Part shown: positions 1 through 33,027 of the stretch, in pieces
How the letters are laid out: each line of letters starts with the position of its first letter
How positions within the stretch are numbered: position 1 is the stretch's first letter
The notes under the pieces: model-generated
Databases searched by the model: none
What the model saw: the letters and a program-made list of their open reading frames with translations, nothing else
Told to the model about the DNA's origin: nothing
Program-made: the position numbers and the translations under genes
NCBI RefSeq assembly: GCF_003667545.1
Contig: NZ_RCUV01000024.1
Span: forward strand, 1 to 33,027
Source: Mycetocola manganoxydans
GTDB lineage: Bacteria; Actinomycetota; Actinomycetes; Actinomycetales; Microbacteriaceae
Length of the DNA stretch: 33,027 nucleotides
Direction: 5' to 3'

Positions 1-54
1 CCCGCCTGGCTTCGAACCGCCCTTTGGGACCGATCGGCGCTGGTTCCGCGTTGA
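1..54 (+). CDS. Possible 3' end of an unidentified gene
   Basis: The first 17 codons of the plus strand are open and end in TGA at 52-54, giving a C-terminal tail PAWLRTALWDRSALVPR. The composition, with two tryptophans and no low-complexity arginine run, is compatible with a real protein end convergent with the reductase gene at 252. Too little is visible to name a family, and a chance open frame cannot be excluded. Confidence 0.25.
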   Translation, partial: PAWLRTALWDRSALVPR

Positions 55-80
55 ACCACCACAAAATGTCGCCCAAAGGG
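20..80. repeat. 9-bp inverted repeat near the window start
   Basis: CCCTTTGGG at 20-28 is exactly complementary to CCCAAAGGG at 72-80, with a 43-base spacer that contains the possible stop codon at 52-54. It could be a weak terminator for a gene running in from the left. It lacks a T-tract and the loop is long, so the function is uncertain. Confidence 0.3.
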
Positions 81-127
81 TTTTGAAACAGCAATGTGCG
101 GCGACTCGACAGAGCTCAGGCGGCGGA

Positions 128-184
128 TGGCTTCGTGCGCCGAGGGTGTGGTCGGGCGCCCATGGGCGCCGGTGCACGAAGCCA
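128..184. terminator. Nested hairpin downstream of the reductase gene
   Basis: An 11-bp perfect inverted repeat (TGGCTTCGTGC at 128-138, GCACGAAGCCA at 174-184) encloses a 16-bp perfect palindrome, GGCGCCCATGGGCGCC, at 155-170. It lies 70 to 120 bases past the reductase stop and could end that transcript, and perhaps also a gene coming from the left. There is no T-tract, which is common for actinobacterial terminators. Confidence 0.4.
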
Positions 185-251
185 CCCGCCGCCGTCGTGC
201 AAGTACCCGCCGTCGTCGCGCACCACGAAACCGCGGACGTCCTTCAACAAC

Positions 252-1454
252 TCACGCGTCGACGACGGATGCCCACGCGGCGCCATCGAGGACGTGCTGC
301 CGCCACCCCCGCACCACTTTCGCGGCCCCGATGCCCATCACGCCAACGAGTCGCTCCCCGCGCCGGAACAGCGCGACCATCCGTCCCTCATCGAACGAGC
401 CCTCGACGACCCGAACCTCGTCGTACCCGCGCAGCCAGCCGTGCACCTGCAGCTTGAGGTCGTACTGGTCGGTCCAGAAATACGGCACAGACGCAAACGG
501 CACCGCGTCGCCGGCGACGATCCGCTTGGCCACATGCATCCCCTGCTCGGTGGCGTTCGTGCGGTGTTCAACCCGCATCGCCTCACCGAATACGGGGTTC
601 TCCCATCGGGCGACATCGCCGGCGGCATAGACCCCGGGCGCAACGGACAGATCGGGGGCACATTCGATGCCGTCCCCGATCGGGATGCCGCTTCCGGCGA
701 GCCAGCGCAGGTCCGGTTCAGCGCCGATTGCGACGAACACGGCATCCGCGTCGAGCCGTGTACCGTCAGCCAGTTCGACCCCGGTCACAGACCCGCCGGA
801 CGAAACCAGCGACACCACGGCAGCGGACGGACCCGTCCGCAGGACGACACCGCGGGCGCGGTGCAACGACGCCACCTGCACACCGATAGCCGGGCCGAGG
901 CTCCGCTCGAGCGGAGTCGGAGCGGCGCTGACGAGCGTCACATCGGCACCGAGCCCCACCGCGGTCGCGGCGACTTCGGTTCCGAGGAATCCGCCGCCCA
1001 CCACGACGAGCCGCATTCCCGGCCGCAGGTCAGCGCGCAGGGAGAGCGCATCCTCGAGCGTTCGCAACGTGTGCACACCGCGAAGCGCGTCGCTGCCGGG
1101 CAGCATGCGGGGCCGCACGCCTGTGGCGAGCACGAGCCGGTCGAACCCGATCTCCGATCCGTCCGACAGGGCGAGCCGCTGCGCCGCGACATCGAGTTCC
1201 GTCGCGCGCACTCCCGAGCGGATGCCGACGGCCAGGTCGGCGAGTTCGGCGTCGGTCTTGAGCGCCAGCCGTTCCTCGGACCACTCGCCGGAGAGCAGAT
1301 GTTTCGACAGGGGTGGGCGGTCGTACGGGGCGCGGGTCTCGGCATCCACGAGCGTGATGTCACGATCGTAGCCGTTCCGGCGCAACGCGGTGGCGGTCGT
1401 CAGGCCGGCAGCGGATGCGCCGACGATGACAACGCGCGAGGGTTCTGTCGTCAC
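252..1454 (-). CDS. FAD-dependent ferredoxin reductase
   Basis: This 400-residue flavoprotein belongs to the rubredoxin/putidaredoxin/rhodocoxin reductase family, which passes electrons from NAD(P)H through FAD to a small iron-sulfur protein. An FAD-binding Rossmann motif (VGASAAG, residues 11-17) is followed by the family motif DRPPLSK near 45-51, an NAD(P)-binding motif (VVGGGFLG, about 151-158) and a second FAD motif, YAAGDVARW, near 275. The length is typical. The GTG start overlaps the ferredoxin stop by four bases (GTGA), so the two genes are translationally coupled and the ferredoxin is the obvious partner. No cytochrome P450 or dioxygenase is visible in the window, so the terminal oxidase served by the pair is unknown. 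Confidence 0.9.
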   Translation of the reverse strand: MTTEPSRVVIVGASAAGLTTATALRRNGYDRDITLVDAETRAPYDRPPLSKHLLSGEWSEERLALKTDAELADLAVGIRSGVRATELDVAAQRLALSDGSEIGFDRLVLATGVRPRMLPGSDALRGVHTLRTLEDALSLRADLRPGMRLVVVGGGFLGTEVAATAVGLGADVTLVSAAPTPLERSLGPAIGVQVASLHRARGVVLRTGPSAAVVSLVSSGGSVTGVELADGTRLDADAVFVAIGAEPDLRWLAGSGIPIGDGIECAPDLSVAPGVYAAGDVARWENPVFGEAMRVEHRTNATEQGMHVAKRIVAGDAVPFASVPYFWTDQYDLKLQVHGWLRGYDEVRVVEGSFDEGRMVALFRRGERLVGVMGIGAAKVVRGWRQHVLDGAAWASVVDA

Positions 1455-1651
1455 TCGTCCTCGACCAGGCGGAGCGCAGCAGAGGGGCAGCTGATCACAG
1501 CGTCGCGTACGGCCTCGTAGTCTTCGGTCCCCGGTGTGGCGTTCAGCAGGATGACCTTGCCGACCTCATCGTCCTGGTCGAACACGGTCGGGGCGATATT
1601 CACACAGACGCCCGCGGCGACACATACCTCGATATCGGCAATGACCTTCAT
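1451..1651 (-). CDS. 3Fe-4S-type ferredoxin
   Basis: This 66-residue ferredoxin has three cysteines, C10 and C16 in a CX5C arrangement and C55 in a CP motif. The usual second cysteine of a 4Fe-4S site is missing (C10-VAAGV-C16), so a 3Fe-4S cluster is expected, as in actinobacterial P450 redox partners. The chosen ATG at 1649-1651 has GAGGG about nine bases upstream on its strand and gives the standard N-terminus MKVIADIEVC; an ATG nine codons further upstream would only add an unusual tail. It is directly coupled to the reductase gene downstream, so the two form one electron-transfer unit in the cytoplasm. Confidence 0.9.
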   Translation of the reverse strand: MKVIADIEVCVAAGVCVNIAPTVFDQDDEVGKVILLNATPGTEDYEAVRDAVISCPSAALRLVEDE

Positions 1652-1707
1652 CGGGACCCTCGATTCCTGGCGGCACAAGCGCTCGCCTGTTTAAGATTCT
1701 GCCAGCC

Positions 1708-2208
1708 TCACACTCGCGGTTCGAGCATACGATGCATGATGTGCAGCCCGACGAGGCCGTGACTCGGTGACGAGAAAGCCTCGGGGACCGTCGCGAGGAT
1801 CCGGAAACCCAGCGAGTGCCACAGGGCGAGGGCCCCGGTGTTCGTTTCGACGACGGCATTGAACTGCATGGCCCGGTAGCCGTCGCGCGCGGCAACGTCG
1901 AGCACATGGGTCGCGAGCGCCCTGCCGACACCCTGCCCGCCCGCGGCCGGCGCCACCATGAACCCGGCGTTCGCGACGTGGGACCCGGTGGCCGGCTGGT
2001 TCGGATGCAGCTCAGCGGTTCCCAGCACCCCGCCGACATCATCGACGGCGACGAACACCCGCCCGCCTGGCTTCGACATCCACCAGTCGCGCGCTGCCGC
2101 TTCGGTGGTGTCGACGGGCCAGCAGTACGTCTCGCCGGCGGCGACGATGCCGCGAAGAAACGGCCAGATCCGATCCCAGTCGTTCGCCGTGGCATCCCGA
2201 ATTCGCAT
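1708..2208 (-). CDS. GNAT-family N-acetyltransferase
   Basis: This 166-residue protein is a single GNAT domain. The acetyl-CoA pyrophosphate loop is seen as GGQGVGRALATH (residues 90-101), followed by the expected ETNTGALALWHSLGFR segment (121-136), which is the alpha4-beta7 region of phosphinothricin/amino-acid acetyltransferases. These enzymes transfer acetyl from acetyl-CoA to an amine of a small molecule or protein; the acceptor cannot be told here. The gene is divergent from the TauE-like permease gene with a 60-bp gap, and lies 56 bp ahead of the ferredoxin on the same strand, so it might be co-transcribed with it, though no functional link is evident. Confidence 0.88.
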   Translation of the reverse strand: MRIRDATANDWDRIWPFLRGIVAAGETYCWPVDTTEAAARDWWMSKPGGRVFVAVDDVGGVLGTAELHPNQPATGSHVANAGFMVAPAAGGQGVGRALATHVLDVAARDGYRAMQFNAVVETNTGALALWHSLGFRILATVPEAFSSPSHGLVGLHIMHRMLEPRV

Positions 2209-2268
2209 GGGTTACAAACTAGCGAACCGCGGGCCGGTGGTAGCGTCGAAACTCGATCGAGGAGACGG

Positions 2269-3051
2269 ATGCCACAGCAACACACAGCAGGACGATGGGT
2301 CCGTCTGGTTCTCATCGGCCTTGCCGCCGGGTTCCTGTCCGGACTGTTCGGTGTCGGTGGCGGCATCCTCATCGTGCCAGCGCTCATGCTTCTCGTCTCT
2401 GCCGACCAGCGGATGGCGGCGGGCACGTCGCTCGCAGCGATCGTGCCGATGTCGATCGTCGGGGTGATCAGCTACGCCGTCGGCGGGTCCGTCGACTGGA
2501 TCGCCGCCGCCCTCCTTGCCGCAGGCGCCATCGTCGGGGCGCAACTGGGCAGCCACCTCCTCGACCGACTTCCACGCCGGGCATTGCGCTGGGCCTTCAT
2601 CGCCTTTCTCGTCGTCGTGATCGTCAGCCTGTTCGTCGTCATTCCGTCGCGGGATGCCACGATCGCCATCACCGCGGGAACGGTCGTCGGGCTCGTGGCA
2701 CTCGGTCTGCTGACCGGCGTGCTGTCCGGGCTTCTCGGCATCGGCGGGGGAGCGGTCGTGGTGCCGATGCTCATCCTTCTGTTCGGGGCGAGCGACCTCG
2801 TCGCGAAGGGCACGAGCCTGCTCATGATGATCCCGACCGCCCTCTCCGGCACCATCGGCAACATGGTGCGCAAGAACGTGGACCTGCCGGCCGCTGCCGT
2901 GATCGGGGTGTCCGCGTGCACAACGACGGCGCTCGGCGCGATCGTCGCGGGCGTGCTCACCCCGCAGGCGGCGAACCTGCTCTTCGCCGCGTTCCTCGTC
3001 GCCGTTGTCGCGCAACTCGTGGTGAAGGCGCTGCGCGAGCCTTCTTCCTGA
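2269..3051 (+). CDS. TauE/SafE-family membrane permease
   Basis: This 260-residue integral membrane protein has the internal duplication typical of TauE/SafE (sulfite exporter) proteins. The motif GLFGVGGGILIVPALMLL (residues 25-42) is repeated as GLLGIGGGAVVVPMLILLF (154-172), and about eight hydrophobic segments are visible. Members export or import small anions such as sulfite, sulfoacetate or other organosulfur compounds; the substrate here is not known. The ATG at 2269 is chosen because GAGGAGA lies just upstream and because the frame upstream of it is not membrane-like. A -10-like TAGCGT is at 2241-2246. No sulfur metabolism gene is adjacent. Confidence 0.88.
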   Translation: MPQQHTAGRWVRLVLIGLAAGFLSGLFGVGGGILIVPALMLLVSADQRMAAGTSLAAIVPMSIVGVISYAVGGSVDWIAAALLAAGAIVGAQLGSHLLDRLPRRALRWAFIAFLVVVIVSLFVVIPSRDATIAITAGTVVGLVALGLLTGVLSGLLGIGGGAVVVPMLILLFGASDLVAKGTSLLMMIPTALSGTIGNMVRKNVDLPAAAVIGVSACTTTALGAIVAGVLTPQAANLLFAAFLVAVVAQLVVKALREPSS

Positions 3052-3142
3052 CCGGCGCTACCCCTACCCGGCTCTCTGCGGGCGTCGGTAGCCTGAGGAC
3101 CTAGCCGCATCGAGGACGAGCGGCCCGGACAGGAAGGACCCC

Positions 3143-3814
3143 ATGGCATCCCTGGATGAACTGATGAGCCAGATCCCGATCGGAGACGTCGCCGCGAAAC
3201 TCGGCGTCGACGAGCCGACCGCGCGTGCCGCCGTCGAGCAGGCGCTTCCCGCCCTGGTCGGTGGGCTCGAAGCCAACGCGAAAGACCCCAGGGGGGCGGC
3301 TTCCATCGAGAAGGCCGTGTCGAAGCATTCCCCGGCGCTCGTCGATGGCGGAGTGAACCTCGACGAGGTCGACACGAACGACGGAGAGAAGATCGTCTCC
3401 CACATCTTCGGCCCCAACAAGGAGCAGGTGGTCGCCACCCTCGGCGCGCAGCCCACTGCTGCGGCCGGTGGCGGTATCGGCGGAGTTGTCGGCAAGCTCA
3501 TGCCGATCCTCGCGCCGATCGTGCTGAGCTACCTCGCCAAGAAGTTCTCGGAGCGCGGGAGCGCGACCCAGACCCAGCCGACCGAGCCGATGCAGCCGAA
3601 CGCTTCCAAGCCGAGGCCGGAGAAGGAAGGTGGCCTCGGCGGAATCCTCGGTGGCATGTTCGGCGGTGATTCCGGCGGCTCCGACGCATCCGGCGCGTCC
3701 GGTGGCGGCATCGGTGATGTCCTCGGCGGACTCCTCGGCGGCGGCGGTTCGGGAGGCAAGGGTGGCGCCATCGGCGATCTTCTCGGTGGCCTTCTCGGCG
3801 GCGGACGCAAGTAG
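3143..3814 (+). CDS. DUF937 protein with glycine-rich tail
   Basis: This 223-residue protein begins with a DUF937 (YidB-like) domain, residues about 1-125, with the typical LGVDEPTARAAVEQALPALV and a hydrophobic GGVVGKLMPILAPIVLSYL segment near 113-131. The rest is a low-complexity tail rich in Gly, Ser and Asp that ends in two near copies of IGD(V/L)LGGLLGGG. The function of the family is not established. A strong AGGAAGGA ribosome-binding site precedes the ATG and a -10-like TAGCCT sits at 3089-3094. The gene is followed by its own terminator hairpin, so it is probably a single-gene unit. Confidence 0.85.
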   Translation: MASLDELMSQIPIGDVAAKLGVDEPTARAAVEQALPALVGGLEANAKDPRGAASIEKAVSKHSPALVDGGVNLDEVDTNDGEKIVSHIFGPNKEQVVATLGAQPTAAAGGGIGGVVGKLMPILAPIVLSYLAKKFSERGSATQTQPTEPMQPNASKPRPEKEGGLGGILGGMFGGDSGGSDASGASGGGIGDVLGGLLGGGGSGGKGGAIGDLLGGLLGGGRK

Positions 3815-3823
3815 CGGAGCCCT

Positions 3824-3847
3824 CCCGGCGCCTCGCGGGGCGCCGGG
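3824..3847 (+). terminator. Terminator hairpin after the DUF937 gene
   Basis: CCCGGCGCC (3824-3832) pairs perfectly with GGCGCCGGG (3839-3847) across a six-base loop, ten bases after the DUF937 stop codon. The -10 box of the next gene starts one base after the right arm, so termination and re-initiation are packed together. Confidence 0.65.
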
Positions 3848-3853
3848 TAGGCT
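3848..3853 (+). promoter_or_regulatory. -10 box for a leaderless hadA-like transcript
   Basis: TAGGCT fits the actinobacterial TANNNT -10 box and is separated by six bases from the GTG start at 3860. This spacing places the transcript start on the start codon itself, and no Shine-Dalgarno sequence is present, so the mRNA is probably leaderless. Confidence 0.6.
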
Positions 3854-3859
3854 TGATGC

Positions 3860-4306
3860 GTGTCAGTAAACCCCGAACTTCAGGGTCGCGTGTTCCCGCC
3901 GGCCCCGCCCTACCTCGTCGGTCGCGAGAAAGTACGCGAGTTCGCCCGCGCCGTTTTCGCCACCTCACCGATTCACCTCGATCCGGATGCCGCGGCTGAA
4001 GCCGGTCACACGGACGTCGTTGCACCTCCCACCTTCCCGGTCGTGATCCAGGAGCACACCCTGGCGCAACTCCTCGCCGAGCCGGACGCGGGAATCGACT
4101 TCTCCCGCGTCGTCCACGGTGACCAGCGCTTCAGCTACTCCCGGCCGATCGTCGCCGGCGATGAACTCACAGCCACCCTCACCGTCACGAGCGTCAAGAC
4201 GCTGGGCCCACACGCGATGGTGACCGCATCCTCCGAGATGCTCGACTCGTCCGGTGCGCACGTCGTCACCTCGGTGTCCACCCTCGTCGTTCGGGGTGGC
4301 GAATGA
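3860..4306 (+). CDS. MaoC-like dehydratase N-terminal (HadA/HadC-type) protein
   Basis: This 148-residue hotdog-fold protein matches the non-catalytic type subunit of the (3R)-hydroxyacyl-ACP dehydratases (HadA/HadC, FAS1-dehydratase-like family). The family segment VGREKVREFARAV is near residues 21-33, followed by FATSPIHLD and VAPPTFPVV. In mycobacteria HadA pairs with HadB in fatty acid elongation; in actinobacteria lacking mycolic acids its exact role is less clear. The GTG start is chosen from the leaderless promoter just upstream and from the conserved N-terminus. The stop overlaps the start of the next gene by four bases (ATGA), indicating that the two subunits are made together. Confidence 0.85.
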   Translation: MSVNPELQGRVFPPAPPYLVGREKVREFARAVFATSPIHLDPDAAAEAGHTDVVAPPTFPVVIQEHTLAQLLAEPDAGIDFSRVVHGDQRFSYSRPIVAGDELTATLTVTSVKTLGPHAMVTASSEMLDSSGAHVVTSVSTLVVRGGE

Positions 4307-4722
4307 GCGCGCCGCGGCTCGACAGCCTGAGCGTCGGCGATGTCGTCGCGGAACGCGAGTTCTCGCTCACGCGGGATTCGCTCGTTCGGTACGCAGGCGC
4401 ATCCGGTGACTTCAACCCGATCCACTATCGCGACGACGTTGCGGCATCCGTCGGTCTTCCCGGCGTTCTCGCGCACGGGATGCTCACGATGGGCTTCGCG
4501 GTGCAGCCGGTCGTCGACTGGGCCGGCGACCCCGCGCGGGTCGTCGATTACCAGGTCAAGTTCACCCGGCCGGTGGTCGTTGACCCTGAAACCGGTGCGC
4601 TCGTGACCGTGGTCGCCAAGGTCGGCGCCCTGACCGAGACCACCGCCAGGATCGACCTGACCGTGACGTTCGATGGGTCGACGGTGCTCGGCAAAGCCCA
4701 GGTCGTCGTCGAGCTGGCCTGA
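4303..4722 (+). CDS. MaoC-family (HadB-like) dehydratase
   Basis: This 139-residue protein is a MaoC/hydratase-2 hotdog enzyme. The catalytic motif is clear: GDFNPIHYRDD with D36, N38 and H41, followed by GLPGVLAHGM (51-60). Such proteins hydrate or dehydrate (R)-3-hydroxyacyl thioesters and, as HadB, form heterodimers with the HadA-like subunit encoded immediately upstream. The ATG lies in a four-base overlap with hadA, and murB begins three bases after the stop, so hadA-hadB-murB form one operon. The same neighbourhood of dehydratase genes near tRNA-Trp-secE is known from mycobacteria. Confidence 0.88.
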   Translation: MSAPRLDSLSVGDVVAEREFSLTRDSLVRYAGASGDFNPIHYRDDVAASVGLPGVLAHGMLTMGFAVQPVVDWAGDPARVVDYQVKFTRPVVVDPETGALVTVVAKVGALTETTARIDLTVTFDGSTVLGKAQVVVELA

Positions 4723-4725
4723 GCG

Positions 4726-5850
4726 ATGAGCGACACCCTCTCTGACCTCACCACCCTGCGTGTCGGCGGGCCGGCCGGGCGCCTCGTTCCAGCGACGACG
4801 CGTGAGCTCCTCGTCGACACCGTGCGCGAGGAATGGGCGGACGGTGAGCACCCGCTCGTGCTCGGTGGCGGGTCGAACACCCTCGCCGCCGACGACGGCT
4901 TCGATGGCACGGTCGTGCAGATCCTCACCCGTGGCATCGAGCGACTGGAGTCCGAGCCCGGCCGGGTTCGGCTCCGGGTGGAGGCAGGCGAGTCCTGGGA
5001 CGGCCTCGTCGCCTACGCCGTCGAGAACGGATGGAGCGGGGTCGAAGCGCTCAGCGGCATCCCGGGTTCGTGCGGTGCTGCGCCGATCCAGAACATCGGC
5101 GCGTACGGGCAGGAACTCGAGTCGGTTCTCGTCTCGATCGACCTGCTCGACCGGGACCTCGACGAACTTGTCACGGTGCCGGCTGCTGACCTGGGTCTCG
5201 GTTACCGGACGTCGGTGCTCAAGCGGCACGGTGGTTCTGTTCCGGAGCGCGACGGTGTCGTCGTCGCCCTCGAACTCGAGCTCTCCGACGACGAGGGCCT
5301 CAGCGCCCCCATCGCGTACCCGCAGCTCGCGTCGGCGCTCGGTGTCGAGCTCGGCGCTCGGCTGCCGATCGCGGATGTCCGCGCCACGGTGCTCGATCTG
5401 CGTGCGTCGAAAGGCATGGTCCTCGACGATGCGGACACCGACACCTGGAGCGCCGGATCGTTCTTCACGAACCCAATCGTCTCCGAATCCTTCGCCCGAT
5501 CGCTCCCATCGGATGCTCCCCGCTGGCCGCTCGAGGACGGCCAGGACGGCGCCGTCGTGATTCCCCTGGGGGAATGGGACGGATCGATTCCCCGCCCGTC
5601 GTTGGAGCACGCTGCCCGGGTGAAACTGAGCGCTGCATGGTTGATCGAGCGCGCAGGCATCCGTCGTGGTTTCCGGTTGCCCGGATCCCGCGCGGCGATT
5701 TCGTCGAAGCACACCCTCGCGCTGACGAACACGGGCGGCGCGACAGCGGATGAGATTGCGGCGCTCGCGCGATTCGTGCAGGCCAGGGTCGCCTCGGAGT
5801 TCGGCGTCGTGCTGCAGCCAGAGCCCGTGTTCGTTGGGCTCTCGCTCTAG
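4726..5850 (+). CDS. murB: UDP-N-acetylenolpyruvoylglucosamine reductase
   Basis: MurB is the cytoplasmic FAD enzyme that reduces UDP-N-acetylglucosamine enolpyruvate with NADPH to UDP-N-acetylmuramate, the second committed step of peptidoglycan synthesis. The 374-residue protein shows the FAD-binding LVLGGGSNTLAADDGFDG (about residues 44-61), GIPGSCGAAPIQNIGAYGQE (111-130), the active-site arginine in GYRTSVLKR (159-167), the proton-donor serine in SAGSFFTNP (S245) and the C-terminal LQPEPVF glutamate region. It lacks nothing essential. It starts three bases after hadB and is co-transcribed with it; a convergent hairpin region follows. Confidence 0.95.
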   Translation: MSDTLSDLTTLRVGGPAGRLVPATTRELLVDTVREEWADGEHPLVLGGGSNTLAADDGFDGTVVQILTRGIERLESEPGRVRLRVEAGESWDGLVAYAVENGWSGVEALSGIPGSCGAAPIQNIGAYGQELESVLVSIDLLDRDLDELVTVPAADLGLGYRTSVLKRHGGSVPERDGVVVALELELSDDEGLSAPIAYPQLASALGVELGARLPIADVRATVLDLRASKGMVLDDADTDTWSAGSFFTNPIVSESFARSLPSDAPRWPLEDGQDGAVVIPLGEWDGSIPRPSLEHAARVKLSAAWLIERAGIRRGFRLPGSRAAISSKHTLALTNTGGATADEIAALARFVQARVASEFGVVLQPEPVFVGLSL

Positions 5851-5874
5851 GCGCGGTTGCCCCGCAGCCGAAAA

Positions 5875-5930
5875 CACCCGTCCCGGTCGGAATCACACGG
5901 TACGCCGGGTGATCCCGTCCGGAACGGGTG
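5875..5930. terminator. Bidirectional terminator-like hairpin between murB and the aminotransferase gene
   Basis: CACCCGTCCCGG (5875-5886) pairs with CCGGAACGGGTG (5919-5930) with one mismatch, and an inner ATCAC/GTGAT stem (5892-5896 and 5909-5913) closes the loop. It lies in the gap between two convergent genes and so can serve both. No clear T-tract is present. Confidence 0.5.
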
Positions 5931-5949
5931 AAATTGGCGAGCGCAGCGG

Positions 5950-7149
5950 TTAGCCGAACAGCTTCTGCAGCCGTTGCACGCCTTCGAGCAGCTGGTCGTC
6001 GCCGAGGGCGTAGCTGAAGCGCAGGTATCCGCTCGGCCCGAATGCTTCGCCGGGAACGGATGCCACCTCCGCCTTCTCGAGGATGAGGTCGGCGAGTTCG
6101 AGCGAGGTCGTCGGCGTGACGCCCTGCCATTCCCGGTTGAGCAGCGCAGACACGTCGGGGTACACGTAGAACGCGCCTTCGGGCGTCGGGGTGCGGAAGC
6201 CCTCGATCTTGTTGAGCTCGGCGACGATGACCCCGCGGCGCCGGTCGAACGCCGAGCGCATGGCGTCGACGTCGTCCTGCGGCCCGGTCAGGGCGGCGAT
6301 CGCCGCCCGCTGCGCGATGTTGTTCACGTTCCCGGAGAGGTGAGACTGCAGGTTCGAGAGTGCCTTGATGGCGGATGCCGGTCCAACGGTCCAGCCGACC
6401 CTCCAGCCGGTCATCGCGTACGTCTTCGCGACACCGTTGACGAGCAGCGTCTGTTCGGCCAGACCGGGCACTGCCTCGACGATCGAGAGCGCTTTCGCGC
6501 CCGAGTAGGTCAGGTTCTGGTAGATCTCGTCGCTGATGACCCAGAGGTTGTTGTCGAGTGCCCACTGCCCGATCGCGCGAGTCTCCTCCGGCGAGTACAC
6601 GGCGCCGGTCGGGTTCGACGGCGACACGAACAGGAGCACCTTGGTGCGCTCGGTCCTTGCTGCTTCGAGCTGTTCGACGGTGACCTTGTAGTCCTGCGAT
6701 GCGTCGGCGAAGACCTCGACGGCAACGCCGTCGGCGAGGGCGATGACCTCGGGGTATGTCGTCCAGAACGGCGTCGGAACGATCACTTCGTCACCCGGAT
6801 CGAGCAGCACCTGGAACGCCTCGTACACCGACTGCTTGCCGCCGTTGGTGACGAGCACCTGGCCGGCGGATGCGTCGAGTCCCGAATCACGCAGCGTCTT
6901 CGCCGCGATCGCCTCCCGCAGGTCAGGCAGCCCGGCCGCAGGCGTGTACCGGTGGTTCTTCGTGTCGCTCGCAGCGGCGATCGCCGCGTCGACGATGTGC
7001 TGCGGTGTGCCGAAATCGGGCTCGCCAGCGGCGTAGCTGATCACGGGCCTGCCATCGGCCTGCAGGGCTTTGGCCTTGGCGTCGACCTTCAGCGTTGCTG
7101 ACTCGGCGATGGCGGAAATCTTCGTGGAGAGTGCTCGTGGTGTGCTCAC
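5950..7149 (-). CDS. Class I/II pyridoxal-phosphate aminotransferase (aspartate aminotransferase type)
   Basis: This 399-residue enzyme belongs to the aspartate aminotransferase Ib group, which transfers the amino group of aspartate or related amino acids to 2-oxoglutarate using pyridoxal phosphate. Visible motifs are [10 protein letters not shown] (38-47), [14 protein letters not shown] (68-81), the [10 protein letters not shown] loop (176-185), ISDEIY (205-210) and the Schiff-base lysine K242 in [16 protein letters not shown]. The GTG start at 7147-7149 gives [12 protein letters not shown], the usual N-terminus; an upstream ATG adds a low-complexity leader. Substrate choice (aspartate, alanine or an aromatic amino acid) is not settled by the sequence. 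Confidence 0.9.
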
Positions 7150-7229
7150 CCTATGAGGGTACCGCGTGCCGCCCGACGCGGAAGGTGTCGGCGTAACGCT
7201 CCGGATGGCGGGCATCTCCGGTGAGAATC

Positions 7230-7280
7230 TCAGCCACAGAACGGTCCCCGCGCCGGGCGCGGGGACCGTTCTGTGGCTGA
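7230..7280. terminator. Very long perfect hairpin after aceB
   Basis: A 24-bp left arm (7230-7253, starting TCAGCCACAG) is perfectly complementary to 7257-7280 (ending CTGTGGCTGA), with only CGG in the loop. The right arm ends nine bases before the end of aceB, and the gap also separates it from the divergent-side start of the aminotransferase gene. It is best read as the aceB terminator. The stem is longer than usual and has no T-tract. Confidence 0.7.
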
Positions 7281-7289
7281 AGCGGGTGC

Positions 7290-8957
<1,668 letters not shown>

Positions 8958-9012
8958 GGGATGAGTCCTTTGGGAGGTGCCAGGCCGCTCGTGAGAGGCC
9001 GGGCGGGAATGG

Positions 9013-10329
9013 TTAGTGGAACTGGTCTTCTTCGGTCGACCCAACGAGCGCGAGGGTGGCGCTCCCGGGGTTCAGGGCCGTTGCGATGCGGTCGAAGTAG
9101 CCGGTGCCCACTTCGCGCTGGTGCCTGGTCGCGGTGTAACCGTCTGCCTCTGAGGCGAACTCCGCTTCCTGCAGTTCGACGTATGCGCTCATGGCGCGGT
9201 TCTTGTAGTCCTGGGCGAGCGTGAACATCGAGTGGTTCAGCGCGTGGAAGCCGGCCAGCGTGATGAACTGGAAGGCGTAGCCCATGGCAGCGAGTTCTTT
9301 CTGGAAGGTCGCGATCTGCGCGTCGTCGAGGTGGGATTTCCAGTTGAACGACGGCGAGCAGTTGTAGGCGAGTTTCTTGCCGGGGAAGTCCTGGTGGATG
9401 CGCTCGGCGAAGCGGCGAGCGAGTTCGAGGTCCGGCTCGGCCGACTCCACCCAGAGCAGGTCGGCGTACTCGGCGTAGGCGAGTCCGCGCGAGATGACCG
9501 TGTCGATGCCGTTCGTGACCTCGTAGAAACCTTCGGGGGTGCGGGTGCCGGTCAGGAACGGGCGGTCGCGCTCGTCGACGTCGCTCGTGATGAGGGTCGC
9601 CGCGAGGGCGTCGGTGCGGGCGATGATGATGCTCGGCACGCCGGCGACGTCGGCTGCCAGTCGGGCAGCGTTGAGGGTGCGGATGTGCTGGCTCGTCGGG
9701 ATGAGGACCTTGCCGCCCATGTGGCCGCACTTCTTCTCGCTCGCGAGCTGGTCCTCCCAGTGGACACCTGCTGCGCCGGCCTGAATCATCGACGACATGA
9801 GTTCGTAGGCGTTGAGTGGTCCGCCGAAGCCGGCCTCGGCGTCTGCGACGATCGGCGCCATCCAGTCGATTCCAGAAGCGGCGGTCGAGCCTGTCGAGAC
9901 CTCGGCGAATTCGATCTGATCAGCGCGGAGAAGCGCGTTGTTGATCCGGCGCACCACGGCGGGGACGGAGTTCGCGGGGTAGAGCGACTGGTCCGGGTAG
10001 GTCTGGCCGGAGAGGTTCGCGTCTGCTGCCACCTGCCAGCCGGAGAGGTAGATCGCCTTGAGGCCGGCGCGCACCTGCTGCACGGCCTGGTTTCCGGTGA
10101 GGGCACCCAGTGCCGGCACCCATTCCTCGGAGTGGATGAGGTTCCACAGGTTCTCGGCACCACGGCGGGCGATGGTCGCGTCTTCGCGAACACTTCCGCG
10201 GAGAGCGACGACCTCGGCGGCCGTGTAGTCACGGCGAACGCCTTCCCAGCGGGGGTCGGCATCCCACTCGAGCTGCAGTTCTTCTGCGGTCTGGGTCATG
10301 TCGCCTGGGCGAATGTTGTCGGTGCTCAT
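9013..10329 (-). CDS. aceA: Isocitrate lyase
   Basis: Isocitrate lyase splits isocitrate into succinate and glyoxylate, letting the cell grow on acetate, fatty acids or other C2 sources. The 438-residue protein has the signature [13 protein letters not shown] with the catalytic cysteine C201, the Mg-binding region [12 protein letters not shown] (159-170), and the typical IIIARTDA, with a C-terminal [14 protein letters not shown]. The length matches actinobacterial Icl1-type enzymes. The ATG at 10327-10329 follows GAAGGAG. The promoter must lie in the 194-bp gap shared with the ramB-like gene, which carries a clear dyad (10466-10487). Confidence 0.96.
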
Positions 10330-10465
10330 CGTCGTGCTCCTTCGGTGCGGTGGTCAGTAGTGCGGTGGTCGGTGGGCTGAGCGTCGGGCCGAACTCGACC
10401 CGGGCCTGTCGAAGCCGTGAACCGAGTCTGCGCGCCGCACAACTCCCTCGAACCGGATTGGTCTG

Positions 10466-10487
10466 CAGAAAAAGCCTCGTTTTTCTG
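10466..10487. promoter_or_regulatory. Dyad symmetry in the aceA/ramB divergent region
   Basis: CAGAAAAA (10466-10473) and TTTTTCTG (10480-10487) form a perfect 8-bp inverted repeat around a six-base spacer, in a locally AT-rich patch of an otherwise GC-rich gap. It is 37 bp ahead of the regulator start and about 140 bp ahead of aceA. By position it is a good operator candidate for the RamB-like protein or another acetate-responsive regulator. It does not closely match the Corynebacterium RamB site as I know it. Confidence 0.5.
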
Positions 10488-10523
10488 TTTGGTGAAAAGA
10501 GGGCCGAATGGCACGATGGCACC

Positions 10524-12008
10524 ATGACCAGCACCGCAGCTGACAGCCGAATTCTTGCGAAGCCCGACTTGGACGAGGGCGCCGTTGACGCGCTGACGCT
10601 GGGCCGTCGCATCCGTCAATTACGGATCTCGCGCGGGATGACGCTCGAACAGCTCGGTGCTGCCATCGACCGTGCGCCGTCGCAGGTCTCGACGATCGAA
10701 AACGGAAAGCGCGAGCCTCGGCTGTCGATGCTCCGCCAGATCGCCACCGCGCTCGCCACAACAACCGACGATCTTCTGCGCGACGAGGCGCCATCCGCCC
10801 GAGCCGCTCTCGAGATCGCCGTTGAGCGCGCCCAGCGCGGTCCCGTCTTCTCGGCGCTCGGCATCGTTCCGGTCCGAGTCTCCAAAGCGCACAGCGATGA
10901 CACGCTGCGCGCCATCCTGACCCTGCACCAGGAGGTCGAACGGCTGCACCGCGAGCGGGCGGCGACGCCCGAGGAGGCGCGGAGGGCGAACGCGTCACTG
11001 CGGGCGACGATGCGTGCACGTGACAACTACTTCCCCGAGCTCGAAGAGCAGGCGAAGAAGCTCCTCACCGCGGTCGGCCACACCGGCGGCCCGGTATCGC
11101 AGCAGCTCGTCGGAGACATGGCCAACCACCTCGGTTTCACCCTGCACTACGTGAGCGACCTGCCTCACTCGACCCGGTCGGTGACCGACTCGAGGAACGG
11201 GCGCATCTACCTGCCCACCCAGCAATCCGCCTCCCGGGACTCCCGCTCGCCGGTGGTCCAGGCGTTCGCGAGCCACGTGCTCGGGCATTCCGAGCCGACG
11301 AGCTACGCCGATTTCCTCCGGCAACGCGTCGAGACCAACTACCTCACCGCCGCGATCCTGCTGCCGGAGGCCGACGCAGTGCGATTCCTGACCGAGGCCA
11401 AGAACTTCCGCCGCATCTCGCTCGAGGATCTCCGCGACGCCTTCGCCGTGTCGTACGAAACAGCGGCGCACCGGTTCACGAACCTCGCCACGGCGCGACT
11501 CGGCATCCCGGTGCACTTCACCAAGGTGCACGAGTCGGGCACGATCGTGAAGGCGTACTCCAATGACGGGGTCAAGCACCCGACGGATGCCCTCGGTGCT
11601 GTCGAGGGGACGACCGTCTGCCGCAAGTGGACAGCGTTCACCGTCTTCGCCGCCGAAGACCGGTTCAGCCCGTGGTACCAGTACACCGACAACCCCAACG
11701 GCACCTACTGGTGCACGTCACGGATCGAGAAGGCAAAGGAGGGCGACTACTCGATCACGGTGGGTGTGCCGTTCGAGCACGTGAAGTGGTTCCGCGGCCG
11801 GGAAACCACGAACCGGTCCCGGTCGACCTGCCCCGACGACAGCTGTTGCAGGAACGCGCCGAGTGAGCTCGCCGACAAGTGGGCCCACTCATCCTGGCCC
11901 GCCGCACGTACACCGACGAGTCTGCTCGCGGCCCTCCCGACCGGGACGTTCCCCGGTGTGGATGAGGTCGAGGTGTACTCGTTCCTCGAGGCACACGAGC
12001 CGCGCTGA
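10524..12008 (+). CDS. ramB: RamB-like XRE-family regulator of acetate/glyoxylate metabolism
   Basis: This 494-residue cytoplasmic regulator has an XRE-type helix-turn-helix at about residues 27-85 (RRIRQLRISRGMTLEQLG, then SQVSTIENGKREP). An IrrE/ImmA-like central segment follows (about 190-350), then a C-terminal short-chain fatty acyl regulator domain (DUF2083 type) with a cysteine cluster CPDDSCC near residue 436. This architecture and size are those of RamB, which controls aceA and aceB in Corynebacterium and Mycobacterium, and the gene is divergent from aceA here. The ATG at 10524 gives MTSTAADSRI; codons upstream are not family-like. The effector and the sign of regulation in this organism are inferred, not seen. 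Confidence 0.85.
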   Translation: MTSTAADSRILAKPDLDEGAVDALTLGRRIRQLRISRGMTLEQLGAAIDRAPSQVSTIENGKREPRLSMLRQIATALATTTDDLLRDEAPSARAALEIAVERAQRGPVFSALGIVPVRVSKAHSDDTLRAILTLHQEVERLHRERAATPEEARRANASLRATMRARDNYFPELEEQAKKLLTAVGHTGGPVSQQLVGDMANHLGFTLHYVSDLPHSTRSVTDSRNGRIYLPTQQSASRDSRSPVVQAFASHVLGHSEPTSYADFLRQRVETNYLTAAILLPEADAVRFLTEAKNFRRISLEDLRDAFAVSYETAAHRFTNLATARLGIPVHFTKVHESGTIVKAYSNDGVKHPTDALGAVEGTTVCRKWTAFTVFAAEDRFSPWYQYTDNPNGTYWCTSRIEKAKEGDYSITVGVPFEHVKWFRGRETTNRSRSTCPDDSCCRNAPSELADKWAHSSWPAARTPTSLLAALPTGTFPGVDEVEVYSFLEAHEPR

Positions 12009-12108
12009 CGTCCATCCCCTGCCGTGCGCTGGCCCGAAACATAGGATGGAAACGCCCGCCCGGCCGAGGCGCGGCATCCTGACCGGCCACGATGTACGGA
12101 GTATCGCC

Positions 12109-13038
12109 ATGACGACAAACCTGAATCCGACTCCCGTTGTCACTGTTCTCGGTCTCGGTGCGATGGGCTTGCCCATGGCCACGAGGCTCGCCAGCGCGCT
12201 GACCGTTCGCGGCTACGACTTCGCCGCGAACCGGCTCGACCTGGCCGCGGACGCCGGCGTCATCCGTTGTTCCTCCGCGCGAGAGGCGGCAACCGGTGCC
12301 GACATCGTCCTCGTCGCCGTTCGGAACGGGGAGCAACTCGACGCAGCGCTCTTCGGTGAAGACGGCGTCGCCGATGTTCTCACGCCCGGCAGCGTCGTGC
12401 TTCTCACGAGCACGATCGGGACGGATGCCATCCAGGCGACGGTCGAGCGGCTCGCCTCCCACGGCATCGACCTCGTCGACGCCCCGTTGTCCGGCGGCCC
12501 CGTGCGGGCGGGGGAGGGTGACCTTCTGATCGTCGTCGGCGCCAAACCGGAGGCGCTGGAGCGCGCTCGACCGGTGCTCGACCTGCTCGCGTCGACGCTC
12601 ACCATCGTCGGCGACAAGCCGGGCGACGGTCAGGCGATGAAAACCGTCAACCAGCTGCTGTGCGGCGTGCACATCGCGGCGGCAGCAGAGGCTCTCGCGC
12701 TCGCCGAAGCCCTTGGCCTCGATCCCGCCGCGGCGCTGGCCGCCCTCGAAGCGGGAGCAGCCGGATCCTTCATGCTGTCGAACCGCGGCCCCCGCATGCT
12801 CGAGGCGTACGACGAGGGCGGCGCCGAGGTGCTCAGCCGACTCGACATCTTCGTGAAGGACATGGGCATCGTCGGAACCGCGACGCGTGCGGCGGCGTTG
12901 CCATCGCCGGTTGCTGCTGCGGCGGAGCAGCTCTTTCTGCTCGGCCAGGCACAGGGGCTCGGGGAAGCAGACGACTCCGCGGTTATCCGCGTCATTGCCC
13001 CGCGGGTCGCGAAGCCAATCGGCTCTTCCCAAGCCTGA
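12109..13038 (+). CDS. NAD(P)-dependent beta-hydroxyacid dehydrogenase (3-hydroxyisobutyrate/L-threonate dehydrogenase family)
   Basis: This 309-residue protein is a beta-hydroxyacid dehydrogenase. It has the N-terminal Rossmann motif VLGLGAMGLPMATRL (13-27), the substrate-binding APLSGGPVRAGEGDL (125-139) and the catalytic lysine K178 in AMKTVNQLL, with an all-helical C-terminal half. The family includes 3-hydroxyisobutyrate, tartronate semialdehyde and L-threonate/D-erythronate (LtnD-type) dehydrogenases. Next to C4 sugar genes, a tetronate or other short aldonate is a reasonable substrate, but this is inference. The gene lies upstream of the operator at 13043, so it is probably transcribed separately from the kinase operon. 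GGAG precedes the ATG by about eight bases. Confidence 0.82.
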   Translation: MTTNLNPTPVVTVLGLGAMGLPMATRLASALTVRGYDFAANRLDLAADAGVIRCSSAREAATGADIVLVAVRNGEQLDAALFGEDGVADVLTPGSVVLLTSTIGTDAIQATVERLASHGIDLVDAPLSGGPVRAGEGDLLIVVGAKPEALERARPVLDLLASTLTIVGDKPGDGQAMKTVNQLLCGVHIAAAAEALALAEALGLDPAAALAALEAGAAGSFMLSNRGPRMLEAYDEGGAEVLSRLDIFVKDMGIVGTATRAAALPSPVAAAAEQLFLLGQAQGLGEADDSAVIRVIAPRVAKPIGSSQA

Positions 13039-13042
13039 AAAT

Positions 13043-13054
13043 ATCCTATAGGAT
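13043..13054. promoter_or_regulatory. Palindromic operator ATCCTATAGGAT ahead of the erythrulose kinase operon
   Basis: A perfect 12-bp palindrome lies 56 bp before the kinase start and four bases after the preceding gene. Its right half contains TAGGAT (13049-13054), which fits an actinobacterial -10 box, so a bound protein would block RNA polymerase. The same core, TCCTATAGGA, recurs ahead of the opposing operon at 21326-21335. The likely ligand is the GntR/FCD regulator encoded at 16168. Confidence 0.75.
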
Positions 13055-13110
13055 TGTCCTGACCACCGACGATCGGTCGATGACCGCAGCTCAACGGCGA
13101 GGAAGAAAAG

Positions 13111-14850
13111 ATGACCAGGCTCTGGAACGAACCCGAAAACTTTGCAGACGAAATGATCGACGGATTCGTCCGTGCGAACGGCCGGTGGGTCAGGAAGGTG
13201 TCGGGTGGCGTCACGCGGTCGACCCGTTCCGAGGAGCCGACGGTGTCGCTCGTCATCGGCGGCGGCTCCGGCCACTACCCCGCGTTCGGCGGCCTCGTCG
13301 GTCACGGCCTGGCACACGGTGCTGCGATGGGAAACCTCTTCGCGTCCCCATCGGCCCAGCAGGTCGAATCCGTCGCCCGCGCCAGCGACCAGGGCCGCGG
13401 CATCCTTCTGAGCTATGGCAAGTACGCCGGTGACGTTCTCCACTTCACCGAGGCGCAGGACAAGCTCCGCGCTGATGGCATCGACTGCCGCACCGTCACA
13501 GTGACGGACGATATCTTCAGCGCACCGGCCGACGAGAAGGACCGCCGGCGCGGTATCGCCGGGGACCTTACCGTCTTCAAGGTCGCCGGAGCCGCTGCAG
13601 CTGCCGGCTACGACCTTGACGGAGTCGAACGCGCCGCCATCCTCGCCAACGACCGCACCCGCACCATGGGTGTCGCGTTCACCGGCTGCACCCTCCCCGG
13701 CGCGGACGAGCCGCTCTTCAGCGTGCCAGAGGGCCGGATGGCCATCGGCCTCGGCATTCACGGCGAACCGGGTATCGACGAGGTCGACATCCCGACCGCA
13801 GACGGCCTCGGTGAGATGTTCGTCGAGCGACTGCTCGCCGACGCAGAGATCCCGGACGGGGTCTCCGTACAGGGCGCTCGCGTCGTCCCGATCCTCAACG
13901 GCCTCGGCTCCGTCAAGAACGAAGAGATGTACATCGTCTTCGCACGAATCGCGACCCTCCTCGAAGACGCAGGTATCGAGCTCGTCGACCCTCAGGTCGG
14001 AGAATTCTGCACGAGCTTCGACATGGCCGGCGTCTCTCTCACCCTGCTCTGGCTGGACGACGAGCTGGAGTCGCTATGGAGTGCTCCCGCCGACACTCCC
14101 GCGTTCCGCACCGGCTCCGTGGACTCCACCTCGCTCGTCGAGCGTGACGAGATCGACGACTCGATCGCCGATGAGGTCATCCCGGACGCGAGCGACGACT
14201 CGCGTCGTGCCGCCACCACGATCGTCAAGGCGCTGGATGCCGTCAAGGCCGTCATCGACGAGAACGCCGACGAGCTCGGCCGCATCGACGCGATCGCCGG
14301 AGACGGTGACCACGGAATCGGCATGAAGCGCGGGTCGCACGCGGCCGTCGACGCGGCGCACGTGTCGCTCGACAAGGGTGCAGGCGCGCAGAGCGTTCTC
14401 GCCTCCGCAGCAGACGCGTGGTCCAACAAGGGCGGTGGAACCTCCGGAGCGATCTGGGGCGTCATCCTCCGCACCGTCGGTGAGCACCTGGGCAACACGG
14501 ACGCCGTCGAATCTGCGCGTGTTGCCGACGGACTCGGTTCTGCCCGCCAGGCCGTCATGGACTTCGGCAAGGCGAAGGTCGGCGACAAGACCATGGTCGA
14601 CTCGCTCGCGCCGTTCGCCGATACCCTCACCGAGCGCGTCGCCGCCGGAGACACCCTCATCGACGCGTGGGCCGCTGCAAGTACCGCGGCGAAGAATGCC
14701 GCGGACGCCACCGCCGACATGATGCCGGGGATGGGTCGCGCCCGCTCGCACGGCGAGAAGTCCCTCGGTGTCGCCGACCCCGGCGCCGTCTCCCTCGCGA
14801 TGATCGCCGCAGCCGTCCTCGACGTGTTGCGCGCGGCATCCGATCACTGA
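13111..14850 (+). CDS. lerK: Dihydroxyacetone-kinase-family sugar kinase, probable L-erythrulose 1-kinase
   Basis: This 579-residue protein fuses a DhaK-like domain (about 1-330) with a DhaL-like domain (about 365-575), as in ATP-dependent dihydroxyacetone kinases. DhaK shows GGGSGHYPAFGGLVGHG (51-67) and the histidine H217 in GLGIHGEPG that binds the ketose covalently. DhaL has the Mg-ATP motif AGDGDHGIGMKRG with D398, D400 and H401. In actinobacterial tetritol pathways this family phosphorylates L- or D-erythrulose. The two isomerase genes directly downstream, one TIM-like and one RpiB-like, fit L-erythrulose. Dihydroxyacetone itself remains possible. The gene heads a four-gene operon controlled by the 13043 palindrome. 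Confidence 0.85.
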   Translation: MTRLWNEPENFADEMIDGFVRANGRWVRKVSGGVTRSTRSEEPTVSLVIGGGSGHYPAFGGLVGHGLAHGAAMGNLFASPSAQQVESVARASDQGRGILLSYGKYAGDVLHFTEAQDKLRADGIDCRTVTVTDDIFSAPADEKDRRRGIAGDLTVFKVAGAAAAAGYDLDGVERAAILANDRTRTMGVAFTGCTLPGADEPLFSVPEGRMAIGLGIHGEPGIDEVDIPTADGLGEMFVERLLADAEIPDGVSVQGARVVPILNGLGSVKNEEMYIVFARIATLLEDAGIELVDPQVGEFCTSFDMAGVSLTLLWLDDELESLWSAPADTPAFRTGSVDSTSLVERDEIDDSIADEVIPDASDDSRRAATTIVKALDAVKAVIDENADELGRIDAIAGDGDHGIGMKRGSHAAVDAAHVSLDKGAGAQSVLASAADAWSNKGGGTSGAIWGVILRTVGEHLGNTDAVESARVADGLGSARQAVMDFGKAKVGDKTMVDSLAPFADTLTERVAAGDTLIDAWAAASTAAKNAADATADMMPGMGRARSHGEKSLGVADPGAVSLAMIAAAVLDVLRAASDH

Positions 14851-14883
14851 TTGTCACTTCACGAGAAAAAAAGGAGCAACACC

Positions 14884-15342
14884 ATGAGCGCACTACGTAT
14901 TGTCGTCGGCTCGGATGACGCCGGATTCGACTACAAGGAAGTTCTGAAGGCGGACCTCGAGGGCAACGACCTCGTCGCGTCGGTCACCGACGTCGGTGTC
15001 GATGCCGATGGCGGAACCAACTACCCGACGATCGCCATCGCGGCAGCCGAGATGATCGCGCGGGGCGAGGCAGACCGTGCCCTTCTCGTCTGTGGCACCG
15101 GCCTCGGCGTCGCCATTGCGGCGAACAAGGTCGCCGGCGTCCGCGCCGTCACCGCGCACGACTCCTACTCGGTTGAGCGGGCCGTTCTGTCCAACGACGC
15201 CCAGGTCCTGACCATGGGCCAGCGTGTGGTCGGTCTCGAACTCGCCCGCCGCCTCGCACGCGAGTGGCTCACCTACACCTTTGACGAGTCGAGCGCATCG
15301 AACGACAAGGTGCAGGAGATCCGCAGCTACGAAGGAGTCTGA
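14884..15342 (+). CDS. derI: RpiB/LacAB-family isomerase, probable D-erythrulose-4-phosphate isomerase
   Basis: This 152-residue enzyme belongs to the RpiB/LacA/LacB family of sugar-phosphate isomerases. The active-site cysteine C70 lies in [14 protein letters not shown], and [19 protein letters not shown] follows as in RpiB. The N-terminal SDHAG of ribose-5-phosphate isomerases reads SDDAG here (D12 in place of His), which suggests a substrate other than ribose-5-phosphate. In the erythrulose pathway this family converts D-erythrulose-4-phosphate to D-erythrose-4-phosphate, which enters the pentose phosphate pathway. AAGGAGC precedes the ATG. Its stop overlaps the next gene by one base. Confidence 0.85.
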
Positions 15343-16175
15343 TGTCCGTCTCTGGCTCACCCCGGTTCCTCATCGGGGTGAGCCACAAGATGTACTTCTC
15401 CCACGCGAAGACCGTCGACTGGTGCCGGAAGGTCGCGGCGATCGCCGGAGAACACCCGGCGCTCGCAGACGGCGCGGCCGAACTCTTCGTCATCCCGAGC
15501 TACCTCTCGATCCCAGCGGCGCTCGACGCATTCGGCCCGCTCGCTCTCGTCGGTGCCCAGGACCTGAGCACCGAGGACTCCGGCGCGTACACCGGTGAAG
15601 TGAGCGGCGCTGAGATCGCCGAACTCGGTTGTCGCGTCGTCGAAGTCGGTCATGCCGAGCGTCGTCGTCTCTTCGGTGAGACCGAGACGATCGTCGCCGC
15701 CAAAACGGATGCCGCGCTGCGCAACGGGCTCGACCCCGTGCTCTGCATCGGTGAGACCGTTCGCACAACGACGGACGCAGCCATCGGCGATTGCATCGCC
15801 CAGGTCAACTCGGCGCTCGATGCGAGCCGCCAGGCCGGGCACAGTGGTCGCGTGATCGTCGCCTACGAACCCCACTGGGCGATCGGCGCTCCCGAACCCG
15901 CCTCGCCGGACTACATCCGTGAGGTGTGCGGGGCGTTGCGGGAGCACGTCCGCTCCCTGACAGACTTCCCGGACTCCGCCGTCATCTACGGCGGCAGTGC
16001 CGGACCCGGGCTGCTCAGCGTCATCGCCGACAGCGTGGACGGAATCTTCCTCGGGCGATTCGCCCACGACCCGGACGCTCTCCGCGCCATCCTCGACGAA
16101 GCGGCCGAGGCGGCGAACAGCTCCGCAAGCGCTGGTACCCTCGGAACCGACGCCCCGAGGAGATCGAATGCCTGA
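15342..16175 (+). CDS. lerI: Triosephosphate-isomerase-like protein, probable L-erythrulose-1-phosphate isomerase
   Basis: This 277-residue protein has the full set of triosephosphate isomerase active-site residues: K16 in VSHKMYF, H104 in VEVGHAERRRLFGE, E176 in VAYEPHWAIG and the phosphate loop YGGSAGPG near 219-226. It is not the housekeeping enzyme: the usual GNWKMN is VSHKMY, the protein is about 25 residues longer, and it is coupled to sugar kinase genes. In erythritol/threitol pathways the TIM paralogue EryH/LerI converts L-erythrulose-1-phosphate to D-erythrulose-4-phosphate, exactly the step needed between the kinase and the RpiB-like enzyme. It overlaps the preceding gene by one base (TGATG). 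Confidence 0.86.
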   Translation: MSVSGSPRFLIGVSHKMYFSHAKTVDWCRKVAAIAGEHPALADGAAELFVIPSYLSIPAALDAFGPLALVGAQDLSTEDSGAYTGEVSGAEIAELGCRVVEVGHAERRRLFGETETIVAAKTDAALRNGLDPVLCIGETVRTTTDAAIGDCIAQVNSALDASRQAGHSGRVIVAYEPHWAIGAPEPASPDYIREVCGALREHVRSLTDFPDSAVIYGGSAGPGLLSVIADSVDGIFLGRFAHDPDALRAILDEAAEAANSSASAGTLGTDAPRRSNA

Positions 16176-16887
16176 ACCCACCTACCCGCTCGGGAAGACG
16201 GTGGTGATCGAACGCAAGGGCCTTCGAGACCGCGTGTACGACCTCGTGCTCGACATGCTCGTCGGCCAGGCCGTCGCTCCTGGCACCCGGTTGTCCATCG
16301 ACGCGATCGCCCGTGACCTCAAGGTGTCACCGACGCCGGTGCGTGAAGCGCTCGTCCAACTCGAGCGAACGGGACTCGTCACGCGCGAGCCCCTCAAGGG
16401 CTACCGCGTCGCGCCGCAGATCACCGACGGGCAGCTCGAGTCACTCTTCGACACCCGCATCGTCCTCGAGGGCGGTGCAGCATCGCTCGCAGCCCGCCAC
16501 GCCGACTCGCTCGTGCCCCGGCTCGAAGCGACCCTCGAGGAACACCGCGCGGTGACGGAGAAGGTGCAGGAAGCAGCACGGGCGGGCACGCTCTCGGTCG
16601 CACTGCTCCGGGAGTATTTCACGGTCGACTGGAACTTCCACCACCTCATCTTCGAGGGAACGGACAACCCGTTCCTCATCGACATGTCCGAGGTCATCTC
16701 GACGAGGGTCCACCGCATGCGGCAGACGGTCCTCAGCGGTGTCACAGACGCCGGGGATGCCGTCACCGAGCACACGCGCATCATCGATGCCTTCCGGACC
16801 GGAGACCCCGAAGCGGCCGCGGCAGCGATGCGCGACCACATCGAGAAGGTTCGCTCACGCTCGCGTTCGGACGCCCACGCGCACTGA
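16168..16887 (+). CDS. GntR-family (FadR/FCD) transcriptional regulator
   Basis: This 239-residue regulator has an N-terminal winged helix (about 15-82; ARDLKVSPTPVREALVQLE, then GLVTREPLKGYRV) and a C-terminal FCD ligand domain (about 90-230) with the metal-binding WNFHHLIFEGTDN and the final HTRIIDAFRTGD helix pair. FCD proteins usually bind a small carboxylate or sugar acid and repress palindromic sites until it appears. The ATG at 16168 lies eight bases inside the preceding gene and follows GAGGAG, so it is the last gene of the kinase operon. It is the only dedicated regulator among the catabolic genes, so it is the natural ligand of the two TCCTATAGGA sites. Confidence 0.9.
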   Translation: MPEPTYPLGKTVVIERKGLRDRVYDLVLDMLVGQAVAPGTRLSIDAIARDLKVSPTPVREALVQLERTGLVTREPLKGYRVAPQITDGQLESLFDTRIVLEGGAASLAARHADSLVPRLEATLEEHRAVTEKVQEAARAGTLSVALLREYFTVDWNFHHLIFEGTDNPFLIDMSEVISTRVHRMRQTVLSGVTDAGDAVTEHTRIIDAFRTGDPEAAAAAMRDHIEKVRSRSRSDAHAH

Positions 16888-16946
16888 CGAACAATCTCGG
16901 TGTCGATCCCGGACGACGCCCGCGGCATCCGTTCGAGTGAACAACG

Positions 16947-16984
16947 AAAACCGGGCCGGCTCCCGTAGGAGCCGGCCCGGTTTT
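16947..16984. terminator. Bidirectional terminator between the two convergent operons
   Basis: A perfect 17-bp stem runs from 16947 to 16963 and from 16968 to 16984, with a CGTA loop. The left arm starts AAAACCGGG and the right arm ends CCCGGTTTT, so each strand ends in a short T-tract. It is 60 bp past the regulator stop and 14 bp past the MFS stop and serves both operons. Confidence 0.92.
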
Positions 16985-16997
16985 GTCGTGCGTCCGG

Positions 16998-18368
16998 TCA
17001 GTGGACCGGTGGAGCCTCTTCGAGCAGAGCGTCTGCGCGGGCCTTGAAGAACCGCGTGCAGTACAGCATCGCTGCGGCGAGGAACGCGAACACGCCGAGG
17101 GACACGATGCCCCAGACGCCACTGTCGGTCGGGTTCGTCTCGTTGATGCTCGTGCGCATGATCGGGGCGACGAAGCCACCGAGGTTACCCAGCGAGTTGA
17201 TGAGACCGATACCTGCGGCAGCTGCCGTTCCGGTGAGGAACGCGGTCGGGTACGACCAGGTGATCGGACCAACCGAGAGGAAGCTGGCGACGGCGATCGT
17301 GATGAACACGATGCCGACAAACGGCAGGTTGTTTGCGCCGGCCCAGGCGGAACCCAGGATGGCGAGACCGGTGAGGATGTAGAACAGCGTGCCCCAGTTG
17401 CGGCGACGGATGATGGTCGAGGCGTGCTTTCCGAAGAAGTAGCACGCGAAGAGGCCGACGAGCCACGGAATGGCGGAAACAAGTCCGACCTGCCAGCCAA
17501 CGTCCTGTCCGATCAGGCCGGCGACCTGCTGCGGGAGGTAGAACGTGGTGCCGTAGACGGCGATCTGGAGGCAGAAGTAGATGATGGTGAAGTACCACAC
17601 CTTCCAGCTCGACATCGCGCGCCAGATACCGGTGGGTCCGTCTTCCGTTCGGACAGCGTCTTCCCTGGCCATCACCTCCGTGAGGGCGTCCTTCTCTTCC
17701 TGGTTGAGGAACTTCGCCTTTTGCGGACTGTTCACAAGGAGGAAGAGCGCTGCGATACCGGCTATCACCGCCAACATGCCTTCGACGAAGAACATGACCT
17801 GCCAACCGTGCCACGGCGTCAGGGTGTCACCGAAGCTGATCAGGCCGCCGCTGAGCGGGGCGCCGAGCATCTGCGAGAACGGCTGTGCCAGATAGAAGAT
17901 CGCGAACATCTGCACGCGGACCTTGTTGGGGAACCACTCCGCGAGGAACATGATGACACCGGGGAACAGTCCGGCCTCGGTGACACCGAGGAGGAACCGC
18001 AGGATGATGAACATCGTGTCGTTCGTGGTGAAGGCGAACGCCGCGGCGACGATTCCCCACGTGATGGCGATCCGCGCAAGCCAGAACCTGGCGCCGAATT
18101 TCTTCAGGAGCAGGTTGCTGGGGATCTCGAAGATCGCGTAACCGATGAAGAAGATACCTGCGCCGAGCGCGAATGCGCCCTGCGAGATACCACGATCCAT
18201 CGACAGCGCCTCTTCGGCGAAACCGATGTTCGTGCGGTCCAGGAAGGCGACGAAGTACAGAATGACGAGCATCGGCATGAGGTGCCGTGCTGCCTTCGAA
18301 ATCGCCGACTTGAGGGCCGGGCTGTGGGCATTGAGATCAATGCCACCAGCGGGAATTGGTGCGGACAA
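16998..18368 (-). CDS. MFS permease of the anion:cation symporter (ACS) family
   Basis: This 456-residue membrane protein has the twelve hydrophobic segments of an MFS transporter. Family marks of the ACS group (tartrate, galactonate, glucarate and hexuronate carriers) are visible: VAFLDRTNIGFA near 40-51, IGYAIFEIPSNLLLKKFGAR near 76-95 and TEAGLFPGVIMFLAEWFP near 129-146. Such carriers move organic anions with protons, pointing to a sugar acid as pathway substrate. The start is a TTG at 18366-18368 with a strong AAAGGAGAG upstream; the next ATG would cut into the first membrane segment. It is the last gene of the minus-strand operon. Confidence 0.88.
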   Translation of the reverse strand: MSAPIPAGGIDLNAHSPALKSAISKAARHLMPMLVILYFVAFLDRTNIGFAEEALSMDRGISQGAFALGAGIFFIGYAIFEIPSNLLLKKFGARFWLARIAITWGIVAAAFAFTTNDTMFIILRFLLGVTEAGLFPGVIMFLAEWFPNKVRVQMFAIFYLAQPFSQMLGAPLSGGLISFGDTLTPWHGWQVMFFVEGMLAVIAGIAALFLLVNSPQKAKFLNQEEKDALTEVMAREDAVRTEDGPTGIWRAMSSWKVWYFTIIYFCLQIAVYGTTFYLPQQVAGLIGQDVGWQVGLVSAIPWLVGLFACYFFGKHASTIIRRRNWGTLFYILTGLAILGSAWAGANNLPFVGIVFITIAVASFLSVGPITWSYPTAFLTGTAAAAGIGLINSLGNLGGFVAPIMRTSINETNPTDSGVWGIVSLGVFAFLAAAMLYCTRFFKARADALLEEAPPVH

Positions 18369-18446
18369 CTGCGCTCTCCTTTGAGTTCTGAGAAGAATTG
18401 GTCGGATACCTTCCGCGGGACTCGCGGAAGGCGGGGAGGATGTGGA

Positions 18447-18557
18447 TCAGCCGAGGACGCTCGGGGCCAGCAGCCAGATCCCGACGCCGACGAGAATGAT
18501 CCCGGCGACGAGGAAGAGGATGCGTCCCTTGGACCAGGGACCTGTTGCTCCGGTCAT
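18447..18557 (-). CDS. 36-residue single-pass membrane peptide
   Basis: A short reading frame begins with ATG at 18555-18557 and stops with TGA at 18447-18449. It encodes a peptide with a polar start (MTGATGPWSKGR) and one hydrophobic helix, residues 13-32 (ILFLVAGIILVGVGIWLLAP). It starts ten bases after the SDR stop, with GAGG in the SDR stop region as ribosome-binding site, and lies 78 bp ahead of the MFS gene on the same strand. Codon use is GC3-rich like the neighbours. I do not recognise the family. Its position suggests a small partner or stabiliser of the MFS permease. The positive residues before the helix favour an N-in orientation. Confidence 0.7.
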   Translation of the reverse strand: MTGATGPWSKGRILFLVAGIILVGVGIWLLAPSVLG

Positions 18558-18567
18558 GGTCGGCGCC

Positions 18568-19338
18568 TCAGTGCATGTAGAGGCCGCCGTCAACGTTCAG
18601 GGTCTGGCCCGTCACGAATCCGGAGTCCTCGCTGATGAGGTAGGCGATGGCAGCCGCGATGTCGCGGGGCGTTCCGATGCGGGGAAGAACGCCGTCGGCC
18701 GCCATGGCTTCCTTGCGCTCGTCGGTCAGGGTGCCGCCCATGATGTCTGTGTCGATCGGGCCGGGGGAGATGACGTTGACGGTGATGCCGTCCTTGCCGA
18801 GCTCGCGAGCGACACTGCGGGAGAAGCCGATGACGCCGGCCTTGGCCGCCGAGTACACCGTCTTGCTGAAGGTGCCGCCGCCGCGCTGGGCCGAGACGGA
18901 GGAGAGGTTGACGACACGGCCAACACCGTTCTTCACCATCGACTCAACGGCGCGACGGGTGGCGAAGTGCACACCGTTCATGTTGATGCCCATGACGCGG
19001 TTCCACTCGTCGGCGGTGACCTCGAGGTACGGCACCGGCGAGGAGACACCGGCGAGGTTGACGAGGGCGACGACCTGGGGGAGCGCCGCTTCGAGCTTGT
19101 CGAATGCCGCACGGACCTGTGCGTCATCGGCGACGTTTGCGCCGGCACCCGCGGCGCGGACACCGTGCTGCTCGGCGATTTCGGCGGCGACCTTCTCAGC
19201 GGCATCCGCGTCGAGGTCGATGATTCCGATGTTCCAGCCCTGCTCCGCGAGGTAGTGGGCTGAAGCACGGCCGATGCCCCGCGGCGACGCTGCGCCGGTG
19301 AGGATGACCGTGCGGGATTCGGGGAACGCTGATGTCAT
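18568..19338 (-). CDS. Short-chain dehydrogenase/reductase
   Basis: This 256-residue classical SDR shows the cofactor motif TGAASPRGIG (14-23), the NLAG motif (94-97), the catalytic serine in NLSSVSA (144-150) and the YSAAK pair Y162/K166, and ends with the common TGQTLNVDGG. The acidic residue after beta-2 (IIDLD) favours NAD. Members oxidise sugar alcohols, sugars or hydroxyacids. Here it could oxidise the entry substrate (a sugar, lactol or tetritol), but the sequence does not tell which. The ATG at 19336-19338 has AAAGGA on its strand and leaves a 16-bp gap to the preceding gene, so it is part of the minus operon. Confidence 0.9.
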   Translation of the reverse strand: MTSAFPESRTVILTGAASPRGIGRASAHYLAEQGWNIGIIDLDADAAEKVAAEIAEQHGVRAAGAGANVADDAQVRAAFDKLEAALPQVVALVNLAGVSSPVPYLEVTADEWNRVMGINMNGVHFATRRAVESMVKNGVGRVVNLSSVSAQRGGGTFSKTVYSAAKAGVIGFSRSVARELGKDGITVNVISPGPIDTDIMGGTLTDERKEAMAADGVLPRIGTPRDIAAAIAYLISEDSGFVTGQTLNVDGGLYMH

Positions 19339-19354
19339 TTGTCGAATCCTTTTG

Positions 19355-20317
19355 TCAGTTCGAGGGGTGGATGGGGGCTGGGCCGAGCTCATCCATGAGC
19401 TTCTTGATGGCCACGTACGCCTTGTTGCGGTAGGCGATCAGTTCCGCCGTGCGCTCGGACGGGACATCGAGGTACCCGGCGCCGGTCTTGGTGCCGAACT
19501 TGCCGGCGTCGACGAGTTCCTTGAGCGAGTCCGGGGTCGCGAAACGCTCAGGCCAGCGGGTCTGCAGGGAGGCGTAGCAGAACGAGTACACGTCGAGCCC
19601 GGCCATGTCCGCGATCGCGAAGGGTCCGAAGACCGGCAGGCGGAAGCCGAAGGTGGTGCGAACGATGGTGTCGATGTCCTCGGGGGTTGCGACGCCCTCT
19701 TCGACGAGCTGGGTCGCCTCGTGGAACAGCGCGTACTGGAGACGGTTGAGCACGAAGCCCGTCGCATCCTTGACCCTGGCGGTCTCCTTGCCGGTCGCCG
19801 CGACGATCTCCTCGACGAGTTCGATCGCCTTCGCGTCGGTTCCTTCGTGCGGGATCAGCTCGACACCCGGAATGAAGGGAGCCGGGTTGGAGAAGTGGAC
19901 ACCGAGGAAGCGTTCCGGGTTGACGACGGCTTCCGCGAGTGAGCTGATGAGGATCGTCGAGGTGTTCGAGCCGATGATGGCATCCGGGCGTGCTGCTTCG
20001 CTGATGCGCTTCAGCGTTGCGTGCTTGATCTCGATCTTTTCCGGCACCGCCTCTTCGATGAAGTCGGCGTCTGCGACAGCCTCCTCGATCGATGCGGACG
20101 GCGAGACGTTCGCCTGGATGCGCTCGACGGCATCCGCGGGGAAGAGGTCGTCAGCGACGAACTGGCGGGCCTCCTCGATCAGGCGCTCGTAGTTGCTCTT
20201 GGCGATCTCTTCGGAGATGTCGGCGAGGCGGACGGTTGCGCCAGACAGTGCGAGCACCTGGGCGATTCCCCCGCCCATGTATCCGGAGCCGACGATGGCA
20301 ATGATGCGGTTGGTCAT
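19355..20317 (-). CDS. 3-hydroxyacyl-CoA-dehydrogenase-family protein, possible aldonate 3-dehydrogenase
   Basis: This 320-residue protein has an N-terminal Rossmann domain (IVGSGYMGGGIAQVLALSG, 9-27) and a C-terminal helical domain. Family motifs SNTSTILISS, GVHFSNPAPFIPGVELI and FVLNRLQYALFHEA are visible. The size equals that of L-gulonate 3-dehydrogenase (lambda-crystallin) and carnitine dehydrogenase, which oxidise beta-hydroxy acids without CoA. In a sugar-acid operon, oxidation of C3 of an aldonate to a 3-keto acid is the attractive reading. No thiolase or acyl-CoA gene is nearby, which argues against a role in beta-oxidation. It begins nine bases after the TIM-barrel gene. Confidence 0.85.
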   Translation of the reverse strand: MTNRIIAIVGSGYMGGGIAQVLALSGATVRLADISEEIAKSNYERLIEEARQFVADDLFPADAVERIQANVSPSASIEEAVADADFIEEAVPEKIEIKHATLKRISEAARPDAIIGSNTSTILISSLAEAVVNPERFLGVHFSNPAPFIPGVELIPHEGTDAKAIELVEEIVAATGKETARVKDATGFVLNRLQYALFHEATQLVEEGVATPEDIDTIVRTTFGFRLPVFGPFAIADMAGLDVYSFCYASLQTRWPERFATPDSLKELVDAGKFGTKTGAGYLDVPSERTAELIAYRNKAYVAIKKLMDELGPAPIHPSN

Positions 20318-20326
20318 GATGTTCTC

Positions 20327-21265
20327 CTATGCCTTGGGAAGAAGTGAGCGGATGTACTTCTGGTTGGTGGCGCACATGCCGAGGCTGTCTCCGCCGTAGT
20401 GCTCCGCGAGGATGATGCCGTTGTAGCCGAGTGCGATCGCGTCGCGGAACACCTGCCGGTAGTTGATGAGGCCGGCTTCCATCGTTGAGGGAACCGAGGT
20501 GTACCAGCTGCCGTCTGCAGCCTCGTCACGGGTGTAGTTCTTGACGTGCCAGTAGTTGGCGTACGGAAGGGTCTTCGCGAACAGCTCGCGCCAGTCTTCG
20601 ACCGGGCGGTGCAGGCGGATGAGGTTGGCGACGTCGGGGTTGATGCCCACGTTGTCGAGTCCGACATCTTCGACGAAGCGCACGGCGGAATCGGCGGTAC
20701 CGACGTAGGTGTCCTCGTACATCTCGAGCGACAGCGGGAGACCCACGGATGCCGCGTGCTCACCCAGTTCGCGGATGCGCTTGACGGCGGTGTCCCACAC
20801 GTCGCGGTCGTCGGGGTCCTTGGGGCCCTCGGCGGTCCAGAACCAGAGGGCCTTCTTCTGCGCATCGCTGAACGGCTGGTGGAGTCCGGTGGAGAAGACC
20901 TCCATGCCCCATTCTGCTGCTGCGTCGATGGTGCGGTGCGCGTAGGCGAGGTTCTTTTCCTCGTGCCCCGGCATGATCACGCTCTGGCGCTGGAGGTGCA
21001 CGGACGGGATACCGACACCGTGCGACTTGGCGATCGAGAGGAACTCGTCACGACGGGAGGGCTCGAGGTCGGCCGGACGCACGTGGCTGTCGGCGAGTTC
21101 CGCGAGGTTGAATCCCACGTCAGCAACCTGGGCGAACATGTCGTCCCAGACCTCGGCCGGGGCGTCGTGCATGGCCAGACCCTGCTTGTCGACCGGTGCG
21201 AATGCGTGGAGACAGGTGGCGATGGGCCAGGTCTCGGCTGTGTACGTTGGCTTCTCAGACGGCAT
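20327..21265 (-). CDS. Xylose-isomerase-like TIM-barrel protein (sugar isomerase/epimerase or decarboxylase)
   Basis: This 312-residue protein belongs to the AP-endonuclease-2/xylose-isomerase-like TIM-barrel family. Likely metal ligands are all present: E181 in SLEMYEDTY, D211 in GINPDV, H240 in YWHVKN and E288 in ILAEHY. The family contains ketose epimerases, hydroxypyruvate- and tetronate-type isomerases, and 3-oxo-isoapionate decarboxylase, which releases L-erythrulose. With a kinase for L-erythrulose in the partner operon and a beta-hydroxyacid dehydrogenase just downstream, a 3-keto-acid decarboxylase role is plausible, although an isomerase is equally compatible with the fold. It is the first gene of the minus operon; GGAGCAACC precedes the ATG. 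Confidence 0.85.
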   Translation of the reverse strand: MPSEKPTYTAETWPIATCLHAFAPVDKQGLAMHDAPAEVWDDMFAQVADVGFNLAELADSHVRPADLEPSRRDEFLSIAKSHGVGIPSVHLQRQSVIMPGHEEKNLAYAHRTIDAAAEWGMEVFSTGLHQPFSDAQKKALWFWTAEGPKDPDDRDVWDTAVKRIRELGEHAASVGLPLSLEMYEDTYVGTADSAVRFVEDVGLDNVGINPDVANLIRLHRPVEDWRELFAKTLPYANYWHVKNYTRDEAADGSWYTSVPSTMEAGLINYRQVFRDAIALGYNGIILAEHYGGDSLGMCATNQKYIRSLLPKA

Positions 21266-21324
21266 GGTTGCTCCATTGCAGTTGGGGTTCGAGGGGATGC
21301 CGCAATCACTCGCGGCTAGAAAAG

Positions 21325-21336
21325 ATCCTATAGGAA
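21325..21336. promoter_or_regulatory. Second TCCTATAGGA operator ahead of the minus-strand operon
   Basis: ATCCTATAGGAA holds the same perfect 10-bp core (21326-21335) as the operator at 13043. It lies 60 bp before the first gene of the minus operon. Read on the minus strand it again contains TAGGAT, a candidate -10 box. By eye these are the only two copies of this core in the window. Confidence 0.75.
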
Positions 21337-21395
21337 ACAGTACTCCCGGTCCCTCGAACTGTAAAGACCCCCGTTTTTCGAGCGGATGCCGCGGG

Positions 21396-22820
21396 TCAGG
21401 TGCCCGGTCGTCCGTAGGTTTCGAGAAGACGCAGCCAGATCTCGTTGACGGTGGGGTACGCGGGTACCGCGTGCCAGAGCCGGTCGATCGGAACCTCGCC
21501 CACCACCGCGATCGTCGCGGCCTGCAGGAGCTCGCTCACGTCAGGTCCGACGAAGGTCACACCGACGACGACCTTGCGTCGTTCATCGACAACCATCCGC
21601 GCCTGACCGCGGTATCCGTCGGCGTAGACGCTCGCGCCGGCGACGTGACCGATCTGATAGTCGACGGAACGCACGTCGTAGCCCGCCTTCTTCGCGGCAT
21701 CCTCGGTAAGGCCGACGGATGCGACCTCGGGCTCGGTGAATGTCACCTGCGGGACCGCTTCATGGTCGGCCGTCGCGACGTGGCTGCCCCACGCGTTGTC
21801 CGACACCGGTCTGCCCGCGGCTCGAGCGGCGATCACGTCGCCTGATGCCCTCGCCTGGTACTTACCCTGATGGGTGAGCAGTGCCCGGTGGGTCACGTCA
21901 CCGGCGGCGTAGAGCCAGTCGAAGCCGCGAACGAGCATGGTGTCGTCGGTGTCGAGCCAGTCGCCTGGGCGAAGGCCGACGGCGTCCAGGCCGATGTCGT
22001 CCGTGCGGGGGGACCGGCCGGTGGCGACGAGGATCTCCTCGGCGGAGATGGATTCACCGTCCGATGTCTCGACCGTGACACCGGCATCCGATCTCGTCAC
22101 GCGGCGTGCCTCCGTTCCGAGGAGCACGGTGACGCCGCGCTCGCGCAGCGCTTCCGTGACGAGTTCGCCGGCGAACGGTTCCATTCCGCTGAGGAGCCCG
22201 CTGCGGGCAACGATCGTCACCGTGGTGCCGAAGTCGGCGAACGCGGTCGCCATCTCGGCGCCGACGACGCCGCCGCCGAGGATCACGAGGCTCGCGGGCG
22301 CCTTTTTCGCGCTCGTCGCTTCGCGGCTTGTCCACGGGTTCGCGGCTCGCAGGCCGTCGATGTCGGGGATGAGGGCGCGCGAGCCGGTGGCGACGGACAC
22401 CGCGTGTCGCGCCGTCAGGACCGTGGTGCTGCCGTCGGCACCTGTGACAGTCACCTGTTTCGGGGCTGTGATCCGGCCGTAGCCGCGGATGAGGTCGATG
22501 CCGGCGCTGTCCAGCCATTTCACCTGCGAGTCATCGGACCAGTTGCTCGTGAAGGAATCGCGCCGGGCGAGGACGGCATCCACATTCAGATCCCCGGTGA
22601 CGGCTTCGGCCGCTCCGGGCACGCGTTGCGCCGCTCGAAGCGCCTGACCCGAGCGGAGCAGCGCTTTCGACGGCATGCAGGCCCAGTATGAGCATTCCCC
22701 TCCGACGAGTTCGTTCTCGACGATGACGACGCTGAGCCCTCCCTGCACCGCCCGATCGGCGACGTTCTCACCGACGGCTCCCGCGCCGAGAACGATGAGG
22801 TCATACTCCGTGGTGGTCAT
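21396..22820 (-). CDS. Dihydrolipoamide-dehydrogenase-like flavoprotein disulfide reductase
   Basis: This 474-residue protein is a class I pyridine nucleotide-disulfide oxidoreductase. FAD is bound by VLGAGAVGENVA (10-21). The redox-active disulfide is C43/C48 in GGECSYWACMPSKALL, a variant of the usual GGTCLNVGCIPSK. An NAD(P) motif, ILGGGVVGAEMA, lies near 175, and the C-terminal active-site pair H450/E460 is in HAVPAYPTVNEIW, so it should be catalytically competent. The true substrate of this actinobacterial subgroup is not known; lipoamide, mycothiol-type disulfides or quinones are options. GGGAGG lies ahead of the ATG. The upstream region has phased direct repeats. Confidence 0.87.
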   Translation of the reverse strand: MTTTEYDLIVLGAGAVGENVADRAVQGGLSVVIVENELVGGECSYWACMPSKALLRSGQALRAAQRVPGAAEAVTGDLNVDAVLARRDSFTSNWSDDSQVKWLDSAGIDLIRGYGRITAPKQVTVTGADGSTTVLTARHAVSVATGSRALIPDIDGLRAANPWTSREATSAKKAPASLVILGGGVVGAEMATAFADFGTTVTIVARSGLLSGMEPFAGELVTEALRERGVTVLLGTEARRVTRSDAGVTVETSDGESISAEEILVATGRSPRTDDIGLDAVGLRPGDWLDTDDTMLVRGFDWLYAAGDVTHRALLTHQGKYQARASGDVIAARAAGRPVSDNAWGSHVATADHEAVPQVTFTEPEVASVGLTEDAAKKAGYDVRSVDYQIGHVAGASVYADGYRGQARMVVDERRKVVVGVTFVGPDVSELLQAATIAVVGEVPIDRLWHAVPAYPTVNEIWLRLLETYGRPGT

Positions 22821-22854
22821 CTGTTGTTCCTCCCGATGGTGGTGCTCGTTCTCG

Positions 22855-22903
22855 GTTTAGCACGTTCCACGACGGTTTAAGCGATTCCGTGATTGTTTAA
22901 GCG
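22855..22903. repeat. Three 20-bp-phased GTTTA direct repeats
   Basis: GTTTAGCACGTTCC (22855), GTTTAAGCGATTCC (22875) and GTTTAAGCGCG (22895) start exactly 20 bases apart. The first two agree over most of 14 positions and the last two share GTTTAAGCG. The array ends 35 bp before the flavoprotein start, so it may be a tandem operator or iteron-like binding array for that gene. Confidence 0.5.
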
Positions 22904-22927
22904 CGAGGAGTGGAAAATACTGCGGTT

Positions 22928-22945
22928 TACCGGCAGCTGCCGGTA
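22928..22945. promoter_or_regulatory. 18-bp perfect palindrome upstream of tRNA-Trp
   Basis: TACCGGCAGCTGCCGGTA reads identically on both strands. A continuous palindrome of this length without a loop is more typical of a protein-binding site than of a terminator. It sits between the phased repeats and the tRNA promoter region; whether it acts leftward, rightward or on both is not clear. Confidence 0.45.
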
Positions 22946-22984
22946 TTTCGGTTGCCGCTGCTCCCGCACCGGTGGGCGTCAGCT

Positions 22985-23012
22985 TTGCTGAGCCGAAATC
23001 CCCCTGTATGCT
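22985..23012 (+). promoter_or_regulatory. Possible promoter of tRNA-Trp and secE-nusG
   Basis: TTGCTG (22985-22990) and TATGCT (23007-23012) are separated by 16 bases and fit a housekeeping sigma factor. They lie about 130 bases before the mature tRNA, so a 5' leader would be removed by RNase P. A second TTGAAA is at 23025, so the assignment is tentative. Confidence 0.35.
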
Positions 23013-23143
23013 TGGACGAGGTAGTTGAAATCTGCCAAGCTTCTTTGCGCCTATTTTCTTGTTTTCTCCCCGATCACGTGAAATGCCGGCAAAAAGTAGT
23101 GCGTCAGATTTCTCCTGTCCTGACCGGGGGAAATACCGGTTCT

Positions 23144-23216
23144 AGGGCGGTGGCTCAATTGGTAGAGCAGCGGTCTCCAAAACCGCAGGTTGCAGGTTCG
23201 AGTCCTGTCCGCCCTG
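23144..23216 (+). tRNA. tRNA-Trp (CCA anticodon)
   Basis: The acceptor stem AGGGCGG (23144-23150) pairs with CCGCCCT (23209-23215), with G73 as discriminator. The anticodon arm GCGGT/ACCGC encloses the loop CTCCAAA with anticodon CCA at 23177-23179. The T arm GCAGGTTCGAGTCCTGT is standard. The CCA tail is not encoded. Location directly before secE is the usual actinobacterial arrangement. Confidence 0.97.
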
Positions 23217-23267
23217 CGCGTCGGTAGTGAAATTTACGAAGTACCGGCACATGAAAGGTGTATCCAG

Positions 23268-23543
23268 GTGGCCCGAAACGTGATCGACGAACCGAACGAG
23301 GAAATCGTCGCAGCAGCAAAGAAGGACCGCGCGGCAAAGCGTGGGCCCTTTGCCGGGATCATCCTGTTTTTGAAGCAGGTCATCGCTGAACTCAAGAAGG
23401 TCGTCACCCCGACCCGAAAAGAACTGTTCAGCTACACCGGCGTCGTGCTCGTGTTCGTCGTGATCATGATGGCCCTGGTGTACGGCCTGGACCAGTTGTT
23501 CGGCTGGCTCGTCGTCTTCGTGTTCGGGACGCCCACCGCCTGA
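23268..23543 (+). CDS. secE: Preprotein translocase subunit SecE
   Basis: SecE is the small essential membrane subunit that clamps SecY in the general secretion channel. The 91-residue protein has a charged N-terminal part and the conserved amphipathic segment IAELKKVVTPTRKELF (about 44-59), followed by one long membrane helix (VVLVFVVIMMALVYGL, about 63-78), which is the single-span form found in actinobacteria. The GTG at 23268-23270, preceded by GAAAGGTG, gives VARNVIDEPNEE; the ATG at 23251 is out of frame. It follows tRNA-Trp by 51 bp and precedes nusG, as is usual. Confidence 0.94.
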   Translation: MARNVIDEPNEEIVAAAKKDRAAKRGPFAGIILFLKQVIAELKKVVTPTRKELFSYTGVVLVFVVIMMALVYGLDQLFGWLVVFVFGTPTA

Positions 23544-23625
23544 CGGTAGGGCGGCATCCGATCGAATGATCGACACGAACTGTGGCCCACGAAGCCACAC
23601 CACAAGCAACAGGAATGAGATTTAG

Positions 23626-24627
23626 GTGTCTGAGAGAAATCTGGACGACGTCGACTGGTCGACTGCCGCTGAGCAGTCCAGTGAGGACGACGAAGCACAG
23701 GAGGGCAACGTGCTCGCCTCGCAGGAGCACTCCGTTGAGCCTGCCGAGCGCGAAGCGCTGCATGTCGAAGACTCGAACGCTGCCGTCGACCTCGACGCCG
23801 TTCTCGACGCCCTCGCCGAGGCGAACGATCCCGAAGCAGACGCCGTCGTAGACGACGCCCTCGAGATCGACGAAGCCGCTGAAGCCGAAGCCGCCGCACT
23901 CGCGATCGGTGACGAGGTCGATGTCGAGCAGGAAGAGGAAGCTGCCGAGGAGCCCGAGGTCGAGCCGTACACCGGCGAAGAGCCGGATGTCGCCGAGGAA
24001 GCCGCAGACGTCGACCCGTACGACGCCTTCCGTGCCGAACTGCGCAGCCTGCCAGGCAAGTGGTTCGTCATCCACTCGTACGCCGGCTTCGAGCGCAAGG
24101 TCAAGGCGAACATCGAGCAGCGCAAGGGCTCACTCGACGTCGCCGACTTCATCTATCAGGTCGAAGTTCCGATGGAAGATGTCGTCGAAATCAAGAACGG
24201 CCAGCGCAAGATGGTCACCCGTGTGCGCATTCCGGGCTACGTGCTCGTGCGTATGGACCTGAACGAGGACTCCTGGTCGGTCGTCCGTCACACTCCAGGC
24301 GTCACCGGCTTCGTCGGCAACGCCCACAACCCGACGCCGCTGCGCTTCGAAGAGTCCTTCAACATGCTGAAGAGCCTCGTCGAGGTCAAGGACACCGCCC
24401 CGGCGAAGTCCACCGGTGGCAAGGGCGGCCAGACCCCCCGTGCCATTCCGGCAGAGGTCGACTTCGAGATCGGCGAGACCATCACCATCAAGGAAGGCTC
24501 GTTCGCAGGCCTTCCCGGTTCGATCAGCGAGATCAAGCCGGAGAGCGGCAAGCTCACCGTCCTCGTCTCACTGTTCGAGCGCGAGACCCCGGTCGAGCTC
24601 AGCTTCGACCAGGTCACCAAGCTCTAG
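23626..24627 (+). CDS. nusG: Transcription termination/antitermination factor NusG
   Basis: NusG binds RNA polymerase and links it to Rho and the ribosome. The 333-residue protein has a long acidic extension (residues 1-140, dominated by Glu, Asp and Ala), then the NGN domain from KWFVIHSYAGFERKVKANIE (145-164) with IPGYVLVRMDL, and a C-terminal KOW domain (ITIKEGSFAGLPGSISEI, ending FDQVTKL). The acidic extension is common in actinobacterial NusG. The GTG at 23626 starts MSERNLDDVDW; AGGAATGAG lies upstream. The 82-base gap after secE has a small TGTGGC/GCCACA hairpin around 23581-23599. Confidence 0.95.
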   Translation: MSERNLDDVDWSTAAEQSSEDDEAQEGNVLASQEHSVEPAEREALHVEDSNAAVDLDAVLDALAEANDPEADAVVDDALEIDEAAEAEAAALAIGDEVDVEQEEEAAEEPEVEPYTGEEPDVAEEAADVDPYDAFRAELRSLPGKWFVIHSYAGFERKVKANIEQRKGSLDVADFIYQVEVPMEDVVEIKNGQRKMVTRVRIPGYVLVRMDLNEDSWSVVRHTPGVTGFVGNAHNPTPLRFEESFNMLKSLVEVKDTAPAKSTGGKGGQTPRAIPAEVDFEIGETITIKEGSFAGLPGSISEIKPESGKLTVLVSLFERETPVELSFDQVTKL

Positions 24628-24641
24628 ATTTCCCCACACCA

Positions 24642-24664
24642 CCGCGGCCCAACCGGGCCTGCGG
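24642..24664 (+). promoter_or_regulatory. Hairpin in the nusG-rplK gap
   Basis: CCGCGGCCC (24642-24650) pairs with GGGCC plus GCGG (24655-24664) around an AACC loop, with one bulged T. It is 53 bases before rplK and could be a partial terminator that sets the ratio between nusG and the ribosomal protein genes, or part of the leader through which L1 regulates rplK-rplA. The sequence does not decide between these. Confidence 0.4.
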
Positions 24665-24716
24665 GAGAGCATCCGTCATTCGGCGGGAGCTCGAAACCCA
24701 ATAAGAAGGAAGAAAC

Positions 24717-25148
24717 ATGGCACCGAAGAAGAAGGTTACTGGTCTGATCAAACTTCAGATCAAGGCCGGCGCCGCCAACCCCGCCCCGCCCATCGGCCCG
24801 GCACTGGGTCAGCACGGCGTGAACATCATGGAATTCTGCAAGGCCTACAACGCCCAGACCGAAGCCCAGCGCGGAAACGTCATCCCGGTTGAGATCACCG
24901 TCTACGAGGACCGTTCGTTCACGTTCATCCTCAAGACCCCGCCGGCCGCTGAGCTCATCAAGAAGGCTGCAGGCGTTGCCAAGGGTTCAGGAACCCCGCA
25001 CACCGTCAAGGTCGCCAAGCTCACCAAGGACCAGGTCCGCGAAATCGCCGAGGTCAAGATGGCCGACCTCAACGCGAACGACATCGAGGCCGCCTCGAAG
25101 ATCATCGCCGGTACCGCTCGCTCCATGGGTATCACTACCGAGGCGTAA
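24717..25148 (+). CDS. rplK: 50S ribosomal protein L11
   Basis: L11 binds the GTPase-associated centre of 23S rRNA and forms the base of the L10/L12 stalk; it is also needed for stringent response signalling. The 143-residue protein shows [20 protein letters not shown] with the proline-rich [18 protein letters not shown] (about 21-38) and the C-terminal RNA-binding part ending [30 protein letters not shown] provides the ribosome-binding site. It is followed by rplA after 99 bp. Confidence 0.98.
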
Positions 25149-25247
25149 GCCTTCCCAGGCAGTGGGCACCGCTCACGACCTTCAGATTTATACGTGGCAG
25201 CGCCGGCCAGGCGCAAATGACCACATTCTCGAATTGGAGAAATTCAC

Positions 25248-25937
25248 ATGGCACAGAAGTCAAAGGCCTACCGGGCCGCCGCCGAGAAAATCGGCACCGA
25301 CAAGGTTTACTCGGCACAGGAGGCAGTCGCCCTCGCCAAGGAGACCGGTTCGGCCAAGTTCGACTCGACCGTTGAGGTTGCCCTCAAGCTCGGCGTCGAC
25401 CCCCGCAAGGCAGACCAGATGGTCCGCGGAACGGTGATTCTTCCCCACGGCACCGGTAAGACCGCCCGCGTCATCGTTTTCGCAACGGGCCCGGCAGCAG
25501 AAGCCGCAATCGCGGCAGGCGCTGACGAGGTCGGTGGCGACGAGCTCATCGAGAAGGTGGCCGCCGGCTACACCTCGTTCGACTCCGCTGTCTCGACCCC
25601 GGAGCTCATGGGCAAGGTCGGTCGCCTCGGAAAGGTCCTCGGACCCCGTGGCCTCATGCCGAACCCGAAGACCGGCACCGTGACGCCTGACGTCGCCAAG
25701 GCCGTCAACGAGATCAAGGGTGGAAAGATCGAGTTCCGCGTCGACAAGCACTCCAACGTGCACTTCGTCGTGGGCAAGGCGTCCTTCGCTCCCGAGCAGC
25801 TCAACGAGAACATCCAGTCTGCTCTCGAAGAGGTCAACCGCCTCAAGCCGTCCTCCTCGAAGGGCCGGTACATCCTCAAGGGAACCGTCTCGACCACCTT
25901 CGGTCCCGGCATCCCGATGGACATCAACAGCATCTAG
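25248..25937 (+). CDS. rplA: 50S ribosomal protein L1
   Basis: L1 forms the mobile stalk near the ribosomal E site and usually represses its own operon by binding the mRNA. The 229-residue protein is full length and has the family core [20 protein letters not shown] (about 123-142) and the end [20 protein letters not shown]. The ATG follows TTGGAGAAATTC. The ribosome-binding GGAG is framed by GAATT and AATTC at 25230-25244, which could form a short hairpin over it. No rplJ-rplL follows; separation of those genes is normal in actinobacteria. Confidence 0.98.
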
Positions 25938-25953
25938 TTCCTCGCGAACGAAA

Positions 25954-25986
25954 CACAAGGCCCCGCGGTTCTCGCGGGGCCTTGTG
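25954..25986 (+). terminator. Terminator after rplA
   Basis: CACAAGGCCCCGCG (25954-25967) and CGCGGGGCCTTGTG (25973-25986) form a perfect 14-bp stem with a GTTCT loop, 17 bases after the rplA stop. It ends the ribosomal protein operon and separates it from the leaderless GNAT gene. Confidence 0.88.
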
Positions 25987-26002
25987 CGTTGCCGCTCCGC
26001 TC

Positions 26003-26008
26003 TAAACT
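26003..26008 (+). promoter_or_regulatory. -10 box for a leaderless acetyltransferase transcript
   Basis: TAAACT lies six bases before the GTG start at 26015, the spacing expected when transcription starts on the start codon. There is no other ribosome-binding site. Confidence 0.55.
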
Positions 26009-26014
26009 GGCGAG

Positions 26015-26545
26015 GTGACGATCACGGTGAGACAGGCAACGACCACGGATGCCGCGAGGCTGGCCGAGCTCGCGGAGATCACCTTCCCGCTCGCGTGCCC
26101 TCCAGGCAGCGATCCCGAGAACATTGCGGCGTTCATCGCGACCCATCTGAGCCCTGAGCGATTCGCCGGATACCTGAGCGATGACGGCAGGCGGATCCTG
26201 GTGGCCGAGGACGACACCGGAATGTGTGGATACACGATGCTCGTGCTCGGGGAACCCTCGGACACGGATGTCGCCTCTGCGCTGACCATCCGCCCGACGA
26301 TCGAACTGAGCAAGGTCTACGTTCTCGCCGGTTCGCACGGGCGCGGAGTGTCCGCTCCGCTCATTGCGGCTACCCTCGATGCCGCTGCGGAGACTCAGGC
26401 AGCGGGGATCTGGCTCGGCGTCAACGATCAGAACGCTCGCGCTGTGCGGTTCTACGAGAAGAGCGGCTTCCGGATCGTCGGGAGAAAAACGTTCCAGCTC
26501 GGCTCGGGACTCGAGAACGACTTCGTGATGGAACGCCGGTTGTGA
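26015..26545 (+). CDS. GNAT-family N-acetyltransferase
   Basis: This 176-residue protein is a single GNAT domain. The acetyl-CoA motif reads LAGSHGRGVSAPLIAATLD (about 106-124), preceded by the beta-4 strand IELSKVYV, and followed by GVNDQNARAVRFYEKSGFRIVG, the classic end of the domain, and by NDFVMERRL. It resembles the ribosomal-protein-alanine or polyamine acetyltransferase type, but no substrate can be assigned. The GTG start is supported by the leaderless promoter just upstream. It converges with the alcohol dehydrogenase gene, only two bases separating the stop codons. Confidence 0.88.
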   Translation: MTITVRQATTTDAARLAELAEITFPLACPPGSDPENIAAFIATHLSPERFAGYLSDDGRRILVAEDDTGMCGYTMLVLGEPSDTDVASALTIRPTIELSKVYVLAGSHGRGVSAPLIAATLDAAAETQAAGIWLGVNDQNARAVRFYEKSGFRIVGRKTFQLGSGLENDFVMERRL

Positions 26546-26547
26546 GT

Positions 26548-27558
26548 TCAGCGACCCGGTACCGTGAGCACGATCTTGCCGCGCGTGTGCCCGGCCTCGA
26601 GAGCGCGGTGCGCGGCCGCGACGTCTGACAGGTCGAAGACCTGATCGACGAAGACCCGCACGTCGCGAGACTCGAGCAGCCTGCTGATCGTCGACAGGGT
26701 GTCGCCGTCCGGCGCGACCTTGTACGTCGTCGCACGTACGCCGGCTGTCGCCGCTTCGTCGAGGAACGTCGGCCAGCTGCCGGTCGGCGCGTTCACGATG
26801 AGCCCGCCCGGCGTCAACACCGAGAGCGAACGTGACCCGGTGTTGTCGTGCACGTTGCCGATGAGATCGATGACGACGTCGATGTCGCCCGTCTCGTCCT
26901 CGAAGCGGGTCGCGGTGTAGTCGATGACCTCGGATGCCCCGAGCTCGCGAAGCCAGTCCTGGTTGCGTGACGACCCCGTTGCGATGACATGCGCTCCGAA
27001 ATAGCGGGCGAACTGCACAGCGAAGTGACCGACACCTCCGCTGCCCGCGTGGATCAGCATCCGCTGGCCCTGGTGAGCCTTCGCGACGTCGACGACCATT
27101 CCCCATGCAGTGAGCGCGGCGAGCGGGACCCCTGCTGCCTCGACGTGGGACAGGTTCGCGGGTTTGCGGGCGAGCGAGAGGCTCGGCACCGCAACGTACT
27201 GGGCGTAGCTGCCGGGCAAACGCGGTACGCCGACCATGCCGTACACCTCGGTGCCCGGTGAGAGCGGATGCGCTTCATAGGGGGACTTCACGACGATCCC
27301 GCTGAAATCGTTGCCGAGGATGGCTGGGTAGCTCAGCCCGGCAGCGACCCCCTTGCCCGACCGGGTCTTCGCGTCGATCGGGTTGATCCCCGCAGCGACG
27401 ACCTTCACCACGAACTCGGACACGAACGGCGCTGGTGGCGCCACCGTATCCAGATGGAATACGTCCGCGTCGCCCGGACCGTCGATCATCGCTGCCAGCA
27501 TCGATTCGGGGACGCTCAGGTCGGGTGCGTCAGGAAACTCGTCTCTCGTCGCCGTCAT
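26548..27558 (-). CDS. Zinc-independent quinone oxidoreductase/alcohol dehydrogenase (MDR superfamily)
   Basis: This 336-residue protein belongs to the medium-chain dehydrogenase superfamily, quinone oxidoreductase branch. An N-terminal GroES-like domain (VVAAGINPIDAKTRSGKG near 57-74; GNDFSGIVV) is followed by a Rossmann domain with AGSGGVGHFAVQFARYFGAH near 160. The cysteine/histidine zinc ligands of true alcohol dehydrogenases are absent, so an NADPH-dependent enone or quinone reductase is expected. The ATG at 27556-27558 is preceded by CAGACT six bases upstream, a degenerate -10 box, suggesting a leaderless transcript. The gene stands alone. Confidence 0.87.
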   Translation of the reverse strand: MTATRDEFPDAPDLSVPESMLAAMIDGPGDADVFHLDTVAPPAPFVSEFVVKVVAAGINPIDAKTRSGKGVAAGLSYPAILGNDFSGIVVKSPYEAHPLSPGTEVYGMVGVPRLPGSYAQYVAVPSLSLARKPANLSHVEAAGVPLAALTAWGMVVDVAKAHQGQRMLIHAGSGGVGHFAVQFARYFGAHVIATGSSRNQDWLRELGASEVIDYTATRFEDETGDIDVVIDLIGNVHDNTGSRSLSVLTPGGLIVNAPTGSWPTFLDEAATAGVRATTYKVAPDGDTLSTISRLLESRDVRVFVDQVFDLSDVAAAHRALEAGHTRGKIVLTVPGR

Positions 27559-27706
27559 GTCCCGAGTCTGCCACGTCAGCCAGACGCCTTCACGCATGAT
27601 TTCCCCCCGTTGCTGCGGCCATGACTCCCAGCTAACCCGGGCAATGAGTCAGCGGTGTTACGGCGCCGTTCCCGCATGGAGAAAAGTTGGGCGCAACACC
27701 AACGAC

Positions 27707-28339
27707 CTACGGGATGTCGTACGGGTCGTCGTGGACGAGGTAGCGCGACGGCGGGCGGGTGGTGCGGCGGTGCAGCTCGTCGATGAGGTTGTTGGCGAGT
27801 CCGACGAGTTTGCCGATCTCGCGATCGTCGCGTTCGACCCAGCGGCAGTTGGGTTCGTCGTCGACCGGGATGAAGTTGCTGTGTTCCTCCCACACCACGA
27901 GGGTGCGTTCGGCGCCCAGCACGTATTGCTGCCACCAGATCTGGCGCAGATAGTTGCGCGGCACCGACCGCCACGCCTTTGTCGTCGTCTTGATCTCGGC
28001 CAGGACGAGAGCGCCGGATGCCGTTACCGCCAGTCCATCGGGAGTGGCCAGATGGCGTCGCTCGATTTCGGCATGGAAGAGAGCCGATGACGGTGCTATG
28101 CCATGGGTGGCAGCGACCCAGCTGGCGATCTCGGGTTCGCGCGCGCGACCGTGGTCGGTAAAGCGGTTGCCGGAGAAGCCGGGTCCGCCCCCCAGTTTCT
28201 CAGTCGCGACGGCGTCGATGGCCGCAGGACCGGAGAGCCGGGCGACATCCGTCGCCGTGATGCCACGGGATCGAGCCCTGAGCCATGCCACCCTGTCCGT
28301 CGAGTCGGCGACCAGTCGGTCGAGGTAGGTGGATGGCAC
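27707..28339 (-). CDS. YqaJ-type (phage-recombinase-like) nuclease
   Basis: This 210-residue protein matches the YqaJ/lambda-exonuclease-like family of the PD-(D/E)XK superfamily. Typical segments are WLRARSRGITATDVARLSG (start), DHGRAREPEIASWV, and the catalytic core PDGLAVTASGALVLAEIKTT followed by RQIWWQQYVLG. The PD and EIK residues are retained, so nuclease activity is expected. The GTG at 28337-28339, four bases after the oxidoreductase stop, gives VPSTYLDRLV. Such proteins are usually phage-borne and work with a single-strand annealing protein, but none is present, and the gene has the same base composition as its neighbours. Its cellular role is open. Confidence 0.82.
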   Translation of the reverse strand: MPSTYLDRLVADSTDRVAWLRARSRGITATDVARLSGPAAIDAVATEKLGGGPGFSGNRFTDHGRAREPEIASWVAATHGIAPSSALFHAEIERRHLATPDGLAVTASGALVLAEIKTTTKAWRSVPRNYLRQIWWQQYVLGAERTLVVWEEHSNFIPVDDEPNCRWVERDDREIGKLVGLANNLIDELHRRTTRPPSRYLVHDDPYDIP

Positions 28340-28343
28340 CCCT

Positions 28344-29390
28344 CTATTGTGCCTCGCTCCCGACGACACGCCCGCCAGCACTGATCTGTCGGCGTGCCTC
28401 GTCGAGAACGGTCAGGACCGACAGCGTCTCGTCAAGGGAATGCAGGGGCGACTCGGTGTGGCCATCCGAGATGTAGCGGGCGACGGCGGCAGCCTGATAG
28501 CTGAGTCCCTCGCGCCAGACGAGACCGGAGGTGTCGTCGTAGCGGACGGCATCCGCCCCAGCCGGCGAGAAGGTGAACCCACCCGGGCCGACGAACACCC
28601 GGTCGATGGTCAGCCGGCCGCCGGTGCCGGAGATGCTCGCCGTGTTCGGGGTGTCGGCGAGAAGCGTCGTCGACAGCAGCGCTTGTGCCCCTGTCGCCGT
28701 CTCGAGCAGCAGCGACGACTGGACGTCGACGCCGGTGGGCGAGAGCAGCCCCTGCGCGGTGACCGACGAGAAAGCGCCGAGCGCGAAGGATGCCGTGGAC
28801 ACGAGGTAGACGCCGAGATCGAGCAGCGCACCGCCGCCGAGCGCGGGGTTGAAGAATCGGGATTCCGGGTCGTACGGTGCGCGGAACCCATAGTCCGCGC
28901 TGAACAACCTCACGTCGCCGAGTGCGCCGTCGGTGAGCAGTTGCCGGATCACGTCGAACTTCGGCAGGTATTTCGACCACATCGCTTCCATCGCGAAGAC
29001 ACCAGCGGCACGGGCAGCGTTCACCACGAGGGCGGCGTCCGCGGCGCTCGTCGCCATCGGCTTCTCGACGAGGACGTGCTTCCCAGCGGCGATCGCGTCG
29101 AGGGCGAGGCGCACGTGTTCCGTGTGCGGGACCGCGATGTAGACGACGTCGATGTCCGGGTCGGCGAAGAGGTCGTCATGGCTGCCGTACGAACGACGGA
29201 TGCCGTTGGCCGCGGCAAACTGCGACGCACGGTCCGCTGACCGGGAGGACACGGCGACGACGTTCTGACTCGTATGGGTCAGGACCGCACGGGTGAAGTC
29301 CGTGGCGATGCCGCCTGGCCCGACGATGCCCCATCTCAACGCCGGAGCGTTCTGCGGGTCGGGGAATCGAGGAGTCGGGAGCGTCGTCAT
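28344..29390 (-). CDS. Gfo/Idh/MocA-family oxidoreductase
   Basis: This 348-residue enzyme has an N-terminal NAD(P)-binding domain (RWGIVGPGGIATDFTRAV, about 19-36; VYIAVPHTEHV; HVLVEKPM with the conserved EKP at about 113-115) and a C-terminal sheet domain with GGGALLDLGVYLVS, holding the DxxxY-type motif. The family oxidises or reduces sugars, inositols and trans-dihydrodiols; the closest look is to the dimeric dihydrodiol/D-xylose dehydrogenase group. The substrate is unknown. It lies 32 bp behind the thioredoxin-like gene and four bases ahead of the YqaJ gene on the same strand. Confidence 0.88.
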   Translation of the reverse strand: MTTLPTPRFPDPQNAPALRWGIVGPGGIATDFTRAVLTHTSQNVVAVSSRSADRASQFAAANGIRRSYGSHDDLFADPDIDVVYIAVPHTEHVRLALDAIAAGKHVLVEKPMATSAADAALVVNAARAAGVFAMEAMWSKYLPKFDVIRQLLTDGALGDVRLFSADYGFRAPYDPESRFFNPALGGGALLDLGVYLVSTASFALGAFSSVTAQGLLSPTGVDVQSSLLLETATGAQALLSTTLLADTPNTASISGTGGRLTIDRVFVGPGGFTFSPAGADAVRYDDTSGLVWREGLSYQAAAVARYISDGHTESPLHSLDETLSVLTVLDEARRQISAGGRVVGSEAQ

Positions 29391-29422
29391 TGGCGGGGCC
29401 GATCTGCGCGTGCGCGTTGGGG

Positions 29423-29683
29423 TCAGAGGGCCTGGGCGGCCGCGGTGAGTACCTGGTTGAGGGTGGGAACGCCTGCGGCGCGGAACACTTCCGTGCCGTC
29501 GTCGGTGAGAACGACGACGGTCGGCGTCATGCGGATGCCGTCATCGGCAGCGACCGCGTTCTCGCGAGCCACGTCGCGTTCGATCACCGTCGCCTGCGGA
29601 ACCAGCCGGGCGGCATCCTCGAGCACGGAACGTGCCTGGGCGCACGGTGCGCAGAAAGCGGAGGTGTAGAGAACGAGCTGCAT
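29423..29683 (-). CDS. Small thioredoxin-fold protein with CAPC motif
   Basis: This 86-residue protein begins MQLVLYTSAFCAPCAQARSV with an active-site CAPC (C11/C14), and has the cis-proline segment RMTPTVVVL near residue 51 and the end AAGVPTLNQVLTAA. It is therefore a minimal cytoplasmic thioredoxin or glutaredoxin-like redox protein. The ATG at 29681-29683 is chosen because it gives the family start; the frame continues upstream without family similarity. It heads a three-gene minus-strand operon and is divergent, by 67 bp, from the epimerase gene. Confidence 0.85.
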   Translation of the reverse strand: MQLVLYTSAFCAPCAQARSVLEDAARLVPQATVIERDVARENAVAADDGIRMTPTVVVLTDDGTEVFRAAGVPTLNQVLTAAAQAL

Positions 29684-29750
29684 GCTCCAAGCCAACCACG
29701 TCTGGCGCAACCCTGTTCCCGCCGATCCGAAACTCGACCAGACTGAACGC

Positions 29751-30596
29751 ATGAGAATCGCAGTCACAGGGGGATCAGGCAAGCTCGGCCGCACCGTGGT
29801 CAGGGAACTTCGCGAGGCAGGGCTTGAGGTGATCAACCTTGATGCCACGGGAGAGCGGGGAAAGGGTTTCGTCCGCGTCGACCTCACCGACTACGGGCAG
29901 ACCCTCGACGCGCTCCTCGGCGTCGACGACCAGCACGATGGATTCGACGCCGTCGTGCACCTCGCCGCCATTCCGGCATCCGGTCTGGCGAGCAATGTCG
30001 CAACGTTCTCGAACAACATGCTCGCCACGTACAACGTTTTCTCGGCGGCCATTCGCGCCGGGATCCGCAACGTCGTGTACGCGTCGAGCGAGACCGTGCT
30101 CGGCCTGCCGTTCGACGTGCCACCGCCATACGTACCCGTCGATGAGGAGTACCCGGCCCGCCCGGAGAGCACGTACTCGCTCGTCAAGCACCTCGAGGAG
30201 CAGATGGCGATCGAGCTGGTGCGCTGGAACCCCGACCTCAAGATCGTCGCCCTCCGGTTCTCGAACGTGATGTACTCCGAGGACTACGCCGAGTTCCCGT
30301 CGTTCGACGAGAACGCCGCGAACCGCAAGTGGAACCTGTGGGGCTACATCGACGCGCGCGACGGTGCCCAGGCGGTGCTCCGTTCTCTCGAACTCGAGAG
30401 CGTCGGTTTCGACCGGTTCATCATCGCGGCGGCTGACACGGTGTCGAGCCGGCCGAACGCGGAACTTCTCGCGGAAGTGTTCCCCGACGTACCCGTGACG
30501 CGTGAGGTCGGCGAACACGACACTCTGCTGTCGATCGACAAGGCGCGGCGGATCCTCGACTACTCCCCGAAGCACAGCTGGCGCGACGGCGTCTGA
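29751..30596 (+). CDS. NAD-dependent epimerase/dehydratase
   Basis: This 281-residue extended SDR has the cofactor loop TGGSGKLG (6-13), VVHLAAIPASG (68-78), the active-site serine in VYASSETVLG and the pair Y142/K146 in STYSLVKHLEEQ. It resembles uronate dehydrogenase and nucleotide-sugar epimerase-like proteins of actinobacteria. The particular reaction (4-epimerisation or C1 oxidation) cannot be assigned. The ATG at 29751 has CAGACT six bases upstream, so the transcript may be leaderless. A strong hairpin follows the stop. Confidence 0.86.
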   Translation: MRIAVTGGSGKLGRTVVRELREAGLEVINLDATGERGKGFVRVDLTDYGQTLDALLGVDDQHDGFDAVVHLAAIPASGLASNVATFSNNMLATYNVFSAAIRAGIRNVVYASSETVLGLPFDVPPPYVPVDEEYPARPESTYSLVKHLEEQMAIELVRWNPDLKIVALRFSNVMYSEDYAEFPSFDENAANRKWNLWGYIDARDGAQAVLRSLELESVGFDRFIIAAADTVSSRPNAELLAEVFPDVPVTREVGEHDTLLSIDKARRILDYSPKHSWRDGV

Positions 30597-30609
30597 AACC
30601 GAGACTGCA

Positions 30610-30649
30610 GTAGTGGCCCGAAAACCTCGTCGCTTTTTCGGGCCACTAC
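30610..30649. terminator. Terminator hairpin after the epimerase gene
   Basis: A 15-bp perfect stem (GTAGTGGCCCGAAAA at 30610-30624, TTTTCGGGCCACTAC at 30635-30649) with a ten-base loop lies 14 bases after the stop. The A and T runs are inside the stem rather than after it, so it may be a mobile or REP-like palindrome used as a terminator. Confidence 0.6.
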
Positions 30650-30724
30650 CGGCATCTCGTGAAGTCGTCCCGGTCACCCAGCTGGTACATAGGGTTCTCA
30701 AAGGCTGATCCCCATACTGGGAAC

Positions 30725-31480
30725 GTGAGCACCTTTCTGTCCCCGACGTCCCAGCCCACAGCGGCCCTGCGCCGTGCCGACGGCAGTGCGATTCGGATCC
30801 TCGTCGTCGACGACGAAGCGAGCCTGACCGATCTGATGAAGATGGCCTTGAGGTACGAGGGCTGGGAGGTTCGCACCGCAGGAACGGGCCGCGCCGCGCT
30901 CGAGGTCGCCCGCGAATTCCGTCCGGATGCGATCGTTCTCGACATCATGCTCCCCGACCTCGACGGAATGAGCGTGCTGCGCCGGCTTCGCGGTGACGGC
31001 GACGACGTTCCCGTCCTGTTCCTCACCGCGAAGGATGCTCTCGACGAACGCATCGCGGGGCTGACCGCAGGGGGAGACGACTACGTCACCAAGCCGTTCA
31101 GTCTCGAAGAGGTCGTCGCCCGCCTGCGGAGCTTGATCCGCCGGTCGACGCTCACCGCAGCATCCGATGGACCGATACGAGCCGTCGGTGACCTCACCCT
31201 CGACGAAGACAGCCACGAGGTGACACGGGCCGGTGTGGCGATCGAGCTGACCGCGACCGAATACGAGTTGCTCCGGTTCCTCATGCGCAATCCGCGGCGG
31301 GTGCTGAGCAAGGCACAGATCCTCGACCGGGTGTGGAGTTACGACTTCGAGGGCAAGGCAAGCGTTGTCGAGCTGTACATCTCTTACCTGCGCAAGAAGA
31401 TCGACGCGGGCAGGGAGCCCATGATCCATACCGTCCGCGGTGCGGGCTACCTGCTCAAGCCAGCGGGGATCCCCGGGTGA
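30725..31480 (+). CDS. OmpR/PhoB-family response regulator
   Basis: This 251-residue DNA-binding response regulator has a receiver domain (about 23-140) with the acidic pocket D29/D30, the phospho-acceptor D73 in AIVLDIMLPDLDG, T101 and K123 in DDYVTKPF. A winged-helix output domain (about 155-248) follows, with TATEYELLRFLMRNP and RKKIDAGREPMIHTVRGAGYLL. It resembles the actinobacterial TcrA/PrrA-like regulators. The GTG at 30725 gives an unusual 22-residue lead before the receiver; a start nearer to it is possible but no better start codon is evident. It overlaps the kinase gene by four bases. Confidence 0.92.
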   Translation: MSTFLSPTSQPTAALRRADGSAIRILVVDDEASLTDLMKMALRYEGWEVRTAGTGRAALEVAREFRPDAIVLDIMLPDLDGMSVLRRLRGDGDDVPVLFLTAKDALDERIAGLTAGGDDYVTKPFSLEEVVARLRSLIRRSTLTAASDGPIRAVGDLTLDEDSHEVTRAGVAIELTATEYELLRFLMRNPRRVLSKAQILDRVWSYDFEGKASVVELYISYLRKKIDAGREPMIHTVRGAGYLLKPAGIPG

Positions 31481-32937
31481 ACCGGATGCCGTCGTGGACG
31501 CTCCGCAAACGGCTGGTCGTCGCCGTCGTGGCGCTGCTCGCGCTTGCGGCCATCGTGATCGGTGCGGCGAGCGTGCTGAGCGTCCGGGCGGTTTTGCTCG
31601 AGCGTGTCGACGGCCAGCTGGCGGCGGCGACCACTCGCTCCTCAGGAGCCGCGGATCTTCCGCGCACCGGGCAGCTTCCGTCCCCGTCCCGACCGGAGGC
31701 ACCCGACTTCATCGGGGCGCCCGGCCAGGCCGCAGGAACCCTGGGCGCGATCATCGACGGCGGAGTCGTGCGGTACGCCGGCTACACCGATGCGGCGGGC
31801 ACGCTGCTGCCACTGACCACCGAGCAGTTCTCCGAACTCCTGCCGCTGACGATCGGGGCGGATCCGGTGTCGCTGGACCTGCCGGGGCTCGGCAACTACC
31901 GCGTCGTCGCGGTCGACACCGGGGGAGGGGCCCTCGTCGTCGGGCTGCCTCTCGCTGACCTCGAGTTTTCGGTCGCCCAGCTGATCGCGGTGGTAACGGG
32001 GATCTCGCTCGGCGCGCTCGCCCTCGCCGGGGCTGCCGCATACGTCATCGTCCGGCTGGCTCTTCGTCCGCTCGACCGGGTCGCGCTCGCCGCATCCGAG
32101 GTGTCCGAACTTCCGCTCGATCGGGGCGAGGTGGCGCTCGCCGTTCGTGTGCCGGAGCAGGACGCGGACCCGGACACCGAGGTGGGCAGGGTCGGTGCGG
32201 CCATCAACAGGATGATCGGCCACGTTGCGAACGCGCTCACAGCGCGGCAGGCATCGGAGAACAAGGTGAGGACGTTCGTCTCAGACGCGAGCCACGAACT
32301 GCGTACGCCGCTCGCGTCGATCCGTGGTTACGCGGAACTCACCCGACGGTCGGGCGAGCGGCTCCCCGAGGATGCGACATACGCGCTGGGGCGAATCGAG
32401 TCCGAGGCCATCCGCATGACCACCATCGTCGAAGATCTCCTGCTGCTCGCGCGGCTCGACGAGGGCCGGGAGCTCGGGCGCGAGAGCGTCGACCTCGCGA
32501 TGCTCCTCGGCAACGCCGTCCGTGACGCGCGGACGTCATCGCCCGAACATCGGTGGGACCTGGAACTGCCCGAGGCATCCGTCGTCATCGCGGGAGATAC
32601 CCAGCGCCTGTTCCAGGTGGTCGCCAACCTCCTCGGGAACGCCCGCGTGCACACGCCGCCAGGCACCCGCGTCACCACGCGACTCGAAACGACCGAGACG
32701 GATGCCGTGATCACCGTTCTCGACAACGGTCCGGGAATCGACCCCTCCGTTCTCGACTCGGTGTTCGAACGGTTCGTTCGCGGCGATGAATCCCGCCAGC
32801 GTGCGTCGGGTGGCACAGGACTCGGGCTCGCCATCGTCGCCGGAGTCGTCGATGCGCACGGTGGATCGGTGTCGGTCGAATCCGGGCCAGGCCGCACGGC
32901 GTTCAGGGTGATCCTCCCGCGGTCGACGTTCGATTAG
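31477..32937 (+). CDS. Membrane sensor histidine kinase
   Basis: This 486-residue kinase is the partner of the response regulator. A first membrane helix (about 13-36) and a second (about 168-195) flank an extracytoplasmic sensor of about 130 residues with no recognised fold. A HAMP linker follows, then HisKA with the phospho-acceptor H273 in FVSDASHELRTPLASIRGYA, and an HATPase_c domain with N box NLLGNARVHTPPG, G1 DNGPGID and G2 GGTGLGLAIV. The GTG start shares four bases (GTGA) with the regulator stop; an ATG three codons on is the alternative. The stimulus and targets are not evident from the neighbours. Confidence 0.93.
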   Translation: MNRMPSWTLRKRLVVAVVALLALAAIVIGAASVLSVRAVLLERVDGQLAAATTRSSGAADLPRTGQLPSPSRPEAPDFIGAPGQAAGTLGAIIDGGVVRYAGYTDAAGTLLPLTTEQFSELLPLTIGADPVSLDLPGLGNYRVVAVDTGGGALVVGLPLADLEFSVAQLIAVVTGISLGALALAGAAAYVIVRLALRPLDRVALAASEVSELPLDRGEVALAVRVPEQDADPDTEVGRVGAAINRMIGHVANALTARQASENKVRTFVSDASHELRTPLASIRGYAELTRRSGERLPEDATYALGRIESEAIRMTTIVEDLLLLARLDEGRELGRESVDLAMLLGNAVRDARTSSPEHRWDLELPEASVVIAGDTQRLFQVVANLLGNARVHTPPGTRVTTRLETTETDAVITVLDNGPGIDPSVLDSVFERFVRGDESRQRASGGTGLGLAIVAGVVDAHGGSVSVESGPGRTAFRVILPRSTFD

Positions 32938-32950
32938 CAGTAAGAGCCCC

Positions 32951-32997
32951 GGCGGGTTCAAGGAAGTGACGCAACACCCTGATCTCAGGGAGTTGCT
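32951..32997 (+). mobile_element. Possible left end of an IS30-type insertion sequence
   Basis: After a few bases that look like half of a terminator (GAGCCCCGGCGGG), the sequence changes to GTTCAAGGAAGTGACGCAAC, which resembles terminal repeats of actinobacterial IS30 elements. It is followed by a 12-bp imperfect dyad, GCAACACCCTGA/TCAGGGAGTTGC at 32970-32995. The exact end of the element cannot be fixed because the other end lies outside the window. Confidence 0.4.
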
Positions 32998-33027
32998 ATG
33001 GCTGGTCGTCCGGCGGTGCCGATCGAT
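32998..33027 (+). CDS. Start of a probable IS30-family transposase (cut by the window end)
   Basis: An ATG at 32998, with AGGGAG five bases upstream, opens a frame reading MAGRPAVPID up to the window end. This N-terminus is like that of actinobacterial IS30 transposases, which begin with a short basic stretch before a helix-turn-helix. Ten residues are too few for certainty. Confidence 0.4.
   Translation, partial: MAGRPAVPID

Follow-up and report, generated by a model that had tools for sequence, protein, structure and literature searches.

Two operons that run towards each other in the genome of Mycetocola manganoxydans raise the question of what the cell degrades with them and whether one regulator governs both. 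From the window (the whole stretch of DNA analysed, 33,027 nucleotides) and its relatives, it is probable that both gene sets together serve growth on a sugar acid by way of a four-carbon sugar phosphate. The explanation as a whole, in which a local regulon serves the use of a sugar acid (a C5 aldonate being the best candidate), is considered moderately probable.

Organization of the locus

The ORF check of the window bore out the gene order and strands of the preliminary description, in which a plus operon converges with a minus operon. The plus operon encodes a fused dihydroxyacetone-kinase-family kinase (kin, 13111–14850, Dak1 and Dak2), likely an erythrulose kinase according to family models and a kin tree; an RpiB/LacAB-family isomerase (rpiB, 14884–15342), likely a D-erythrulose-4-phosphate isomerase (family models and tree); a divergent triosephosphate-isomerase-family protein (tim, 15342–16175), likely an erythrulose-phosphate isomerase (family models, comparison with the host TIM, and tree); and a FCD-type GntR regulator (gntR, 16168–16887), assigned by domain models and a regulator alignment. 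The minus operon begins with a xylose-isomerase-like TIM barrel related to 5TNV (xyl, 20327–21265), a candidate 3-oxo-acid decarboxylase or isomerase/epimerase, followed by a 3-hydroxyacyl-CoA-dehydrogenase-family protein (hcdh, 19355–20317), likely a sugar-acid 3-dehydrogenase from family models and structure-database matches, a short-chain dehydrogenase (sdr, 18568–19338, family models), a single-span membrane peptide of 36 residues that is conserved before the carrier (pep, 18447–18557) and a MFS carrier (mfs, 16998–18368) whose top NCBIfam model is a D-galactonate transporter, at a score below its cut-off. A L-threonate-dehydrogenase-like gene (12109–13038, plus strand, the start codon at 12109 being our choice) lies directly upstream of the plus operon and is associated with the locus; it reaches 250.7 bits on NF043037 (cut-off 350).

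The two operons share one bidirectional terminator, as had been proposed: repeat search and RNA folding place between them a 17-bp perfect inverted repeat (16947–16984) whose arms (16947–16963 and 16968–16984) are 100% complementary around a 4-nt loop, with RNA fold z-scores of -6.6 and -8.5 on the two strands. This repeat was not among the listings of a consensus-based terminator scan of the window.

A motif search located the putative operator, the 10-bp palindrome TCCTATAGGA, at 13044–13053 before the plus operon and at 21326–21335 before the minus operon. The copies end 57 bp ahead of the kinase ATG (13111) and 60 bp ahead of the TIM-barrel ATG (21265) respectively, in agreement with the claim of a common core shortly before the first start codon of each operon. 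These are the two matches in the window, with no further site even allowing one mismatch, and shuffled windows gave a mean of 0.13 matches and reached two in 1 of 100 shuffles. The home genome (3,060,410 bases) holds exactly two exact copies, both at this locus, where 0.12 (order-1 model built on the window) or 0.86 (plain base-composition model) would be expected; the backwards control has 0 copies in the whole 3,060,410-base genome. TAGGAT, earlier put forward as a -10 box in both copies, is present in each, reading with transcription. Its proposed promoter role fits the plus operon, TTCCCA-17-TAGGAT (13026–13054, plus strand) being the top-scoring promoter-like pair around the palindrome, with the putative -10 box mostly within it. 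For the minus operon this role is not supported, since TTTACA (21360–21365)-17-TACTGT (21337–21342), a promoter-like pair just upstream (21337–21365, minus strand), outscores TAGGAT and abuts the palindrome, ending one base short of it.

Linkage of the palindrome to the regulator

Across related genomes the palindrome tracks this gntR gene. It occurs within 6 kb of the GntR gene in 23 of the 25 sampled family genomes with a close regulator, and 40 of the 42 copies found in these 25 genomes lie within that distance of the regulator gene; the backwards control has 6 copies in them. The 80 named loci, a set collected via xyl, contain 123 palindrome copies and 0 control copies. With at most one mismatch, the site precedes 23 of 32 kin genes and 29 of 34 xyl genes, and the nine site-less kin genes are internal to a gene run, judged by gene order. 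Genome G141 lacks the exact site and has a xyl site with one mismatch. The proposal of one operator before both operons, tied to this regulator, is supported in the sampled family genomes and the named loci. Neither a palindrome spread without link to these genes nor its loss ahead of operons that keep the regulator was seen in close orthologues; the more distant G072 and G135 keep the regulator (48–50% identical) and xyl without the palindrome.

Alternatively, the palindrome might be the site of another factor, have a structural role or be there by chance. It is no commoner than its control outside the 25 close-regulator genomes (38 versus 46 copies in the remaining 174 sampled genomes), and 24 copies come from the 162 sampled genomes in which GntR has no match at E 1e-40. 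However, 13 of 16 stretches around such copies (from 14 of those 162 genomes) do contain a relative of GntR, which in 9 of them lies within 2.5 kb, and G149, of the same genus, lacks the regulator, xyl, hcdh and palindrome all together; with the linkage in 23 of 25 genomes and the 80 named loci, this makes such a reading highly improbable. In other genomes the palindrome also lies near related FCD regulators at L-fucose-type genes, and no GntR match was found in the stretch read around the palindromes at L066, L067, L069, L084, L086, L087 and L094–L097.

The proposed joint control of both operons via one switch is well supported by these comparisons. The convergent layout, to which the preliminary description had attributed it, is not supported as its cause: among 70 loci kin and xyl are convergent in 23 and share a strand in 47, so convergence is unnecessary for joint control.

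The GntR regulator

The regulator combines a winged helix (PF00392, 1.1e-14) with a FCD domain (PF07729, 4.4e-27). FCD domains have the metal-ligand pattern D-x3-H...H...H, with which this protein agrees; its metal-ligand-like D154, H158, H202 and H224 are invariant in 12 aligned regulators. The recognition helix reads S-[P/Q/H]-TP in 19 of the 22 regulators having a site within 1 kb, with Arg at that position in 0 of 22, while three site-less rhizobial regulators read SRTPLREA. Aligned by eye, the missing Arg corresponds to FadR Arg-45, which the part of PMC4494728 available to us gives as a specific Arg-G contact. The same part gives TKGT/ACMA as the common FadR/FCD operator boxes and also names FadR-type exceptions (Suvorova et al., 2015). 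TCCTATAGGA does not fit that consensus, and FCD membership stands despite the mismatch because of the exceptions named there. The conservation of operator and regulator provides a ready test set for what a FCD recognition helix reads without the usual Arg.

In the proposed regulation, considered very probable from the sequence, the FCD-type product of gntR, the last gene of the plus operon, would bind TCCTATAGGA at each operon start, over the putative -10 box or right beside it, and would keep RNA polymerase off. A carboxylate inducer would free the protein from its operator, and uptake, oxidation and the phosphorylated lower pathway would come on together; GntR would also limit its own synthesis.

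The lower module and the upper operon

The kin protein and its RpiB-like and TIM-like partners look like a tetrulose-phosphate module; the erythrulose kinase and the RpiB-type and TIM-type isomerases of the C4 polyol pathway are present at family level only. In the kin tree, the window kinase and the plasmid-cluster kinases L098–L100 fall in one 27-row group (100/99), away from the host DhaK, itself a long branch. RpiB fails the D-erythrulose-4-phosphate isomerase model NF051858 (143.6 bits, cut-off 240), a model with a short name indicative of rhizobia. RpiB does pass the ribose-5-phosphate isomerase model TIGR02133; its tree is weak. In the tim tree, where the outgroups are long branches, the TIMs of the rhizobial erythritol-like locus L101 and of L058 group with the second TIM of the host and not with that of the window. 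The home genome has further TIM, RpiB-like and DhaK/DhaL-type genes.

In relatives, the upper operon varies between galactonate-type MFS, GntP or tricarboxylate-type carriers, and between hydroxyacyl-CoA-type or PdxA-type dehydrogenases. When four carrier types were sought, MFS, GntP or TctA was found in 28 of the 29 loci with a carrier (14 of the 43 loci had none) and, among the 80 named loci, in 62 of 62 (18 had none). Within the genus, xyl-hcdh-sdr-mfs follows the palindrome site in G174, and the same site in G049 is followed by xyl, PdxA and TctCBA-like genes (by eye; PdxA was confirmed by search, and hcdh was not found at E 1e-60). Locus L142 carries both modules, each with its own site, over a single xyl and a single kin-rpiB-tim. 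Same-genus G086 has no xyl at the locus, keeps the site before hcdh and holds a 45% xyl relative elsewhere. In G003 (L036) kin, rpiB and tim were not found within the 19 kb fetched, and G197 has an ABC carrier, a kin site with one mismatch in the absence of the exact site, and no hcdh at E 1e-60. The xyl protein weakly resembles ketose 3-epimerase models, and the model searches made gave no fitting family model for the xyl family or the carrier-linked peptide of 30–38 residues. The xyl relative 5TNV was deposited as 'AP endonuclease, family protein 2'.

The substrate and its alternatives

The preliminary description spoke of a C4-sugar system. The lower module is indeed of the tetrulose-phosphate kind, but the substrate is better read as a sugar acid, probably C5, converted to a C4 ketose, because the carriers and dehydrogenases of the upper operon and of its replacements point that way. 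A sugar acid is quite likely, and the conversion of a C5 acid to erythrulose has about an even chance. The MFS carrier would import the acid; hcdh, with or without sdr, would oxidise its 3-hydroxyl to give a 3-oxo acid; xyl would help to decarboxylate or rearrange the latter to erythrulose; kin would phosphorylate erythrulose; and tim and rpiB would isomerise the phosphate to D-erythrose 4-phosphate. The gene set has the look of an additional route from sugar acids to erythrose 4-phosphate.

A C4 acid would follow another route: oxidation and isomerisation would convert threonate or erythronate to a 3-oxo acid, and loss of CO2 would then yield dihydroxyacetone, with kin a plain dihydroxyacetone kinase feeding triose phosphate. 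This would suit the L-threonate-dehydrogenase-like gene adjoining the plus operon, the recurrence of such genes in 18 of the 80 named loci, DUF1537 kinase genes in 16 and 6 of the 80 (two protein clusters that may share loci), threonate-type or DUF1537 genes inside the same gene run in several loci, and rhizobial clusters with PdxA, xyl and kin and no rpiB or tim in the 20 kb fetched. It would leave rpiB and tim idle, yet they are present in 34 and 29 of 43 xyl loci, and the genome holds other DhaK/DhaL-type genes and a second TIM to which tim is only 35% identical; a C4 acid is considered unlikely. A polyol or free tetrose (erythritol, threitol or erythrulose, closer to the earlier title), with sdr oxidising the polyol, is quite improbable. 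Relatives of kin-rpiB-tim do occur in an Arthrobacter cluster beside alcohol dehydrogenases and a ribose-type ABC carrier, a kinase relative lies in the G272 locus that looks polyol-like by eye, and the ABC carrier of G197 accompanies these genes. Against this, carboxylate-type carriers prevail as counted above, acids are the substrates of PdxA and of some relatives of hcdh (L-gulonate and carnitine dehydrogenases), sdr occurs in no more than 21 of the 43 and 59 of the 80 loci, and the operon has a galactonate-type MFS with hcdh and sdr, with no polyol dehydrogenase or polyol carrier recognised.

D-apionate is a further candidate, a dehydrogenase giving 3-oxo-isoapionate and xyl decarboxylating it to L-erythrulose. 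One route for D-apionate employs a decarboxylase of the xylose isomerase family and leads to L-erythrulose and then to the same lower module; D-apionate degradation was reportedly described by Carter and colleagues in 2018. A Pantoea cluster of kin, tim, rpiB, an AP_endonuc_2 protein (P0010) and a PGDH_C/KARI-like protein (P0011), the PGDH_C protein presumably being the D-apionate oxidoisomerase, fits this route. Names for the enzymes of D-apionate degradation appear in the available parts of PMC11747546 and PMC6302742. Both xyl and P0010 are AP_endonuc_2 proteins with LE-x-YE and EH-[WY] in common by eye (with Gln in place of the H in some xyl relatives), but they have no clear similarity (BLASTP E 0.18, hhalign probability 14.8). 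PGDH_C (PF16896) is absent from the nine proteins of the window and, at the required identity of at least 35% to the Pantoea protein, from the 43 xyl loci; hcdh and PdxA occupy the dehydrogenase place, and hcdh has no detectable relation to P0011 beyond a short nucleotide-binding stretch. D-apionate is on these grounds a doubtful substrate.

Returning to the C5 aldonate, a broader reading is offered tentatively, with somewhat less than even confidence: an undescribed modular sugar-acid pathway of actinobacteria and rhizobial relatives with unrelated entry dehydrogenases. One entry would comprise the 3-hydroxyacyl-CoA-type dehydrogenase, MFS carrier and small membrane peptide, and the other a PdxA-type dehydrogenase with a tricarboxylate-type carrier. 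Both would supply one xylose-isomerase-like enzyme, which would convert a C5 3-oxo acid to erythrulose, under a FCD branch that would read TCCTATAGGA because its recognition-helix Arg became Pro, Gln or His.

Comparison with known systems

Matches of hcdh include 3f3s and 3ado, which we take to be L-gulonate 3-dehydrogenase (lambda-crystallin) of the 3-hydroxyacyl-CoA dehydrogenase family. The likeness lies in the family and the proposed 3-oxidation of an aldonate, whereas the proposed hcdh substrate is one carbon shorter and hcdh is closer in sequence to the acyl-CoA dehydrogenases of the family. L-threonate, D-threonate and D-erythronate are catabolised by LtnD, OtnK/DtnK, PdxA2 and OtnI. 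The present system shares with them the L-threonate-dehydrogenase-like and DUF1537 neighbors, the PdxA variants and the sugar-acid logic; it differs in its dihydroxyacetone-kinase-type kin, in having rpiB and tim, and in that no DUF1537 (OtnK-type) kinase, though present in relatives, is found in the window at E 1e-12. D-apionate degradation likewise leads from a sugar acid through a 3-oxo acid to erythrulose or its phosphate; its lower module is the same, and one route has a partner of the xylose isomerase family. Here hcdh or PdxA replaces the PGDH_C oxidoisomerase, and xyl is not clearly similar to the Pantoea candidate.

The C4 polyol pathway of Mycolicibacterium smegmatis, reportedly described by Huang and colleagues in 2015, uses a kinase and RpiB-family and TIM-family enzymes, as does the lower module here. 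It takes D-threitol, L-threitol and erythritol through erythrulose phosphates to D-erythrose 4-phosphate, according to the available part of PMC12780249, which is the outcome proposed for this locus. In contrast, no polyol dehydrogenase or ABC polyol carrier was recognised here, where an acid-type carrier, a 3-hydroxyacyl-CoA-type dehydrogenase, a xylose-isomerase-like protein and FCD GntR control are found. Finally, compared with the FadR/FCD subfamily as presented in the available part of PMC4494728, the regulator shares the winged helix and FCD domain, a palindromic operator and a link to acid catabolism, and differs in a TCCT..AGGA operator in place of TKGT/ACMA boxes and in the Pro, Gln or His that replaces the recognition-helix Arg.

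Operator, promoters and terminator of the two operons

The preliminary description had placed one palindromic operator ahead of two convergent operons, and the ten-base palindrome TCCTATAGGA is indeed found ahead of both: at 13044-13053, ending 57 bp ahead of the first start codon of the plus operon, and at 21326-21335, ending 60 bp ahead of that of the minus operon, with no further copy in the window even when one mismatch is allowed. The plus operon consists of kin (13111-14850), which encodes a fused Dak1-Dak2 protein, rpiB (14884-15342), tim (15342-16175) and gntR (16168-16887), the gene of an FCD-type GntR regulator. The minus operon comprises xyl (21265-20327; xylose-isomerase-like TIM barrel), hcdh (20317-19355; 3-hydroxyacyl-CoA-dehydrogenase family), sdr (19338-18568), a gene for a 36-residue peptide (18557-18447) and the carrier gene mfs (18368-16998). 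The terminator said to be shared by the two operons is borne out by an inverted repeat at 16947-16984 with 17-bp perfect arms, a 4-base loop and A4/T4 ends, which gives a stable fold on both strands; a consensus promoter/terminator scan of the window did not list it and returned one promoter versus 0.7 expected. An L-threonate-dehydrogenase-like gene on the plus strand (12109-13038; 250.7 bits versus a model cut-off of 350) has its 3' end 5 bases short of the plus operator. Directly upstream of the system, the stretch 7290-12008 carries isocitrate lyase and malate synthase families (glyoxylate shunt) and an ORF with a Cro/C1-type HTH.

The site was followed in 43 loci chosen for regulator, palindrome or xyl, whose rates are not population rates; in these, as in the 80 named loci described below, the search covered the listed query families, and many gene names in relatives come from translations read by eye. 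A site with at most one mismatch precedes 23 of 32 kin and 29 of 34 xyl genes. When 52 sites were aligned on transcription, the ten core positions carried 1.6-2.0 bits each and the flanks at most 1.3 bits, the core conservation being partly a matter of choice because the sites were picked for no more than one core mismatch. Promoter-like pairs include TTCCCA-17-TAGGAT (window kin), GTGACA-17-TAGGAT (kin of L061 and L062), TTGCGC-16-TACTAT and TTGCGC-16-TATATT (xyl of L039 and L046) and TTGACA-17 with a -10 extending into the palindrome (L053, L059, L071, L072). Given this variety, the palindrome appears to overlap or touch the -10 region in varying register, and the regulator, if seated on it, would repress by blocking polymerase. 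TAGGAT had been proposed as the -10 box of both promoters; it fits the window kin and is not supported for the window xyl, whose pair is TTTACA-17-TACTGT. As a universal -10 it was set aside: a T follows the palindrome in 19 of 23 kin sites and in 21 of 29 xyl sites.

Linkage of the palindrome to the regulator

The home genome (3,060,410 bases in 32 contigs, 99.99% complete) holds two exact copies of the palindrome and none of the backwards control (the same letters reversed), with 0.12 copies expected under a first-order model built on the window letters and 0.86 under plain composition. A GntR match at E <= 1e-40 was obtained in 37 of 199 sampled family genomes; 25 genomes have a close regulator (E <= 1e-65), and the palindrome is present in 53. 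It lies at most 6 kb from the close regulator in 23 of the 25 genomes (distances leave out G089), and 17 of them have at least two copies; 40 of the 42 copies in these genomes are within 6 kb of the regulator. At the looser threshold of E <= 1e-40 it is within 6 kb in 28 of 37 genomes. Presence anywhere in the genome gives 23 of 25 versus 30 of the 174 others (Fisher p 1.7e-13, uncorrected for kinship). Over all 199 genomes the count of 80 copies versus 52 of the control is unstriking alone; it divides into 42 versus 6 in the close-regulator genomes and 38 versus 46 in the rest. Two close-regulator genomes, G141 and G197, lack an exact palindrome and have a one-mismatch site ahead of xyl and kin, respectively; in G072 and G135, which keep xyl and a 48-50% identical regulator, no site comes closer than two mismatches. 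Three of the four genomes of the window's genus have the regulator and two palindrome copies each; the fourth, G149, has neither, nor xyl (E 1e-20) or hcdh (E 1e-60). In a phylum-wide sample xyl was found in 4 of 396 genomes, home genome included.

A second sample was drawn from named genomes scanned with xyl alone, the best 80 of 291 relatives giving 80 loci, some from genomes also present in the family sample. These best 80 loci (1,575,509 bases) contain 123 exact palindromes and no backwards pattern, with at least one palindrome in 71 and at least two in 48. In the 250 bases upstream of xyl, 73 of the 80 loci have a site with no more than one mismatch, and the same is true upstream of kin in 50 of 70 (L159 not counted); many of the kin genes without an upstream site sit behind xyl within one gene run. 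The nearest relative among the listed named genomes is Okibacterium sp. HSC-33S16 (xyl 96% identical). Both samples thus agree with the earlier expectation that the palindrome follows the GntR gene in relatives. Convergence had also been offered as the reason for joint control, which is not supported: among these best 80 loci kin and xyl converge in 23 of 70 and share a strand in 47 of 70, and the same sites serve the one-strand clusters, which makes the convergent layout one among several forms of a single regulon. A shared operator with joint control of both operons, through predicted binding of the regulator, is very likely.

The lower module

The rpiB product passes TIGR02133, named ribose-5-phosphate isomerase, and scores lower than NF051858, a model for D-erythrulose-4-phosphate isomerase, requires. 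The tim product, with a score of 173, stays below the cut-off of 293 set for its best triosephosphate isomerase model; it shares 35% identity with the second TIM of the home genome, which has further DhaK/DhaL-type genes on contigs 2 and 25. An Arthrobacter plasmid carries relatives of kin-rpiB-tim clustered with two alcohol dehydrogenase genes and an ABC carrier of the ribose type. Further relatives sit in a Pantoea plasmid cluster (L099, 5000-11443) that combines kin, tim and rpiB with an AP_endonuc_2 TIM-barrel protein and with a PGDH_C protein also matching KARI_N; this cluster looks like a D-apionate route via L-erythrulose. Trees were built from matches covering at least 55% of the query with no internal stop. 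The window kin falls in a 27-row group (100/99) with the Arthrobacter and Pantoea plasmid kinases and the window tim in a 29-row group (99/97) with the plasmid-cluster TIMs, while the TIMs of L101 (a rhizobial erythritol-like locus) and L058 group with the host's second TIM; the outgroup branches are long, and resolution in the rpiB tree is weak. The three genes are best read as a tetrulose-phosphate module that would end in D-erythrose 4-phosphate. In one genome, G003, the fetched stretch contains none of the three.

The upper module and the small membrane peptide

The mfs product is closest to a D-galactonate model (259 bits versus a cut-off of 395). Four carrier types were sought: MFS, GntP or TctA occurs in 28 of the 29 carrier-bearing loci among the 43, the exception (L051) having an ABC permease alone, and in all 62 carrier-bearing loci of the best 80 of 291 named relatives. 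GntP carriers are found in L042, L045 and L058, and in L057 at 32% identity. In G049, where hcdh is absent at E 1e-60, PdxA and a tricarboxylate-type carrier replace hcdh-sdr-mfs behind the same site; G174, of the same genus as G049, keeps hcdh-sdr-mfs. G197 likewise lacks hcdh at E 1e-60, and carries an ABC transporter. The 43 xyl loci have hcdh in 29, PdxA in 12 and both in none, the remaining two having an L-threonate-dehydrogenase-like gene in one case and none of the three in the other. A strict exchange of hcdh and PdxA was rejected, since the named loci (best 80 of 291) have hcdh only in 70, PdxA only in 5, both in 2 (L142, L195) and neither in 3. Agrococcus L142 (5900-18500) has three palindromes, with the lower, hcdh and PdxA modules each behind its own copy and the hcdh and PdxA modules sharing one xyl and one kin-rpiB-tim set. 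Their joint presence in L142 and L195 makes the two look like alternative entry modules.

The xyl product has one close solved relative, 5TNV, and showed no clear relationship to the Pantoea decarboxylase candidate. E181, D211 and E288 are kept in 13 of 13 aligned sequences, and H240 is Gln in two. In same-genus G086 (L034, 12255-12509) xyl is missing between palindrome and hcdh, and a 45% relative lies elsewhere in the genome.

The peptide (18447-18557, minus strand) has 36 residues and a single membrane span, its relatives having 30-38 residues. ORFs of 25-70 residues that include a hydrophobic stretch were looked for ahead of related carrier genes (at least 60% identity), and the peptide was found ahead of 19 of 21 (absent in L052 and L070); in L035 it stays with the carrier, apart from the enzyme genes. 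In an alignment of 17 of the 19 (near-duplicates L038 and L046 left out; three longer readings, the window and L033 among them, entered from an inner Met) W, R, L, G and G are invariant. No NCBIfam or Pfam model scores above cut-off for the window peptide (P0006), and the best weak matches among the 17 (NCBIfam NF038396, 0.0038; Pfam DUF1206, 0.00098) were taken as chance membrane-span matches.

The substrate

The system had been described as acting on a C4 sugar. This fits the lower module, with its putative C4 sugar phosphates; the upper part, by its carriers and dehydrogenases, points to an acid substrate. Members of the PdxA family and of the family of L-gulonate 3-dehydrogenase produce 3-oxo acids. 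That two unrelated dehydrogenases of such families precede a single xyl suggests a 3-oxo acid, or that acid's product, as the substrate of xyl. An erythrulose product would mean a five-carbon acid, and the system is probably one for a C5 sugar acid feeding a C4 sugar-phosphate module. D-apionate was not adopted as the named substrate and is kept as a rival candidate. In loci of Sinomonas, Tersicoccus and Microbacterium the gene run itself takes in L-threonate-dehydrogenase-like genes and DUF1537 kinase genes (in this genus tally the unclassified Micrococcaceae locus L180 is labelled Arthrobacter by default). Together with the L-threonate-dehydrogenase-like neighbour in the window, these runs indicate that C4 acids may enter as well. 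Open-access paper searches on apionate and erythrulose phosphates led nowhere, and those with the palindrome letters gave no paper on bacterial gene regulation as judged from titles and abstract starts; the system is called undescribed in the sense of not found in the open-access literature searched.

The regulator branch compared with known FadR-type regulators

Palindrome neighbourhoods were also read in family genomes where no GntR match reaches E 1e-40, in 16 stretches from 14 of 21 such genomes. A GntR relative is present in 13 of them, within 2.5 kb in 9; L084, L086 and L087 have the palindrome and no GntR relative in the stretch read. By Pfam, the L-fucose-type cluster of L083 (4957-10884) has an alpha-L-fucosidase, an enolase-family dehydratase, an FAA hydrolase, an amidohydrolase and an FCD GntR around the palindrome. 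By eye, L075, L089, L091 and L092, from such genomes, also show it near FCD GntR genes in L-fucose-type clusters. Occurrences of this kind indicate that the palindrome belongs to a regulator branch and not to this pathway alone; within the home genome it is restricted to the two-operon system. In G034 and G109 a third palindrome (L078, 7858; L079, 7822) has a distant GntR relative (28% identity, SHIPVREAL) about 100 bases away and, by eye, a transporter-like gene nearby; it possibly marks a further regulon.

FCD ligands D154, H158, H202 and H224 are invariant in 12 of 12 aligned regulators, a pattern that would suit a carboxylate effector. A site lies within 1 kb of 22 GntR relatives (distance taken from the gene's lower coordinate). 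In 19 of these the recognition helix reads S-[P/Q/H]-TP; L078 and L079 have SHIP, and L082 gives no clear match. Not one of the 22 carries Arg at this place in the helix, and three rhizobial regulators from clusters without the site have SRTPLREA. According to Suvorova et al. (2015, PMC4494728), common FadR-subfamily operator boxes are TKGT/ACMA, and FadR Arg-45 makes a specific Arg-G contact. The Arg absent from the site-linked regulators aligns by eye with FadR Arg-45, and the box here, TCCT/AGGA, differs from the common boxes in having C in place of G. Rather than as proof, the missing helix Arg may be taken as pairing with the change from G to C in the box, a rule that can be tested.
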